Shown here: piece by piece, positions 1 through 64,000 of the stretch
How the letters are laid out: each line of letters begins with the position of its first letter
Position numbering within the stretch: the first letter of the stretch is position 1
Translations under genes and position numbers: made by a program
Notes under the pieces: generated by a model
What the model was told of the DNA's origin: nothing
Database searches by the model: none
The model's input: only the letters and a program-made list of their open reading frames with translations
Assembly (NCBI RefSeq): GCF_004138335.1
Contig: NZ_RYFW01000002.1
Span: forward strand, 1,841,501-1,905,500
Source of the DNA: Peristeroidobacter agariperforans
Lineage (GTDB): Bacteria > Pseudomonadota > Gammaproteobacteria > Steroidobacterales > Steroidobacteraceae
Length of the DNA: 64,000 nt
Direction of reading: 5' to 3'

Positions 1-402
1 ACGAAGTTCGGACTGCGAGGCTTCACGGAAGCGCTGCGGCGCGAGCTCGCGGACACGAACGTTCGTGTCCATTACTTCGCGCCTCGCGCCACCCGAACGT
101 CATTCAATAGCGACGCGGTCAATGACCTGAACGTTGCGCTCGGCAATGCGTCGGATGATCCTGCGGAGGTCGCGCGTCACATCGTGCGCTCGCTGCAGGG
201 GGGCAAGCTCGAAACGATCATCGGTTGGCCGGAAAAGTTCTTCGCGCGGCTGAATGCAGTGTTGCCGCGCCTGGTCGATATGGCGCTGGTACAAAAACTT
301 CCCGTGATCCGGGATTTCGCCAGCCGTTCTTCGTCTCCACCGCCGGACCATTCGCGGTCCGCATTGCTCAATAGCATCGCCAACCCGAGGGAAAGCTCAT
401 GA
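1..402 (+). CDS. SDR-family oxidoreductase, C-terminal part
   Basis: The open frame runs in from the left edge, so the Rossmann fold, the catalytic Ser/Tyr and the start lie outside the window. The visible 133 residues begin with TKFGLRGFTEALRREL. This matches the helix after the YxxxK motif of short-chain dehydrogenases. A strand and substrate loop (VRVHYFAPRATRT) follow, where classical SDRs have PG-x-V/T. The tail (about residues 70-133) is longer than in minimal SDRs. The stop overlaps the next gene's start (ATGA), so the two are probably co-translated. The substrate cannot be inferred. Confidence 0.8.
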   Translation, partial: TKFGLRGFTEALRRELADTNVRVHYFAPRATRTSFNSDAVNDLNVALGNASDDPAEVARHIVRSLQGGKLETIIGWPEKFFARLNAVLPRLVDMALVQKLPVIRDFASRSSSPPPDHSRSALLNSIANPRESS

Positions 403-1040
403 GTGCTCGTATCGTTCGCGGCCTGGCGCCGCTTGCAGGTCTGCTCGTCAGCGTCGCTCACGCGCAGGCGCCGTTTGACGCCGAGCTGGCTCATATTCAA
501 GAGCAGTGGGCGGTCGTGAATTACCAGGTCGCGGCGAAGAGCGACAAGCTGCAGGCGTTCGAGAAGCTTGTTGCCGAGGCGCACCGCTTCTCGATGGAGA
601 ATCCGCAGCGTGCCGAGCCGCTGATCTGGGAAGGAATCGTGCTCAGTACCTACGCGGGCGCGAAGGGCGGTGTGGGTGCGCTGGGTCTTGCCAAGAAGTC
701 TCGTGCCGCCCTCGAAGCGGCGCTCAAGATCGATGACAAGGCGCTGGACGGCTCCGCTTATACGAGCCTGGGTACGTTGTACGCAAAGGTGCCCGGCTTC
801 CCGCTCGGCTTCGGTGACGATAACAAGGCGCAGGAACTGTTGTCGAAGGCGCTGACGATCAATCCCGACGGCATCGATCCAAACTATTTTTACGCGCAAT
901 ACCTCTGCGACCGCAACGAATGTAGCGATGCCTTGCGTTATCTACAGCGCGCCGCCGAGGCGCCACCTCGCCCGGGCCGGGAAGTGGCGGACGAAGGGCG
1001 GCATCGTGAGGTGATGGAGCTGATGGCGAAGGCACGCTGA
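399..1040 (+). CDS. Exported TPR-like protein
   Basis: The product has 213 residues. A signal peptide covers about residues 1-22 (hydrophobic core LAPLAGLLVSVAHA, cleavage likely after AHA), so it is probably periplasmic. The mature part is helical with TPR-like pairs: a repeat around AEPLIWEGIVLSTYAGAKGG and another around AQELLSKALTINPDGIDPNY. These resemble small soluble TPR proteins that act as scaffolds. The start overlaps the SDR stop by four bases (ATGA), which fixes the start and suggests coupling. No partner is evident apart from the SDR upstream and the thioredoxin operon 180 bp downstream. Confidence 0.7.
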   Translation: MSARIVRGLAPLAGLLVSVAHAQAPFDAELAHIQEQWAVVNYQVAAKSDKLQAFEKLVAEAHRFSMENPQRAEPLIWEGIVLSTYAGAKGGVGALGLAKKSRAALEAALKIDDKALDGSAYTSLGTLYAKVPGFPLGFGDDNKAQELLSKALTINPDGIDPNYFYAQYLCDRNECSDALRYLQRAAEAPPRPGREVADEGRHREVMELMAKAR

Positions 1041-1218
1041 GCCAGCGATTACTCTTTCGTCTTCTGCGGTTTACCAGGGCCTAGCGCGCCATCCGCGCAC
1101 GGCGGGATCCCCCGAAGTCGCCCTGGAAATCCCGGAGTTGGCCAAGTCGTTGCGACGGCGCGATTGATTTCCCGCGAACGCGCGTCTAACGGCAATGCCA
1201 TCGTCGTTCCGAGGACTC

Positions 1219-1722
1219 ATGAACAGATCCGGCCAGCTTGAGCGACGCTCCAAATTCATTCGATTCATGGTGTTAGCCGCGTTCGCCTGGATCACGCCCG
1301 CGACCCTGGCGGCCGACGACCCGCTCGATCTGGCGCGCTTGAAGGGCAAAGTCGTGGTCATCGACTTCTGGGCCTCCTGGTGCGCGCCGTGCCGCCAATC
1401 CTTCCCTTGGCTCAATGAAATGCAGGCCAAGTACCGCGACCGCGGCCTCGTGATCATTGGCGTCAACGTCGATCGCGAGCGCGCCGAGGCCGATCGCTTC
1501 CTTCAGCAAACACCGGCCGATTTCAAGGTCGTCTACGACCCGGGAGGCACGCTCGCCGCGCGCTATCAAGTCCCTGGCATGCCCAGCTCGTACGTGATCG
1601 GGCGCGACGGTCAGCAAGCGGGCGTGCACATCGGTTTTCGCAGTGGCACGCGCCAGGAGCGCGAAGCGGAGCTCGAGCGCCTGCTTGCCAACGCCACGGC
1701 GGATCGCACAAACAGTCAATAA
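1219..1722 (+). CDS. TlpA-like periplasmic thioredoxin
   Basis: The product has 167 residues: an N-terminal export signal (about residues 10-31, ending TPATLA) and a thioredoxin fold of the TlpA/ResA type. The active site is WCAPC (Cys55, Cys58) after VVIDFWAS, and the cis-Pro loop is VPGMPSSYVI. Such proteins transfer electrons to periplasmic disulfides. The ATG at 1219 is preferred because GAGGA lies 4-5 bases upstream; an in-frame ATG at 1195 has no good ribosome site. It heads the tight group with DUF4266, DUF3570 and ApbE, so its client may be the Cys-containing tail of the next gene (inference). Confidence 0.85.
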   Translation: MNRSGQLERRSKFIRFMVLAAFAWITPATLAADDPLDLARLKGKVVVIDFWASWCAPCRQSFPWLNEMQAKYRDRGLVIIGVNVDRERAEADRFLQQTPADFKVVYDPGGTLAARYQVPGMPSSYVIGRDGQQAGVHIGFRSGTRQEREAELERLLANATADRTNSQ

Positions 1723-1736
1723 CGAGGGAGATCGTG

Positions 1737-1949
1737 ATGAAAGCACTCAGTTTGCTGGCAGCCTGCCTGGCACTGCAAGGCTGCGCGAGCGTCGGAGTAG
1801 AGCCGTGGCAACGAGACGTGCTGGCGCGCCCAGAGATGTCGCTGGATGCGAACCCCATCGATGCGGCCATCGATGATCACATCTATTTCAGCAAGGAAGC
1901 ATCGAGCGGCGGGCGTGGCTTCGGCGGCGGTGGCTGCGGCTGTAATTAG
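1737..1949 (+). CDS. DUF4266 small lipoprotein
   Basis: The product is a 70-residue lipoprotein. The signal MKALSLLAACLALQGC has a lipobox (LQGC), so Cys16 is the predicted lipidated residue. The mature part has WQRDVLARPEM, HIYFSKEASSGG and a Gly-rich end GFGGGGCGCN. This pattern matches the DUF4266 family, whose function is unknown. The ATG at 1737 is preferred over the GTG at 1734; GGGAG lies about 8 bases upstream. The C-terminal Cys-Gly-Cys could bind metal or be a thiol client of the upstream thioredoxin (inference). It sits between that thioredoxin and the DUF3570 barrel with gaps of 14 and 9 bases. Confidence 0.85.
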   Translation: MKALSLLAACLALQGCASVGVEPWQRDVLARPEMSLDANPIDAAIDDHIYFSKEASSGGRGFGGGGCGCN

Positions 1950-1958
1950 GGGATCGGC

Positions 1959-3266
1959 ATGAACGACGATAACAATCTCAGCGCCACGCTCGCCGCCGCG
2001 ACCTGCGCCTTGCTCGGCGCGAGCGCCGCGGGGCCGGTGATGGCAGGCGAGACCGACCGATGGTCATTCGACACAGCACTGCTTTACTACGCAGAGAGCG
2101 ACGATCGAGTGCAGGACGTGAGCGCGACCATCGGTGCGCAACGCGCCTTTGAGGACGATCGCCTGCTGAATCTCACGCTGACAGCCGATACGCTAACCGG
2201 TGCATCTGCGAGCGGAGCGATCGCAAGCGACTTGCCGCAGACGTTCACGAGTCCCTCTGGCCGGGCGGTGTACTCGACGCCGGCGGGAGAAACACCGCTC
2301 GATGACACATTCCTCGACACGCGATTCGCGCTCAATGCGAGTTGGACGCAGCCGCTTGCGAGGCTCTACACCGTCTCTGCCGGTCTTGGTTTCTCCACCG
2401 AGTACGACTACACCCATCTCGGAGCGAATGTATCGCTCGCCCGTGATTTCAATAAGCGCAATACGACGGTGAGCGCGGGGCTCGCGTACTCGCAAGATGA
2501 CATCGATCCCGTCGGCGGCGCGCCTGTGCCGCTGTCACAGATGCTCGACGTGGGCGATGGTTCCAACAAACTCAGTAGCGACAGCAAGGACGTACTCGAC
2601 GTGTTGCTCGGGCTAACGCAGGTTCTATCGCGCAACACAGTACTGCGCGTCAATTATTCATACAGCCAGTCGAGTGGCTATTTGAACGATCCCTACAAGA
2701 TCCTGAGCGTCGTCGATGGCACGACCGGCGATACGATCCTGCGCACGCCCGCACCGGGTGTGGCGGGCCCGACTGGAATCTATCTTTATGAGAGCCGGCC
2801 GGATTCGCGTGCGAAGCACAGCCTGTACGCCGAGGTGAAACATGCATTCGGGGCGCCCGTGCTTTATGGATCGTACCGATTCATGACGGACGATTGGGGA
2901 ATCGACTCGCATACCGGCGAAGTTCGCCTGCGTTGGCCCGTCGGGGATGCAAGCTACGTCGAGCCGCAGCTGCGCTACTACATGCAGTCTCAAGCGGATT
3001 TTTATCACCCGAGCCTGGTGCAAGGCGCCGCATTGCCAGCGTATGCGTCGGCCGATTTTCGGTTAGGTGAGTTCGATGCGGTGACCGTCGGGCTGAAGTT
3101 CGGCCATCGCACCAGTGGCGGCAACGAGTGGAACGCACGTCTGGAGTACTACCAGCAGAACGGCAGCATTTCGCGCGATCAGTTGATCGGCAACCAATTC
3201 GCTCGCGAGCAGTATCCGGACCTGAAGGCAGTGATTGCGCAATTCGGCTATCGCTTCGGTCTATAA
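1959..3266 (+). CDS. DUF3570 outer-membrane beta-barrel protein
   Basis: The product has 435 residues: a weak signal region to about residue 30 (PVMAGE), then alternating aromatic/polar strands (WSFDTALLYYAESDD, YTVSAGLGFSTEYDYTHLG, VLRVNYSYSQSS) and a barrel-like end QFGYRFGL. This matches the DUF3570 family of uncharacterised outer-membrane barrels. Residues 77-83 read DTLTGAS, close to the [ST]GA[ST]-type sequence that ApbE enzymes modify with FMN; an ApbE gene follows directly. Flavinylation of this barrel is a prediction, not known. It starts 9 bases after the DUF4266 stop. Confidence 0.85.
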   Translation: MNDDNNLSATLAAATCALLGASAAGPVMAGETDRWSFDTALLYYAESDDRVQDVSATIGAQRAFEDDRLLNLTLTADTLTGASASGAIASDLPQTFTSPSGRAVYSTPAGETPLDDTFLDTRFALNASWTQPLARLYTVSAGLGFSTEYDYTHLGANVSLARDFNKRNTTVSAGLAYSQDDIDPVGGAPVPLSQMLDVGDGSNKLSSDSKDVLDVLLGLTQVLSRNTVLRVNYSYSQSSGYLNDPYKILSVVDGTTGDTILRTPAPGVAGPTGIYLYESRPDSRAKHSLYAEVKHAFGAPVLYGSYRFMTDDWGIDSHTGEVRLRWPVGDASYVEPQLRYYMQSQADFYHPSLVQGAALPAYASADFRLGEFDAVTVGLKFGHRTSGGNEWNARLEYYQQNGSISRDQLIGNQFAREQYPDLKAVIAQFGYRFGL

Positions 3267-3301
3267 CCTTGCACACGACGTCACAAGGCGCATCCGTCAT
3301 A

Positions 3302-4195
3302 TTGAGCCGCGAGCCTGGCTTTTGGGCCGGGCGGTTCGTTGCAATGGCTTCGCCGTGCGAAGTCCTCATCGAGGACGCGCCGGAGGCGCTTGCGCGCCAG
3401 ATCGCGGAGACTGCGGCAGCATGCGCCTGGCGTATCGAACGCAAGTTCAGCCGCTATCGATCCGACGGCGTCGTGCACATGATCAACTCGAACGCTGGTC
3501 GCCCGGTGGTGCTCGATGAGGAGTCCGCCGCGCTGATCGACTTCGCCGCGACACTGACCACAATGTCGGAGGGCGGTTTCGATATCACGTCGGGCGTGCT
3601 GCGGAAAGCGTGGACGTTCGACGGCGGTAGCGCTGTTCCGACACAGGCGCAGATCGACGAGGTGATGACCTGCGTCGGGTGGCGCCATGTTCAGTGGCGC
3701 AGGCCAGTTTTGCGGTTGAAGCCGGGGATGCAAATCGATCTCGGCGGCATCGGCAAGGAGTACGCGGTGGATCTGGCGGCGGCCCGAGTGGAGGACATTG
3801 CACCAGGCGTGAGCTGCCTGATCAATTTCGGCGGCGACGTTGTGGCCCGACATCCGCGTCGGGACGGGCAACCCTGGCGCGTGGGCATCGAAGCAGCGGC
3901 GAAGGCGGGAACTGCCGTGCGCATCGTCCATCTCACTCGCGGTGGGCTCGCGACCAGCGGCGATTCGCGCCGGTTCGTACTTCATCAAGGGCGCCGTTAC
4001 TCCCATATCATCGACGCGCGCATCGGTTGGCCCGTACGCGATGCGCCCCATTCAATTACCGTAGCCGCCGATACCTGCACGCAAGCAGGCACGCTCACGA
4101 CCCTTGCAATGCTCAAAGGCATGGAATGTGAGTCGTTTCTGCGCGCGAGTGGCGCAAAATACTGGATTCAGGCGTGCCCGGCTTCGCCGCAGTGA
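3302..4195 (+). CDS. apbE: ApbE-like FAD:protein FMN transferase
   Basis: The family moves FMN from FAD onto a Ser/Thr of target proteins. Visible ApbE landmarks are AMASPCEV near the N terminus, EGGFDITSGVLRKAW, IDLGGIGKEYAVD, NFGGDV, GGLATSGDSRRF and HIIDARIGWPV (the family's H-I-x-D-P-x-T-G region, here with Ala and Ile substitutions). The start is uncertain: no ATG exists upstream of 3344, and TTG at 3302 (AAGG 13 bases upstream) or TTG at 3269 are the choices. Neither gives a signal peptide, which is unusual because most ApbE proteins act in the periplasm. It closes the thioredoxin-DUF4266-DUF3570 operon. Confidence 0.85.
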   Translation: MSREPGFWAGRFVAMASPCEVLIEDAPEALARQIAETAAACAWRIERKFSRYRSDGVVHMINSNAGRPVVLDEESAALIDFAATLTTMSEGGFDITSGVLRKAWTFDGGSAVPTQAQIDEVMTCVGWRHVQWRRPVLRLKPGMQIDLGGIGKEYAVDLAAARVEDIAPGVSCLINFGGDVVARHPRRDGQPWRVGIEAAAKAGTAVRIVHLTRGGLATSGDSRRFVLHQGRRYSHIIDARIGWPVRDAPHSITVAADTCTQAGTLTTLAMLKGMECESFLRASGAKYWIQACPASPQ

Positions 4196-4503
4196 TCGAC
4201 AATGTAGCGACGCGCGGCGTCGCGCAGTTGGTTCGTCGCGGCAAAGGCGTTCTTGCCATGGGGCAGCCTTATCGAGCACCGCCTTGCCCTCGGCACGCAG
4301 TCGTTCTGCTCGAATCGATCGGCGGACGCGCAGCGGATCTGATCGTCGATCCGGCGAAGCAATGGAACGCGGATTTGATCGTCATGGGAACACACGGCCG
4401 GCGTGGGCTTCGTCGCCTGGCGCTCGGCAGCGATGCGGAGCTGGTCGTGCGCTCCGCTTCGGTGCCGGTGCTGCTGGTTCGTGGGGATGCCGGGCACGAA
4501 TGA
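4174..4503 (+). pseudogene. Universal stress protein, C-terminal remnant
   Basis: From about residue 52 the frame is a clear UspA C-terminal half: RAADLIVDPAKQWNADLIVMGTHGRRG, then LGSDAELVVRSASVPVLLVRG with the G-x9-G-[ST]-like nucleotide region. The first strand and helix of a Usp domain are missing, and the first part (to about residue 45) matches only loosely. The only ATG (4174) lies inside the end of apbE. It is read as a 5'-truncated usp gene, though a short expressed protein cannot be excluded. It lies beside a damaged cytochrome b561 gene, so this stretch looks eroded. Confidence 0.65.
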
Positions 4504-4800
4504 AACGATTGGCCGAAGTAGCGCCGTGAATATCGCGCCATCCGTGACCCTTTTCTGTCGGGAAAGGGCATTCACGATCGGATGCACCCACGCAACGTCG
4601 AATGTTTGACGGCGGCCGCTCTCGATTGTGGAGCGGCCCTCCTTACTGGCCCGGAGGTGGAATCTTGCTCTCGAAGAGACCCATGCTGAAGCGGCGTCGT
4701 CTCGCGGCGCCCGCTAGATCTTACGAGTAGGTCACGATACTGATACCAGCGGTCGCAGGCATGTAATTGCGTGCAGTCACTCACCACCCAAGGTGAACCC
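4504..4800. other. Gene-free stretch
   Basis: No convincing coding frame was seen. It contains the 4614-4638 hairpin and, near the downstream gene, no recognisable sigma-70 promoter. It separates the usp remnant from the cytochrome b561 pseudogene. Confidence 0.5.
4614..4638 (+). terminator. Hairpin, possible terminator
   Basis: Perfect 8-bp arms GGCCGCTC/GAGCGGCC enclose a 9-base loop, 110 bases after the usp remnant. No clear T-run follows (CTCCTTACT), so a rho-independent role is only possible. Confidence 0.35.
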
Positions 4801-5198
4801 ATGTCTCTGCGCAATACATCATCGAGCTACGGATTCGTCGCTCGGTCGCTGCATTGGGCCATCGTCCTCGGAATCATCGCCCAATATCTCCTCGCGGAAG
4901 CGGACGACACGGAGCGTGCAGGGACAGTGGCTATGAGCGCCTTAGACTGGCATGTGTCGATCGGTATCGCCTTGCTCGCGCTTGCTGTCGTGAGAGTTCT
5001 GTGGCGCACCTTCGATGACACTCCGGTACGCTCGGGCCGGCGGGAGACGAGGAACTCGAGCATTTCATGCATGAAGTGCACGAGGTGCTGTTCAATGTTC
5101 TGACCGGGGTAGCCATCCTGCATGTTGTCGCAGCGCTGAAGCACCACTTCATCGACCGCGACGGCGTGCTTCGCCGCATGCTTCCGGGTGCTCGCTGA
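4801..5198 (+). pseudogene. Cytochrome b561 gene with internal deletion
   Basis: Residues 1-75 (MSLRNTSSSYGFVARSLHW... to VLWRTFDDTP) match the first two membrane helices of a b561-type cytochrome. The intact copy at 6878-7414 aligns closely (GLISRALHWIIVLSILAQWLLAEA). After about 5025 the frame breaks: continuing in the same frame gives a short unrelated tail, while another frame from about 5045 gives EELEHFMHEVHEVLFNVLTG and ends ...RRMLPGAR at 5198. That second part matches the last helix of the intact copy (LEEVHEVLFNILVALAVLHV). About 60 residues with the third helix region are missing, so a functional haem protein is unlikely. Confidence 0.75.
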
Positions 5199-5221
5199 CC
5201 TTGTCGTTCGGGGGATCTCAT

Positions 5222-5818
5222 ATGAATCGTCTCGAGATCACTGTCGCCACAACAGTCGTCATGGTGTGCTCTATGGTCTGCGAGGTCGCAACAGCACACT
5301 GCGACTCCATCGACGGGCCCGTCGTTCGTGACGCGCGTGCCGCACTGGAGAAGGGCGAGCCGACGGCAGTACTTAAGTGGGTCATGCCGGGACGAGAGCA
5401 GGAGATCCGGGAAGCGTTTGCCCAGACACTTGCCGTTCGCAGCCTGGGAGCCGACGCCAGGCAGCTTGCCGATCGTTACTTCTTCGAGACGCTCGTGCGA
5501 GTGCACCGTGCAGGCGAAGGCGAGGCGTTCAGCGGCCTGAAGCCTGCTGCAAGCGCAGACCCAGCCATTGCTCTTGCGGATCGTGCGCTGGAATCAGGTT
5601 CGGCAGCTGCGCTGTCGAAAGAATCGGCCGAAGCCATCGAGGCAGGTATCCGACGCCGCTTCGATCTTGCACAAGAGCGCAGGAAACATGCGGCCGATAG
5701 CGTGGAGGCAGGACGGGCCTACGTCGAGGCGTATGTCGACTACATTCACTTCGTAGAAGGCGTTCATCATCTCGGGCTGCGCGGTGTTTCTCAGAAGCAC
5801 GACGACTCAAGCGAGTGA
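5222..5818 (+). CDS. DUF6448 exported protein
   Basis: The product has 198 residues with a signal peptide (VATTVVMVCSMVCEVATA), then AHCDSIDGPVV, VLKWVMPGREQEIREAF, RYFFETLVRVHRAGEGEAFSG and EAYVDYIHFVEGVHHL. This pattern is the DUF6448 family, function unknown. The His/Cys-rich start (HCD) and the conserved FETLVRVHRAGEG are possible metal or ligand sites (inference). The ATG at 5222 follows GGGGGA with good spacing and is preferred over the upstream in-frame 5201. It lies in the redox island and probably shares a transcript with the cytochrome c gene 98 bp downstream. Confidence 0.8.
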   Translation: MNRLEITVATTVVMVCSMVCEVATAHCDSIDGPVVRDARAALEKGEPTAVLKWVMPGREQEIREAFAQTLAVRSLGADARQLADRYFFETLVRVHRAGEGEAFSGLKPAASADPAIALADRALESGSAAALSKESAEAIEAGIRRRFDLAQERRKHAADSVEAGRAYVEAYVDYIHFVEGVHHLGLRGVSQKHDDSSE

Positions 5819-5916
5819 AGTTTGTGCCTGTGACTCAGCTTTGGAGCAGCACGGAAACAACTTGCGACTTGAGACATTTGATAAGTGTGCGCCGCCTCAC
5901 TCGGGAGGGTACCAGC

Positions 5917-6333
5917 GTGCGAGTCTCGAACATCATTGCCGTTGCTGCATTCGCATCAGTCGGGGCTTGCGCCAGTCAAGTATCGCGGGAGGCGATGGCG
6001 CAGATGTCCGGAGCGGAGATTTACCAGCAGCTGTGCACGAGCTGTCATGGGGTGCGCGGAAAGGGCGACGGTCCCATGGCTCCGCTGCTGCAGATCGAAG
6101 TTCCCGATCTGACCCGTCTCGCCCAGGGGCCTGCTGGCGAGTTTCCTGCAGAGCAAGTGAGGCGCACGATTGATGGAAGATCGGAGCGGCCGGCGCACGG
6201 GCTGCCCTACATGCCGATCTGGGGTTTGAGGTTCTACGACCCTGAAAAGCCGGATGATGCAGAGGCGCGTGCGCGTGGCGACTCGATCGTCGAACGATTG
6301 ATAGGGTATCTGCAGTCCATACAAGAAGACTAA
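5917..6333 (+). CDS. Lipoprotein cytochrome c, mono-haem
   Basis: The product has 138 residues from a GTG start (GGGAGGG 7 bases upstream; an in-frame ATG at 5815 overlaps the previous gene and would put 34 residues before the signal). A lipoprotein-type signal ends VGAC (Cys18). The haem site is CTSCH (Cys40, Cys43, His44) and a likely axial Met lies in LPYMPIWG. The fold is class-I-like, small and periplasmic. It probably carries electrons in the envelope, perhaps with the b561 cytochrome or SCO-linked oxidase functions nearby; the partner is not shown by the sequence. Confidence 0.8.
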   Translation: MRVSNIIAVAAFASVGACASQVSREAMAQMSGAEIYQQLCTSCHGVRGKGDGPMAPLLQIEVPDLTRLAQGPAGEFPAEQVRRTIDGRSERPAHGLPYMPIWGLRFYDPEKPDDAEARARGDSIVERLIGYLQSIQED

Positions 6334-6362
6334 GCGCTGCGGACCTTTGCGAATCTGCACGT

Positions 6363-6881
6363 CTATTTCGACGTATCTTGTAGCGCCGTCCGCACTGCTC
6401 CTTCGAGAGAGGTCAGGCCCCAGCGCCTGCCCTCGGCGATGGCCGCGTCCGTGGGCTGCCCCTTGATCCATGCCTCGCGTAGTGCAATTAGGGCACCGAC
6501 ACGATTCCCACTGGCGCAATGGATCAGTGTCAGATCATCGCCTGCTTGCTCGAGCAACTCATCCAGCCTGCGCGCATTGTCTTTCGTGAGCGACTGTGCG
6601 CCGGCAATGGGAATTGCGTGATAGTCCAGACCCAAGCCGGTGGCGATGCGCGCTTCGTCGAACCCCACGCTTTCCTCCGGAGTTCGCAGGTTGATCAGAT
6701 GCTTGACGCCCGCCGCGCGAATGCGGCCCACATCCGCGGCGTCGAGCGCGCCGCTCACGATTCTGTGATCTTCCGGCTGGCGCACGTCTGGCACTTCGGT
6801 GAGCAGCGCGCCGTCATGGGCGGTTGTTGGCTGGGTCGGGCCCAAGCAAAGAACCAGGACGAGAAGAATGGGTGCTTTCAT
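6363..6881 (-). CDS. DUF442 (Blh-type) phosphatase-like protein, exported
   Basis: The product has 172 residues with a signal peptide (APILLVLVLCLGPTQPTTA), then the beta-lactamase-hydrolase-like (DUF442) domain. Landmarks are GALDAADVGRIRAAGVKHLINLRTPEE and the cysteine loop LIHCASGNRVGAL. Such domains resemble tyrosine phosphatases or rhodaneses and often accompany sulfide or envelope redox genes; the substrate is unknown. The ATG at 6881 overlaps the end of the upstream cytochrome b561 gene (ATGA), so the two are translationally coupled. An ATG at 6929 would add a non-signal extension and is rejected. Confidence 0.8.
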   Translation of the reverse strand: MKAPILLVLVLCLGPTQPTTAHDGALLTEVPDVRQPEDHRIVSGALDAADVGRIRAAGVKHLINLRTPEESVGFDEARIATGLGLDYHAIPIAGAQSLTKDNARRLDELLEQAGDDLTLIHCASGNRVGALIALREAWIKGQPTDAAIAEGRRWGLTSLEGAVRTALQDTSK

Positions 6882-7414
6882 ACTCTGGCGGCCACCGTGT
6901 GTCTGCGTCGTAGTCTGCGAGAGAGCCAATGTTTCGCCGCGCCGATAACATGGAGCACGGCGAGCGCGACCAGGATATTGAACAGCACCTCGTGCACTTC
7001 TTCGAGCGTCTCTTCTCCCCCCAGGGAAATTCTCGGTACATCGAACCAGTTGAAGAAGCGAAGTGGCTCATCCTCTGCGGAAGACAGCAACCATCCGGTC
7101 ACAGGAATTGCCAACAGTAGCAGATAGAAGGCGAAGTGCACGACCCGGGCGACCGCGATCTCATATGACTTCATGTCGACGGGCCATGCGGGTGCAATAT
7201 TGAGAAATCGCCAAACCAAGCGCACGATTACCAGCAGCAGGACTGTCAGTCCGATGGACTGATGTAGCATCAGGGTATCGAAGGCTCCGTAGATCGTAGC
7301 GGAGTCTTCGTTGGCTTCAGCCAGCAGCCACTGAGCCAGTATGGATAGCACGATGATCCAGTGGAGTGCTCGGCTGATTAGCCCGTATTCCGAACGCGTG
7401 TTGAGCAGGACCAT
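6878..7414 (-). CDS. Cytochrome b561-type membrane protein, intact copy
   Basis: The product has 178 residues and four predicted helices: about 17-37 (LHWIIVLSILAQWLLAEA), 50-70 (HQSIGLTVLLLVIVRLVWRF), 89-109 (HFAFYLLLLAIPVTGWLL) and 143-165 (EEVHEVLFNILVALAVLHVIG). Histidines in helices 1, 2, 3 and 4 fit two haem b groups, as in cytochrome b561/CybB quinol oxidoreductases. It is the intact paralogue of the deleted copy at 4801-5198. The stop overlaps the DUF442 gene start (ATGA). Electron acceptors could include the nearby cytochrome c (inference). Confidence 0.85.
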   Translation of the reverse strand: MVLLNTRSEYGLISRALHWIIVLSILAQWLLAEANEDSATIYGAFDTLMLHQSIGLTVLLLVIVRLVWRFLNIAPAWPVDMKSYEIAVARVVHFAFYLLLLAIPVTGWLLSSAEDEPLRFFNWFDVPRISLGGEETLEEVHEVLFNILVALAVLHVIGAAKHWLSRRLRRRHTVAARV

Positions 7415-7469
7415 ACAATCACCCGATACGGTTGCAGGTGGCCGGGTGAGCCCGCCACCCCTGGACAGA

Positions 7470-7817
7470 TCATTTGCTCAGCTCCGCGGCGACGCCTTCC
7501 GCTTCCTTGGCTGCATTTTCGTAGTACAGCGCAAGCTGCTCGCAATGCTTGGCGACGTTCTCATAATTCGCGGCGCCCTTTGGCGGCGTGCGACCGTGAT
7601 AGAGCTTCGCAAGCTTACGATGGGACTCCGCCTTCTCGCGCAACTGCGTCGCCTCGCTCTTGTACTCTGTGGCAACTTCCTTATCGCTACGGTGGTCCAT
7701 CTCGGACTTGTGCATGTGCATCGGCGGTTTCGTCTCGTCTCGGCCCTCTGCAAAGCCGGCGCTTCCACCGAGCAACAGCACCCCAGCGGCCAGCGCTATG
7801 AGCATTCGATGATTCAT
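7470..7817 (-). CDS. Exported helical protein, unknown
   Basis: The product has 115 residues with a signal peptide (LIALAAGVLLLGGSAGFA). The mature part has a Met/His stretch (MHMHKSEMDHRSDKE), then a long amphipathic helix (YKSEATQLREKAESHRKLAKLYH) and NYENVAKHCEQLALYYENAAKEAE, which could form a helical hairpin. The His-Met cluster could bind copper or another metal, consistent with the nearby SCO protein (inference). The ATG at 7817 follows GGAG with 5-base spacing. No family was recognised. It probably heads the transcript with b561 and DUF442. Confidence 0.65.
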   Translation of the reverse strand: MNHRMLIALAAGVLLLGGSAGFAEGRDETKPPMHMHKSEMDHRSDKEVATEYKSEATQLREKAESHRKLAKLYHGRTPPKGAANYENVAKHCEQLALYYENAAKEAEGVAAELSK

Positions 7818-8150
7818 GGGTATCTCCGCATGTTGACCGGATAAAGTGCATGAGAGATCGACTGCTACCAGCTTAGTGCTTGGCGGTGCTGATCCCACTC
7901 AGGAAATGGCCCGTCCAGCTGCGGGTACTCCTTAATTTTTCGGACATGGTGGGGCTTGTCCGGTTCGTTCTTGTGGAAACCAGCAAGCTGGCGAGGCGGA
8001 TGATGAGCCCGAACCGGTGCGGATCACGCCGAAGTTGTCCGGCGATCCGAGTGCCTACGCGATTTCACTCAAGGTTTCCGGGCATGCCCGAGTGGAGTGC
8101 CTGCGCACGTAGAGTCACACTTGTTGTCAGATGTGACTCTGGGTATCTGC
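7818..8150. other. Divergent intergenic region with an inverted repeat
   Basis: About 330 bases between the divergent exported protein and flavodoxin genes. No convincing gene was seen; one frame encodes a short stretch with no recognisable family. It contains the inverted repeat at 8111-8140 and presumably promoters in both directions. Confidence 0.5.
8111..8140. repeat. Perfect 9-bp inverted repeat before flavodoxin
   Basis: The arms AGAGTCACA (8111-8119) and TGTGACTCT (8132-8140) are exact reverse complements, 12 bases apart, ending 10 bases before the flavodoxin start. It could be an operator for a dimeric regulator or an mRNA hairpin controlling translation. Confidence 0.55.
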
Positions 8151-8663
8151 ATGAACGCTTCTAAACCTGTGTTACTGGCTTATTTTTCTTCAACGGGAAA
8201 CACGGCGAGGGTCGCGCACGATCTTGCGGAGCGTCTGGGCGCCGACATCGAGAATATTCAAGACAGGAGACATCGCGCCGGCATGCTGGGACAGTTCACG
8301 GCGGCCTTCGACGCGTGGCGGGAAGCGCCGGGGAGGATTGGGGCGCTTCGGTACAATCCAGCGGACTATGCGATCACCGTCGTGGGCACGCCGGTATGGA
8401 CCGCGAAGATGACGCCTGCGATTCGTGCGTATCTGAGAGAGACACGTAGCCAAATTCAGAGTGCGGCCTTCTTTGTCACATCCGGCGATACAGACATCGG
8501 CAGGTTACTGCCCTCGCTGGAATCAGCTGCGGGTCGAGCTTCCGTCGCATCGGCTGGATTCAATGGCAAGGAGCTCCGCGACGCCGTCATTTACGAGAGG
8601 AAGCTCTCTGCCTTGGTCGCTCAGGTTACGCGTGCTGTGCAGTTGTCGCGTCAGGCGGCATGA
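8151..8663 (+). CDS. Flavodoxin-family protein
   Basis: The product has 170 residues. The FMN phosphate loop is near the start: LLAYFSSTGNTARVA (Ser-Ser-Thr-Gly-Asn-Thr). Later it has VVGTPVWTAKMTPAIRAYL, the family's second FMN loop, and AFFVTSGDTD. It is cytoplasmic with no signal. It most resembles short flavodoxin/NAD(P)H-dependent FMN proteins; the redox partner is unknown. The ATG at 8151 puts the first strand at the N terminus as expected; the in-frame ATG at 8097 would cover the inverted repeat and is rejected. Ribosome site is weak. Confidence 0.8.
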   Translation: MNASKPVLLAYFSSTGNTARVAHDLAERLGADIENIQDRRHRAGMLGQFTAAFDAWREAPGRIGALRYNPADYAITVVGTPVWTAKMTPAIRAYLRETRSQIQSAAFFVTSGDTDIGRLLPSLESAAGRASVASAGFNGKELRDAVIYERKLSALVAQVTRAVQLSRQAA

Positions 8664-8714
8664 TCAGGCACGCGATTTTCAGATAGGCTTGCTAAAGAGC
8701 AGGCCGGTGCGGTG

Positions 8715-8948
8715 ATGAACCATCCAGAGAAAATTGCTCCGATCCACGCCCCTGTTTTCGACGATCAGGTAGCCGAGATCATAGCCCGCGAGACGGGTGC
8801 TCCGATCGAACTGGCTGCGCGCATCTACGAAGAAGAGTTGCGGGGTTTGGCCCGTGATGCGCGCATCACTCAGTTCGTCAACGTGCTTGCGAGTCGGAGA
8901 GCTCGCATGAAGTTGCAGCAGTTAAGCGCTCGAGGTGCCGTGATCTAG
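8715..8948 (+). CDS. DUF3562 small protein
   Basis: The product has 77 residues and is all-helical (FDDQVAEIIARETGAP, AARIYEEELRGLARDARITQFVNVLASRRARMKL). This pattern is DUF3562, function unknown. The first ATG at 8715 (a GTG precedes at 8712) is used. It is short, cytoplasmic and probably a DNA- or protein-binding helper. The stop codon lies inside an 18-bp palindrome. Confidence 0.75.
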   Translation: MNHPEKIAPIHAPVFDDQVAEIIARETGAPIELAARIYEEELRGLARDARITQFVNVLASRRARMKLQQLSARGAVI

Positions 8949-8955
8949 ATCACGG
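8938..8955. promoter_or_regulatory. CRP-like 18-bp palindrome
   Basis: CCGTGATCTAGATCACGG is a perfect palindrome. Its core GTGA-TCTAGA-TCAC equals the idealised core of the E. coli CRP site. It overlaps the DUF3562 stop codon and lies 244 bp upstream of the SCO gene. CRP-family binding is inferred. Confidence 0.55.
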
Positions 8956-9198
8956 GCGGCCGGGGAGCCGTGCATCACTGGGGAATGCTCGTATCGGCTA
9001 CCGGGTAGCGGCAATGCTCCTGCATCGACTGACCATCGGCGGGCTGCGTGCTCATAGACAAGCTTCTCCGCTGCCACGACTGCGGGCATCCCTGACTCGT
9101 TCCGTAGTTCAACGGGATCGACGCCTGTGCTTGAAGGGCGTCAGATTCGCGCCTGCGAACGAAATCCAGTTCCGCTGCGCAAGGGATGGAGGCGGCAA

Positions 9199-9771
9199 AT
9201 GAAACGGCTGTTCTTTGTGCTTCTCTTGGTAGTCTGCGCCGCGCGTGCGGACAGCCCCGGATCCATATACAACCTGCACATCTCGCTCACCGATGCGCGC
9301 GGGACACGGCACGGTCTGGACGTGCATCGCGGTCATCCGGTGCTGATCACGATGTTCTATGGCAACTGCCCCATGGCGTGTCCGCTACTCATCGATACCA
9401 TGCGGTCCGTCGAACGCAGCGCAAGCGCTGCCGATCGCGATCGAGTGCGCTTTCTGCTGATTTCAATCGATCCCGAGCGGGACACGGCGGAGAGTCTTAG
9501 GAAGCTGAGTGTCAGTAGAAAGCTCGACGCGTCGCGTTGGACCATGGCGCGCACCGATGCAATCGGAGTTCGAAAGATCGCCGCGCTATTAGGCATCCAA
9601 TATCGAAAGTTACCCGATGGGAGTTTCAACCATTCCAGCGTGATCACTCTGGTCACGCCCGACGGCGAGATCGCCGCGCAGAGCTCGCTGATGGGACAGG
9701 CGGATCCGAAACTACTGGAAGCTCTTGTGAACATTTCGAATGGCCAACGGAAGGTCGGCGATACGGAATAG
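9199..9771 (+). CDS. SCO1/SenC-family copper chaperone
   Basis: The product has 190 residues with a signal peptide (LFFVLLLVVCAARA) and a thioredoxin-like SCO domain. The copper ligands are the CPMAC pair (CxxxC) in MFYGNCPMACPLL and a later His in GSFNHSSVI. SCO proteins load copper into the CuA centre of cytochrome oxidase or act as envelope thiol reductases. The ATG at 9199 follows GGAGG; an ATG at 9127 would precede the signal. Its neighbours (cytochromes, DUF6448, DUF3562) fit a redox or copper role. Confidence 0.85.
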   Translation: MKRLFFVLLLVVCAARADSPGSIYNLHISLTDARGTRHGLDVHRGHPVLITMFYGNCPMACPLLIDTMRSVERSASAADRDRVRFLLISIDPERDTAESLRKLSVSRKLDASRWTMARTDAIGVRKIAALLGIQYRKLPDGSFNHSSVITLVTPDGEIAAQSSLMGQADPKLLEALVNISNGQRKVGDTE

Positions 9772-9775
9772 AGCC

Positions 9776-10816
9776 ATGCGCCACAAGCGAGTTGTCGTGA
9801 CTCACTACGGTGGCCCGGAAGTCATCACGATCATCGAGGAAGATATTCCCATCCCAACCGCGGGTGAGTTACGCGTAAAAGTGTTGGCGGCGGGAGTCAG
9901 TTTGCCCGACGTACTGGCGCGCGAAGGCGTTCATCCTGAAACGCCACCAGTGCCTTACACGCCTGGATGGGATCTCGTTGGAAGCGTCGATCAGCTCGGC
10001 CCGAGCGTTATGGACCTCCAGCTGGGTGAGACCGTGGCTGCGATGCCGATACACGGGTGTTACGCGCAGTACGTGTGCGTCCGACAAGGTGAGGTTGTTC
10101 CCGTGCCCAAAGGGTTGGACGCTGCGGAGGCGGTGGCCGTTGTGCTGAACTACAGCACGGCGTATCAGATGCTGCATCGATCGGCGAAAGCCCAGCGCGG
10201 CCAGCGCATGCTGATCCACGGGGCTTCAGGTGGTGTCGGCTCGGCGATGTTGCAGCTGGCGAAGCTGGCCGGTGTTGAAATGTACGGTACCTGTTCCGAG
10301 CAAGCTGCCTCGGTGGTGCGGGATCTCGGTGGCATTCCGATCGACTACAAGCAGTCAGACTTCGTGAAGGAGATCCATCGCCTCACTGGTGAAGGTGTGG
10401 ATGCTGTATTCGACGGGATCGGGGGAGACAATCTTTGGCGCTCGCGCGACGCGCTGCGCGAGGGCGGGCGCGTGGTGACCTTTGGCTTCCAGTCAAAGAT
10501 GCGGGCCGGGCGTATGGCGTCTCACAGCGAGGGACGCCATCCGTTTCGCGAGTCCGCCGAGCTGGGCGGGTTCATCGTTCGCAATTGGTTCAAGTCCGGC
10601 CGAAAGAGCATGGTGCCCTATAGCATCCAGTGGATGCTGCGCTTCAAACCGGCGTGGTTCCGCGAAGATCTGCTTACGCTGCTGGAGCTGCTCAAGCAAG
10701 GCAGGATCAAGCCCCTCATCGCGCAACGGTTACCGCTCGAAGAGGCGCGCCGCGCGCACGAGATGCTGGGCGAGGGCGGAGTGCTCGGAAAGATCGTGCT
10801 TTTGCCCAATGGCTAG
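9776..10816 (+). CDS. Quinone-oxidoreductase-like MDR protein
   Basis: The product has 346 residues. It has a GroES-like N-terminal part (GGPEVITIIEEDIPIPTAGELRVKVLAAGVSLPD, PYTPGWDLVGSV) and a Rossmann domain (GQRMLIHGASGGVGSAMLQLAKL) of the medium-chain dehydrogenase/reductase type. The zinc ligands of alcohol dehydrogenases are absent, fitting zeta-crystallin/quinone oxidoreductases. The ATG at 9776 is used, 4 bases after the SCO stop. The stop region overlaps the convergent CPBP gene by four bases. The substrate is not inferred. Confidence 0.8.
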   Translation: MRHKRVVVTHYGGPEVITIIEEDIPIPTAGELRVKVLAAGVSLPDVLAREGVHPETPPVPYTPGWDLVGSVDQLGPSVMDLQLGETVAAMPIHGCYAQYVCVRQGEVVPVPKGLDAAEAVAVVLNYSTAYQMLHRSAKAQRGQRMLIHGASGGVGSAMLQLAKLAGVEMYGTCSEQAASVVRDLGGIPIDYKQSDFVKEIHRLTGEGVDAVFDGIGGDNLWRSRDALREGGRVVTFGFQSKMRAGRMASHSEGRHPFRESAELGGFIVRNWFKSGRKSMVPYSIQWMLRFKPAWFREDLLTLLELLKQGRIKPLIAQRLPLEEARRAHEMLGEGGVLGKIVLLPNG

Positions 10817-11628
10817 CGAATGTCTAACCGCGTGCCCCGATGCGATAGCGTGCGCCACCCCCACGTCATCGTCACCCATCCAGCCACAACCGTCAGGATC
10901 AGGCCGAAGATGCGCGGGTCATAATGCGATCCGTGGTTCGGAAACATTTGCCAACTGACGTTCGTCATCGAATGGAATAACGCGACGCCAAACACGCTCC
11001 TGCCGGTGTTGTTGTAGAGCCAGGTATGTAGAGCGCGTGTGGCCAGCGTAGAGAGCGACCACCATGCGATCCAATCGGCGGTGCGCTGGACTTGCAGGAG
11101 CGGCACGATGTGCCATGTGACCCAGACCAAACCGAGGATCAGGCTCGCCGGCAGCGCGCCCCATCGTTCTTGCAGCGGATCCAGCGCGTAGCCAGACCAG
11201 CCGAGCTCTTCGGCCAGTGCGGCGGGGAAGAACAGCAGAAAGAGGGCGGGAACGAGCCAGGGCGACAGGTCAGTTGCAGGCAAGGGCACATCGAGCAGTC
11301 GCATGACGCCGTAGGCCACGATGGATGTCGCGGGCATGAGCAGCAAGATCGGCGCATACCAGGCCTTCCGGGTGATGCGCCGAAAGTCGAACGATCTCTT
11401 GAGATGTTCGGCGACGCCTGCGATCCCGCTCTTCAGCGCGATCAGCATCAGGGCCGCAAGAAGAGGGCAGACGACCATGACGGCGGTCAGCGGCAATCCT
11501 TGCAGCAATTGATACTGTCCGAGGGAATCGACCAGCCATAATGGCAGCGACAACGCGAATACCAGAAAAAAGAACCAGGCGGGCGACCGGTCGCGAGATG
11601 GACGCGTGCACAGCGCGTTGTGATTCAT
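10813..11628 (-). CDS. CPBP-family intramembrane protease
   Basis: The product has 271 residues with seven or eight hydrophobic segments. The CAAX-protease/Abi signature is present: the EE motif (FPAALAEELGWSGYAL), a later His in VTWHIVPLL, and HSMTNVSW. These are glutamic intramembrane peptidases, sometimes linked to bacteriocin immunity. The start at 11628 gives MNHNALCTRPSRDRSPAWFFFLVFALSLPL, one topological head. No companion gene is obvious. Confidence 0.75.
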   Translation of the reverse strand: MNHNALCTRPSRDRSPAWFFFLVFALSLPLWLVDSLGQYQLLQGLPLTAVMVVCPLLAALMLIALKSGIAGVAEHLKRSFDFRRITRKAWYAPILLLMPATSIVAYGVMRLLDVPLPATDLSPWLVPALFLLFFPAALAEELGWSGYALDPLQERWGALPASLILGLVWVTWHIVPLLQVQRTADWIAWWSLSTLATRALHTWLYNNTGRSVFGVALFHSMTNVSWQMFPNHGSHYDPRIFGLILTVVAGWVTMTWGWRTLSHRGTRLDIR

Positions 11629-11719
11629 CGATTGAACCGTGGCCTGGTACGCCCACCGAACGCTCTGATCATGCTCGCAACTCGAAGCGTTTGACTGTCG
11701 ATTGCGGCAAAAAGGAGCA

Positions 11720-11851
11720 ATGGAAAGGCTGAATCAAAGCGGCGGAAGAGGAGCGCTCGGATTATGGATTGCGGGCCGCTGCGCCGGAACAATGCGGCTG
11801 CATGTGCGTACTCTCCTATCGGAGACCTTGAGTACCTCGCCTGAACGATGA
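11720..11851 (+). CDS. Possible 43-residue leader peptide
   Basis: A short frame begins at ATG 11720, four bases after a strong AAGGAG-type ribosome site (AAGGAGCA). It ends at TGA 11849-11851, overlapping the next gene's ATG (ATGA at 11848-11851). The product reads MERLNQSGGRGALGLWIAGR and continues to ...SPER. The strong ribosome site and ATGA overlap suggest real translation and coupling; no family is recognised. It could be chance. Confidence 0.35.
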   Translation: MERLNQSGGRGALGLWIAGRCAGTMRLHVRTLLSETLSTSPER

Positions 11852-12150
11852 CCGATACCACCAAGAACAAATCTGACCTGGTCTTTTTTACGCAGGTTGT
11901 TGGCCGCGAAACCTATGGCGCTTGGTATCGGGTACTGCCCGTGGACTGCATTGAGATCCTGGCGATTGGGCTGATGCGGACCTTGCCCTTAGATGGACGG
12001 GACCCCGAGGATGTCGCCTGCGACGCGCTTGAGGAATTCGTCCGAGCGCGCATAAAGCTGGGACAGCCCGTCCCTGCGCTACCCGCCGAAGTGACCGTCC
12101 ACGCGAATCACACGTGCCCGCCTAAGAATCCGGAAGGCGTCACGCACTGA
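11848..12150 (+). CDS. Hypothetical protein
   Basis: The product has 100 residues: soluble, with VVGRETYGAWYRVLPVDCIEILAIGL and DPEDVACDALEEFVRARI, and two Cys in the tail (ANHTCPPKNPE). No family was recognised and no signal is visible. The ATG overlaps the end of the preceding 43-residue frame (ATGA), so translation may be coupled to it. Confidence 0.5.
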   Translation: MTDTTKNKSDLVFFTQVVGRETYGAWYRVLPVDCIEILAIGLMRTLPLDGRDPEDVACDALEEFVRARIKLGQPVPALPAEVTVHANHTCPPKNPEGVTH

Positions 12151-12242
12151 CTCGCGATCCTGGTCCTGGTTCGCAGAGAACAACCGGCGAAGGCAGCTCA
12201 TCCATTACGCTAGGCGCACATTCAGTCCAATGGATGGCGATG

Positions 12243-12755
12243 ATGTCAGATGCAATAACGATTCGAGCCGCTAACACAGCGGACGCGGCAGCATGCCTTG
12301 CGATCTACGGGCCCATCGTGCAAACGACCGCGATCTCGTTCGAAGCAACCGTTCCCTCGGTGGAAGAGTTCGCCGCGCGCATCGAGAATTCGCTGTCCGC
12401 CTGGAGTTGGCTCATCGCGGAGAAGGAAGGCCGCTGCATTGGGTACGCCTATGGCCACTCGCATCGTGCACGAGCGGCGTACCAGTGGTCGGTTGAGACG
12501 ACAATCTACGTGAGTGCGGGTTACCAGGGACAAGGTGTTGGAAAAACCCTCTACACGCGGCTGTTCACCGAGCTTGCCAGGCTGGGGTACTGCAACGCTT
12601 ACGCCGGAGTGGCGCAACCGAACGAAGCCAGCATGGCGTTGCATCGGGGCGTTGGATTCGACTACATCGGCACCTTCAGGTCCGTGGGACGCAAGTTCGA
12701 CCGATGGCATGATGTCGCCTGGTTCCAGCGCAAGCTTCGGGAAACGCCCCCTTAG
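12243..12755 (+). CDS. GNAT acetyltransferase, PAT-like
   Basis: The product has 170 residues of the phosphinothricin-acetyltransferase type: ITIRAANTADAAACLAIYGPIV at the N terminus, SFEATVPSVEEFAARI, and the CoA loop VSAGYQGQGVGKTLYTRL (Q/R-x-x-G-x-G/A). VAQPNEASMALHRGVGF is the usual C-terminal motif. Such enzymes acetylate amino groups of amino acids or toxins such as methionine sulfoximine or phosphinothricin. Three in-frame ATGs (12234, 12240, 12243) are close; 12243 fits the family best. Confidence 0.8.
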   Translation: MSDAITIRAANTADAAACLAIYGPIVQTTAISFEATVPSVEEFAARIENSLSAWSWLIAEKEGRCIGYAYGHSHRARAAYQWSVETTIYVSAGYQGQGVGKTLYTRLFTELARLGYCNAYAGVAQPNEASMALHRGVGFDYIGTFRSVGRKFDRWHDVAWFQRKLRETPP

Positions 12756-12797
12756 TTGAGCCCGGAGTCCGGCGGTACGCGGCTTATGCAATGTCGG

Positions 12798-12824
12798 TTG
12801 ACATTACGAAGATCGTCGTAATAT
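12798..12824 (+). promoter_or_regulatory. arsR promoter and operator
   Basis: TTGACA (12798-12803) and TAATAT (12819-12824) lie 15 bases apart. They overlap the perfect inverted repeat ATTACGA-N6-TCGTAAT (12803-12822), typical of an ArsR autorepression site. It is 11 bases before the arsR start. Confidence 0.65.
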
Positions 12825-12833
12825 CGTAGAAAC

Positions 12834-13193
12834 ATGGAAACCAAGCGCGCCGTCGAAGCTCTGGGTGCTCTGGCACACGAGTATCGCCTCGAAATCTATC
12901 GCCTTCTGGTCGAAAGGGGCCCCGAGGGGCTGGCAGCCGGGGCGATAGGTGAAGCTGTCGGTTTGGCGCCGTCGTCGCTGACTTTCCACCTGCAGAACCT
13001 GCATCGTGCTGGATTGATCGTGCAGCGGCGCGAGAGTCGCAGTCTGATCTACAGCGTCGATTTTGGCGCGATGAACAGCCTGGTCGGATATCTCACGGAG
13101 AACTGCTGCGTCGGTAGCACCGAGAGTTCGTGCGCCACTACATTCAAGCCCGCTGCAGCGTCCAAAACTAGCAAGCGAAAGAAGGTTGCATAG
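12834..13193 (+). CDS. arsR: ArsR-family arsenic-responsive repressor
   Basis: The product has 119 residues with a winged-helix ArsR fold: LAHEYRLEIYRLLVERGPEG, then the recognition helix APSSLTFHLQNLHRAGLI. The C-terminal NCCVGS-x4-C (TENCCVGSTESSC) supplies vicinal Cys and a third Cys, as in As(III)-binding ArsR proteins whose ligands lie near the C terminus. It is expected to repress its own operon until As(III) binds. The inverted repeat at 12803-12822 is the probable operator. arsN2 and arsI follow. Confidence 0.85.
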   Translation: METKRAVEALGALAHEYRLEIYRLLVERGPEGLAAGAIGEAVGLAPSSLTFHLQNLHRAGLIVQRRESRSLIYSVDFGAMNSLVGYLTENCCVGSTESSCATTFKPAAASKTSKRKKVA

Positions 13194-13195
13194 CC

Positions 13196-13633
13196 ATGTC
13201 GAATCAATGGGAAATTCACGCAAGGCCGCAACGCGCGCACATCGTCCCGCTGCTGGAGGGTGCGTCACTTCCGACCTCTGACCTCACGGACGACGCTATG
13301 AAGGATTTCTTCTATGTCGGCCCAGCGACGGCGCCCGTGGCCATAGTTGGCGTGCAGCTCTACGGTGTTGACGCATTGCTGCGATCACTCGTGGTGAGTC
13401 CCGAACATCGGGCGCGTGGGCTGGGTCAACGATTGGTCGAGCACGCCGAGCAGCATGCGCGTGGGCAAGGCGCGACGACTGTCTACCTGCTGACAACGAC
13501 TGCCGAATCTTTCTTTCGAGCGCGTGGGTACCTCGTCGCTACCCGAGACAGCGCGCCTTTTGCGATTCGATCCACGCCCGAGTTCTCCGGCTTGTGTCCG
13601 GCGAGTTCGACCTTCCTTGCTAAACGTCTTTGA
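13196..13633 (+). CDS. arsN2: ArsN2-like GNAT
   Basis: The product has 145 residues with a GNAT fold (VVSPEHRARGLGQRLVEHAEQHARGQGATTVYLLTTTAESFFRARGY). The arsenic-associated ArsN2 group has the same SLVV...RGxGxG and TTTAESFFxxxGY landmarks. It starts two bases after arsR, supporting an arsenic role, but its substrate is unproven. Confidence 0.75.
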   Translation: MSNQWEIHARPQRAHIVPLLEGASLPTSDLTDDAMKDFFYVGPATAPVAIVGVQLYGVDALLRSLVVSPEHRARGLGQRLVEHAEQHARGQGATTVYLLTTTAESFFRARGYLVATRDSAPFAIRSTPEFSGLCPASSTFLAKRL

Positions 13634-13648
13634 TCCGAGGAATCGATC

Positions 13649-14080
13649 ATGAAGCGACTTCATGTGCATGTGAGCGTCGATGATCTGGCCAAGTCCATCC
13701 AGTTCTACAGCACGCTGTTCGCGGCCGAGCCCACTGTGACGAAGGATGACTACGCCAAATGGATGCTCGACGACCCACGCGTCAATTTCGCCATCAGTAA
13801 ACGGGGCCGAGCATCCGGTATCCGGCACCTGGGTATTCAGGTAGAGGATCGCGCCGAGCTCGCCGATGTGTACTCGCGCCTGCAGCGCGCCGATGCCCCG
13901 GTGTTGGAAGAGGGTGCGACGACCTGCTGTTATGCGAAGAGCGAGAAAAGCTGGGTTGAAGATCCCCAGGGCATTCAGTGGGAGACCTTTCTAACCACTG
14001 GCGAGAGCACCACTTATGGCACTGCTCCGGTCAGGTTGAACCAGGGCAGGCCGTGTTGTGAGCCCACGAGAGCCGCGTGA
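13649..14080 (+). CDS. arsI: ArsI/CadI-family dioxygenase-like protein
   Basis: The product has 143 residues: a vicinal-oxygen-chelate fold with KRLHVHVSVDDLAKSIQFYSTLF and IRHLGIQVEDRAEL. A conserved Cys pair lies in TTCCYAKSEKSW. ArsI is a C-As lyase that demethylates methylarsenite, with its Cys pair binding arsenic; CadI-type relatives share the fold. The final residues add a second Cys pair (RPCCEPT). It is last in the arsR-arsN2-arsI group; no arsC, acr3 or arsB follows. Confidence 0.8.
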   Translation: MKRLHVHVSVDDLAKSIQFYSTLFAAEPTVTKDDYAKWMLDDPRVNFAISKRGRASGIRHLGIQVEDRAELADVYSRLQRADAPVLEEGATTCCYAKSEKSWVEDPQGIQWETFLTTGESTTYGTAPVRLNQGRPCCEPTRAA

Positions 14081-14360
14081 GTCATGCGAGATCGTCCGCA
14101 TCATGTGCTCTTCTTATGCACGGGTAATTAGGCGCGCAGCATCCTCGCCGAAGCCTTGTTGAATCACCTGGGGCGCGGAGCCTTCCGTGGGTTCAGCGCC
14201 GGCAGCCATAAGCGGTTTTCGTCCTGTTTTGTGTTGCCCGCAACGAGGGATACGACCCGATTTCCGCGGCGCTTGGCCGTTCCCCGCGGAAGCTGCTGCT
14301 GCTCCGGGGCGTCGATAATTCGGATTACAAAGCGCTGCTTCGTTTTGGATCGACCAAAAC

Positions 14361-14382
14361 AAAAAAGCCCCGCAAGGGGGCT
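14361..14382 (-). terminator. Terminator of tRNA-Ser
   Basis: On the minus strand the stem AGCCCC/GGGGCT with a 5-base loop is followed by a T-run (the A-run at 14361-14365 on +). It lies just beyond the tRNA 3' end and fits rho-independent termination. Confidence 0.75.
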
Positions 14383-14391
14383 TTCGTGTTT

Positions 14392-14483
14392 TGGCGGAGA
14401 GACAGGGATTCGAACCCTGGAACACCTGTGAGGATGTTACTGGAATTCCAGTCCAGCGCCTTCGACCGCTCGGCCATCTCTCC
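14392..14483 (-). tRNA. tRNA-Ser(GGA)
   Basis: Minus-strand tRNA of about 92 bases, including an encoded CCA end. The acceptor stem begins GGAGAGA and pairs with TCTCTCC. The anticodon loop is CTGGA reading TGGACTGGAATTCCA, with anticodon GGA (UCC/UCU Ser codons). A long variable arm (about 14415-14440) is typical of serine tRNA. Confidence 0.9.
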
Positions 14484-14536
14484 GTACAGGGCGCGAAGAT
14501 TACACTACGTCGCGCCCGTTCCCAAGTAACGCTTGT

Positions 14537-15415
14537 TCAGGCGAACGCGATCCCCGCCGACTGCATGGCTTCCAGGATCGAGGCCTGGTGTTGGCGGGAC
14601 AGCGGCACCAGCGGCAGGCGGACGGTATCCGTGATCAGGCCGAGGCGGGCGGTGGCCCATTTCACCGGGATCGGGTTGCTCTCCAGGAACATCGCCTTGT
14701 GGAGTGGCTGCAGCTTCATGTCGAGCTTGCGGGCTTCATCCCGTTTGCCGGCCAGCGCGGCGTCCATCACCGCCCGGACCTGGCGCGGCGCGATGTTGGC
14801 GGTGACCGAGATCACCCCGTTGAACCCGGCGAGCACCGCTTCGCAGGCCAGGTCGTCGTCGCCGGAGAACAGCGCCAGCCGGCCGCCGACGCGGTTCAGC
14901 AGCTCGCGATTGCGCTCCAGCGAGCAGGCTTCTTTCAGGCCGACGATGTTCGGAAATTCGGTCAGCCGCTGCACGGTCTCGGGCTTCATGTCGACCACGG
15001 TGCGACCCGGCACGTTGTACAAAAAAATCGGCACGTTCACGGCCTGCGCGATGGCCTTGAAATGCTGATACAGGCCTTCCTGGGTCGGCTTGTTGTAGTA
15101 GGGCACGACCGAGAGACAGGCATCCACGCCCACATCTTTGGCCAGCCGGGTCAGCTCGATGGCCTCGCGGGTCGAGTTGGCGCCGGTGCCGGCGATCACG
15201 GGGATGCGCTTGGCGGAGCGATCGACCACGCGTTTGACCACGCCGATGTGCTCTTCGACGCTCAGCGTCGGCGATTCGCCGGTGGTGCCGACGGCGACGA
15301 TGGCGTTGGTGCCATTGGAGACGTGGAAGTCGACCAGACGGTCCAGGGCGCTGTTATCCACAGAGCCATCCGCCTGCATCGGCGTGACGAGCGCCACGAT
15401 GCTGCCGCTAAACAT
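14537..15415 (-). CDS. dapA: 4-Hydroxy-tetrahydrodipicolinate synthase
   Basis: Condenses pyruvate with aspartate semialdehyde at the entry of lysine/diaminopimelate synthesis. The product has 292 residues. Landmarks are GSIVALVTPM at the start, VGTTGESPTL, VIAGTGANST, YNVPGRTVVD (active Tyr) and IVGLKEAC (Schiff-base Lys). The second in-frame ATG (15415) is preferred: GAGG lies 6 bases upstream, while the ATG at 15421 is too close to it. It is divergent from gcvR; dapA-gcvR-bcp neighbours are common in gammaproteobacteria. Confidence 0.92.
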   Translation of the reverse strand: MFSGSIVALVTPMQADGSVDNSALDRLVDFHVSNGTNAIVAVGTTGESPTLSVEEHIGVVKRVVDRSAKRIPVIAGTGANSTREAIELTRLAKDVGVDACLSVVPYYNKPTQEGLYQHFKAIAQAVNVPIFLYNVPGRTVVDMKPETVQRLTEFPNIVGLKEACSLERNRELLNRVGGRLALFSGDDDLACEAVLAGFNGVISVTANIAPRQVRAVMDAALAGKRDEARKLDMKLQPLHKAMFLESNPIPVKWATARLGLITDTVRLPLVPLSRQHQASILEAMQSAGIAFA

Positions 15416-15585
15416 GGTCATCCTCGATGGGGAAGGGGCGCGATCCTACCAAGTTAACGGCAGTTAGGCACGTAAGACCGGCCGGGTCCGCCGGTGGATC
15501 GGGCAGCTGCCGGCAGGGAATTCGCGTTCCGACTGGCGCGCGGGTGCGTGTAAACTGGCGACCCGTCAATCCAATCAGGTTCTCG

Positions 15586-16113
15586 ATGCAGTTCATCGTC
15601 ATTTCCGCGCTCGGCAGCGATCGCACCGGTCTCGTCTACGATCTGACCCGCGTGGTGCTCGACTGCGCCGGCAACATCGTCGACAGTCGCATGAGCTCGC
15701 TGGGCAGCGAGTTCGCCATGCTGTTGCTGGTGTCCGGCAACTGGCACACGCTCGCCAAGCTGGAAACCGAGCTGAAAAAGCTGAGCGATTCCTCCGGGAT
15801 CACGGTCAGTCTGCGCCGTACCGACCAGCGTCCGCCGCGCAAGGACGTGGTCACGTATTCAGTCGACGTGGTGTGCCTCGACCAGCCGGGCATCGTCCAC
15901 AACCTGGCCGGTTTCTTCAGCGCGCGCGGCATCGATATCGCCGAGTTGAACACGCGCAGCTACGCGGCCGCGCACACCGGCGCGCCAATGTTTTCCGTAC
16001 AGATGATCGTCCACATTCCTAGCAAGATCCACATCGCGGCGTTGCGCGAGGAATTCATGGATTTGTGCGATCAGCTCAACCTCGACGCCATTCTCGAACC
16101 CGTGAAGTCGTAA
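15586..16113 (+). CDS. gcvR: GcvR-like ACT-domain regulator
   Basis: The product has 175 residues with two ACT domains: FIVISALGSDRTGLVYDLTRVV and VVTYSVDVVCLDQPGIVHNLAGFFSARGIDIAELN. GcvR represses glycine-cleavage genes by binding GcvA. The start MQFIVIS fits the family; an upstream in-frame ATG at 15427 adds unrelated residues and overlaps the dapA leader. It is followed closely by bcp. Confidence 0.8.
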   Translation: MQFIVISALGSDRTGLVYDLTRVVLDCAGNIVDSRMSSLGSEFAMLLLVSGNWHTLAKLETELKKLSDSSGITVSLRRTDQRPPRKDVVTYSVDVVCLDQPGIVHNLAGFFSARGIDIAELNTRSYAAAHTGAPMFSVQMIVHIPSKIHIAALREEFMDLCDQLNLDAILEPVKS

Positions 16114-16117
16114 ATCG

Positions 16118-16687
16118 ATGCCGGCAAAAAAAGCGTCTTCCGTCGCGAAGCAAACGATCAAGAAAGCGCCTGCCAAGAAAGCTCCGGCTGCCAGGAGCGC
16201 GCCGGTCAAAAGCGGCGGCTCGGGCAAGATCGCGGTGGGCAAGAAGGTCCCCGCGTTCTCCAGCCTGGTCACCGGCGGCGGCTCGTGGAAATCGAGCGAG
16301 GCGGCGGGTAAGAATCTCGTGATCTATTTCTATCCTCGTGACAACACGCCCGGTTGCACGACCGAGGGCGAGGCGTTCCGCGACCTCGCGCCTGCGTTCA
16401 AGAAGGCGAACACGATGATCCTCGGTGTTTCGCCCGATAGCATCGCCTCGCACGAGAAGTTCAAGGCCAAGTTTCAATTCCCCTTCGAGCTGCTCTCCGA
16501 TGAGCAACAGGCGCTGTGCCAGCTATTCGATGTGTGGCAGGAAAAGAGCTTGTACGGCCGCAAATTCATGGGCGTGGAGCGCAGCACGTTCCTGATCGAC
16601 GCAACCGGCGTGCTGCGCCAGGAATGGCGCAAGGTGCGGGTGCCCGGTCACGCGGACGCCGTGCTCGAAGCTGCCAAGGCTCTGTAA
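16118..16687 (+). CDS. bcp: Bcp-type thiol peroxidase with Lys/Ala-rich tail
   Basis: The product has 189 residues. The peroxiredoxin domain runs from about residue 40 (VGKKVPAFSSLV) with the active Cys80 in YPRDNTPGCTTEGEAF; the usual resolving Cys five residues later is Gly/Glu here, so the resolving partner is not obvious. Family members reduce lipid and alkyl hydroperoxides. Unusually, residues 1-40 form a Lys/Ala/Pro-rich tail (PAKKASSVAKQTIKKAPAKK) like histone-H1-type basic tails; DNA or membrane tethering is possible (inference). Confidence 0.85.
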   Translation: MPAKKASSVAKQTIKKAPAKKAPAARSAPVKSGGSGKIAVGKKVPAFSSLVTGGGSWKSSEAAGKNLVIYFYPRDNTPGCTTEGEAFRDLAPAFKKANTMILGVSPDSIASHEKFKAKFQFPFELLSDEQQALCQLFDVWQEKSLYGRKFMGVERSTFLIDATGVLRQEWRKVRVPGHADAVLEAAKAL

Positions 16688-16741
16688 CACCGTACCGCTA
16701 ACCTCCAGCCGCCATCCGCACCAGGAGTATCGACAAGCCTC

Positions 16742-18202
16742 ATGGCCAAAGCCGAATCGAGCGAACACAAAGCCGCCGACAAGCGCAGTCGTGCGGGCAA
16801 GCGCGGCCAGCGACGCATCTTCGTGCTGGACACGAACGTTCTGATGCACGACCCGACCGCGATCTTTCGCTTCGACGAGCACGACGTCTACATCCCGATG
16901 ATCGTGCTCGAAGAGCTCGACGCCGGTAAGAAGGGTTTATCGGAAGCTGCGCGTAACGTGCGGCAGGTGAGCCGTTTCCTCGATGAGCTGATGGTCGGCG
17001 TCGACAAGAGCGCCATCGATCACGGCATCGAGCTGCCGACCAGCAAATACATCAACGGCCAGAAGAAGGCCGTCGCGGGCCGGCTGTTCTTCCAGACCAG
17101 GGTTTTGAGCGGCGGTCTGCCGGACACGTTGCCCGGCCACGGCGCGGACAACGCCATCCTAGGCCAGGCGCTCGCGCTACAGAAGGAACATAGCGAAGCG
17201 CGCGTCACGCTGGTGTCCAAGGACATCAACCTGCGCATCAAGGCTTCGATCATCGGCGTGTATGCCGAGGACTATTACAACGACAAGACCATCGAAGATG
17301 CGGACCTGCTGTACACGGGGCTGCAGGAGCTGCCGGCCAACTTCTGGGAGAAGCACGGCAAGAACATGCACTCCTGGCAGGAGCAGACCCGCACCTACTA
17401 TCGCGTGCACGGCCCGATGGTGCGCGATTGGCACGTCAATCAATTTCTGTATCAGCAGGATGCGAACGGCCTCGAAGCGATCGTGCGCAAGATCGATGGC
17501 AACGAAGCGGTGCTCGAGCTGATCCGCGACTTTCGCAACGAGCGGCACAGCATCTGGGGCATCAACGCGCGCAACCGCGAACAGAACTTCGCATTGAATC
17601 TGCTGCTCGATCCCGAGATCGACTTCGTGACCATTCTCGGACCCGCCGGCACGGGCAAGACGCTGCTCACACTAGCGGCGGGGCTCGCGCAGACGCTCGA
17701 GAGCAATCGCTTCAGCGAGATCATCATGACGCGCGTAACGATTCCGCTCGGCGAAGACATCGGCTTCCTGCCTGGCACGGAAGAGGAAAAGATGGAGCCG
17801 TGGATGGGCGCACTGATGGATAACCTCGAAGTGCTGACGCAGAGCCAGGAGGGCGGCAACTGGGGCCGCGCGGCGACCAACGACCTGCTGCGCAATCGCA
17901 TCAAGATCCGCTCGCTCAACTTCATGCGGGGTCGCACGTTCCTCAATCGGTTCCTGATCCTGGACGAGGCGCAGAACCTGACGGCGAAGCAGATGAAGGC
18001 GCTGGTGACGCGGTCCGGTCCGGGCACGAAAGTGGTCTGCCTCGGCAACATCGCGCAGATCGATACGCCGTACTTGACGGAGACCACCTCGGGCCTCACG
18101 TACGTAGTGAATCGCTTCCGCGATTGGTCGCACGCCGGCCACATCACGCTGATGCGCGGCGAGCGCTCGCGGCTGGCGGATTACGCGTCGGAAATCCTGT
18201 AA
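16742..18202 (+). CDS. PIN-PhoH ATPase
   Basis: The product has 486 residues in two domains. The N-terminal PIN nuclease fold has the acidic sites [23 protein letters not shown] and [12 protein letters not shown]. The C-terminal PhoH P-loop ATPase has Walker [13 protein letters not shown] (about residues 299-308) and Walker [13 protein letters not shown]. This architecture (PhoH2-type) couples ATP-driven RNA unwinding with cleavage. The lysine-rich first 24 residues may bind nucleic acid. queF follows two bases after the stop. Confidence 0.88.
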
Positions 18203-18204
18203 GC

Positions 18205-18690
18205 ATGGCCAAGGGTAAGAAACAGAAGGGCGCTGAAGTCGCCGAGCACGTCTCGCAGCTCGGCTCGAACGTCGCGTGGCCGACGTCGCCGGAGGAGGCG
18301 AAGCTCGAGCGCGTGCCGAATCCGCATCCGGACAAGCAGTATCTCGCGCGCTTCACGGCTCCCGAGTTCACGTCGCTGTGTCCGGTCACGGGTCAGCCGG
18401 ACTTCGCGCACCTCGTGATCGACTATGTGCCCAAGCAGTGGCTGGTCGAGAGCAAGTCGCTCAAGCTGTACCTGGGCTCGTTCCGCAACCACGGCGCATT
18501 CCATGAGGATTGCACGGTCGCCATCGGTGCACGCCTGGTGGACTTCCTGAAACCACGCTGGCTGCGCATCGGCGGGTACTGGTATCCGCGTGGCGGCATC
18601 CCCATAGACGTCTTCTGGCAGACCGGCAAGCCCCCGGAAGGGTTGTGGCTGCCAGAGCAAGGCGTAGCGGGCTACCGGGGCCGAGGATGA
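18205..18690 (+). CDS. queF: NADPH-dependent preQ0 reductase
   Basis: Reduces preQ0 nitrile to preQ1 in queuosine synthesis. The product has 161 residues; the catalytic pair is visible in [17 protein letters not shown] (Cys59, Asp66), and the substrate region includes [20 protein letters not shown]. It is the short unimodular QueF form. The start at 18205 follows the PhoH stop by two bases. A strong palindrome terminator follows at 18724. Confidence 0.9.
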
Positions 18691-18723
18691 ACTGCAACTG
18701 CAGCGCCGACCGTCGGCCGCTTT

Positions 18724-18751
18724 AGTCAGTCAGTACTGACTGACTTTTTTT
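18724..18751 (+). terminator. queF terminator, 22-bp perfect palindrome
   Basis: The self-complementary arm AGTCAGTCAGT pairs with its reverse copy (18724-18745), followed by seven T. The stem has almost no loop in DNA, but an RNA hairpin with a 4-base loop could form. It separates queF from the SRP RNA. Confidence 0.75.
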
Positions 18752-18753
18752 GG

Positions 18754-18759
18754 TATATT
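18754..18759 (+). promoter_or_regulatory. Possible -10 of SRP RNA
   Basis: TATATT lies just past the queF terminator T-run and about 25 bases before the SRP RNA. No convincing -35 was seen. Confidence 0.4.
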
Positions 18760-18783
18760 CCGCCGCCGAATTCGTGGGCTTCT

Positions 18784-18899
18784 ATGGCGGCTCGCGTCGG
18801 TTTCTCCGCGACGATCAGCCGCGAACCCCGCCAGGCCCGGAAGGGAGCAACGGTAACGGTGATATCGGGCGCCGGAGAAGCGCCGGCGCGGGCCGTCTC
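18784..18899 (+). ncRNA. ffs: Small signal recognition particle RNA
   Basis: The conserved SRP domain IV core is clear: CCAGGCCCGGAAGGGAGCA then ACGGTAACGG. The end arms GGCGGCTC (18786-18793) and GGGCCGTC (18890-18897) pair completely with G-U pairs. It lies directly upstream of dnaX, a common arrangement. The exact 5' and 3' ends are estimated. Confidence 0.85.
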
Positions 18900-18914
18900 C
18901 ATCAAGGTTCCCGC

Positions 18915-20576
18915 ATGTCCTATCTAGCTCTCGCCCGCAAATGGCGGCCGCGCAGTTTCACCGAGCTGGCTGGCCAGGATCACGTCATGCGCGCGCTCGT
19001 CAACGCGTTGCAGACGGGGCGGGTGCATCACGCGTTCTTGTTCACCGGCACGCGAGGTGTAGGCAAAACCACCATCGCGCGCATCCTGGCGAAGTCGCTG
19101 AATTGCGAAACCGGCATGACGCCGACGCCGTGCGGCGTCTGCAGTGCCTGTCGCGAGATCGACGAAGGCCGCTTCGTCGACCTGATCGAAGTCGACGCCG
19201 CCTCGCGCACCAAGGTCGATGACACCCGCGAGCTGCTCGACAACGTGCAGTACGCGCCGGCGCGCGGTCGCTACAAGGTCTACCTGATCGACGAAGTGCA
19301 CATGCTCTCGACGCATTCGTTCAATGCGTTGCTGAAGACGCTCGAAGAGCCGCCGCCGCACGTCAAGTTCCTGCTCGCGACCACCGATCCGCAGAAGCTG
19401 CCGGTGACGGTGCTGTCGCGCTGCTTGCAGTTCAATCTGAAGCGCTTCCCGCCGGCGATGATTCTCAACCGGCTCAAGTTCATCTGCGAGCAGGAGAACA
19501 TTGCATTCGAAGCCGACGCACTGCGCATGGTCGCGCGCGCCGCTGAAGGCAGCATGCGCGATGCGCTGAGCCTGCTGGATCAAGTCATCGCGTTCGGTGG
19601 CGGCAAGCTCACCGCCGAGGACACGCGCACCATGCTCGGCACGCTGGATCGTGCGCAGGTGTTCGGCATCGTCGAAGCGCTGATCGCTCGCGATGCGCGC
19701 AAGGTGCTTGACCGCGTGAATGAACTGGATGAGCACGCCCCGGACTATCGCGAAGTGCTCGCGGAGCTCGCGGCGCTGTTGCAGAAGCTCGCGCTGTTGC
19801 AGGCCGTGCCCGATCTGCAGATCGACGAGTCGGATGACGTCGAGGCTTATAGGAAGCTTGCGTCGGCGATTACGCCGGAAGATGCGCAGCTGTTTTATCA
19901 AATCGCCATCGTCGGTCGTCGCGACCTTGAGCTCGCGCCCGATGCGCGTGGCGGATTCGAGATGGTCTTGTTGCGCATGTTGGCGTTCAGCGCGCAGGAA
20001 GTGGTGGCGTCCACGGGTAGCGCGCCAACATCAGCGCCGGCGCCGGCCCGTTCTGGCGGTGTGCCAGCCTCAGTGCGTGCGGCTGCGGCGGCACCTGTTC
20101 AAGCGCAGGCGCCTGCTCCCAGCGTTGCGACGACTGCGAACGCGGCGTCTGTCGCCGCTCCGGCGCCAGCGGCTGCATCCGGCAACGGCGATTGGAATGC
20201 GATGGTCGCGCAGATGGGGCTGGGCGGAATTACGCGTCAGCTTGCAGTGAACTGCGCCTTCCTGGGCAAGCATGGAAACAAAGTGCGTCTGCAGCTCGAT
20301 CCGGAGGGCGCGCACTACCGAACAGCCATGATGGAAGACAAGCTCAGACAGGCGCTGAGCACGTATTACGGCGAGCCGGTGGTGCTGGAGTTCATCGACG
20401 GCGCCGGTGCTGCCGAGCCGATGAATACACCGGCGCGTCAGCTCAAGGCCGCGGCGGACGATCGCTTGCAGAACGCCCGCGCTTCCATCGAGAACGATCC
20501 CAATATTCGCGCCATGAAAGAAATCTTTGGCGCGACGGTCACTCCCGAGTCCATCCGGCCGACCGACAATCAATGA
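18915..20576 (+). CDS. dnaX: DNA polymerase III gamma/tau subunit
   Basis: Clamp-loader ATPase. The product has 553 residues: Walker A FTGTRGVGKTTI (about residues 43-54), a zinc knuckle (C-x8-C-x2-C-x2-C: CETGMTPTPCGVCSAC), Walker B LIDEVHMLS and the sensor region TTDPQKLPVTVLSRC. An Ala/Pro-rich linker (about 360-420) precedes the C-terminal tau part. No A-rich frameshift site like that of E. coli was seen. Start MSYLALARKW matches the family; it follows ffs and precedes ybaB. Confidence 0.92.
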   Translation: MSYLALARKWRPRSFTELAGQDHVMRALVNALQTGRVHHAFLFTGTRGVGKTTIARILAKSLNCETGMTPTPCGVCSACREIDEGRFVDLIEVDAASRTKVDDTRELLDNVQYAPARGRYKVYLIDEVHMLSTHSFNALLKTLEEPPPHVKFLLATTDPQKLPVTVLSRCLQFNLKRFPPAMILNRLKFICEQENIAFEADALRMVARAAEGSMRDALSLLDQVIAFGGGKLTAEDTRTMLGTLDRAQVFGIVEALIARDARKVLDRVNELDEHAPDYREVLAELAALLQKLALLQAVPDLQIDESDDVEAYRKLASAITPEDAQLFYQIAIVGRRDLELAPDARGGFEMVLLRMLAFSAQEVVASTGSAPTSAPAPARSGGVPASVRAAAAAPVQAQAPAPSVATTANAASVAAPAPAAASGNGDWNAMVAQMGLGGITRQLAVNCAFLGKHGNKVRLQLDPEGAHYRTAMMEDKLRQALSTYYGEPVVLEFIDGAGAAEPMNTPARQLKAAADDRLQNARASIENDPNIRAMKEIFGATVTPESIRPTDNQ

Positions 20577-20591
20577 CGGAGTGTGTCAGTT

Positions 20592-20918
20592 ATGAAAGGC
20601 AATATCGGCAACATGATGAAACAGGCGCAGCAGCTGCAAGCGAACATGCAGCGTGCGCAGGCCGAGATCGCCCAGCTCGAAGTCACGGGCGAGGCGGGCG
20701 GCGGCATGGCCAAAGTGGTGATGACCGGCAAGCATGAAGTGCGCCGCGTGACGCTCGATCCTTCGATCGTGAGCAGCGACGACAAAGACATGCTGGAAGA
20801 TTTGATCGCTGCGGCCATCAACGACGCCGTGCAGAAGGTCGAGCGCACGACGCAGGAACGGATGTCGGCATTGATGGGTGGCTTGAACCTGCCGCCCGGG
20901 TTCAAGATGCCATTCTGA
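20592..20918 (+). CDS. ybaB: YbaB/EbfC nucleoid-associated protein
   Basis: A small dimeric DNA-binding protein that coats the nucleoid. The product has 108 residues: an N-terminal helix ([27 protein letters not shown]), the strand region [26 protein letters not shown] and the tail [14 protein letters not shown]. The order dnaX-ybaB-recR is conserved. ATG 20592 is used rather than GTG 20583. Confidence 0.92.
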
Positions 20919-20924
20919 TTTAGA

Positions 20925-21031
20925 AGCGGTTGGCGGTTCGCGGTTCGCGGTTGGCGGTTAGAGAAGAAAGGGTTTTGTTGGCTCTTTTCTCCGGACCAAC
21001 CCCAACCGCCAACCGCGAACCGCCAACCGCT
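20925..21031. repeat. Inverted heptamer-repeat element
   Basis: Five tandem copies of GCGGTT(G/C/A) (20926-20960) face an inverted block of four copies (about 21004-21031), with a 44-base spacer. The arms (28 bp) can pair almost completely. The element ends one base before the recR ATG, where no other ribosome site is visible. It resembles the dispersed palindromic elements of gammaproteobacteria, but identity is unknown. Confidence 0.7.
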
Positions 21032-21032
21032 C

Positions 21033-21632
21033 ATGATTTATCCACCTTCTCTCATTCGTCTGATCGAAGCGCTGCGTTGCCTGCCCGGGGTCGGCCCGAA
21101 GTCGGCGCAGCGCATGGCGTTTCATTTGCTGGAGAAAGACCGCAACGCCGCCGGCTTGCTTGCCGACGCCTTGCAGAAGGCCGTCGTCGGCGTGGGTCGG
21201 TGCCAGCGCTGCCGGATGTTTGCTGACGCCGAGCTTTGTCCGATCTGCGTCAATGCCTCACGAGATCGGGGGACGCTGTGTGTGGTCGAGTCACCCGCCG
21301 ACGTTGCGGCGATCGAGCAGTCGGGCAGCTATCGCGGCACTTACTTCGTGCTGATGGGGCATCTATCTCCGCTCGATGGCATCGGTCCTGACGAGCTGGG
21401 CTTTGCGCAGTTGGAAACATTGCTGGGCGAGGGCTCGGTCACCGAAGCCATTCTCGCGACGAGCACGACGGTTGAAGGAGATGCCACCGCGCATGTGATC
21501 GCCGAGGTCGCCGCCCGTCACAACGTGAAATCCAGCCGCATCGCTCACGGTGTGCCCATCGGCGGCGAGCTCGAATACGTCGACGGCGGGACGCTGGCTC
21601 ATGCGCTTGCCGGACGGCGCACGCTCAGCTGA
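21033..21632 (+). CDS. recR: Recombination mediator RecR
   Basis: Works with RecF/RecO to load RecA at gaps. The product has 199 residues: helix-hairpin-helix [20 protein letters not shown], a C4 zinc site ([16 protein letters not shown]), the Toprim region [17 protein letters not shown] and the Walker-like [17 protein letters not shown]. It is downstream of dnaX-ybaB; the heptamer element precedes its start. Confidence 0.92.
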
Positions 21633-21665
21633 TTTAGTCACCGCGCCAGATGCTGCGCCGGTGTC

Positions 21666-22421
21666 CTAGACCGCAGTTTTTTTCTTCGCTGTCTTCTTGA
21701 CCTTGGGGGCGGCAGTCGTCTCCGCCGGCGGCTCGAGACGAACCTGATCGTCGCCGTGCAGCTCCATCAGCGACTCCATCAAATCTTCTTCTTCCGCGCT
21801 CGAGCACACGCCCAGCACGGTCGCTTCATCGCAGCCTTCGGCCGCAACATAGGCGTGGCCCATGTTCGAATCGATATAGATGGACTCGCCGGCCGACAGC
21901 ACGATGGGATCGTAGAACTCGGTGTGGATCTCGATCTGGCCTTCGAGCACGTAGATATATTCTTCGCCGGAGTGGTGCACCAGCTCGCCGAATTCCTCCA
22001 CGCTCTTGGCGCGGATGCGCGTCAGGATCGGAATCATCCGTTTGCGCCGCAGCTCCGCGCATAAATAGAAATAATCGTAGTTGGGCGTGTTGACGCGGAT
22101 CGCGCGCTCCATTTTTCCTATGCTGCGTCGGGCGGTGACCTGTTGCGGCGAGGGCTCGCTCGACTCGGCGAACAGATCCGACATGCGAATCTTCAACCGC
22201 TCGCTCAACTGCAACAGCTTGTCGTAGGTGAGCGTCAGCCGGTCATGCTCGACTTTCGCGAGCGTCGACAGCGGGATGCCGGTGCGATCGCTCATCTGCT
22301 TGAGCGTCCAGTCATTGCGGGTGCGCAGCCCGCGCAGCACCCGGCCGAGTGTCGGCTTGTCGGCGGGACGTTCGGTGCGTTGCTGCACGGCTGACTTTTC
22401 GGCGGGTTTAGGTGGTTTCAT
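21666..22421 (-). CDS. XRE-cupin transcription regulator
   Basis: The product has 251 residues. The N-terminal HTH is LGRVLRGLRTRNDWTLKQMSDRTGIPLSTLAKVEHDRLT and the C-terminal cupin barrel is ELVHHSGEEYIYVLEGQIEIHTEFYDPIVLSAGESIYID. Such PuuR-like regulators sense small ligands with the cupin. A Lys-rich tail (KVKKTAKKKTAV) follows. The ATG at 22421 is used. It is divergent from the serine-hydrolase/DgcA/DgcN locus and is its likely local regulator (inference). Confidence 0.85.
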   Translation of the reverse strand: MKPPKPAEKSAVQQRTERPADKPTLGRVLRGLRTRNDWTLKQMSDRTGIPLSTLAKVEHDRLTLTYDKLLQLSERLKIRMSDLFAESSEPSPQQVTARRSIGKMERAIRVNTPNYDYFYLCAELRRKRMIPILTRIRAKSVEEFGELVHHSGEEYIYVLEGQIEIHTEFYDPIVLSAGESIYIDSNMGHAYVAAEGCDEATVLGVCSSAEEEDLMESLMELHGDDQVRLEPPAETTAAPKVKKTAKKKTAV

Positions 22422-22482
22422 CGCGGCTGATTGTAACGGATGCCGGCTCGGGCTCGCGCCGGAACTGTTTTGCACGATCAGG

Positions 22483-22523
22483 TTGACGATTCTCCAATCA
22501 GGACTATTATTGCCAATAGGAGA
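22483..22523 (+). promoter_or_regulatory. Promoter with paired CCAAT repeats
   Basis: TTGACG (22483-22488) and TATTAT (22505-22510), 16 bases apart, precede the serine-hydrolase gene. Direct repeats CCAATCAGGA (22494) and CCAATAGGA (22513) are 19 bases apart, one between -35 and -10 and one over the expected start site. This is a good place for repressor binding by the adjacent XRE-cupin protein (inference). Confidence 0.5.
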
Positions 22524-22568
22524 AAATACCGCCGCCCGAGAAGCGGCCCCGATGCAGGTGAGGATGCG

Positions 22569-24566
22569 ATGCGCGCACGCGTGCTGACGATGTTTCTGGC
22601 CGCCCTGTGTTCCTGGGCGAGTCCTGGTTGGGCACAGGAAGGCGCGCAACTGCCGCCGCCCGGGCCGGCGACCGAAGCAACCGTGCCGCAGGCGGAACCA
22701 CCCGGGGCGGCTCCACTGACGCGCGAAAACGTCGAAGCCTGGCTCGACGGTTACATGCCGTACGCCCTGCAGACCGGCGACATTGCCGGCGCGGTCGTGG
22801 TGGTCGTGAAGGACGGGCAGGTCCTGGCGCAGAAGGGTTACGGCTACGCCGACGTGAAAACGCGCAAGCCGGTCGATGCCGAGCTCACGCTGTTCCGGCC
22901 CGGCTCAATTTCCAAGCTGTTCACCTGGACGGCGGTGATGCAGCAGGTCGAGCAGGGCAAGCTCGATCTGGACACCGACGTCAATCAATATCTCGATTTC
23001 CAGATCCCGCCGCGTGACGGCCAGCCCGTGACGTTACGGAACATCATGACCCACACGGCGGGCTTCGAAGAGCAGCTCAAGGGATTGATGGGCGAGGAAG
23101 GCGGCGCGCCGTTGAAGTCGTACGACGAGTTGCTCAAGCACTGGGTGCCCGAGCGCATCTTCGCGCCCGGCACGACGCCGGCTTATTCCAACTATGCGAC
23201 GTCGCTGGCCGGTTACATCGTGCAGCGCGTGTCGGGCGTGCCGTTCGATGACTACATCGAACAGAACATCTTCGCGCCGTTGGGCATGCAGCACGCGTCG
23301 TTCCGTCAGCCGCTGCCCGAGAAGCTCAAGTCGCTGATGTCGAGCGGTTACAACCTTGCCTCCGAAGGCGAAGCGAAGCCCTACGAAATCGTGGGCCCGG
23401 CGCCCGCCGGCAGCCTGGCAGCCTCCGGCGCGGACATGGCGAAGTTCATGATCGCTCATCTGCAAAACGGTGCGTTCGGCTCGGCGCGCATTCTGCAGGA
23501 AGACACTGCCAAACAGATGCATGGCACGCCGCTCACCATCCTGCCGCGCGTGCATCGCATGCTGCTCGGTTTTTATGAGCAGAACTACAACGGCCGTCGC
23601 GCGCTCGGTCATGGCGGCGACACCAACTGGTTCCACAGCGATCTGCATCTATTCATCGATGACGGCGTCGGCATGTACGTTTCCATGAACAGCGCCGGTA
23701 AGGGCGGCGCATCCGGAAACGTCCGTGCCACGCTGTTCGAGCAGTTCGCCGATCGCTATCTGCCCGGCCCGACGCTAGATGGCAAGGTCGATGAGAAAAC
23801 CGCGGCCGAGCACGCTCGCATGATGGCGGGCGTCTACGAGAATTCGCGTCGCATCGACTCGAGCTTCTTCAGCCTGCTGGGCCTCGCCGGACCGATCAAG
23901 GTGGCTCCGAATCCGGACAACACCATCAGCGTGTCGATGGCCGTGAACCTTGCCGGCGTGCCGATCAAGTGGCGCGAGGTCGAGCCGTTCGTCTATCGCG
24001 ACGCCGAGGGCGAGAACCTGCTCTCCGCCGAAGTGAAAGACGGACAGGTGGTGCGCTTCAGCTTCGATGGTGTCTCGCCGTTCATGATGTTCGATCGCAC
24101 GCCGGCGTCGCGCTCGCCGGGCTGGCTGTTGCCGACGGCGATCATCGGATTGATCTCATTGTTGCTAACCAGTCTCGCGTGGCCGGTCTCCGCGCTCGTG
24201 CGTCGACACTACGGCGCGGCGTACGGCTTGTCTGGCGACGACGCCAAGGCGCATCGCTGGGTGCGAATCGCCGCGACCGCAGCGCTTGTGATCATGATCG
24301 GCTGGGCCATCACCATCAGCAAGATGATGGGCAATCTGACGCTGCTCTCGGAAAGCTCCGATGGATGGGTGTGGCTGATGCAGCTGTTGTCGCTGGTCGT
24401 CTTCATCGGCGGCGCAATCCTCGGTGTTTGGAACGCATGGGTCGTCGTGCGCAGTCCGCGCAAGTGGTATGCGAAGACCTGGGCAGTGGTGCTGGCACTG
24501 TCGCTGCTGCTGTTGCTGTACATCGCGTTTACGTTCCATCTCATCGCGTTCGATGTGAACTACTGA
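22569..24566 (+). CDS. Serine hydrolase (beta-lactamase family) with membrane tail
   Basis: The product has 665 residues. After a signal peptide (about 1-22) the beta-lactamase-related domain has SxxK (FRPGSISKLF, Ser113/Lys116), YSN (PAYSNYATSLAGY) and HGGD (RALGHGGDTNWF, third motif). The C-terminal part has three membrane helices (GWLLPTAIIGLISLLL, AATAALVIMIGWAITI, VLALSLLLLLYIAFTF). Relatives are D-aminopeptidases, esterases and carboxypeptidases. Here it could cleave D-amino-acid peptides before uptake and epimerisation by its neighbours. The ATG at 22569 follows AGGTGAGG. Confidence 0.85.
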   Translation: MRARVLTMFLAALCSWASPGWAQEGAQLPPPGPATEATVPQAEPPGAAPLTRENVEAWLDGYMPYALQTGDIAGAVVVVVKDGQVLAQKGYGYADVKTRKPVDAELTLFRPGSISKLFTWTAVMQQVEQGKLDLDTDVNQYLDFQIPPRDGQPVTLRNIMTHTAGFEEQLKGLMGEEGGAPLKSYDELLKHWVPERIFAPGTTPAYSNYATSLAGYIVQRVSGVPFDDYIEQNIFAPLGMQHASFRQPLPEKLKSLMSSGYNLASEGEAKPYEIVGPAPAGSLAASGADMAKFMIAHLQNGAFGSARILQEDTAKQMHGTPLTILPRVHRMLLGFYEQNYNGRRALGHGGDTNWFHSDLHLFIDDGVGMYVSMNSAGKGGASGNVRATLFEQFADRYLPGPTLDGKVDEKTAAEHARMMAGVYENSRRIDSSFFSLLGLAGPIKVAPNPDNTISVSMAVNLAGVPIKWREVEPFVYRDAEGENLLSAEVKDGQVVRFSFDGVSPFMMFDRTPASRSPGWLLPTAIIGLISLLLTSLAWPVSALVRRHYGAAYGLSGDDAKAHRWVRIAATAALVIMIGWAITISKMMGNLTLLSESSDGWVWLMQLLSLVVFIGGAILGVWNAWVVVRSPRKWYAKTWAVVLALSLLLLLYIAFTFHLIAFDVNY

Positions 24567-24573
24567 GGCAATC

Positions 24574-25605
24574 ATGAGCACCGCCGAGGCGATGATGATG
24601 AGTACCGCGGTTCCCATGCAGATGCAGGTTGCGATCGAGCGGTTGCGCTTGCGCAATCCGTTCCGGATCTCGGGGTACACGTTCACCGAAGTGCCCGTCG
24701 CCGTCGTCACATTGGACAGCGAGCGAGGTCGGGGGCGCGGTGAGGCAGCCGGTGTGTACTACCTCAAGGACACACCGGAGGGCATCGTAGAAACATTGGA
24801 GCAGCATCGCTCCATCATCGAGAGCGGCATCACGCGACAGCAACTGCTCGAGCTGTTGCCACCGGGCGGTGCGCGCAACGCACTGGATTGCGCGCTGTGG
24901 GATCTCGAAGCGAAGCATGCGGGCGTGCCGGTGTGGCGTCTGGCCGGCGTGGACATCGTCGCACCGTGCGTGACGACCTTCACCTTGAGTGCGGATGGCC
25001 CCCCGGCGGTCGTGAGTGCGGCCGAAGCGCTGCCGCACGCCAGAGCGCTCAAGTTGAAACTCGATGGCGATCTGCAGATGGATAAAGAGCGCGTGCGCGC
25101 CGTGCGCAGGCTGCGTTCCGATGTGTGGATCGGCGTCGATGCCAACCAGGGTTATTCCATCGAAAAGCTCAAAGCCATCATGCCGTCCTTTGTCGACGCC
25201 GGCGTGAAGCTCGTCGAGCAGCCGCTGCCCCGCGGTCGCGAGGCGGATCTCGAAGGATTCAAGAGTCCCATCCCGCTCGCGGCGGATGAAAGCGTGCAGG
25301 GGCTCGCCGATGTGCGCGGCCTGCGTGGCCGCTTCCAGGTCGTGAACATCAAGCTCGATAAATGCGGCGGGCTGACCGAAGCCCTCGCTATGGCGCGCGA
25401 GGCACGACGCCTCGGCATGCAGGTCATGGTCGGCAACATGGTGGGCACCAGCCTCGCCATGGCGCCGGCTTTCGTGGTCGCTCAGCTGTGCGACTACGTC
25501 GATCTCGACGGACCGGTTTTTCTGGCAGAGGACCGTCATCCCAGCGTCACGTACCAGGAGGGACACGTGTACTGCGCGAGCAATGTCTGGGGCGATGTGA
25601 AGTAA
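24574..25605 (+). CDS. dgcA: Enolase-family epimerase/racemase, DgcA-like
   Basis: The product has 343 residues of the mandelate-racemase/dipeptide-epimerase type. The general bases are KLK (Lys160, Lys162), metal ligands Asp189 (GVDAN), Glu215 (VEQPLP), Asp238 (AADES) and Lys260 (NIKLDK). Known relatives are L-Ala-D/L-Glu epimerase and the N-acetyl-D-glutamate racemase DgcA, which cooperates with DgcN; a DgcN gene lies two genes downstream, so DgcA is favoured. The substrate is inferred, not shown. It starts seven bases after the hydrolase stop. Confidence 0.75.
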   Translation: MSTAEAMMMSTAVPMQMQVAIERLRLRNPFRISGYTFTEVPVAVVTLDSERGRGRGEAAGVYYLKDTPEGIVETLEQHRSIIESGITRQQLLELLPPGGARNALDCALWDLEAKHAGVPVWRLAGVDIVAPCVTTFTLSADGPPAVVSAAEALPHARALKLKLDGDLQMDKERVRAVRRLRSDVWIGVDANQGYSIEKLKAIMPSFVDAGVKLVEQPLPRGREADLEGFKSPIPLAADESVQGLADVRGLRGRFQVVNIKLDKCGGLTEALAMAREARRLGMQVMVGNMVGTSLAMAPAFVVAQLCDYVDLDGPVFLAEDRHPSVTYQEGHVYCASNVWGDVK

Positions 25606-25647
25606 CCCGCAATGGCGCGGTCATCAACAAATATACGGGGAGCGACC

Positions 25648-27894
25648 ATGAGTGACTTCTTCAATCTGTCGCGCGGGATGACGATCGGCGTCTCCACCAG
25701 CGCCCTGGCGCTGCTGATGAGCGCGACCAACGTGCGAGCGGCAGAAGGCGCGGCGGGCGTGATCGACGAGATCGTCGTGACCGCACAGAAGCGCAGCGAA
25801 AGTGTGCAGGACGTGCCGGTCTCGGTGAGCGCGTTCGCCGAGGAACAATTGACTCGCGTGCACGCGACGCAGTTGCAGGACTACGCGGCGTACATGCCTG
25901 GCATCAATATCAGCAATGGCGGCAGCCCCGGCCAGACGAGCATCACCTTGCGCGGTATCGCGCCGGTCGGCCCCGGATCGGTCGTCGGCACCTATGTCGA
26001 TGACACGCCGCTTGGCGCTAGTAACAACTACGCGCGCGCCACCAGCTTCGCGCTCGATCTCATGCCGTATGACATCGAACGCGTCGAGGTGCTGCGTGGC
26101 CCGCAAGGCACGCTGTACGGCGCCGGCTCGATGGGCGGCTTGCTCAAGTATGTCCTGAAGGAACCGAGCACCGAGGCGTTTGAACTCCGCGCCGGTGCCG
26201 AAGGCTCCGACGTGAGCGGCGCCGAGGATCTGGGTTGGGGGGCGCGTGCCGGCGTAAACGTGCCGCTGGGCGAATCGGTCGCGATGCGCGCCAGTTACTT
26301 TCAGCAGAACACGCCGGGCTACATCGACAACGTCTACAGCGGCGAAGATGACTACAACGACGTCGAGCAGAGCGGTGGGCGTCTCGCGCTGATGTGGCAG
26401 ATCAACGATAACGCCTCGCTGAAGCTCGGCGGCATGTGGCAGCGCCTGGAGTCCGATAACAATGCGACGATGGCGCTGGCGCTGGCCGGCATGGATCCGG
26501 TGCGCGCGAGCCGCAACCTCCCGGATCTTTCCACCTCGATTCCCAATGCCGAGCCGTTCGACAAGGACGTGGACTACTACTCGGCGACGCTGAACTGGAA
26601 TCTCGGCTGGGCCGACTTCGTGTCTGCGACCAGCTATTCGAAAACGCACACCTCCCAGACGCAGGACGCGAGCATCACGTACGGCTCCTTGTTTCCCATC
26701 CTGAGCCTCATTTTCGAGTTGCCGGGTGCGCCCTATGACGAAGGCCTGAGCCAGTTCAACATTACGCTGGACCACGAGAAGTGGACGCAGGAATTCCGGC
26801 TGGCCTCTACCGGTGAGGGCGCGATCCAGTGGCGTATCGGCGCGTTCTATACCGAAGAAGACAGCGAGAACAAACAGGTCGTCGATGCGACCGACGTCAA
26901 TGGCGTGCCGATCGAAGGCTTCCTGCCGTACTTCGCCTTCGCGCAACTGCCTTCGCAGTACAAGGAGCTCGCCCTGTTCGGCGATGTGACGTGGAAGATC
27001 AGCGACAGCTTCGATGTGATCACCGGCCTGCGCTTTGCGCAGAACGATCAGAAGTTCCGGCAGATCAGCAGCGGCGCCATTCTGGTCACCGCGAACGATC
27101 CCGGTGAGTCCGATGAAGATGTGTTCACTTATGCCGTGAGCCCGCGCTGGCATTTGACGGATGACACCATGATTTACGCGCGTGTCGCCACCGGTTATCG
27201 CCCGGGCGGTCCGAACACCATCGTGCCGGGCATGCCGCCGTCGGTGGACGCCGATGAGCTGACCAACTACGAGCTGGGATTGAAGAGCATCTTCATGGAC
27301 GGCCGGGCGCTGATGAACGCTGCGGTGTTCTACATCGACTGGCAGGATATCCAACAGGCCCGCAGCTTCGCCGGTGTGAGCGGCCTGGATAACGCGGGCG
27401 ACGCGGAGAGCCAGGGCATCGAGTTCGAATCGCTGTTCTCGGTCACCGACGGTTTGCAGCTTGGCTTCAATTTCTCCTATACGGATGCGACGTTGAAGTC
27501 GACCCCGCCGGACCTGCCCAACGCGCTGGGCGTGCAGCTGCCGGGTGTGCCGGAATGGACCGGAGCGCTGACCGCGAACTACGCGTTCACGGCATTCGGC
27601 GGCCACGAAGCCAACGTGGGCGGCGGCTGGCGCTACGTCGACGAGCGTTTTTCCGAAGTCGTCAGGACAGAGGAGAATCTTGCGTACGCACTGCCTGCGT
27701 ACGATGTGCTCGACCTCAACGCCGATGTGCAGTTCGATAGCGTGACAGTACGGTTGTTCGTGAAGAACCTGACCGACGAGCGCGCTTTCACCGGCGGCGG
27801 CGTGACCGTGGACGGCTTGAACCAGCCGGTCCGCCTGGATCTCGCCGTGCTTCAGCCGCGCACCGTGGGTTTGAGCGTCGATTTCCAGTTTTAA
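25648..27894 (+). CDS. TonB-dependent receptor
   Basis: The product has 748 residues: a signal peptide (VSTSALALLMSATNVRA), a TonB-box/plug (DEIVVTAQKRSESVQDVPVSVSAF, SGGSPGQTSITLRG, VEVLRGPQGTLYGAGSMGG) and a 22-strand barrel ending in VDFQF. It is of the FepA/iron-siderophore receptor superfamily, but the locus suggests uptake of a D-amino-acid peptide or wall fragment. Start 25648 follows GGGGAG. Confidence 0.9.
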   Translation: MSDFFNLSRGMTIGVSTSALALLMSATNVRAAEGAAGVIDEIVVTAQKRSESVQDVPVSVSAFAEEQLTRVHATQLQDYAAYMPGINISNGGSPGQTSITLRGIAPVGPGSVVGTYVDDTPLGASNNYARATSFALDLMPYDIERVEVLRGPQGTLYGAGSMGGLLKYVLKEPSTEAFELRAGAEGSDVSGAEDLGWGARAGVNVPLGESVAMRASYFQQNTPGYIDNVYSGEDDYNDVEQSGGRLALMWQINDNASLKLGGMWQRLESDNNATMALALAGMDPVRASRNLPDLSTSIPNAEPFDKDVDYYSATLNWNLGWADFVSATSYSKTHTSQTQDASITYGSLFPILSLIFELPGAPYDEGLSQFNITLDHEKWTQEFRLASTGEGAIQWRIGAFYTEEDSENKQVVDATDVNGVPIEGFLPYFAFAQLPSQYKELALFGDVTWKISDSFDVITGLRFAQNDQKFRQISSGAILVTANDPGESDEDVFTYAVSPRWHLTDDTMIYARVATGYRPGGPNTIVPGMPPSVDADELTNYELGLKSIFMDGRALMNAAVFYIDWQDIQQARSFAGVSGLDNAGDAESQGIEFESLFSVTDGLQLGFNFSYTDATLKSTPPDLPNALGVQLPGVPEWTGALTANYAFTAFGGHEANVGGGWRYVDERFSEVVRTEENLAYALPAYDVLDLNADVQFDSVTVRLFVKNLTDERAFTGGGVTVDGLNQPVRLDLAVLQPRTVGLSVDFQF

Positions 27895-27913
27895 GTGATA
27901 AGTTGATCGAATC

Positions 27914-28951
27914 GTGACAACAGCCAACCTCTCGACCTCCTTGGATCTGCCGCAACCGTATCTGCTGTTTCTCGGCGATACCACTGAAGCGGGCTTCGCG
28001 AAAACCGCCTTCGGTCTGCGGGACTGGGCGCCCGAGCAATGCGTCGGCGAGCTCGCATGCTCGCCCGACGCCGTCACGCTCGGGCTACCCAGGCTCACGC
28101 CGGCGCAAGCGCACGCGAAGGGCGCTCGTTCCATGATCATCGGCGTGGCCAACATCGGCGGGCGCATTCTGGACAGCTGGATGCCCTCGCTGCTCGAAGC
28201 GCTGGAGGCCGGGCTCGATCTGGTGGGAGGCATGCACACGAGACTCGTCGACACGCCGGCGTTGGTTGCAGCCGCCGAGCGTCACGGGCGTCGTCTCATC
28301 GACGTCCGCACACCACCGCGAGGGATTCCGACCGCCAGCGGTCGCAAACGCAGCGGCAAGCGACTGCTGGCGGTCGGAACGGATTGCGCCCTGGGCAAGA
28401 AATACACCGCGCTCGCGATCGCGAAGGCGTTCAGGCGGCGCGGCGTGAAGGCTGATTTTCGCGCCACCGGGCAGACGGGCATCATGATCGCCGGCAGCGG
28501 CATGCCGATGGATGCGGTGGTCTCGGACTTCGAGGCGGGCGCCGCGGAAGTGTTGTCTCCGGATGCGGCGCCGGATCATTGGGATGTGATCGAAGGGCAG
28601 GGCTCGTTGTTTCATCCCTCGTATGCCGCCGTGTCTCTCGGGCTGTTACACGGCAGCCAGCCGGATGTGATCGTCGTGTGTCACGAAGCGGGCCGCACGC
28701 ACGTGCTGGGCATGCCGGACTATCCGTTGCCCAGTCTGGAGGAGACGATCGATTTGAATCTGCGTCTGGGTCGGCGTACCAACCCTGCGATTCGCTGCGG
28801 CGGCGTGAGCATAAACACGTCCAAGCTGTCGGAGAGCGAGGCGCGGCAGTTGATGGCGACGGAGAGCAAGCGGTTGGGCGTGCCGGTCGCCGATCCGATT
28901 CGCGGCGGCGATGAATTCGAGCGGCTGCTCGATCACTGCTTGCTCGGCTGA
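27914..28951 (+). CDS. dgcN: DUF1611 family protein, DgcN-like
   Basis: The product has 345 residues. It begins LPQPYLLFLGDTTEAGFAKTAFGLRDW, has IIGVANIGGRI, and a nucleotide-type loop LLAVGTDCALGKKYTALAI. DUF1611 proteins include DgcN, reported as D-glutamate N-acetyltransferase acting before the racemase DgcA. The start is GTG 27914. It is followed by a permease gene with a one-base overlap, and together with the epimerase suggests D-Glu catabolism. Confidence 0.75.
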   Translation: MTTANLSTSLDLPQPYLLFLGDTTEAGFAKTAFGLRDWAPEQCVGELACSPDAVTLGLPRLTPAQAHAKGARSMIIGVANIGGRILDSWMPSLLEALEAGLDLVGGMHTRLVDTPALVAAAERHGRRLIDVRTPPRGIPTASGRKRSGKRLLAVGTDCALGKKYTALAIAKAFRRRGVKADFRATGQTGIMIAGSGMPMDAVVSDFEAGAAEVLSPDAAPDHWDVIEGQGSLFHPSYAAVSLGLLHGSQPDVIVVCHEAGRTHVLGMPDYPLPSLEETIDLNLRLGRRTNPAIRCGGVSINTSKLSESEARQLMATESKRLGVPVADPIRGGDEFERLLDHCLLG

Positions 28952-30063
28952 TGCAACCCTCCTGGTTCCAACGCTACCTGCTGCCGGGCTTCGCCTTCAA
29001 GGCGGTGGTCATCGGCGGCGGGTACGCGACCGGCCGCGAACTGGTCGAGTTCTTCCTGCCGAGCGGTCCGCAAGGCGGGTTGTTCGGCATGCTGTTCGCG
29101 GCCGTGATCTGGAGCGTCGTGTGTATCGCGACGTTCCTGTTCGCGCGCGCCACGCACAGCGAAGACTACCGCACGTTCTTCCGGCACCTGCTCGGGCGGG
29201 GCTGGATGATCTTCGAGATGGCCTATTGTTTGTTCATCGTTTTGATTCTCGCCGTGTTCGGTGCGGCTGCCGGCGCCATTGGCGCTGCGTTGTTTGGCTG
29301 GCCGCCGCTCGCGGGCACGTTGTGTTTGATGCTGGGCATCTCGCTGTTCGTGGCGTTTGGCAACGCATCGGTCGAGCAGCTGTTCAAATGGGTCTCGTTT
29401 TTCCTGTACGGCGTCTATGCCTTGTTCGTCGTGCTCTCGCTCGGCAAGTTCGGCGATCGGATCTCGGCGAACCTGGCGTTGGATGTGCCGACCGACGGCT
29501 GGCTGCTCGCGGGCGTGACGTACGCGGGCTATAACATCGTCGGCGCGGTGATCATCCTGCCGGTGCTCCGACATCTCACCAGCAATCGCGACGCCATCAT
29601 CGCCGGCGCCTTGTGCGGACCGCTGGCGATGATTCCAGCATTCTTGTTCTTTATCTGCATGGTGGCCTATTACCCGGAGATCTCCGCGGAGGCCTTGCCG
29701 TCGGACTTCCTGTTGCAGCGTTTGGATGCGCCCGTGTTTCACGGCGTGTTCCAGCTGATGATCTTCGCAGCGTTGCTCGAGAGCGGCACGGGCAGTGTGC
29801 ATGCGGTGAATCAGCGCATCGAACAGGTGTGGCGTGCGAAGCGTGGGCGCGATCTTTCGGCCAGGGCTCGATTCATCGCCGCTGGCGTGTTACTCGTGAT
29901 CGCGATGCTGCTCGCCGAGCGATTTGGTCTGGTGACCTTGATCGCTCGCGGCTACCGCGGCCTTGCCTATGTGCTGATTGCGGTCTATGTGCTGCCGCTG
30001 CTGACGTACGGCGTATGGCGGCTGTGGCAGCGGCGTGGGCAGGTGGCGCTCTCTCCGCAGTGA
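28951..30063 (+). CDS. YkvI-like membrane transporter
   Basis: The product has 370 residues with about ten membrane segments (KAVVIGGGYATGRELVEFF at the start, LLAGVTYAGYNIVGAVIILPVL centrally). It resembles the YkvI/APC-type family. Substrate is unknown; an amino acid or D-Glu derivative is a natural guess. Its ATG overlaps the DgcN TGA by one base (TGATG). Confidence 0.75.
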   Translation: MQPSWFQRYLLPGFAFKAVVIGGGYATGRELVEFFLPSGPQGGLFGMLFAAVIWSVVCIATFLFARATHSEDYRTFFRHLLGRGWMIFEMAYCLFIVLILAVFGAAAGAIGAALFGWPPLAGTLCLMLGISLFVAFGNASVEQLFKWVSFFLYGVYALFVVLSLGKFGDRISANLALDVPTDGWLLAGVTYAGYNIVGAVIILPVLRHLTSNRDAIIAGALCGPLAMIPAFLFFICMVAYYPEISAEALPSDFLLQRLDAPVFHGVFQLMIFAALLESGTGSVHAVNQRIEQVWRAKRGRDLSARARFIAAGVLLVIAMLLAERFGLVTLIARGYRGLAYVLIAVYVLPLLTYGVWRLWQRRGQVALSPQ

Positions 30064-30801
30064 TCACTCGTACTGGAGCTGTTCGGCGAAGTCCGGACGG
30101 CCTCCGGGCGTGAGATCGAACAGGTTCCAGAACGGTTCGAGGGTGCCGGCCGCGCGTTGATCCTGTCCGGGATCGGGCGGGGCAAACATCAGCTCGGAGG
30201 CCCAGAAGAACCGGATCGCGCCGTCGCGGCTGCGTTTGAACACCAGAATGAGCGGCACCTGCTGACCTTCCTCGTCTTCGCCGTGATAGTCGCGTCGAAA
30301 GTTCGGACACCCTGCCGATGACAACAAACGAACGTGACGCCAGCCGCGATCGCGCGCCACACCCAGCAACTGATCCAGCGGCGCTTTTGCCACGACCGCG
30401 AAATTTCCGCCGCCTGCTTCGAAGTGCTGAGCGGCGGCGTCCAGTTGATCGATGAGGCCAGTGCACGAGGGGCAGGGTTGCGCCGCTTTCGGCAGCTCCG
30501 AGATGACACCGCTCGCGGCAGCGGCACGAGCATCGCCCTGGTGGCGAGGAAACATGTAGTTGTACATCACCAGGGAATCGGCGCCGTCGCGAAACAAGGC
30601 CGACAATTTGATCTTGGTGGGTTTGCCATCCTCACCCAGTCCGTCGAATTCATAGTCCTCGGGCACCTTGCCGCCGGCCGGGAGTGCACGGCGCTGGGCC
30701 GCGACCGCTTCCATCTGCCGGCGCAACGCGATCTCCTGCTCGAGGAGGGCGTTGCGAGCGGTGCGATATTCTGCGGATTCGTTGGGAAAGGAGATATTCA
30801 T
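30064..30801 (-). CDS. DUF899 thioredoxin-like protein
   Basis: The product has 245 residues. It matches the DUF899 family (LSALFRDGADSLVMYNYMFPRHQ, CPSCTGLIDQLDAAAQHF) with a Cys-x2-Cys at PCPSC in a thioredoxin-like fold. Function is unknown, possibly redox. The ATG at 30801 is used. It abuts the YkvI gene stop. Confidence 0.8.
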   Translation of the reverse strand: MNISFPNESAEYRTARNALLEQEIALRRQMEAVAAQRRALPAGGKVPEDYEFDGLGEDGKPTKIKLSALFRDGADSLVMYNYMFPRHQGDARAAAASGVISELPKAAQPCPSCTGLIDQLDAAAQHFEAGGGNFAVVAKAPLDQLLGVARDRGWRHVRLLSSAGCPNFRRDYHGEDEEGQQVPLILVFKRSRDGAIRFFWASELMFAPPDPGQDQRAAGTLEPFWNLFDLTPGGRPDFAEQLQYE

Positions 30802-30946
30802 GACGATGCACCTGGCAGGGTGATGGAACATCAAGTCCTGATCGAGCGCGCGGTTCCAGAAAGTTTTTCTTATCCGCCGTGTCGGCAGGCGTCGGGCGAG
30901 GGCGTCCTTGGGACAGATCGGCACTCAACGACACGGAGAATCAGCA

Positions 30947-31861
30947 ATGCAGCGCATCCTCGCGCCCGCTTTAGCCGCAATGGCATTAATGACTTCGAGC
31001 CTGCCCGCGGTCGCGGACAGTCAGCCCGCAGCGTCAACCGTTCAGGCACCCGATAAGTCAGGGCGCCTCGCCATCAACGGCATCAATTACTACTACGAAG
31101 TTCGCGGCAAGGGCGAGCCGCTGTTGCTTCTGCACGGCGGATTGGGTTCGGGCGATATGTTCGCGCCGCTGCTGCCGACGCTCACGAAGCAGCGCCGGGT
31201 CGTGCTGGTCGATCTGCAGGGTCATGGGCGTACCGAGCTCGGCACTCGCAAGTTCAGCCTCGAAGCCATGGGCGATGACATGAACGGCCTGCTGCAAAAG
31301 CTCGGCTACCAGCAGATCGACGTGCTCGGTTACTCGATGGGCGGCGGCGTCGGTTTCAGACTGGCCGTGCAGCATCCGCAGAGGGTGCGCCGTTTAGTGC
31401 TCGTGTCCGCAGGCTATGCATCCGATGGCTTCTATCCCGAGATCCTGGCTCAGCAGGGGCAGGTGAACGCTGAGGCCTTCCAGTACATGAAGGACACGCC
31501 GATGTACAAAGGTTACGTCGCCGTGGCGCCGAAGCCGGATGATTTCCCGCGACTGCTGGACACGATCGGCGATTTCATGAAGCAGGGCTATGACTACGAG
31601 GCCGATGTCGCGAAGTTGAAGATGCCGGTGATGCTGGTGTTCGGCGACTCCGACATGTATCGCCCCGAGCACGTCATCAAGTTCTATCAGCTGCTCGGCG
31701 GTGGCTTGAAGGACGCGGGCTGGATGCGCGAGCACCTTTCGCAGAATCGCCTCGCGATCCTGCCCAATCACACGCACTACGACATTTTCCTCGCACCGGA
31801 GCTGGTCAGCACCACGCTGCCGTTCTTGAACGGGGACACCAAAGCGAGCGCGTGGCAGTAA
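30947..31861 (+). CDS. Exported alpha/beta hydrolase
   Basis: The product has 304 residues with a signal peptide (APALAAMALMTSSLPAVA). The hydrolase landmarks are the oxyanion HGG (LLLHGGLGSGDMF), nucleophile GYSMGGG, Asp (VFGDSDMYRP) and His (NHTHYD). The substrate is unknown; the domain looks like a haloperoxidase/esterase. The ATG at 30947 follows GGAG. Confidence 0.82.
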   Translation: MQRILAPALAAMALMTSSLPAVADSQPAASTVQAPDKSGRLAINGINYYYEVRGKGEPLLLLHGGLGSGDMFAPLLPTLTKQRRVVLVDLQGHGRTELGTRKFSLEAMGDDMNGLLQKLGYQQIDVLGYSMGGGVGFRLAVQHPQRVRRLVLVSAGYASDGFYPEILAQQGQVNAEAFQYMKDTPMYKGYVAVAPKPDDFPRLLDTIGDFMKQGYDYEADVAKLKMPVMLVFGDSDMYRPEHVIKFYQLLGGGLKDAGWMREHLSQNRLAILPNHTHYDIFLAPELVSTTLPFLNGDTKASAWQ

Positions 31862-31873
31862 GCGGAGTTAGGG

Positions 31874-32803
31874 CTAGCGCCGGCGTTCGTATTCCGGCGC
31901 GAGCCCACGCATGATGTTGAGCAGTCGTTTATAACTTTCGTAACGGCGGGCCGAGAGCGTGTTCTCGGCCAACGCGGCCAGCACCGCGCAGCCGGGTTCG
32001 CGAAGGTGCAGGCAGTTGTTGAACCTGCACTCGGGCGCGAGCTTCAACATCTCCGGCCAGCCGACTTGCACCATCGCATCTTCCACCGGCGGCGGCGCGT
32101 AATCGCGAACCCCTGGTGAGTCGATCAACTCACCGCCGCTGGCTAAGCGAAACAACGCCGTCGACACCGTCGTGTGCCGGCCTTCGCCGGTCGAATCGGA
32201 GAGCGAACGGGTGGCGCGTTCCGATTCCGGCGCCAATCGATTCGTGAGCGTGGATTTGCCGACGCCGGATTGGCCGACGAGCATGGCGCTCTGGTTGACG
32301 AGCAACTCGCGTACTGGCGCCACCGTGGGCTCGTTCTTCGCCGAGAGTCGCAGCACCGGATAACCGGCGCGCTCGTAATCGTTCACGCGGGCCTGGAAGT
32401 CGGGATCTTCGGCGCCCGGCAGCTCTGACTTGTTCACGATCAGCGCACCGGAGATTCCCGCGAGCGCGGCGCCGGCAAGATACCGATCCGCGATATACAA
32501 ATCGGGCTCGGGATTGGGCGCGATGATCACGATGATGAGGGAAAGATTCGCGGCCAACGGCTCGGTGCGTCCGCGGCTGTCGGTGCGAGCAAACAAAGAT
32601 CGGCGCGCGGCGACGCTCACGACCTTCGCAACGTCGCCGCTACTTTGCGATGGTCCGCGAATCATCACTTCATCGCCGCACACGCACGTCAATCGCTTGC
32701 CGAAGAGCTCGGCGGACATGCGCGAGCCTGCGCTGGTCTCGACGATGACGCGACGTCCAAAGGATTCCGTGACGCGCGCCGGCGTCTCGATCGCGTCGCT
32801 CAT
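31874..32803 (-). CDS. rsgA: Ribosome small-subunit GTPase RsgA
   Basis: A late 30S maturation GTPase. The product has 309 residues: OB fold (SAELFGKRLTCVCGDEVMIRG), circularly permuted GTPase with NKSE (G4), GQSGVGKST (G1) and DSPGVRDY (G3), and the zinc site CRFNNCLHLREPGC. The start overlaps the M48 gene stop by four bases (ATGA). Confidence 0.92.
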   Translation of the reverse strand: MSDAIETPARVTESFGRRVIVETSAGSRMSAELFGKRLTCVCGDEVMIRGPSQSSGDVAKVVSVAARRSLFARTDSRGRTEPLAANLSLIIVIIAPNPEPDLYIADRYLAGAALAGISGALIVNKSELPGAEDPDFQARVNDYERAGYPVLRLSAKNEPTVAPVRELLVNQSAMLVGQSGVGKSTLTNRLAPESERATRSLSDSTGEGRHTTVSTALFRLASGGELIDSPGVRDYAPPPVEDAMVQVGWPEMLKLAPECRFNNCLHLREPGCAVLAALAENTLSARRYESYKRLLNIMRGLAPEYERRR

Positions 32804-34053
32804 GAGCGCTGTGTCGCCAGCGACTGCAGGCGCGAGATGCGCACGAGCGCGGGCGGATGTGAATCGTAGAATGCCGAGTGCAGGCTGTCCGGCGTGAGCG
32901 TGCTCGCGTTGTCCCGGTGCAGTTTCACCAGCGCATTGGCGAGATCCGCCGCGTCCGCATGCTTGGCGGCGAATTCATCCGCCTCGAACTCATGTTTGCG
33001 CGACCACCACGCACTGATCGGCGTCAGGAAATAAGTGAACGGCGGCAACACGAACATGAAGAGCAACAAGGCCGCGTGCGTCGAGGGTGTGCTCACGCCG
33101 AGCGCTGCGTAGAAGGCGTCCCAGCGCATCAGGGCATCGAGGAGCAGGAAGCCGAGCAGCGCCATTACCACCGACAGGATCAGGCCGGAGCGAATGTGGT
33201 GCAGCCGGAAATGACCGAGCTCGTGGGCCAGCACGGCTTCGACTTCGGCGACCTGCAGGCGCTCGAGCAACGTGTCGAAGAACACGATGCGCTTGTTGCG
33301 ACCGATGCCGGTGAAGTAGGCGTTGCCGTGCGAGGAGCGGCGCGAGCCGTCCATCTTGAACACACCCTTGGAGGCGAACCCGCAACGCTGGAGCACCGCT
33401 TCGGTGCGCTCTTTCAGCGCTTCGTCGGTGACCGGCGTGAACTTGTTGAACAGCGGCGCGAAGATCGCCGGCCACGCCCAGGTCATCAGCACCGAAAAGC
33501 CGACCCACACGGCCCACGCGAACAGCCACCACAAGGATCCCGCCTGTTGCATCAGATACAGGATCACAAATATCAGCGGCGTGCCGAGCAGCAGGCTCAA
33601 GCCCAGGCTCTTGCACAAATCGGCGATATATAGCCCCGGCGTGGTGCGGTTGAAGCCGAAGCGCGCCTCGATGCCAAAAGTACGCCACAGTGACAGCGGC
33701 AGGCCGAGGGCGCCGACTATCAAGAAAGTCGACAGTACGACGGCGGTACCGTGCCAGGTGGGCGACAGGCCCGCCGCCTGCCACGCGCGATCGATGGCGT
33801 CGATGCCGCCGCCTAGCGTGAGCAGCAGGGCAACGAGCGCATCCAGCAGTACGTCCCACCGATTCAGGCCGGCGCCCGCGACGGTATAGTCGGCGGCCTT
33901 CTGATGCGCCTGCAGGTCGACCTGCTGCGCGAACGCCTCGGGCACGCGGTCTCGGTGCCGGCGCACGGCGGCCGCCTGGCGCTGATTGAGCCAGCTGCGC
34001 GTGGCCGTGGAGGCCAGCAGCAGCAGTAGAAACAAGCCGGTAAACCAGTGCAT
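32800..34053 (-). CDS. M48-family Ste24-like metalloprotease
   Basis: The product has 417 residues with several membrane helices and the zinc site [13 protein letters not shown]. The C-terminal [12 protein letters not shown] supplies the third ligand Glu. It is CAAX-protease-1/Ste24-like rather than the shorter HtpX form. Overlaps rsgA by four bases, so the pair is coupled. It is divergent from orn. Confidence 0.88.
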
Positions 34054-34136
34054 TGAAGTCTTCTCAAGCGATGCCGGGCACTCTAGCCTCAGCTGCTATG
34101 ATGAGGCAACGAAACCCACTTCTGGCAGAACGCATC

Positions 34137-34685
34137 GTGACCGACCGCGACCCGACTCGACTCATCTGGATCGATCTGGAAATGACGGGCCTGAAGCCCG
34201 ACACCGACCACATCATCGAAATCGCCACCGTGGTCACCGACAAGCACCTGAACACGCTGGCCGAAGGGCCGGTGCTGGCCATCCATCAGTCGGACGAGAT
34301 CCTGGACGCGATGGACGACTGGAACCGCCGTCAGCACGGCGCCTCGGGGCTGGCGGCCCGCGTGCGCGCCAGCACCATCACCGTCGAGGAGGCCGAGCGC
34401 CAGACGGTGGAGTTCCTGAGCCGCTGGATCGAGCCCGGCGTCTCGCCGATGTGCGGCAATAGCATTTGCCAGGACCGCCGCTTCATGGCGCGCGAGATGC
34501 CCAATCTGGAGCGGTATTTTCACTACCGCAATCTGGATGTGAGCACGCTGAAGGAGCTGGCGCGGCGCTGGGCGCCGGAGGTGTACAGCAGCTTCCAAAA
34601 GAGCTCGACCCACCTGGCGCTGGACGACATTCGGGATTCGATCCGGGAGCTGCAGCACTACCGGACGAATTTCCTGCGCGCCTGA
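34137..34685 (+). CDS. orn: Oligoribonuclease
   Basis: Degrades 2-5 nt RNA fragments and pGpG. The product has 182 residues with the DEDDh motif set: [20 protein letters not shown] (Asp, Glu), [15 protein letters not shown] (Asp) and [11 protein letters not shown] (His, Asp). GTG 34137 gives the usual Orn length; an upstream in-frame start would add 13-28 residues. A hairpin follows at 34704. Confidence 0.9.
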
Positions 34686-34703
34686 TCGGGCGGCCAGACT
34701 CGG

Positions 34704-34734
34704 ATCGCGGCGGCAGACAGTCCGCCGCCGCGAT
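34704..34734. terminator. Bidirectional hairpin between orn and ppsA
   Basis: The 10-bp arms ATCGCGGCGG/CCGCCGCGAT flank an 11-base loop between the convergent orn and ppsA genes. No strong T-run is present, so the terminator role is plausible, not certain. Confidence 0.5.
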
Positions 34735-34745
34735 ATATCACAAGC

Positions 34746-37118
34746 TTACTTCGCGGCCGCTGCGCCGCCGCCGGCCAGGAACAGCCAGGTCTCGACCACC
34801 GTATCCGGGTTGAGCGACATGCTCTCGATGCCCTGATCGACCAGCCAGCGCGCCAGGTCCGGATGATCCGAAGGACCCTGGCCGCAAATACCCACGTACT
34901 TGCCATTGCGACGGCACGCGTCGATCGCCATCTTCAGCAGCGCCTTGACCGCCTCGTCGCGCTCATCGAAGAGCTTGGCAATAATCGCCGAGTCGCGATC
35001 CAGGCCGAGGGTGAGCTGCGTCATGTCGTTCGAGCCGATCGACATGCCGTCGAAGAACTTCAGATACTGGTCGGCGAGCAGCGCGTTGGTCGGCAGCTCG
35101 CACATCATGATGATCTTCAGCTCGTTCTCGCCGCGCTTGAGTCCGTTCTGCGCCAGCAGCTGGGTTACTTGCTCGGCTTCCTTCAGCGTACGCACGAAGG
35201 GCACCATCACCTGCACATTCTTCAGGCCCATCTCTTCGCGCACGCGCTTCAACGCGCGGCACTCGAGCTCGAAGCAGGGACGGAATGTTTCATCGACGTA
35301 ACGCGAGGCGCCGCGGAAACCGATCATGGGATTCTCTTCGTGCGGCTCGTACTGACGGCCGCCGATGAGATTGGCGTACTCGTTCGATTTGAAATCGGAC
35401 ATGCGCACGATCACCGGCTCCGGCGCGAACGCGGCGGCGATGGTGGCGATGCCTTCGCACAGCTTGTCGACGTAGAAGCTGACCGGATCTTTGTAACCAT
35501 TCATCTGACGACGAATGGTCTGCTGCAGATCCTTGGAGAGTGAATCGAACTCGAGCAGCGCGCGCGGGTGCACGCCGATCATGCGATTGATGATGAACTC
35601 CAGACGCGCAAGCCCCACGCCCTTGTGCGGAATGCCGGCGAAGTCGAACGCGCGGTCGGGGTTGCCGACGTTCATCATGATCTTGGTCTTGATCGGGGGC
35701 AGCGCGTCCAGTTCGACGACCTTCTGTTCGAAGGGCAGGGCGCCTTCATAGACGAAACCCGTATCGCCCTCGGCGCAGGAGACAGTCACTTCCACGCCTT
35801 CCTTGATCGTCTCGGTCGCATCCCCGCAGCCGACCACGGCAGGAATGCCGAGCTCGCGAGCGATGATGGCCGCGTGACAGGTGCGACCACCGCGATTCGT
35901 GACGATCGCCGAGGCGCGCTTCATCACCGGCTCCCAATCGGGATCGGTCATGTCGGCAACCAGCACGTCGCCGCTCTGCACGCGCGTCATTTCTTTCACG
36001 TCGCGAATGATGCGGGCGGGGCCGGCGCCGATGCGCTGACCGATCGAGCGGCCGCTCGAGAGCACCTTGGATTTCTTTTTCAGCGAGTAGCGCTGCACGG
36101 TGCGGCCGGCACGGCTCTGCACGGTTTCCGGACGAGCCTGCAGGATATAGATCTTGCCGGTCTCTCCATCCTTGCCCCACTCGATATCCATCGGGCAGCC
36201 GTAGTGCTGTTCGATGATGAGCGCCTGCTTGGCCAGCTCCAGGATGTCTGCGTCGCTGATCGAGAACTTGTTGCGATCCTCGGTCGGGACATCGACGGTC
36301 TTGACGCGCTCGCCGCTGCCAGGCTCGCCGTAGACCATCTTGATCGCCTTGGCGCCGAGCGTACGACGCAGGATGGGCGCGTGGCCCGACTTCAGCGTCG
36401 GCTTATAGACATAGAACTCATCGGGATTGACCGCGCCCTGCACGACCGTTTCGCCGAGGCCGTAGGAGGCGGTGATGAAGACGACGTTGCGGAAGCCGGA
36501 GTCGGTATCGAGCGTGAACATCACGCCGCTTGCGCCGACGTCGGAACGGCACATGTACTGAATGCCTGCCGACAGTGCGACCACGTCGTGCTTGAAACCC
36601 TGGTGCACGCGATACGCGATGGCGCGATCGTTGTAGAGCGAAGCAAACACTTCGTGCACGCACTTGATCAGCGCTTCCTTGCCGCGCACGTTCAAGAATG
36701 TTTCCTGCTGGCCGGCGAACGAGGCGTCCGGCAAGTCTTCGGCGGTGGCGGAGGAGCGCACCGCGACCGCGACATCGCGGCCTTGGCCCATGCGCTCGTA
36801 GCCCGCGAGGATTTCTTTCTCGAGCTGCGGCGGGAACGGCGTCGCGAGAATCCACTGGCGGATCTTCGCGCCGACCTCGGTGAGCTTCTCGACGTCATCG
36901 ACATCGAGGGTGGCCAGTTCCTTGGAGATGCGCTCGGCCAGTCCTTCGTGCTTCAGGAAGTCGCGATACGCCTCGGCGGTGGTCGCGTAACCGGTGGGCA
37001 CGCTCACGCCCATCTTGGCCAGGTGGCTGATCATCTCGCCGAGCGAGGAATTTTTGCCGCCGACGGTGTCGACGTCGTGGCGTCCGAGCTTTTCGAAGGG
37101 TACTGTGTAAGCGGTCAA
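34746..37118 (-). CDS. ppsA: Phosphoenolpyruvate synthase
   Basis: Converts pyruvate and ATP to PEP. The product has 790 residues: N-terminal ATP-grasp domain ([46 protein letters not shown]), the phosphohistidine swivelling domain [23 protein letters not shown] and the C-terminal PEP/pyruvate barrel ([34 protein letters not shown]). It is divergent from ppsR, its kinase/phosphorylase regulator. Confidence 0.93.
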
Positions 37119-37209
37119 GGGCGGTCCTCGTAGACACTCGAGCGAGTGAACTTAGCCCCGGGATTTTAACCGCAACGCGCGACTTCGCGTGAGCTTTGGC
37201 GACAGAAGA

Positions 37210-38034
37210 ATGGAAAGACGAACGGTTTTTTTCGTGTCCGACCAGACCGGCGTGACCGCCGAGACGATGGGACACAGCCTGCTGACGCAATTCGATGGGC
37301 AGGCATTTCGGCAGGTGACTCTGCCATTTATCTCCACTGTTGACAAGGCGCAGGAAGCTGTTCGTCGCATCAACGCGACGGGCGAGGCGGAGGGCGTTCG
37401 GCCCGTGATTTTCAGTACTTTGGTGCAGGAGGACCTGCGCGAGATCATCAAGCGTGCCAACGGCCTGTTCCTGGATTTCTTCGACGCGTTCCTGGGCCCC
37501 CTGGAGATGGAGCTGAAGCTCAAATCCTCACGAGCGCAAGGCAAGGCGCACGGCATGCAGGACGTGGGGGCCTACACCACGCGCATCAATGCCACGAACT
37601 TCGCACTGGCGAACGATGACGGCGCTGTCACTCGCGATTACGAGCGCGCCGATCTGATCCTGGTCGGCGTCTCGCGCACCGGCAAGACGCCCACCTGTTT
37701 GTACCTGGCCTTGCAATACGGCGTGTTCGCCGCCAATTATCCATTCGCTGACGAGGAGCTGGAGACCGGGCGCTTGCCGGCGGCGCTGACCAAGCATCAG
37801 CGCAAGCTGTACGGACTGACCATTGCGCCGGAACGTCTGCAACAGATCCGCAACGAGCGCCGGCCGAACAGCAATTACTCTTCACCCTCACAAGTGGACT
37901 TCGAAGTGCGCACCGCCGAGGCCATCTTCCGTCGTTACGATATTCCGTGCATCAACACCACGGAATGTTCCATCGAAGAGATCGCCAGCCGCATCCTGGA
38001 CCGGACCGGCGTCGAACGCCGGCTGCGTCCTTGA
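37210..38034 (+). CDS. ppsR: PEP synthase regulatory protein (DUF299)
   Basis: Bifunctional ADP-dependent kinase and Pi-dependent phosphorylase of PpsA. The product has 274 residues; landmarks are FFVSDQTGVTAETMGHSLLTQF, VGVSRTGKTPTCLYLA (P-loop-like) and INTTECSIEEIASRIL. ATG 37210 is used; GTG 37189 is possible. Confidence 0.9.
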   Translation: MERRTVFFVSDQTGVTAETMGHSLLTQFDGQAFRQVTLPFISTVDKAQEAVRRINATGEAEGVRPVIFSTLVQEDLREIIKRANGLFLDFFDAFLGPLEMELKLKSSRAQGKAHGMQDVGAYTTRINATNFALANDDGAVTRDYERADLILVGVSRTGKTPTCLYLALQYGVFAANYPFADEELETGRLPAALTKHQRKLYGLTIAPERLQQIRNERRPNSNYSSPSQVDFEVRTAEAIFRRYDIPCINTTECSIEEIASRILDRTGVERRLRP

Positions 38035-38105
38035 GCATCCGTAACCGCGCGGCGAAGGCACACATGGCACGCATGTCGCATGCGTGCAAGACACATGAAA
38101 TGCCC

Positions 38106-38121
38106 CGTGACGCAAGTCACA
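38106..38121. promoter_or_regulatory. CRP-like site upstream of DUF1249
   Basis: CGTGACGCAAGTCACA has GTGA-N6-TCAC half-sites. It is about 50 bases upstream of the DUF1249 ATG. Binding by a CRP-family protein is inferred. Confidence 0.4.
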
Positions 38122-38152
38122 TACCACTGGCAGTAGTGCGAAACTGCTGTGC

Positions 38153-38158
38153 TATATT
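38153..38158 (+). promoter_or_regulatory. -10 element with possible leaderless start
   Basis: TATATT ends six bases before the DUF1249 ATG (38165), so the expected start site falls on or beside the start codon. No -35 is obvious, though the CRP-like site at 38106 may compensate. Confidence 0.4.
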
Positions 38159-38164
38159 CGGACC

Positions 38165-38644
38165 ATGTCGATAGACCTTACAGCAAGCGATGTGAATTGC
38201 CCGGTCAGCTGGCGCGCCCGTCCGGGCAGCTTCGTCAGTCTGATGTCGCTGTACGAGAGCAATTACATCCGCCTCGCCTGGCTGGTGCCGGACGTGGAAA
38301 AAGCCGCGGCTTCGCAGGTGTCCGTGGTCGATGGCGATTGCCCGCTGCACCTGGCGATCGAGGAGCGCAGCCGTTATACGACGACGCTGCGACTCACTTA
38401 TGTGTTCGACGATGAAGCCGGCCCGCTCGCGGATCCCGATCTGTTGATTCGTGTGTATCGCGATGCGCGGTTGGCCGAAGTGCAGGCGTGCGCTCGCTGG
38501 CATCGTCATGCGATGCTGGAATCGCTGCGCTCGCAGCTGGCGCGCGATCTCGGCGATCGCTGGTTGCGCAACGTCATGCTCAACAAATGGCTCGATTATT
38601 GCGTCGAGCGCGGACATCACTTCCCCGCGTTAGCAGCGACCTGA
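38165..38644 (+). CDS. DUF1249 (YqiB-like) protein
   Basis: The product has 159 residues: MSLYESNYIRLAWLVPDV, LAIEERSRYTTTLRLTYVF, LLIRVYRDARLAEVQAC and MLNKWLDYCVERGHHF. These match DUF1249/YqiB, function unknown. No ribosome site precedes the ATG. Confidence 0.85.
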   Translation: MSIDLTASDVNCPVSWRARPGSFVSLMSLYESNYIRLAWLVPDVEKAAASQVSVVDGDCPLHLAIEERSRYTTTLRLTYVFDDEAGPLADPDLLIRVYRDARLAEVQACARWHRHAMLESLRSQLARDLGDRWLRNVMLNKWLDYCVERGHHFPALAAT

Positions 38645-38672
38645 CGTTTCCCACGCCCGCACAGGGCCCGCT

Positions 38673-39734
38673 ATGGAATTCTCCGACCGGCTGAGCAATC
38701 TGCGGCAGCTCCTCGGCCAAAACGCGCGCCAGCCCGTTGAAGACGAGCGGCTGCTGCAGCTGTATTGGAACCGGGCCGAGCTGAAGAAAGAGCTGTCGCG
38801 CTTGCAGGACGAGCGTCACAAGCTCATCGAGCAGCTGAACAAACACGAAGCCACGTTCGCACGCAACAGCGAGCAGCTGCTGCAGCTCGAGGAGTTTCTC
38901 GGCAATCCAGAGACCGGTCCGCATGGACTGGTTTATTTCCAATTGCGTACGCTGTGGCGCGCCTCGTCGGCGAAAGTCGCACGATTCGCGCAACAGCTTC
39001 AGCAGCAGCAAGCCGATCGTGAGCAGCGGCGTCAGGTGCTGGAGTTCGATCGCGCGCGTCGCCAGCAGCTCGCCGATTTCGATCGACGCATCGCCGCGGC
39101 GCGCTCGCGTGCCGATATGTTGGAAGCCCAACTCAAGCTTCAGGAGACGAAGCTCGAGAAGATGCGCGGCTTCTGGAACTACGGGCGTCGCCGGCGCCTT
39201 GCTGAAGAAATCGCAGCCGAGCGCGAGCAATGGGACCTTGCGGCCACGGAAGTCACCGACTTGAGCGATGACCGCATCGCGCTCGAAGAAAAGGCGCCGC
39301 CGCAGTTGCAGGGAATCTCCGTCGACGGCCGGCGCATCGTGAATACTGCCGTGATTGCGTACGCGCAGCAGCTGGTCGCCGCGATGTCGGCCGGCGGCCT
39401 CGCCGTGCTCGCCAAAGAAACGATGACCAAGCGAGTGTTCGATATGAAGTACGGCACTCGTGAGGAGTGCTCGCGCCTGATGGCGTTGCTTCGCGAGGCG
39501 CTCGCCATCGTCAAAAACGAAAAAGACGATCTCAATGGCTTGAAGGAGCGCACCGATGCGTTGCGCGCGGTGGCGGCTTATCGCAGCGATGCGGATACAG
39601 TGCCGCTGACGGATTCCATCGGCACGTTGCCGGTGGCGGGCGTGCCGGTCTCGGGGCTCGAGACGGGCAATAAAGCGGGCGTGAACGTGCTGGTCGACGA
39701 CTACTGGGATGTGTATCAGGCGCTGCTGCAATGA
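38673..39734 (+). CDS. Coiled-coil protein, unknown function
   Basis: The product has 353 residues with no signal and a long coiled coil: about 20-70 (LLQLYWNRAELKKELSRLQDERHKLIEQLNKHEATF) and 95-220 (RFAQQLQQQQADREQRRQVLEFDRARRQQL, LEAQLKLQETKLEKMRGFW). The C-terminal third is globular (GISVDGRRIVNTAVIAYAQQLVA, NEKDDLNGLKERTDALRAV). It resembles cytoplasmic filament or DNA-repair ATPase-like proteins only superficially; no family was recognised. It follows DUF1249 by 28 bases. Confidence 0.6.
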   Translation: MEFSDRLSNLRQLLGQNARQPVEDERLLQLYWNRAELKKELSRLQDERHKLIEQLNKHEATFARNSEQLLQLEEFLGNPETGPHGLVYFQLRTLWRASSAKVARFAQQLQQQQADREQRRQVLEFDRARRQQLADFDRRIAAARSRADMLEAQLKLQETKLEKMRGFWNYGRRRRLAEEIAAEREQWDLAATEVTDLSDDRIALEEKAPPQLQGISVDGRRIVNTAVIAYAQQLVAAMSAGGLAVLAKETMTKRVFDMKYGTREECSRLMALLREALAIVKNEKDDLNGLKERTDALRAVAAYRSDADTVPLTDSIGTLPVAGVPVSGLETGNKAGVNVLVDDYWDVYQALLQ

Positions 39735-39755
39735 GCAGCGCCTGAGGTTGGCAGG

Positions 39756-41909
39756 TTAAGGCGTCGCTTCCTTCTCGCCCTGAGCCTTCAGGCGCGACAG
39801 ATACAGATTGCTCATGCCGCTCAAGTCCGCGGCAATTTCCACCGTTTCATCCAGCACTGCATCCGGCGGCTCCTGACCCGTGAGGTCCGCGAGCTTCGCG
39901 ACGGCGGGCAGGCCACGCGACTTGCGACGCTCGTTCTCGCGAGCGAGGCGCTCTTGCTCGAGCTGCTCGCGCTCGGCGACGCGTGCTTTGAGGTTCAACG
40001 ACAGCTTCTTCTGCGTGCGCACTTTCTCGAACGCATCGAGATCGGCGAGCAGCGAACGGAAATCCGGATCCGTCGCGACGCGCTGCTCGTGCGACTGCTC
40101 GAGCGCGGCGATGGCCGGCGTCAGCTGACCTTCCTTGGCGAATTCAGCCGGACGAATGCGATCCCAGGGCAGGGCACTTTCGCGCGTGCTCTCACCGACT
40201 TCCTCGGGGCTGATGGCGGTCGGCATGGCAATATCCGGCTGCACGCCGCGGTGCTGGGTGCTTTCGCCCGTCACGCGATAGTACTTGCCGATGGTGACCG
40301 TCAGCTGGCCGAAGCCCGGATCGGGGCCGAGTGCGTAACGATCCAGCGGATACAGGTTCTGCACCGAGCCTTTGCCGTAGGTCTGCTGGCCGACGATGAT
40401 GCCGCGGCCGTAATCCTGAATCGCGGCGGCGAAGATCTCCGAGGCCGACGCGCTGTAGCGATCGACCAGTACGATCATCGGGCCGTCATATACGGTGTTC
40501 GGCTCCGGATCGTCGAGCACTTCGACGCGACCCCCGGTCTCGCGCAGCTGCACGATCGGACCGGCCGGAATGAACAGACCGGAGAGGGCCGTCGCTTCGG
40601 TGAGGTGACCGCCGCCATTGCCGCGCAGATCCATGATCAGCGCATCGACGTGCTCGGCCTTCAACTCATTGATGAGCTTCTGCACATCGCGCGTGGTGCT
40701 GCGATAGTCCTTGGCGCCGGACGATTTGGCTTCGAAGTCCTGATAGAAGCTCGGCACGTTGATCACGCCGACCTTCATCTCCCGATCGCCACGCTTGATG
40801 GTGTGGACTTCCTTCTGCGCCGCCTGGGCGTCCAGCGACACCTTGTTACGCTGCAGCTCCAACACCTTCTCCGGCGAGCCGGGGGCGGCGCCGGCGGGCA
40901 GGATGTTCAGCCGCACGGTGGTGCCGACCTTGCCGCGGATGATCTGCACGACATCGTCGAGACGCCAGCCGATCACATCGACCATCTTGCCGCTCTTGCC
41001 TTCGCCGACCGCGATGATGCGGTCGTTTGCGCCGAGCGTGCCGTTGATTGCGGCGGGGCCGCCGGGCAGCACGTTGAGCACGGTCACGTAATCGTCGACC
41101 AGCTGCAGCGAGGCGCCGATGCCTTCGTACGACAGGCTCATCTGAATGCGGTATTCCTCGGAGTTGCGCGGCGAGAAGTAGCTCGAGTGCGGATCGAAGA
41201 CATGCGCGAAGGAGTTCATGAACACTTCGAAGATGTCGTCGCTGGTGACCTGTTCGGTGCGCTTGACGACGCGCTCGTAGCGCTTCTGCAGGATGTCCTT
41301 GGTCTCCGGCCAGGTCTTTTCGGTGAGCATCAGGGACACGGCGTCGTTCTTCACGCGACGGCGCCAGATGTCGTTGAGCTCATCGTTGGTCTTGGCCCAC
41401 GGCGCCTTGGCGCGGTCGAACTCGAACGACTCATCGACGTTGAAGTCGGGCTCTGTCTTCAGCAGCTCGACGGCGTACTTGACCCGTTCCTTGTTGCGTA
41501 CCTGGAAGCGGTTGAAGATCGCGAACACGGGCTCGAGCTGGCCGTTCACCACGGCGTCATCGAGCTGGTAGCGATAGCGCTCGAACTCGGCGATGTCCGA
41601 GGCGAGGAAGTAGCTGCGGCCGCCATCGAGCTGCTCGATGAAGCGGTCCAGCACCAGCGAGGACACCGGGTCGTTGATCGGCGACTGACGGTAGTGCGAG
41701 CGCTCGATCACGTTGCTGACCAGCTTGCTGACGCGGCGCTGGCGCTCGGTCGGGGACAGGTCCTGGGAGTTTGCGGTCGCGACCGCTTTGGCGACCGGCG
41801 CTTGCGCCGTGCCCGCCAGTAACGCACAGACCACCAGCAGCGCGGGCAAGCTGAAGATCAAGGTATTGCGCCGCTGCTTGGCGGGTTCGTGCGAGGGCGA
41901 CTGATACAC
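39756..41909 (-). CDS. prc: Tail-specific C-terminal processing protease
   Basis: Prc/Tsp degrades and processes periplasmic proteins. The product has 717 residues: an N-terminal signal anchor (LIFSLPALLVVCALLAGTAQA), a PDZ region (YEGIGASLQLVDDYVTVLNVLPGGPA), the S41 dyad (DRYSASASEIFAAAIQD Ser, QQTYGKGSVQNL Lys) and a C-terminal DUF3340-type helical part. The start is GTG 41909, preceded by GAGG at 10 bases. Confidence 0.9.
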   Translation of the reverse strand: MYQSPSHEPAKQRRNTLIFSLPALLVVCALLAGTAQAPVAKAVATANSQDLSPTERQRRVSKLVSNVIERSHYRQSPINDPVSSLVLDRFIEQLDGGRSYFLASDIAEFERYRYQLDDAVVNGQLEPVFAIFNRFQVRNKERVKYAVELLKTEPDFNVDESFEFDRAKAPWAKTNDELNDIWRRRVKNDAVSLMLTEKTWPETKDILQKRYERVVKRTEQVTSDDIFEVFMNSFAHVFDPHSSYFSPRNSEEYRIQMSLSYEGIGASLQLVDDYVTVLNVLPGGPAAINGTLGANDRIIAVGEGKSGKMVDVIGWRLDDVVQIIRGKVGTTVRLNILPAGAAPGSPEKVLELQRNKVSLDAQAAQKEVHTIKRGDREMKVGVINVPSFYQDFEAKSSGAKDYRSTTRDVQKLINELKAEHVDALIMDLRGNGGGHLTEATALSGLFIPAGPIVQLRETGGRVEVLDDPEPNTVYDGPMIVLVDRYSASASEIFAAAIQDYGRGIIVGQQTYGKGSVQNLYPLDRYALGPDPGFGQLTVTIGKYYRVTGESTQHRGVQPDIAMPTAISPEEVGESTRESALPWDRIRPAEFAKEGQLTPAIAALEQSHEQRVATDPDFRSLLADLDAFEKVRTQKKLSLNLKARVAEREQLEQERLARENERRKSRGLPAVAKLADLTGQEPPDAVLDETVEIAADLSGMSNLYLSRLKAQGEKEATP

Positions 41910-42149
41910 TGTTTCACATCCTCATCAGGGGGAGGGGGCCGCGGCCATGGAGGCGGCGCCGGTCCCGATTTCGACCTAAACCTGAATCGTAAGCAAGGCA
42001 GGACAGATCCATTCTATGGGCAAGGCTAGAGAGACGCTGCACTCCGATCAAGTACGCGCCGCTCGCGGCTTGCACGAATTGGAGCGGGTCAGCCATCGAT
42101 TTGTTCAGCATCTCCGCGCGCGGTCTGCGACGCGGGACCGGAGCCACTA

Positions 42150-42437
42150 ATGCGTCCCATCGCCGTCCTCAACGCCATCGTCTTTGGCTCGGCGGCCGCC
42201 ATCACGTTCGGCCTGCTAGGTGTGGTGGTCATTTTCCTGGTCCTCAAGGGGAGCAACCCGGCGATGAGCAACGAGTTCCCCGCCTTGCTCCGTAGCAGTG
42301 CGGTGTTCGCCGTGCTGGCGGCGGTCTCCGGTGCGAGCCTGTTCGCTCTGCTCAAGACACTCAAGTGGCGCTGGCTGGCGCAGGCGGCCATGTGGGCGGT
42401 CGTCGCCGGCATCGCCGCGCTCTACTGGCCCGACTGA
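42150..42437 (+). CDS. Small three-helix membrane protein
   Basis: The product has 95 residues with three hydrophobic segments: VLNAIVFGSAAAITFGLLGVVVIFLVL, SSAVFAVLAAVSGASLFALL and AQAAMWAVVAGIAALYW. It is an inner-membrane protein with no recognised family. The plus gene is divergent from prc and about 240 bp from it. Confidence 0.6.
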   Translation: MRPIAVLNAIVFGSAAAITFGLLGVVVIFLVLKGSNPAMSNEFPALLRSSAVFAVLAAVSGASLFALLKTLKWRWLAQAAMWAVVAGIAALYWPD

Positions 42438-42519
42438 GGATCTACAGTGGGCTCGCGCCGCAGTTCTTGCACCCGAATTTACCAGGGGGAAAACCCTCAA
42501 GGCGGCGTCGGGCAGACAG

Positions 42520-42750
42520 CTAACGGCGGATGACGCGTTCCCAAGCGTTGTTACGCTCGAAGGAACCGCTGTTGTAAGGGTCGAAGCCATGCGGAGTCGC
42601 CTTATCGGCATGAATGCCGCGCTTGGCATCGCCTGCTGACAGCGGACGTTTCATGGGCGGAGCGGGGCGATCGGAGATGCGGGGTGCGATTCGCGCCGGC
42701 CGCTTCGCCTCTCTGCCCTTCCGGCCGCCGAATAACCGAGCGAGCCACAT
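42520..42750 (-). CDS. Small basic hypothetical protein
   Basis: The product has 76 residues, very basic: MWLARLFGGRKGREAKRPAR, then GFDPYNSGSFERNNAWERVIRR. The ending resembles a conserved small-protein motif, but no family was named with confidence. GGGAAG lies 7 bases before the ATG, supporting translation. It lies under a CRP-like site (42862). Confidence 0.5.
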   Translation of the reverse strand: MWLARLFGGRKGREAKRPARIAPRISDRPAPPMKRPLSAGDAKRGIHADKATPHGFDPYNSGSFERNNAWERVIRR

Positions 42751-42816
42751 GCGCGTGCTTCCCAGGCCAAAAGTGTAAAGAAAAGCAACAGAATCTTTTT
42801 AGTATCAACCGCTTGC

Positions 42817-42851
42817 AGCCTACACGCCGGGCTTCGGCGGGGGCTTTTTTT
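42817..42851 (+). terminator. Possible terminator after small membrane gene
   Basis: AGCC...GGCT with inner CCG/CGG pairing forms a stem ending in seven T (42845-42851) on the plus strand. It is 380 bases after the membrane-protein gene, so ownership is uncertain. Confidence 0.4.
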
Positions 42852-42861
42852 CAGTGGGAAG

Positions 42862-42877
42862 TGTGACTCGCGTCACG
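42862..42877. promoter_or_regulatory. CRP-like site
   Basis: TGTGACTCGCGTCACG has GTGA-N6-TCAC symmetry. It lies about 110 bases upstream of the minus-strand small basic gene. CRP binding is inferred. Confidence 0.4.
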
Positions 42878-42926
42878 CGTCCCTGTGACGAATTTCGCTC
42901 ATTCGCGCGGCGTGGATTCGCCGCGC

Positions 42927-43382
42927 TCAATCGTTGCCCATGCGCGGCTCGACGCGGGCGGGCCGACCTTGGGGGCGCTTGGCTTCTTTTTTAACGTCGG
43001 CACGGCGGGGCGGGGGCGGTTCATCCTCATCGACCGGCTCGCGCTCGACCTGATCGGCCTTCACGCCGATGAAGACCGCGCGCAGCAGATAGATGAGCAG
43101 CACCGGTCCGAGCGCGATGCCCCAGGCGCGGCCGGAGCCGTCGGCCAGGTCACCGAAGAAGTCGACGTAGAACGTGCTCAGGCCCGCCCCCTGTCCATCA
43201 GATGTGGCTCCGTAAGGGCCCATCAGCGCGCCGCCGACCCAGAAGATCAGCGCGGGCAGCAGGAACAGTCCGAAAGCGAGCCACAGGCTCGCGAAGATCA
43301 GCTCGAAGCGCCGTCGACGAGTTCGGCGCTGCTCGTCGGAGACATCGTCATCGGTATGGGCTGCGGCGTTCATGCGGGTCAT
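42927..43382 (-). CDS. Small membrane protein with charged tail
   Basis: The product has 151 residues: a basic/acidic start (DDDVSDEQRRTRRRRFE), two hydrophobic segments (LIFASLWLAFGLFLLPALIFWVGGAL and AWGIALGPVLLIYLLRAVFIGV) and a long Lys/Pro/Glu tail (KADQVEREPVDEDEPPPPRRADVKKEAKRPQ). No family was recognised. ATG 43382 or 43373 are both possible. Confidence 0.55.
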   Translation of the reverse strand: MTRMNAAAHTDDDVSDEQRRTRRRRFELIFASLWLAFGLFLLPALIFWVGGALMGPYGATSDGQGAGLSTFYVDFFGDLADGSGRAWGIALGPVLLIYLLRAVFIGVKADQVEREPVDEDEPPPPRRADVKKEAKRPQGRPARVEPRMGND

Positions 43383-43545
43383 ATTGTCACTTGGGACCGG
43401 GCATCCTGCCACGACCCTCGAGCGAGCTGGCAAAAAGATGCGACTTTTTGCCGCTCGCCGCGGCCGATGGCGGCGGGGTACATCACTGTACCCGCGCGGC
43501 ACTCGTTATGATTGCTGCTTTTCACGGTTCGAGGGCTCTCGCCAA

Positions 43546-44508
43546 ATGTCAGAAGCAACCCACGTCGCGCCGCTGCGTACCGCCGTCATTGGCGTTGGCT
43601 ATCTCGGGCGTTTCCACGCGCAGAAATACGCGCAGATTGCGGGTTCGACGCTGGTGGGTGTGGTGGATGCAAATGCCGAGGCCTGCGCGAAGGTGGCGAC
43701 GGAGTTGGGCACGAAAGCGGTGCATGACTATCGGGAGCTGTTCGGCGCCGTCGACGCCGTGAGCCTCGCGGTGCCGACACCGCTGCACCATGCGATCGGT
43801 TGCGAGCTGCTGAGAAACGGCATCGATGTGCTGATCGAGAAACCCATCGCTACGACCGTCGCCGAAGCGCGTGAGCTCGTTGATCTCGCGCGCACCCATG
43901 GGCGCATCCTGCAGGTCGGACACCTCGAGCGTTTCAACCCCGCGGTACTGGCCGCAGCCGAGCGATTGCAGACGCCTCGCTTCGTCGAATCGCATCGACT
44001 CGCGCCGTTCAAACAGCGCGGCACCGACGTGAGCGTCGTGCTCGATCTGATGATTCATGACATCGACTTGATCCAGGAACTGGTCGGCACGCCGATCGAG
44101 CACATCGACGCGGTCGGTGCGACGGTGTTTTCGGGCGAAATCGATATCGTCAACGCGCGGCTGCGCTTCCAGGGCGGTTGCGTCGTGAACACGACGGCGA
44201 GCCGCATCAGCCTGAAACAGGAGCGCAAGATCCGCATCTTCCAGGATGACGCCTATCTGTCCGTGGACATGCAGCAGAAGATCCTGACCGTGATCCGCAA
44301 GAAGGACGCGGCGCCGGTGGAATCGCCCGCGCAGGTGTCGATCGAGGAGCAGAACTTCGATCAAGGCGACGCGCTGCTCGCGGAAATCGAAGCGTTCCTC
44401 AAAGCGGTGCGCGAGCGAAGCAAGCCGGTCGTCACCGGCGAAGATGGACTGCGAGCGCTCGAGACCGCGATGAAAATTACGGCCCTGGTTCAACCAAAGG
44501 TTTCGTGA
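43546..44508 (+). CDS. Gfo/Idh/MocA-family oxidoreductase
   Basis: The product has 320 residues: an N-terminal NAD(P) Rossmann fold (LRTAVIGVGYLGRFHAQKYAQ, VDAVSLAVPTPLHHAIGCELL, EKPIATTVAEA) and the C-terminal GFO/IDH substrate domain (VLDLMIHDIDLIQELVG). It is a sugar or inositol-type dehydrogenase; EKP is the conserved catalytic-site motif. ATG 43546 is used. The 3' end overlaps the convergent peptidase gene by 32 bases. Confidence 0.85.
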   Translation: MSEATHVAPLRTAVIGVGYLGRFHAQKYAQIAGSTLVGVVDANAEACAKVATELGTKAVHDYRELFGAVDAVSLAVPTPLHHAIGCELLRNGIDVLIEKPIATTVAEARELVDLARTHGRILQVGHLERFNPAVLAAAERLQTPRFVESHRLAPFKQRGTDVSVVLDLMIHDIDLIQELVGTPIEHIDAVGATVFSGEIDIVNARLRFQGGCVVNTTASRISLKQERKIRIFQDDAYLSVDMQQKILTVIRKKDAAPVESPAQVSIEEQNFDQGDALLAEIEAFLKAVRERSKPVVTGEDGLRALETAMKITALVQPKVS

Positions 44509-45742
44509 GCCGGTCCCGCTGCAGCGACTGCAGCGGTTTGCCGGCGACCTGCTGCGCGATCTCTTGCAGTTGAATCAGGCTGATCTCGCCGCGGTCGGCG
44601 GCAAGTTTTCGCGCCACGTCATCGAGGCTCGCGGCGCCGCCGGTGAGCGAGCGAATCTCCGCATCGACTTGTTGAAACACGAGCACGGCGCGCGCCGTCG
44701 TCGGGCCGGTCGAGCTCTTGGCGAACAGCGTCGGCGCCCGACGCGCCCATTTCTTCAGATTGTCCATCGCCTGTTCGTAGCGCTTCTGACCGATGCCGCC
44801 GGAACGGCGCAACGTTTGGATGGAATAGAACTCGGCGAGGCCCTCGACGATCCAGTCGCTTTCCTGATCGCCACGAATACCGAGCGCCACGTGCACCAGT
44901 TCGTGCAGCAGCGGGCTCGTGCGGTTCTCGCTGATCAGCGGCCGGTCGGAGTGCAGAAAGATCGAGGCGGGACCGGACAAACCGCCGCGCCACATCGGAT
45001 CGCCCGCTGAAACGATCAGCACGCGCTTCGGAAACTCCGGAAACACATCCAGCAACTTCGGTAGGTTCCAGTTGATGAAGGCGAGGGCGTCCTGCCGCCG
45101 CGCACTTTCGCCTTCGGGCGCGGCGATCACGGTATTCACATGGTGAATGCGCTCGCTGCGTACGCCGATCTTGCCGAGCAGCATCCAACCCTCGGGCTCA
45201 TCGAAACGCCGCTTCGGATCGTCGATGCGAAAGCTGTGCTCGCCGGAAGCAGCATAGGGAGTCTCGGCGGACCAGCCTTTCGGCAAGTCGAACGCGAGGG
45301 TGGTGCGCGAACGAAGATTGCGAGCTGCGGTGACGCGCGTGTTCGGTGCGAGCTTGTCGCCGCGAAATAGCGCCCAATCCTGGGTGATGTACGAGTCGTA
45401 GCTTCCCGAGGCGCGCTGGTGCTTCACCTCGAACTCATAGTGCAGGCTCGATTGCTTGCCCTGCGGGCGCCACACGATTTCCTTGGCGCCGACTTCCAAC
45501 GGATCCTTGGAGCGGAAGTTTCGATAGCGCTTGGCGTCCGCACGCAGCACGACCTTGCTCGGCAGCTTCTCGCCTTTCAGCTCGAGCTCGACCTGGGCGT
45601 GCTCGACACCGGCTTTGAAGCTCGCGCGATAGGTGGCGTCGTAGTAGGCGATCTTGGCGGCGAACGCCATGTTCGCCATGGCCAACGACGCCATGGCCAG
45701 CCCGACTATCGGCCAGCGCAGTCCCGTCAATCCAGAAATCAA
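44477..45742 (-). CDS. M61-like gluzincin peptidase, exported
   Basis: The product has about 421 residues with a signal region (WPIVGLAMASLAMANMAFA). The zinc motif is LLHELVHVALG (HExxH) with a further Glu in WIVEGLAEFYSIQ, typical of gluzincins. It contains a beta-rich N-terminal part before the catalytic domain (SYITQDWALFRGD). TTG 45742 has AGGA 8 bases upstream and gives a short n-region; TTG 45772 is an alternative. The family is peptidase, substrate unknown. It overlaps the Gfo/Idh gene tail to tail. Confidence 0.65.
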   Translation of the reverse strand: MISGLTGLRWPIVGLAMASLAMANMAFAAKIAYYDATYRASFKAGVEHAQVELELKGEKLPSKVVLRADAKRYRNFRSKDPLEVGAKEIVWRPQGKQSSLHYEFEVKHQRASGSYDSYITQDWALFRGDKLAPNTRVTAARNLRSRTTLAFDLPKGWSAETPYAASGEHSFRIDDPKRRFDEPEGWMLLGKIGVRSERIHHVNTVIAAPEGESARRQDALAFINWNLPKLLDVFPEFPKRVLIVSAGDPMWRGGLSGPASIFLHSDRPLISENRTSPLLHELVHVALGIRGDQESDWIVEGLAEFYSIQTLRRSGGIGQKRYEQAMDNLKKWARRAPTLFAKSSTGPTTARAVLVFQQVDAEIRSLTGGAASLDDVARKLAADRGEISLIQLQEIAQQVAGKPLQSLQRDRLTKPLVEPGP

Positions 45743-46029
45743 GCGTGCATCCTGTCGAGAGCCATATATCAAGGGAGTTTACGGTCTTTTGACAGAACTC
45801 GGGGTTGGGCAGGTCAGTTTGGCGTTAGTTGCCCAATGTCGGTAGGATGCGACGCCAAACCAATGTCATTACGCATTTTCCGTCGCGCGCAGGCCGGCGG
45901 CCAGTACCGTGTGACATGCCCTGATCGTCGGGCCGAAACAGATGGGCTATCCCTGACCAGTCCCGGGAAGCCTTGTCGAACGCCCGAAGAGGAAGGGGGA
46001 CGAGCAGTGACCACGAGGAACTACGGACG

Positions 46030-47166
46030 ATGTCCGCGACCCTGTCCGCGACATATAGAACATTGTTGGTAAGCAGCTCCGAGGCCGCCCGCGGACTGCT
46101 CGAACGGCTGCTCGATAGCTCGGACATCGTCATCGACGATGTAGTCGAGCCCGACCAGGTCATCGTCAGCGTAGCAAGACGCGCGCCCGATCTGATCGTG
46201 CTCGATGTGGAAGCGGCCGCCGCGACCACGCTTGCGCGCGTGTGCGGCGTGTTGAAAGCCAATCCGACCACGCTGCTCGTGCCGCTCGTGGGCCTTGCGA
46301 AATCCTCCAAGCAGCGGCTGCTCGCGTTCGAGGCGGGCGTCGATGACTTTCTGACCCAGCAGGTGCGACGGGAAGAGTTTCTGGTGCGCGTACGCTCGTT
46401 GCTGAAGGCGAGCGCGGCACGCCGGCAACTCGCGGCGGAGCAGTTGGCCGAAGAGGTGAAGCGTCGCGAGCTCATTCGTGCCGCGTTCCGTCGCTACATT
46501 TCACCGAAGCTCGCCGATCAGATCCTCGCCAGCCCCGAGCTGCTCGATACGATGTTCGCGGGTACGCACAAGCGCACCCAGGTCGCGGTCATGTTCGCCG
46601 ACATGCGTGGCTTCACCGCGCTCTCCGAGCGGCTGAATCCCGAAGCGGTCGTCGAGCTGCTGAACGAGTTCTTCAAGCTGCTGACCGACATCACGTTCGA
46701 ATATGAAGGCACCGTGTTCAGCATGGCCGGCGACAGCTTGCTGGTCGGCTTCGGCGTGCCGGTCGCGCAGGAAGATGGCGCCGAGCGTTCGATCCTCGCG
46801 GCCAAGCAGATGTTGGAAAAGTTTTCGGATCTGGCCCATCGCTGGAAGGACCGTTACGGCGTCGAGACGGGCCTGGGCATCGGCATCAACGTGGGCGAGG
46901 TGATCGCAGGCAATATCGGCTCAGCCTCGTACATGAACTACACCATCATCGGCGACACCGTGAACGTCGCCTCGCGACTCGGTCAACGCGCGCGAGCCGG
47001 TGAGATGTTGTTCTCGGATGCGGTCAAGAACCTGCTCGATAAGCGCGGCGTCGACGTAGGAGCAATGCCGTTGCCGTCGCTGGTCCTGCGTGGTCGCTCG
47101 AGCCCCATTGGCATCTTCTGCGTGCCGACCGGCACGAGCGAGCGAGTGGATTTCCGCCCCAATTGA
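46030..47166 (+). CDS. Nucleotide cyclase with pseudo-receiver domain
   Basis: The product has 378 residues. Residues 10-125 form a receiver-like fold (TLLVSSSEAARGLLERLL, APDLIVLDVE with Asp59, LTQQVRREEFLVRVRSLL), but the acidic pair is Ser-Ser and the conserved Lys is Gln, so it may not be phosphorylated. The C-terminal class III cyclase has metal Asps (VMFADMRGFTAL, MAGDSLLVGF), IIGDTVNVASRLGQRA, consistent with adenylate cyclase. ATG 46030 is preferred over TTG 45973. It could supply cAMP to the CRP-like sites in the window (inference). Confidence 0.82.
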   Translation: MSATLSATYRTLLVSSSEAARGLLERLLDSSDIVIDDVVEPDQVIVSVARRAPDLIVLDVEAAAATTLARVCGVLKANPTTLLVPLVGLAKSSKQRLLAFEAGVDDFLTQQVRREEFLVRVRSLLKASAARRQLAAEQLAEEVKRRELIRAAFRRYISPKLADQILASPELLDTMFAGTHKRTQVAVMFADMRGFTALSERLNPEAVVELLNEFFKLLTDITFEYEGTVFSMAGDSLLVGFGVPVAQEDGAERSILAAKQMLEKFSDLAHRWKDRYGVETGLGIGINVGEVIAGNIGSASYMNYTIIGDTVNVASRLGQRARAGEMLFSDAVKNLLDKRGVDVGAMPLPSLVLRGRSSPIGIFCVPTGTSERVDFRPN

Positions 47167-47179
47167 TCAGGCTGGTTGT

Positions 47180-47893
47180 TCAGGCTGGCGCGTACTTGCG
47201 CGCCAGCTTCAGGTCCTCGACGAACGCTTTGAACGCGCTGTCCCGATCCTCATCCGGGACTCTCAACAGAAATGACGGGTGCACCGTCACGATCACGTCG
47301 GCGTCGAGCTCGCTTGCCAACGACTGACCTTTGATCACGTGACCGCGATTCTTGCCGATCGCCGTCGCACGACCGAATACCGCACGCGCCGCGGTGGCGC
47401 CCATCGCGATCACCAGGTCTGGTCCGATCAGACGCAGCTCGTTGTCCAACCAGTGCTGCTGGCAGACGGAGATCTCGTGCTCGTTGGGCTTCTTGTGGAT
47501 GCGACGCTTGCCGCGCGGCTCGAATTTGAAATGTTTGACGGCGTTGGTGACGTACGTTTGTGAGCGCTCGATGCCGGCCTGTTCGAGCGCGCGATCGAGC
47601 AACTTGCCCGCAGGACCTACGAAAGGTTTACCGGCGAGATCTTCTCGGTCACCGGGTTGTTCACCGATCAGCACGATGCGCGCAGTCGCGCGACCTTCAC
47701 CGAAAACGGTCTGTGTCGCATTCTTCCATAGCGGACAGGCGCGACAATGCTCGGCTTCTTCGCGCAGCGCTGTCAGAGACCGCGCCGTTGGACGAACGAG
47801 CGGTGTCGGCGAGCGCAGTTCGCGCGTGCTTTCCTTCGCAGGCGCGCGACGTGGCGTTCTCGTCGAGGGAGTGGGGTGGATCATGCCGTGCAT
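47180..47893 (-). CDS. udgX: UdgX-type uracil-DNA glycosylase
   Basis: The product has 237 residues. A Cys-rich Fe-S N terminus (EHCRACPLWKNATQTVFGEG, with a further Cys in VCQQHW and elsewhere) precedes the family 4-like UDG core (VLIGEQPGDREDLAGKPFVGPAGKLL) and TVHPSFLL. The segment GKRRIHKKPNEHE contains the loop with the His that UdgX uses to form a covalent adduct with uracil-excised DNA. This favours UdgX over the ordinary family 4/5 enzymes. The start could be 47893 or 47884. Confidence 0.8.
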   Translation of the reverse strand: MHGMIHPTPSTRTPRRAPAKESTRELRSPTPLVRPTARSLTALREEAEHCRACPLWKNATQTVFGEGRATARIVLIGEQPGDREDLAGKPFVGPAGKLLDRALEQAGIERSQTYVTNAVKHFKFEPRGKRRIHKKPNEHEISVCQQHWLDNELRLIGPDLVIAMGATAARAVFGRATAIGKNRGHVIKGQSLASELDADVIVTVHPSFLLRVPDEDRDSAFKAFVEDLKLARKYAPA

Positions 47894-47979
47894 CCGTCCA
47901 TGCAGCTGGAACGGGCACGTGATTGCGCGGGTTCCGACACGTTTGTCGGAACGTCAGACGATTGCGGGCAGCGGCGTGT

Positions 47980-48255
47980 CTATTCTTCTTCGTCGAGCGA
48001 GGGCGTGTCGTCATCTGCGCCGTCGCCGTCCATGCCGATCTCATAGTCGTCGAAATCAGACAGCTGCGCGGCGGTCTCGCGCTCCTCGCGAATGCGTTCG
48101 AGACGCCGCCATGCCGGCTCGCCGGCCTTGGCGACGTTTTTCTTACGCTTATCGATGTCGGCGATCAAATGATCGACATCGAGGTCCTCGGACTCGACGG
48201 CACCGCCATCGTCCTCTTCTTCGTCGAACTCTTCGGATTCCGGCTTCTCAGTCAT
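47980..48255 (-). CDS. Small acidic protein, PA3496-like
   Basis: The product has 91 residues, very acidic: EKPESEEFDEEEDDGGAVESEDLD, a short basic stretch (DKRKKNVAKAGEPAWRRLERIREERETAAQLSDFDDYEI) and an acidic tail. The WRRLE-x-R-E-E-R motif resembles PA3496-type proteins of unknown function. It is too short for more certainty. Confidence 0.6.
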   Translation of the reverse strand: MTEKPESEEFDEEEDDGGAVESEDLDVDHLIADIDKRKKNVAKAGEPAWRRLERIREERETAAQLSDFDDYEIGMDGDGADDDTPSLDEEE

Positions 48256-48399
48256 CGACTGCGATCCCGCAACTTGCCGCAGCGCCCCAGGGTGTTTACG
48301 GCGCGAGTATATAGAGGGAACGCGGGCCGCTAGCAATAGCGTCTTTGCGGATTCGGTGAACCAGGTCCGCCCGAGCGGACCAGCGGCGCTCCAACCGGC

Positions 48400-49617
48400 T
48401 CACTTAATCAGTGTGTTGAGCTGGAAAATCGGCAGCAACATGGCGAGCACGATCAGCAGCACCATGCCGCCCATGAACAGGATCATCAAGGGACCGAGCA
48501 GCCCCACCGCGGTGCTCAGGATCGAGTCCATCTCGCGCTCCTGGTTGGTGGCCGCGCGGTCCAGCATGGTCTCGAGCTCGCCGCTCGACTCGCCGCTGGA
48601 GATGAGGTGAATCATCATCGGCGGAAATATTTTCGAGGCGCCTAGCGATTTGCCGATCGGTGCGCCTTCGCGCACGCGGGTCGCCGCATCCTGAACGGCA
48701 TCGCGCATCGGCAGGTTGGTGACGACTTCGCCCGAGATGCGCATGGCTTCCAACACTGGTACCGCGCTCGAGGTCAGCGTGGAGAAAGTGCGCGCGAAGC
48801 GCGCGGTGTTCGAACCACGCACCACTTTGCCGAATACCGGTAGACGCAGCAGTAGTGCGTGGAAGCGACGTTTGGCGTTTGGATCGCGCAACCAACGCTT
48901 AAAGAGGTAGCCGAACGCGATTCCGATCAGGATCAAGAGCCAGCCCCAGTCGCGCAGGAAGTCGGAGATCCCGATCAGCACCTGCGTGAGCATGGGCAGC
49001 TCGGCCTTGGAGTTCTCGAACTGCTTGACGATCTTCGGCACGACGAACGTCAGCAACAGTGCGACGATGGAGATACACACGATGAACAGCAGCACCGGAT
49101 ACAGCATGGCGTTGATGGTGCGGCTACGCATCTGCTCACGGTTCTCGGTGTAATCGGCAAGCCGCTCGAGCACGGTGTCGAGGTGACCGGATTGTTCGCC
49201 GGCCGCGACGGTGGCGATGTAGAGCTCCGGGAACACGGTGGGGAAGTCCGACAGGCCATCGGCCAGCGTGTGACCTTCCATCACTTTGGCGCGCACGGCC
49301 ATGACGATGCTGCGTACTCGCGGCTTTTCGGTCTGTTCGGAAACGGCGGCGAGCGCCTCTTCCAGGGGCAGTCCGGATCGAACCAGCGTCGCGATCTGTC
49401 TGGTGAGTAGCGACAGATCGCTTGCGGATACGCCGCTGCCGAAGGAGAAGCGAGCGGTGCGCTGCTTCTGCTCGCGCTGTGTGACTTCGTTGACCGTGAG
49501 CGGTAACAGCGCTTGATCGCGCAGCAGTTGACGAACCTGTCGTGCGGTATCGCCTTCCAGCACGCCTTTGCGTTCGCGACCCGAAGCGTCGACCGCGGTG
49601 TATTCGAAAGCGCTCAA
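48400..49617 (-). CDS. gspF: Type II secretion inner-membrane protein GspF
   Basis: The product has 405 residues with the typical duplicated GspF/PilC fold: LLTRQIATLVRSGLPLEEALAAV and SSAVPVLEAMRISGEVVTN, with three membrane helices (VLLFIVCISIVALLLTFVV, LLILIGIAFGYLF, LMILFMGGMVLLIVLAMLLPIF). It sits downstream of gspE in the minus-strand gspCDEF run. Confidence 0.9.
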   Translation of the reverse strand: MSAFEYTAVDASGRERKGVLEGDTARQVRQLLRDQALLPLTVNEVTQREQKQRTARFSFGSGVSASDLSLLTRQIATLVRSGLPLEEALAAVSEQTEKPRVRSIVMAVRAKVMEGHTLADGLSDFPTVFPELYIATVAAGEQSGHLDTVLERLADYTENREQMRSRTINAMLYPVLLFIVCISIVALLLTFVVPKIVKQFENSKAELPMLTQVLIGISDFLRDWGWLLILIGIAFGYLFKRWLRDPNAKRRFHALLLRLPVFGKVVRGSNTARFARTFSTLTSSAVPVLEAMRISGEVVTNLPMRDAVQDAATRVREGAPIGKSLGASKIFPPMMIHLISSGESSGELETMLDRAATNQEREMDSILSTAVGLLGPLMILFMGGMVLLIVLAMLLPIFQLNTLIK

Positions 49618-49656
49618 AGAAACTCCCGGCCCGAGTAATTAATTAACCAAGCGCGC

Positions 49657-51189
49657 TCAATCCTCGCGCGTGACGCGCAGGACTTCCTCGACGGTGGTCA
49701 CGCCCGAGAGCACTTTGGATCGGCCGTCGTCGCGGATGCTAGGCGTGAGCGTGCGCGCATAGCGCTCGAGCTCCTGCTCGCTTGCGCCATCGTGAATCAT
49801 GGTGCGCATGGTGTCATCGACCAGCACCAGCTCGTGGATGCCAGTTCGACCCTTGAAGCCCTGGGCCGCATCCGCGCCGGGCCGATACAGCGTGGGCGAG
49901 GGGGCGCCCTCTGGAACGTTGAGCAGGCGGCGCTCGTACTCGCCGGCCGGGTACGCCTCGCGTGTGTCCGGATTCAGCACGCGCACCAGTCGCTGCGCGA
50001 GCACGCCAATCAAGCTCGATGACAAGAGGAACGGCTCGACGCCCATATCACGTAGACGGGTCACCGCGCCGACGGCGGTATTGGTGTGCAAGGTCGAGAG
50101 CACCAAGTGGCCAGTGAGCGAGGCTTGCACGGCGATGTGCGCCGTTTCCAGGTCACGAATTTCGCCGATCATCACCACGTCGGGGTCCTGACGCAGAATG
50201 GCGCGCAGGCCGCGCGCGAAGGTCATTTCGACCTTCGTGTTCACCTGGGTCTGACCGATGCCGTCGATGTAGTACTCGATCGGATCCTCGACGGTGAGAA
50301 TGTTGCGAGTGTTGTCGTTGATGCGCTCGAGCGCCGAGTACAGCGTGGTGGTCTTACCGGAGCCGGTCGGGCCCGTGACCAGAATGATGCCGTGGGGTTT
50401 GTGGATCAGCTCATCGAGCAGCTTCTGCGAGCGCGGATCCATGCCCAGCGCATTCAATTCGAGGCGACCCGCCTGCTTGTCGAGCAGACGAAGCACGACG
50501 CGCTCGCCGTGACCTGCGGGAATCGTCGAGACACGAACGTCGACGGCGCGACCGGCGACACGCAGCGAGATGCGACCGTCCTGAGGCAAGCGTTTCTCGG
50601 CGATGTCGAGCTTCGACATGACTTTGATGCGCGAGACGACGAGCTGCGCGACCGCGCGCTTGGATTGCAGGACTTCGCGCAGCACGCCGTCGACGCGAAA
50701 GCGCACGACCAGGCGGTTCTCGAACGGCTCGATGTGAATATCGGAGGCGTTCTCCTTGACCGCCTGCGTCAGGATGGCGTTGATCAGTTTGATGATCGGC
50801 GCCTGATCGTCGCTTTCCAGCAGATCGGATGGCTCGGGCAGGTCCTGTGCGAGGTGGGCGAGGTCGGTGTCTTCTTCCACACCGGCGCCAGCCACCTGCA
50901 TCGCCGAGTTGCCCGCCTCGTATTGCTGTCTCAGCAACTGATCGAACGAATCGCCATCCACGCGTCGCAATTGCAATGGCACACCGAGCACGCGCCGTAC
51001 TTCGGCGATGGCGGCGGGCTGCGCGCCGGCGCGATACACGGCTTCGGCCGATGTTTCATTCACCTTCTGCACGAGCACGCCATGGCGCTTGCAGAATGCG
51101 AACGTCAACAGAGCGGCGGCGGATGCAGCGGTTGCGGAGGCGGCCGCCGCGCCACGCGCGACGACCGGAGTTTCAACTTGTGCGCTCAT
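49657..51189 (-). CDS. gspE: Type II secretion ATPase GspE
   Basis: The product has 510 residues: N1E-like start, Walker [16 protein letters not shown], Asp box [20 protein letters not shown], Walker [16 protein letters not shown] and His box [15 protein letters not shown]. The tetracysteine zinc domain typical of GspE (C-x2-C ... C-x2-C) is absent: the region reads [19 protein letters not shown] and [17 protein letters not shown]. The ATG 51189 is used; an upstream frame gives an Arg-rich false extension. Confidence 0.9.
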
Positions 51190-51223
51190 GACAACACCTT
51201 GTCCTGAGAGATAGGGAAGCCGA

Positions 51224-53383
51224 TCACGGCTTCGGCGGCGGCGATTGCTCCGGCAGCGGCTCGGTCTGCGCAGGCGGCGGCTGCTCCTCGGGATTCGTGC
51301 CGGGCGCTGGCGCCGCAGCACCCGCGGTCGGGTCGGCGTATTTCGCCAGATCCTCGATGGGAGGCAACAACGGTTGCCGCTCGCCGGGCAGCAGCGTCAC
51401 CTTGCCGCCCTTCCTACGCTGCAGCTGCTGATCTCGCAGCACGTTGTACTTGGCGCTGGTCGTGATGGCCGCGGCCACGCCATCGCGCAAGATGGTCGGA
51501 CGGATGAACACCATCAGATTGCGCTTTTCCTTCGAACCGTTTCGAGTCTTGAACAACTCACCGATGATCGGAATATTGCCGAGGATGGGCACGCGGGCCT
51601 CGCCCTCGTTCACGGTATCGGTGATCAAGCCGCCGAGCACGATCATCCCGCCGTCCTCGACCAGCACCGTCGTGGAGATCGTGCGCTTGTTGGTGATCAA
51701 GTCGACCGCGCCGGCCACGCCCTGAGTCAGGTTGGAGTTTTCCTGCTCGATCTTCAGCTGTACCGCCGTGCCTTCGTTGATCTGCGGCGTGATCTTCAGA
51801 ATGTTGCCGACCTCTTCGCGCTGAATGGTCTGGAACGGATTGACCGAGCCCTGATTGGTCGTGCCGGTGTTGGTGTATTGACCGGTGATGAACGGCACTT
51901 CCTGCGCGACCTTGATCTCGGCCTCTTCGTTATCGAGCGTCGTGATCGAAGGCGTTTGCAGGATGTTGCTGCTGCCGTCGTTGCGCAGCGCGCGTAACAA
52001 CACGGCGAAGTTCAGGCCGCCGTCTTCGATCATGCCCGCGCCGAGCGTGAGACCCGTCGGCAGTCCCACGCTTCCAGACTCCAGCACGTCCGGATTGATG
52101 ATGGCGGAGGCGAGGCTGCCGAGACTGGTGCCGCCCACGTCCTGGTTGAAGGTGCCGATCGGAATCGTGCTGCCTTGCTCTTCGCTGAACACAGCCCAGT
52201 TCACACCGAGCTCGGCGGCGCGCGACTGCGTGATCTCGACCAGGATGGCTTCGAGGTGCACCTGCGCGCGACGAATGTCGAGCTTGTCCACCACGCCCAT
52301 GATCTGGCGCATCATCTTCGGCGCCGCGGTCACGACGATGGCGTTGGTTTGTTTGTCGGCCCAGATCGTCGTGTTGCGATCCTGGGCTGCGGCTGGACCG
52401 GCGGCGCCGCCTGGCGCGCCCGGGGCCCCCGGCGCGGCCTGCGTAATGCCAGTGACTTGTTCCTTGAGCTTGCCTGCGATCTGCTCGGCGTCGGCGTAAT
52501 TCAAATAGCGAACCTGCGTGTCGCCGCCCGACTCGAGCGGCGTGTCCAGGTGCATCACGAGGCCCTTCAAGCGCAGACGCTGACCTTTCTCGCCGGAGAT
52601 CAGCACGCTGTTGGTGCGATCGTCGGCGACGAGCTTCGCCGCCATGCCTGGTGCTTCGCCTTGTTGTTGCGCGCCCTGCGACAGCGTGTTCACGACGCGC
52701 ACGATGTCCGCGGCGCTCGCATTCTCGAGACGCACGATTTCGATTTCCTCATCGCCGCCCTGATCCAGGCGCTGCACAATGCGCATGATGCGTGCGATGT
52801 TGTTGGCGCGATCCGAGACGATCAGCATGTTGGAGGCGGGGTAGGCGACCAGGTGACCGTTCTGCGGGATCAATGGACGCAGCACCGGCACCAGCTGCGC
52901 GGCATTGATGTTACGAACGGAGATGACCTGCGTGACGACCTCGTCCGAATTCGGATTGACGCTCGAGGGCAGATCGTTGCCCGGGATCTGACGCGCGTTC
53001 GCGTCCGGCAGAATCTTGATGTTGTCGCCGCTGGGCACCGCGATGAAGCCGTGCACCTGCAGGATCGACAGGAACGTCTGATAGAACGCATCGGGCGTCA
53101 TCGGCGTTGAGGAGCGGATCGTCACCTGGGCACGCACGCGAGGGTCGACGATGAACGTCTTGCCGGTGATCGTCGCGACCGCATCGATGATTTCGGTCAG
53201 CTCGGCATCGCGAAACGCCGGCGTGATCGTCGCCTGCTGCGAAGGCTGCTGCTGCTGTTGTTGCGCCGTGGCCGAAACGCAGGTCAGCAGACACGTCATG
53301 GTTAGCGCGAGCAGGCCGGAGCGCTTGCCGCTGAGCACGCTCGCCGGCTTCCCTGCAGCTGGGGTGGTTGAAGAAATCGTCAT
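51224..53383 (-). CDS. gspD: Type II secretion secretin GspD
   Basis: The product has 719 residues: a signal ([17 protein letters not shown]), N0-N3 domains ([48 protein letters not shown]) and the secretin barrel ([39 protein letters not shown]). A Gly/Ala/Pro-rich tail follows. The ATG 53383 follows AGGA; ATG 53440 overlaps the gspC stop (ATGA) and is an alternative. Confidence 0.9.
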
Positions 53384-53436
53384 GGACGGTCCTTGACTAC
53401 GCAAAGTCAGACGTTCGTTCTTGGAAACGCGGCCAC

Positions 53437-54384
53437 TCATTCGGCGGGCGGCTGCGGTGTATTCGGGCGTTGCGTCGGGCGCGGCGGCTGACCGCCGTTG
53501 GCGTCGGGCACATTGATCTGCGCCATGTTCAGCGACAGGTCCTGCGTCTGCCCGTTGCGCTCGACCGTCACGTTCACCTGGCCGGCGCTGCCGATGGTGT
53601 TGAAGATCTCCGCGCCCCGCTGCGGATCGTCCAACGGCGTGCCATTGATCGCCAGGATCAGATCGCCCGGCACGAGCCCGAGCTTGCTGAACTGGGCGCG
53701 GTTACGGCCGGGATAGACCCGATAGCCCCGCTGCACGCCGTTGGCGAACACCGGCTGCGGCCGGATGATTTCGGCAAAAGCGCTCGGATTGGTCTCGGCC
53801 ATGCGTCGTAAGTTTTCCGCGACTGGATTCTGCTGGGGCGTCGGCGGGCGATTGATGACCAGCGCGGCTGAGTTGCGCTTCGGCAATGAGAGCGCCTCGA
53901 GGTTGCCGCTGCGGTCGAGGATCACCCTGTCGATGTACACCGAGTGCAGCTTGAGGCCGGGCCGGACCATGCTGCCGACCGCGAAGACTTTGGCCGCCTG
54001 CGCCGACTCACCGATGATGGCCAGGCCCTTGGCCGGATCCTCGGAGGCGAAAACCGCCGACAGCACCAGGTTCGCCTGCGACGCCGGGGCATTGGCCGCA
54101 TCGGGCGCAGCTGGGGCTTCCGCCACATCGAACAGATGCGCGTTCACGATTGCCTGAATGTCCACGCCACTGCGGACCGGTGCAACGTTTACCGGCGGCG
54201 GCGCCGTAACGGGTTGAGGTTGCGGCCCGCGATCCAATAACAGCCAGGTGAGCTGAACGAGTTGCCAGGCAATGGCGATCACCAGCACCACCATCACGAC
54301 CTGCGGCGCGGTACGCGACAGCCGGTCGAGCCACTGCTGCGGCGTGAGGTCCTGAAATTCGTGCAATTTTGCGGACAGCGGCAT
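53437..54384 (-). CDS. gspC: Type II secretion protein GspC
   Basis: The product has 315 residues: one N-terminal membrane helix (VVMVVLVIAIAWQLVQLTWLLL), a periplasmic HR domain (ANLVLSAVFASEDPAKGLAIIG) and a C-terminal PDZ-like region (GYRVYPGRNRAQFSKLGLVPGDLILAINGTPLDDP). It links the secretin to the inner-membrane platform and heads gspCDEF. Confidence 0.9.
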   Translation of the reverse strand: MPLSAKLHEFQDLTPQQWLDRLSRTAPQVVMVVLVIAIAWQLVQLTWLLLDRGPQPQPVTAPPPVNVAPVRSGVDIQAIVNAHLFDVAEAPAAPDAANAPASQANLVLSAVFASEDPAKGLAIIGESAQAAKVFAVGSMVRPGLKLHSVYIDRVILDRSGNLEALSLPKRNSAALVINRPPTPQQNPVAENLRRMAETNPSAFAEIIRPQPVFANGVQRGYRVYPGRNRAQFSKLGLVPGDLILAINGTPLDDPQRGAEIFNTIGSAGQVNVTVERNGQTQDLSLNMAQINVPDANGGQPPRPTQRPNTPQPPAE

Positions 54385-54429
54385 CGTTCGAATACGCGAC
54401 CAAGTTAAGCGACCGAGGTTCTCATCGAC

Positions 54430-54452
54430 CCTATTCGCAGACCTATTCGCAG
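54430..54452. repeat. Tandem 11-bp repeat before gspC
   Basis: CCTATTCGCAG occurs at 54430-54440 and 54442-54452, period 12, about 50 bases upstream of gspC. A role in gspC regulation is possible. Confidence 0.35.
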
Positions 54453-54764
54453 CCAGGAGCGGATCAGTGCTGGCCGCGTGTCAGCGCCGGCGACGGCGGC
54501 CTGACACGACATGATACGGAGTGGCGTTAGTTTGTCACAAGAGATTGTTCCCATTGATGAAAACACTGTCGCAAATGCCCGAATCCGTAATCCGGGGGTG
54601 ACAGCCAGCGCCGACGCCCAAAGCAGCATCGATCTTAGTCCGCAAGTTCGGCTCGCGTCGTGACGCGTCGCCGCGTCAGGCCTCGGCTTTGGAGCCGAGA
54701 CACCCGCTGTTGATCGCGATTGGACCGCCGTCTGGCGCCGAAGTGCGGTGCGTCGGATGCTGCC

Positions 54765-54793
54765 TTGTATTGTCTGAAGTTCCCCCCTATAAA
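54765..54793 (+). promoter_or_regulatory. clpS promoter
   Basis: TTGTAT (54765-54770) and TATAAA (54788-54793) are 17 bases apart, a good sigma-70 match, 28 bases before the clpS start. Confidence 0.6.
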
Positions 54794-54821
54794 GAGTGCG
54801 AACTGGTAGCGCGCTAAGTTG

Positions 54822-55139
54822 ATGACGGAAGAGAGCACACGGCATGAGCGGGAACTGGTCGCCGAGGAAGCCGAGCCCAAGCTCAAGCGGCCTCCGTTGT
54901 ATCAGGTGGTCCTGCTGAACGACGACTACACGCCCATGGAATTCGTCGTGGACGTGCTGGAACGCATCTTCGGCATGGATCGCACGACCGCTACGCGCGT
55001 TATGCTTGAAGTACATACCAAGGGCAAAGGGGTGTGCGGCGTCTTCACCTTCGAAATCGCCGAGACCAAGGTCGCGCAGGTGACCACATATGCGCGTCAG
55101 CACCAGCACCCTCTGTTGTGCACGATGGAAGAAACGTGA
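54822..55139 (+). CDS. clpS: ClpS adaptor
   Basis: N-end rule adaptor delivering substrates to ClpA. The product has 105 residues: [44 protein letters not shown] and [15 protein letters not shown]. The hallmark Asn-Asp and Met/His sites are in place. It is 121 bp before clpA. ATG 54822 is used. Confidence 0.92.
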
Positions 55140-55260
55140 AGAGGTTCACCGCATCCATTCGCGCCCCTGTCAGTCTGGAAACCGCCAGCGGTCCAGGCCC
55201 GAACCTCCGGCGCAGGCGGCGGTCCACTCTGTAGTTGGTTAGGTATTTGAGAGTCAGTCC

Positions 55261-57543
55261 GTGTTAAGCAGCGAACTCGAAATCTGTCTCAACGAGGCTT
55301 TCCAGTCGGCGCGCGAAGCGCGGCACGAGTTCATGACCGTGGAGCATTTGCTGCTCGCGATCGTGGACACGCCGAAAGTCCGGGAAATTCTCCGCGCCTG
55401 CGGCGCCGATGTCGCTCGGCTGCGCAAGGACCTGAAGGATTTCATCGATCAAACCACACCGCGGTTAAAGGATGATGACGATCGCGAAGTGCAGCCGACG
55501 CTGGGCTTCCAGCGCGTCCTGCAACGCGCGGTGTTCCATGTGCAGTCGAGCGGCAAGAAGGAAGTGACCGCGGCCAATGTGCTCGTGGCGATTTTCAGCG
55601 AGAAGCACTCGCACGCGGCCTATCTGCTGTCGATGCAGGACGTGGCCCGTCTCGACGTCGTCAACTACATCTCCCATGGCCTCTCGAAGATTGCCGAGGA
55701 CCGTCCCGATAAAGAGGAATCCTCACCGGGCACCGAAGCCGAGCGGGGCGAGCCCGATGGCGGCACCGCGCTCGAGAAGTTCACGACCAATCTGAACAAG
55801 CAGGCGATGGAAGGGCGCATCGATCCGCTGATCGGGCGCAAGACCGAGATCGAGCGCACCGTCGAGATCCTGTGCCGTCGTCGCAAGAACAACCCGCTGT
55901 ACGTCGGTGAAGCCGGCGTCGGCAAGACCGCGATCGCCGAAGGCCTCGCGCGCATGATCATCGAGGACAAGGTGCCCGAGGTGCTCTCCGACAGCACCGT
56001 GTATTCGCTCGACATGGGCGCGTTGATCGCCGGCACCAAGTATCGCGGCGATTTCGAGAAGCGCTTGAAGAGCGTGCTCAGCGAGTTGAAGAAGAACCCG
56101 GGCTCGATCCTGTTCATCGACGAGATCCACACCGTGATCGGCGCGGGCGCCGCCTCGGGCGGCGTGATGGATGCGTCCAATCTGATCAAGCCGGCGCTCG
56201 CCAACGGTGAGCTGCGCTGCATTGGCTCGACGACCTACAGCGAATACCGGGGCATCTTCGAGAAGGATCACGCATTGGCGCGTCGCTTCCAGAAGATCGA
56301 TATCGTGGAGCCCACGGTGCCGGAGACGATCGAGATCCTGAAGGGTCTTCGCACGCGCTTCGAAGAGCATCACAACGTGAAGTACGCCGATGACGCGTTG
56401 GCGTCGGCGGCGGAGCTTGCTGCGCGTCACATCAACGATCGTCAGCTGCCCGACAAGGCCATCGACGTGATCGACGAGGCGGGCGCGCGTCTGCGCCTGA
56501 AGCCCGAAGGCGAGCGCGAGACGACGGTGACGACGCAGATGATCGAGGACGTCGTGGCGCGCATCGCGCGCATCCCGCCGAAGAACGTCTCGACCTCGGA
56601 CAAGGATGTGCTCAAGAACCTCGAGCGCAACTTGAAGCTGGTCATCTTCGGCCAGGATCCGGCGATCGATTCGCTGGCATCCGCGATCAAGATGTCCCGC
56701 TCGGGCCTGGGCGATCAGCGCAAGCCGGTCGGCTCGTTCCTGTTCGCAGGTCCGACCGGCGTCGGCAAGACCGAAGTCACGCGTCAGCTCGCCATTGCCC
56801 TTGGCGTCGAGCTGATCCGCTTCGACATGTCCGAATACATGGAGCGTCACACGGTGTCGCGCCTGATCGGTGCGCCTCCGGGATATGTGGGCTTCGACCA
56901 GGGCGGCCTGCTCACCGAGGCGATCAACAAGCATCCGCACTCGGTGCTGCTGCTCGACGAAATCGAAAAGGCGCACCCGGACGTGTTCAACCTGCTGCTG
57001 CAGGTCATGGACCACGGCACGCTCACCGACAACAACGGCCGCAAGGCGGACTTCCGCCACGTGGTCATTGTCATGACGACCAACGCGGGCGCGTTCGAGA
57101 TGAATCGGCCGTCGATCGGCTTCACGCAGCAGGATCACGCCACCGACGGGATGGAGGCGATCAAGCGCATGTTCACGCCCGAGTTCCGCAACCGCCTGGA
57201 CGGCATCATCCAGTTCAATGGCCTCGATCCGCGCACCATTCAGCGCGTGGTCGACAAGTTGCTGGTGGAAGTGGAGGCACAGCTCGAGCAGAAGGGCGTG
57301 CAGCTGCACATCGACGACACGGCGCGCGAGTGGATGGCGCGCAAGGGCTACGATCCGAAGATGGGCGCGCGGCCGATGGCTCGCGTGATCCAGGAAGCGA
57401 TCAAGCGCCCGCTCGCCGAAGAGCTACTGTTCGGACGCTTGGTCGGCGGCGGCCACGCGTTCGTGACGGTCGGCCCGGACGACAAGCTCAAAGTCGAGGC
57501 GCGCGCGGATACCGAGCAGGCGCTCCTCGAGGAATCGAAGTAA
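55261..57543 (+). CDS. clpA: ClpA ATPase
   Basis: AAA+ unfoldase of the ClpAP protease. The product has 760 residues from GTG 55261: an N-domain (LNEAFQSAREARHEFMTVEHLLLAIVD), AAA-1 with GEAGVGKTAIAEGLA, and AAA-2 with GPTGVGKTEVTRQLA, DEIEKAHPDVFNLLLQ. The C-terminal GARPMARVIQEAIKRPLAEELLFG fits ClpA. It follows clpS. Confidence 0.92.
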   Translation: MLSSELEICLNEAFQSAREARHEFMTVEHLLLAIVDTPKVREILRACGADVARLRKDLKDFIDQTTPRLKDDDDREVQPTLGFQRVLQRAVFHVQSSGKKEVTAANVLVAIFSEKHSHAAYLLSMQDVARLDVVNYISHGLSKIAEDRPDKEESSPGTEAERGEPDGGTALEKFTTNLNKQAMEGRIDPLIGRKTEIERTVEILCRRRKNNPLYVGEAGVGKTAIAEGLARMIIEDKVPEVLSDSTVYSLDMGALIAGTKYRGDFEKRLKSVLSELKKNPGSILFIDEIHTVIGAGAASGGVMDASNLIKPALANGELRCIGSTTYSEYRGIFEKDHALARRFQKIDIVEPTVPETIEILKGLRTRFEEHHNVKYADDALASAAELAARHINDRQLPDKAIDVIDEAGARLRLKPEGERETTVTTQMIEDVVARIARIPPKNVSTSDKDVLKNLERNLKLVIFGQDPAIDSLASAIKMSRSGLGDQRKPVGSFLFAGPTGVGKTEVTRQLAIALGVELIRFDMSEYMERHTVSRLIGAPPGYVGFDQGGLLTEAINKHPHSVLLLDEIEKAHPDVFNLLLQVMDHGTLTDNNGRKADFRHVVIVMTTNAGAFEMNRPSIGFTQQDHATDGMEAIKRMFTPEFRNRLDGIIQFNGLDPRTIQRVVDKLLVEVEAQLEQKGVQLHIDDTAREWMARKGYDPKMGARPMARVIQEAIKRPLAEELLFGRLVGGGHAFVTVGPDDKLKVEARADTEQALLEESK

Positions 57544-57550
57544 GGCAGAT

Positions 57551-57569
57551 CGGCAGCAGCTAGCTGCCG
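57551..57569. terminator. Hairpin between clpA and infA
   Basis: CGGCAG/CTGCCG arms with a 7-base loop just after the clpA stop, between convergent genes. No strong T-run. Confidence 0.4.
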
Positions 57570-57626
57570 GTTGTTTGCGGAGGGCGAAATATCGACAGCG
57601 CGCAGGTGCGTCTGTCGAACAAGCTG

Positions 57627-57845
57627 TCAGCGGCCGCGGTACACGATGCGGCCCTTGGTCAGATCGTAGGGCGTGAGCTCTACGGTGACGGCGTCGCCGG
57701 TCAGGATGCGGATATAGTTCTTGCGCATCTTTCCCGAGATGTGCGCAATCACGGTGTGGCCGTTATTCAGCTGCACCTTGAATGTGGTATTCGGCAATGT
57801 GTCGATCACACGGCCTTCCATCTGAATCGCATCTTCTTTCGACAT
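57627..57845 (-). CDS. infA: Translation initiation factor IF-1
   Basis: The product has 72 residues, the usual length: [51 protein letters not shown], the S1-like OB fold of IF-1. It is in the conserved clpA-infA-aat neighbourhood, here convergent with clpA. Confidence 0.95.
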
Positions 57846-58025
57846 GCACTCTCGATAACTATCCGGCAGGGCCCGCCGGCAGGGCGCGCGAATTGTGCAT
57901 AAAGGCCCTAGTCAATGCAATTGAGGGCAGCGCCTGCACGTCCATGGACCCGCGGCACGCGGGCACCCTGCCCGGCACCGGTCCCTGTTTTCGGGGTCCA
58001 GCCGCGGTTTGCCGCCATCAGTTCG

Positions 58026-58766
58026 TCATACGTTCGCAGGGCCTGCTTCGTTCCCGGCCGGGACGGCGACCTCGTTCCACAGGCGGGGCTCAAAGGGCCC
58101 GTCGAGGTGCGCATCCAGCGCCTGGGTGAAGTCCGCGCGCGGGATCATCTGGGCGCCCAGGCTCATCAGGTGCGGGGTCGACATCTGGCAGTCGATCATG
58201 TGGAAGCCGCGCGAAATCAGCTCCTCGCAGAGCCGTTTCAGCGCAACTTTGGAGGCATCTCGCTCCATGCTGAACATGGATTCGCCGAAGAACATGCGCC
58301 CGAGCGCGACGCCATACAGGCCGCCGACCAGCCGGTCGTCGAGCCAGGTTTCCACCGAATGCGCATAGCCCAGCTTGTGCAGCTTGATGTAGGCGGCGCG
58401 CATTTCCGGCGACAGCCAGGTGCCGCCCGGACGCAACTCACTGCTGCCGCAGGCGCGCACCACGTCGCGAAACGCCGTGTCCATGCGGGTGACAAAGCCG
58501 CGATTGCGGCTTGACTTGGCGAGACTCCGCGAGACCTTGAGCTGGTCCGGCATCAGGACCGCGCGCGGGTCCGGACACCACCACAGGATTGGCTGGCCGC
58601 GCGAGTACCAGGGAAAAATTCCGCGCCGATAGGCAGCAAGTAGTCGCATTGGCGACAAGTCGCCGCCGGCCGCGAGCAGGCCATCCGGTTCGACCAATGC
58701 TCGGTCAACCGGCGGAAAGGCGTCCGGGGAATCGTGTTCCGAAAGCCAGACAATCGAGCCGCGCAT
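58026..58766 (-). CDS. aat: Leucyl/phenylalanyl-tRNA-protein transferase
   Basis: Adds Leu or Phe to N-terminal basic residues for N-end rule degradation. The product has 246 residues: [49 protein letters not shown], and [35 protein letters not shown]. It is next to infA as in many gammaproteobacteria, with the FemAB-like gene upstream. Confidence 0.92.
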
Positions 58767-58769
58767 GGG

Positions 58770-59915
58770 TCAAGGCCCTCGGTGGTACGGCGTATGTTCC
58801 TCGACCTGCAGGATATATTGATCGATCGCCGCGCGCTCATCATTTAGATAATGGTCGATGGCGCGTCGGAAGCGCGCATCGGCGATCCAATGCGCCGACC
58901 ACGTGGTGGTCGGCTCGAAACCGCGCGGCACCTTGTGTTCGCCTTGCGTGCCGGGCTCGAAATGCTGCAGCCCCTGCTCGATGCAGTACTCGATGCCCTG
59001 GTAGTAGCAGGTCTCGAAATGCAGGCTGTGATAGTTGGCGGCCGCGCCCCAATAGCGCCCGTAGAGCACATGGTCGCCGCGAAAGAAAATCGCGGTCGCG
59101 ATCGGGTGGCCTTGATACTCCGCGAGCTTGATCACGACGGACTGCGGCATCACCGCCGAGACGGTCTGGAAGAACTCGACGTTCAAGTAATGCTCGTGGC
59201 CGTGCGACTCGAACGTCGCCGCGGAAAAGCCGAACACGATGTTCCAGAGTTTCGCGTCCATCTCTCCGCCCGTGAGCGTGCGAAACGTCACGCCGCCTTC
59301 GCGAACGCGGCGACGCTCGCGCAATGCTTTCTTGCGCTTGTCGGAGCGGAACGTGGCGATGAAATCGTCGAATGTTTTGTAGCCGCGGTTGTGCCAGTGG
59401 AACTGACAATCCTTGCGCCACAGGTAACCTTCGTTACTCAGCGACGCGCGATCTTCATCGTTGAGGAACAAAAGGTGCGCGGATGAGAAGTGTTCGGACT
59501 TCGCATACATCAGCAGCTCCGTGCTCAACCGTGCGCGCACTGCCGGCGAGGCGCCCGGTGCGAGCAACAAACGAGGCCCGGTCGCCGGAGTGAAGGGCGG
59601 CATGCTCACGAGTTTCGGGTAGTAGGAGAGACCCGCCTGGTCGTAAGCGCGCGCCCAGCTCCAATCGAATACGAACTCGCCCCATGAATGACTCTTCCGG
59701 TACAGCGGCACCGCCGCGACCAGCTCACCGTGCTCTTCGAGCAGCAGATGATTGGGCAACCAGCCGGCTGCTTTACCAACGCAGCCGGCTTGCTCCATGG
59801 CCAGCAGAAATTCGTGCCGCACGAATGGATTGCCCCCAAGCGCCAGCGCATTCCATTGCGTGGCGGGGACGCGATTGATGCTGGTGACGATGCGCGCTTG
59901 CAGAGAGGCTGCCAT
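58770..59915 (-). CDS. FemAB/GNAT-like protein (DUF482)
   Basis: The product has 381 residues. It resembles the GNAT/FemAB-related DUF482 proteins: NPFVRHEFLLAMEQAGCV, FRSDKRKKALRERRRVREGGV and HFETCYYQGIEYCIEQGLQHFEPGTQGEHK. They are suspected transferases for peptidoglycan or cell-envelope biogenesis; function is unproven. The gene is three bases upstream of aat, with which it may be transcribed. Confidence 0.85.
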   Translation of the reverse strand: MAASLQARIVTSINRVPATQWNALALGGNPFVRHEFLLAMEQAGCVGKAAGWLPNHLLLEEHGELVAAVPLYRKSHSWGEFVFDWSWARAYDQAGLSYYPKLVSMPPFTPATGPRLLLAPGASPAVRARLSTELLMYAKSEHFSSAHLLFLNDEDRASLSNEGYLWRKDCQFHWHNRGYKTFDDFIATFRSDKRKKALRERRRVREGGVTFRTLTGGEMDAKLWNIVFGFSAATFESHGHEHYLNVEFFQTVSAVMPQSVVIKLAEYQGHPIATAIFFRGDHVLYGRYWGAAANYHSLHFETCYYQGIEYCIEQGLQHFEPGTQGEHKVPRGFEPTTTWSAHWIADARFRRAIDHYLNDERAAIDQYILQVEEHTPYHRGP

Positions 59916-60025
59916 TGGCCAGAGCTTACCGATCGGCCGGGCGAGGGCGCGCGTCGGCGCGCGCCGTCAGCTTCCCGTGGGATGACCGCAGCCGCGCTCC
60001 CTCGGGTCGCGCAGCTTTTCCGGCC

Positions 60026-61321
<1,296 letters not shown>

Positions 61322-63643
61322 TTGGCCAGTAGGGCTGAGGCTCGCAAGGGATTCGAGTTGGGGTCCACCGTCGTGCGCTCGTTGCGTGAGGGTGCGCTGT
61401 GGGTGTTCGGCGCGCTCGCACTGATCGTGCTCGCGGCGCTGCTGACGTACGACCGCCACGATCCATCGTTCGCGACGACCGGCGAACCCGGGCCGATCGC
61501 GAACATCATCGGTCCGTTGGGTGCGCACCTGGCGGGCCTGCTGGTGCTGCTGTTCGGCGCACCGGCGTTCCTGTTCCCGGTGATGATCGGATTCGCCGGC
61601 TGGCTGCTGTATCGGGATCGCAGTCAGGACGACGCGCAATCGCGCGCGACGCTCGCGTTTCGCGGGTTGGGCTTCTTGCTGACGCTCGCCACCAGCTGTG
61701 GTCTTGCGAGCCTGCACTTCACCATTCGCAGCTATCCGGATTCGGCGGGCGGCGTGCTCGGCTCGCTGGTGGGGCACGGGCTCGACTCGGGACTGAGCTT
61801 CTTGGGCGCGACGCTCATGCTGCTCGCCTTGTGGCTTGCGGGCGTGTCGCTGTTTATCGGTCATTCGTGGATTCACGTGATGGACGTCACCGGCCGCGCG
61901 ACGCTGCGTGCGTTCGAGTGGCTCTCGGGCCGACTCTCCACCGCTCGTGAGATCAAGCAGGGACGCGAAGTGAAAGAAGCGCGCAGCGAAGTCATTCGCG
62001 AAGAGAAGAAGCGCGTCGCCTCGCGTCCGCCGCCGAAGATCGAACCGATCGCGCCGAAGGTCGAGAAGAGCGAGCGCGTCGAGAAGGAGCGCCAGGTCGC
62101 GCTGTTCGAGGCGCCGCAGTCGAAGGAGCTGCCGCCGCTGTCGTTGCTCGATGATGCCCCGCCGCGCCAGCAGGGCTATTCGGCCGAAGCGCTCGAGGCC
62201 ATGTCGCGCCTGGTCGAGATCAAACTGCGTGATTTCGGTGTGGAAGCCGAAGTGGTCGCGGTGAATCCCGGCCCGGTGATCACGCGCTTCGAGCTGAATC
62301 TCGGCACGGGCGTCAAGGTCAGCCAGATCTCGAATCTCGCCAAGGATCTCGCGCGTGCGCTGTCCGCGATCAGCGTGCGCGTCGTGGAAGTCATTCCGGG
62401 CAAATCGACCGTGGGTCTGGAAATTCCCAACGAGAAGCGCGAGATCGTCACGTTGGGCGAAATCATCAAGTCGAAAGCCTACGATGACATGGCGTCGCCG
62501 CTCGCGCTGGTGCTCGGTAAGGACATCAGTGGTAGCCCGGTCTGCGCGGATCTGGCTCGCATGCCGCACCTGCTGGTCGGCGGTACGACGGGCTCGGGTA
62601 AATCGACCGCGGTCAACGCCATGGTGCTCTCGCTGCTCTACAAAGCATCGGCCGAGCACGTGCGTCTGATCATGATCGATCCGAAGATGCTGGAATTGTC
62701 GGTGTACGAGGGCATTCCGCATCTCCTGGCGCCGGTCGTCACCGACATGAAGGAAGCGGCCAACGCGCTGCGCTGGTGCGTGGCCGAGATGGAGCGGCGT
62801 TATCAACTGATGGCCGCGCTCGGCGTGCGAAACCTCGCCGGCTTCAATCGCAAGATCAAGGAATCGCAGGAGGCCAAGGAGCCGATCCGCGATCCGCTGT
62901 TGATGAAAATGCTGGGCCCCGAAGGCGATCCGAAGGAAGTGCCATTCCTCGAGCCGTTGCCGTTCATCGTCGTCATCGTCGATGAGTTGGCCGACATGAT
63001 GATGATCGTCGGCAAGAAGGTCGAAGAGCTGATTGCGCGTCTGGCGCAGAAGGCGCGTGCCTCGGGCATTCACCTGATTCTCGCCACCCAACGTCCGTCG
63101 GTGGACGTGATCACGGGCTTGATCAAAGCAAACATTCCGACCCGTATCGCCTTCCAGGTGTCGGCGAAAGTCGATTCGCGCACCATCCTGGATCAGATGG
63201 GCGCCGAGGCTCTGCTCGGTCACGGCGACATGTTGTTCCTGCAGCCGGGTACCTCGGTGCCGGTTCGCGTGCACGGTGCGTTCGTGTCGGACTCCGAGGT
63301 CCATCGCGTCGTCGGCAGCTTGAAGGGCGCATCGCCGCCGTCGTATGTAGATGAGATTCTGCGGGGACCTTCTACGCCGATTCCTGGTCTCAAAGGCGAG
63401 GACGACGAAGGAGGCGAAGGTGGCGAGGGTGGCGATGCGGAGTCGGATCCTTTGTACGATCAGGCCGTGAAGATCGTGGTCGAGTCGCGCAAGGCCTCGA
63501 TCTCGGGCGTGCAGCGTCGACTGAAGATTGGCTACAACCGCGCCGCGCGCATGATCGAAACCATGGAGGCGGCGGGCCTCGTCGGTCCGCTGCAGTCCAA
63601 TGGCTCGCGCGAAGTGCTGGCGCCGCCACCGGTGGAAGAGTAG
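61322..63643 (+). CDS. ftsK: DNA translocase FtsK
   Basis: The product has 773 residues from TTG 61322, preceded by GGGGTGA. It has about four N-terminal membrane helices ([42 protein letters not shown]), a Lys/Glu-rich linker, the motor ([18 protein letters not shown] Walker [15 protein letters not shown] Walker B) and the gamma domain ([27 protein letters not shown]). It is shorter than E. coli FtsK because of its linker. lolA follows four bases later. Confidence 0.92.
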
Positions 63644-63647
63644 GGCG

Positions 63648-64000
63648 ATGACGCGTTTTTTGAATCTTGCGGCCGCATTGCTTCTCACGATGATGGCTCA
63701 CGTGACGCACGCGGCATCCGATGCCGCCGCGGGTCAGCAGAAGGTCGAGGGCTTTCTGCAGGGCCTGCAATCGTTGCAAGCACAGTTCAAACAAACGCTC
63801 ACGGATCGCAACGGACTCACTGTCGAGGAAGCGAGCGGCACGCTCGCGATTCGCCGGCCCGACCGGTTCCGCTGGGACTATCGCGAGCCCAACGAGCAGG
63901 TCATCGTCGCCGATGGCTCGCGCATCTGGCTCTACGACGCGGACCTCGAGCAGGTCACCGTGCGCAAGCTCGATGACACCCTGTCGGCAACTCCGGCCAT
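63648..64000 (+). CDS. lolA: Outer-membrane lipoprotein carrier LolA, 5' part
   Basis: The gene runs off the right edge. Its first 117 residues have a signal peptide (LNLAAALLLTMMAHVTHA) and the LolA start LQGLQSLQAQFKQTLTD, SGTLAIRRPDRFRWDYREP and SRIWLYDADLEQVTVRKLDD. ftsK-lolA is a conserved gammaproteobacterial pair. Confidence 0.92.
   Translation, partial: MTRFLNLAAALLLTMMAHVTHAASDAAAGQQKVEGFLQGLQSLQAQFKQTLTDRNGLTVEEASGTLAIRRPDRFRWDYREPNEQVIVADGSRIWLYDADLEQVTVRKLDDTLSATPA

Follow-up and report, generated by a model that had tools for sequence, protein, structure and literature searches.

Gene content and operon conservation

Four adjacent open reading frames occupy positions 1219 to 4195 on the + strand of the window, the whole 64,000-nucleotide stretch of Peristeroidobacter agariperforans DNA that was analysed. 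All four frames are open where the preliminary description had placed them, and they match the families that it had named, in the order thioredoxin-DUF4266-DUF3570-ApbE. The first gene (1219..1722, +, with a further in-frame ATG at 1195) encodes the periplasmic thioredoxin expected there, a TlpA/ResA-like protein with a signal-like N-terminal segment and a WCAPC active site. It scored 69.1 bits against Redoxin (PF08534) and 68.5 bits against AhpC-TSA (PF00578), also matched Thioredoxin_8 (PF13905) and other profiles, and had ResA as its top NCBIfam match, under the cut-off of that model; PF13899 was absent among its profile matches at E 0.001. The second gene (1734..1949, +; PF14086, 82.9 bits) encodes a DUF4266 protein, a small secreted lipoprotein that ends in GGGGCGCN and has the Cys tail originally described for it, a C-terminal CXC (the end reads CGCN). 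The third (1959..3266, +) encodes a DUF3570 protein of 435 aa, the presumed ApbE substrate, which PF12094 spans as a whole (profile positions 3-427 of 427, 446.7 bits). The fourth, ending at 4195, is likewise the flavin transferase that had been named, an ApbE (FAD:protein FMN transferase; 3269..4195, +; PF02424, 209.3 bits).

The start of apbE may be TTG 3269, 2 bases past the barrel stop, instead of TTG 3302, because the extra residues look, by eye, like the ApbE N-terminus in the nearest relative (L036). The intergenic gaps are 11, 9, and 2 bases with the former start and 11, 9, and 35 bases with the latter, from which the originally described range of 9-35 bases follows.

Operon conservation was assessed using BLAST (E 1e-4) at the loci of the best 80 of 519 DUF3570 relatives, some of which have contig ends close by. 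DUF4266 was present in 78/80 of these loci, the thioredoxin in 70/80, and ApbE in 65/80, and the four genes were confirmed as real and as forming a conserved operon. Within the same best 80 of 519, WCxxC is kept in 66 of the 70 locus-linked thioredoxins, the CXC tail is present in all 78 DUF4266 proteins, and thioredoxin and DUF4266 are fused in one ORF, with DUF4266 behind, in 3/80 loci (L069, L077, and L110). A model of a fusion protein, based on only 3 sequences, has a disordered tail with pLDDT of about 27-44 and was set aside as evidence that thioredoxin and tail dock.

Flavinylation motif

The sequence DTLTGAS lies exactly where it was first noted, at residues 77-83 of the DUF3570 protein (2187..2207, +), and S83 is presumably the FMN acceptor, by analogy. 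An alignment of 79 relatives was used for the barrel, from which the partial sequences L053 and L068 were left out; from alignment A2, L002, L007, L017, L029, and L033 were left out. The preliminary description had proposed that DUF3570 homologues be aligned at D-x-x-[ST]-G-A-[ST]; this position proved to be conserved as D-x-L-[ST]-G-[AS]-[ST], at one alignment column, in 79/79 relatives. By residue, D77, L79, [ST]80, G81, and [ST]83 are each present in 79/79 and A82 in 78/79, so that strict [ST]GA[ST] at 80-83 (TGAS in the window) is found in 78/79, and in 79/79 when the third place may be A or S. In 5,000 shuffles of the window barrel, [ST]GA[ST] arose in 10% and D-x-x-[ST]-G-A-[ST] in 1%; the motif by itself is thus weak evidence, and it was taken as real because of its conservation at one alignment column.

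Immediately downstream, SGAI (residues 85-88; 2211..2222, +) is a near repeat of the motif whose last position has no hydroxyl residue. At this place [ST]GA[ST] occurs in 0/79 relatives and a hydroxyl residue at position 88 in 16/79. Two motifs were found in L138, L140, L141, L143, L145, and L007, and the second site of this two-site branch aligns about 15 residues beyond the SGAI place. Among the 79 aligned proteins, 77, including that of the window, hold exactly one [ST]GA[ST], one holds none, and one holds two; on this count the window barrel is assigned by its sequence to a one-site branch of DUF3570. A joint loss of motif and ApbE in one genome (G052) was considered and set aside as weak: one copy there reads TGPS, but the second, cut by a contig end, reads SGSS, a form that L033 has together with an ApbE.

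Barrel structure, topology, and leader

That the DUF3570 protein is an outer-membrane beta-barrel, as previously called, is supported by a confident AlphaFold2 model (16 strands, pLDDT 94.8), by its even strand number and single long-loop side, and by fold matches. The Foldseek matches include OmpG, OpdK, PfeA, and FadL and are to barrels in general, with TM-scores (normalised by query length) between 0.22 and 0.47 among the 50 matches listed. No solved relative was found when PDB sequences were searched with the barrel profile (best E 0.29). The model has 162 residues in the eight segments after odd strands versus 25 in the seven after even strands, and a C-terminal aromatic residue (F, mature position 404) is present in 76/79 aligned relatives.

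DTLTGAS forms the end of strand 3 and the start of a 39-residue loop in the model, on the long-loop side. Long loops lie on the extracellular side in standard barrel topology, and with the orientation taken from this rule the model supports a flavin site at the extracellular mouth of the barrel. Near-invariant polar columns are more frequent outside (25/266) than inside (5/134; p 0.045), a class picked after the list had been seen, whereas all near-invariant columns number 58/266 outside and 20/134 inside (p 0.11), and mean conservation does not differ between the two sides in the barrel alignment. Conservation thus only weakly favours the outer side and, being mostly negative, was not accepted as proof that the active site is extracellular.

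The barrel precursor also has a near-invariant leader motif, L-[AT]-x-A-T-C-x-L-L-G, at residues 11-20 (1989..2018, +), with L11 conserved in 97%, A14 in 99%, T15 in 86%, C16 in 95%, L18 and L19 in 100%, and G20 in 93% of 80 sequences. Signal peptides are rarely conserved, and no comparable conservation was found in the leader hydrophobic cores of DUF4266 (79 sequences) or of the thioredoxin (38 sequences).

ApbE co-occurrence and apparent lack of a leader

The window ApbE can be aligned with solved ApbEs over the DLGGIGK, TSGD, and YSHIID stretches (best 1vrm, E 2.9e-33), and simple patterns for these stretches were found in 60, 60, and 39, respectively, of 63 near-full-length ApbE relatives. 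Using a cut-off of at least 164 bits against the window ApbE, this subtype was detected in 48/50 genomes of the class that hold a long DUF3570, whichever its branch, versus 3/319 others (G034, G056, and G193), counts that are not corrected for kinship. One of the two exceptions with a long DUF3570, G233, shows ApbE pieces at contig ends. Nine of the 15 loci without a nearby ApbE were traced to their genomes, and the subtype was found elsewhere in 9/9. Co-occurrence of the barrel with apbE, which the preliminary description had put forward as a check, is therefore tight for the long DUF3570 and this ApbE subtype.

No signal peptide or lipobox typical of secreted ApbEs was found in the window ApbE by hydropathy. 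Linked ApbE frames were examined by hydropathy up to 35 residues from every potential start codon, and in 86/86 no charge-free 12-residue stretch rose above a mean of 1.85; the two other ApbEs of the window genome gave 2.43 and 2.80 in the same test. The 86 include the window's own ApbE (L001), certain frames truncated at the end of a locus, and places counted twice (e.g., L011/L047 and L012/L087), and exclude the controls L003 and L004; the ApbEs of L127 and L128, two of the nine traced, were missed by the search pattern and so lie outside the N-termini compared. An in-frame stop lies no more than 30 codons from the conserved core in 42/86 linked frames. In a more permissive test, run on 10-residue windows with no regard to charges or start codons, sequence upstream of the core reached 2.25 to 2.93 in L043, L055, L101, and L109; the stricter test attributes these values to stretches that lack a usable start codon or are interrupted by charged residues. 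The linked ApbEs thus look leaderless and should therefore act in the cytoplasm. The missing signal makes a typical periplasmic ApbE less probable, and not transferase activity, because cytosolic ApbEs exist.

Relation to published systems

Clusters of ApbE, DUF3570, DUF4266, and thioredoxin genes were reported in eLife in 2021 (PMC8238504), the main text of which shows the DUF3570 protein of Chlorobium luteolum to be flavinylated with its ApbE at two [S/T]GA[S/T] sites; changing both serines was required to abolish flavinylation. That barrel was flavinylated when made in E. coli and was located mostly in the pellet. The earlier suggestion of a redox protein of an undescribed kind is consequently dropped, since both this four-gene cluster and the flavinylation of DUF3570 have been in print since 2021 (PMC8238504). 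The window operon adds a further member to the published cluster type, sharing with C. luteolum a cognate ApbE and the motif, but by its sequence it is one-site, where the C. luteolum protein, like the published logo, has two motifs, a trait that does not define PF12094 itself.

The 'DsbD' flavinylated electron-transfer systems of the same text resemble the window in their thioredoxin-like protein, DUF4266, DUF3570, and ApbE, but have DsbD in the cluster, as described there for other genomes. The single DsbD_TM match of the window genome (G000:C9:223365-224018) is unlinked to the operon. Membership in the 'DsbD' systems was not assigned, given the unlinked DsbD; the thioredoxin-like protein of those systems is of PF13899, the family absent among the listed matches of the window thioredoxin. 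A cytosolic ApbE of Klebsiella pneumoniae, cited in a review (PMC12052999), lacks a signal peptide, as the window ApbE appears to; its substrate, a soluble fumarate reductase, stays inside, whereas the window substrate is predicted to be exported to the outer membrane.

In the main text of PMC8238504 the word 'barrel' does not occur, and the outer membrane is mentioned a single time, in connection with TonB receptors. The accessible text of PMC11334425 gives the outer membrane as one location of confirmed substrates, with the substrate unspecified, and contains neither '3570' nor '4266'; '3570' is absent from that of PMC12052999. The place and time of flavin attachment and the side faced are unstated in the accessible text of all three, and the supplement and figures of the 2021 paper may show some features. 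In the literature collection searched, nothing beyond PMC8238504 was found for DUF3570, DUF4266, or PF12094/PF14086.

Proposed mechanism and alternatives

The barrel is very probably flavinylated covalently by the neighbouring ApbE, as first proposed; this is well supported by the conserved motif, co-occurrence with the ApbE subtype, and the flavinylated homologue described in the main text of PMC8238504. We favour, at a probability of about 0.5, an operon that would encode a flavin barrel of the outer membrane with one site, the enzyme that matures it, and the parts that supply its electrons. The product would be a flavin reductase that faces outward, is fed by thiols, and receives its cofactor before export. 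Still in the cytoplasm, ApbE, which shows no export signal, would attach FMN to the barrel precursor at S83, and the flavinylated precursor would be exported and inserted in the outer membrane, possibly with ApbE or a chaperone recognising its unusually conserved leader. The Sec channel is assumed to tolerate the flavinylated chain. FMN would then lie at the extracellular mouth, as the model and standard barrel topology suggest. Electrons could pass from the genome's one DsbD to the TlpA-like thioredoxin, the DUF4266 CXC tail, and the flavin, which in the weakest step might reduce an outside acceptor, with ferric iron as the best guess. A stricter version, put forward for DUF3570 proteins in general, is more doubtful and is offered tentatively: a dedicated leaderless ApbE would recognise the precursor by its conserved leader, FMN would cross Sec on the unfolded chain and be exposed at the extracellular mouth, and Gram-negative bacteria would thereby have a heme-free flavin reductase on the cell surface, supplied by periplasmic thiols.

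The preliminary description had counted a site facing outside, together with a lack of FMN, against flavinylation. Standard topology does place the site on the extracellular side, but this does not rule out flavinylation, since the linked ApbEs, which seem to lack a leader, could modify the barrel ahead of export. The same flavoprotein system could instead be flavinylated in the periplasm, if ApbE is exported along a route not recognised as such and if the flavin faces the periplasm or pore within reach of DUF4266, where a thiol donor would easily meet it. The review has most ApbEs secreted, with a periplasmic location essential for one (PMC12052999), and the C. luteolum work likens its strategy to a 'signal peptide-truncated' apbE, hinting at a presumed signal (PMC8238504). 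Yet under that truncation strategy the C. luteolum barrel was flavinylated in E. coli, mostly in the pellet, a signal-like segment occurs in 0/86 linked ApbE frames, and by standard topology the site falls where strand 3 ends on the outer side; periplasmic flavinylation is judged unlikely. The flavin barrel might also run in the opposite direction or serve another task, as a thiol-oxidising or metal-transporting channel whose flavin would sense or gate, with thioredoxin and DUF4266 as substrates or assembly helpers and not as electron donors. Such a channel would agree with fold matches to pores in general and with the iron-permease modules adjoining relatives' operons. TlpA/ResA-like thioredoxins, to which that of the window belongs, are usually maintained in the reduced state by DsbD/CcdA. 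Elsewhere, DsbD is clustered with genes of this kind (PMC8238504). Both points argue against the channel, for which the odds are similarly low. That the motif is a chance match on an unflavinylated barrel, as its frequency in shuffles might suggest, is highly improbable beside its presence in 79/79 relatives, the tight co-occurrence with ApbE, and the experimentally flavinylated homologue (PMC8238504), and was rejected on conservation.

Should the linked ApbEs prove cytosolic and the site extracellular, loading of a covalent cofactor would precede export, unlike the case of the secreted ApbEs in the text of the review (PMC12052999). The favoured reductase, if true, would be a heme-free route for putting electrons outside a Gram-negative cell.

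Iron-permease neighbourhood and distribution

Genes for FTR1, a cupredoxin, a histidine kinase, and a response regulator adjoin the operon in 16/80 loci (best 80 of 519 relatives); Pfam names were taken from one representative each (L064 or L040), and other loci were grouped by BLAST. The P19/FTR1 iron-assimilation clusters in the text of PMC8238504 also have an FTR1 permease near flavin or thioredoxin genes, whereas in these DUF3570 relatives the permease is accompanied by a Cupredoxin_1 protein and a two-component system. The FTR1-cupredoxin module is absent from the window genome, where one weak match to the module FTR1 (E 6e-6) was found and no other module part matched inside its two FTR1 stretches, and the module is not supported as part of the window's own system. 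Close to home the distribution of the operon is patchy: among the genomes listed with a match, the single one of the same genus and the single one of the same family carry the short DUF3570 type only.

Gene order and published clusters

The genes for a TlpA/ResA-like thioredoxin (1219-1722), a DUF4266 lipoprotein (1734-1949), a DUF3570 barrel (1959-3266) and ApbE (ending at 4195) are adjacent on the + strand; comparison by eye indicates that apbE may start at TTG 3269 instead of TTG 3302. The window's nearest relative, Peristeroidobacter soli, is 89% identical across the barrel, which places the window in Steroidobacteraceae. In the preliminary description the barrel, if flavinylated, was proposed to be an outer-membrane redox protein of an undescribed kind, but the operon fits the cluster description in the available text of PMC8238504 (eLife 2021), so this part of the proposal does not hold; the CXC tail of DUF4266 is also noted there. 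The gene cluster as such is ordinary and has been known since 2021. Right behind apbE, a universal stress protein frame (4174-4503) matched only the final 61 of 141 profile positions and is probably a truncated gene. A cytochrome b561 gene (4801-5198) is seemingly broken, with its start and end in different frames, and a second b561-like open frame lies at 6878-7414 on the - strand.

Putative flavinylation site

The motif DTLTGAS occupies barrel residues 77-83 (bases 2187-2207), where it had been placed previously. It was examined in 79 aligned mature barrels, namely that of the window and those of 78 of 80 loci, the best 80 of 519 relatives. D77, [ST]80, G81 and [ST]83, whose conservation among DUF3570 homologues had been put forward as a check, were kept in 79/79, as were L79 and G86, and position 82 was A in 78 and S in one. 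No [ST]GA[ST] was present at residues 85-88, directly behind the site, in any of the 79; counted over the whole protein, the motif occurred once in 77, twice in one and not at all in one. In a wider class sample (31 rows), the site read [ST]G[AS][ST] in 30 and strictly [ST]GA[ST] in 26. Other DUF3570 proteins carry two motifs, which in L138, L140, L141 and L143 are [ST]GASP, with Glu three places ahead, and SGA[ST] about 20 residues further; those of L007 and L145 have two as well. Given this difference, the window barrel is assigned by its sequence to a one-site DUF3570 branch, a split not found in the available portions of published text. DUF3570 proteins of ~900 residues (L007:1366-4125, L029:1390-4125, L017:430-3141) bear a C-terminal extension of ~350-370 residues that matched no Pfam family at E 0.001.

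Co-occurrence with ApbE

Among 369 genomes of the class, some DUF3570 match was found in 95. The DUF3570 score reached 160 bits or more in 50, with one-site and two-site proteins pooled, and 51 held an ApbE that scored 164 bits or more against that of the window. Both were present in 48, the barrel alone in 2, ApbE alone in 3 and neither in 316 (Fisher p 5e-54, uncorrected for kinship). Co-occurrence with apbE, proposed as a check, is borne out, this ApbE subtype being carried by 48/50 genomes with the long DUF3570 vs 3/319 others. Of the two barrel genomes lacking an ApbE of this score, G233 has pieces of ApbE at two contig ends. The only ApbE of G052 is a distant one (E 5.8e-14), and this genome has two barrels, with TGPS at the site of one and SGSS in the other, a copy cut by a contig end. 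The latter genome holds two DUF4266-DUF3570 pairs in tandem (C155:1-3915). The ApbE subtype also occurs in three loci (L134, L135 and L136, from G034, G056 and G193) that lack a long DUF3570 in the neighbourhood; short-type DUF3570 matches lie elsewhere in G056 and G193. Fifteen loci had no nearby ApbE, and in all nine that were traced to genomes the subtype was found elsewhere. The window's own genome has a second, short DUF3570 cluster (C9:2060832-2064554) of thioredoxin, DUF4266, DUF3570 (TSAS and SGAS) and DUF3187, with no directly adjacent ApbE; an ApbE ~12 kb off has a lipobox-like GC.

Barrel topology, ApbE location and leader

The mature barrel was modelled from 79 sequences (pLDDT 94.8, pTM 0.87) as 16 strands, with segments of 5, 39, 2, 25, 42, 4, 27 and 18 residues behind the odd strands and turns of 2-5 residues behind the even ones. 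Foldseek matched the model to 582 solved chains at E <=0.001; the 50 matches listed were all outer-membrane barrels, including OmpG (2.2e-12), OpdK, PfeA and FadL, with modest TM-scores. Given periplasmic termini, strand 3 would run outward and end with T80, and G81-S83 would open the 39-residue extracellular loop; residue conservation supports an outer active site only weakly.

Hydropathy, rather than SignalP, was applied to 88 ApbE frames, comprising 86 linked to DUF3570 and two unlinked frames from the same genome (L003 and L004). The latter have clear hydrophobic segments behind a start (2.43 and 2.80), and none was detected in the 86 linked frames (maximum 1.85), in 42 of which an in-frame stop permits at most 30 codons ahead of the conserved core. 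When start codons and charges were disregarded in a looser test, upstream stretches of L043, L055, L101 and L109 reached 2.25 to 2.93. Seven further ApbEs, and those at additional loci inspected, were similar. The DUF3570-linked ApbEs therefore look leaderless, and cytosolic ApbEs acting on a cytosolic substrate are on record in the available text of PMC12052999. Because of this appearance and the barrel topology, flavin would be loaded before export and would face outward, which is the interesting and testable part.

Residues 11-20 of the 80 barrel precursors read L-[AT]-x-A-T-C-x-L-L-G, nearly unchanged, although the mature barrels diverge to ~48% identity with the window protein. Such conservation is rare in signal peptides; the DUF4266 and thioredoxin leaders have hydrophobic cores without it. 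There is no canonical lipobox around the leader Cys, and stretches resembling A-L-T-A-A-A-x-x-L-P-G occur in L007, L017, L029, L138, L142 and L143. We propose that ApbE or a chaperone might read the leader motif.

Possible electron supply and iron neighbourhood

Thioredoxin and DUF4266 form a single protein in 3/80 loci (L069, L077 and L110), which ties the two together, and the CXC tail was present in 78/78 DUF4266. The single DsbD of the window genome is unlinked to the operon. Genes for a response regulator, a histidine kinase, a cupredoxin and an FTR1 iron permease form a module, absent from the window genome, that adjoins the operon in 16/80 loci (12/47 with full flanks) and so suggests an iron role for relatives of the window operon. 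Fifteen of the 16 encode an extra small protein that by eye resembles an outer-membrane barrel; that of L064 (7996-9270; related frames in 14 other loci) has ~250 residues, adjoins FTR1 and cupredoxin and, as the one scanned, had no Pfam match. Fourteen of the 16 loci are from Colwellia, Glaciecola and similar genera; the other two are L100 and L064, the latter a nearer relative in which the iron module is oppositely oriented.
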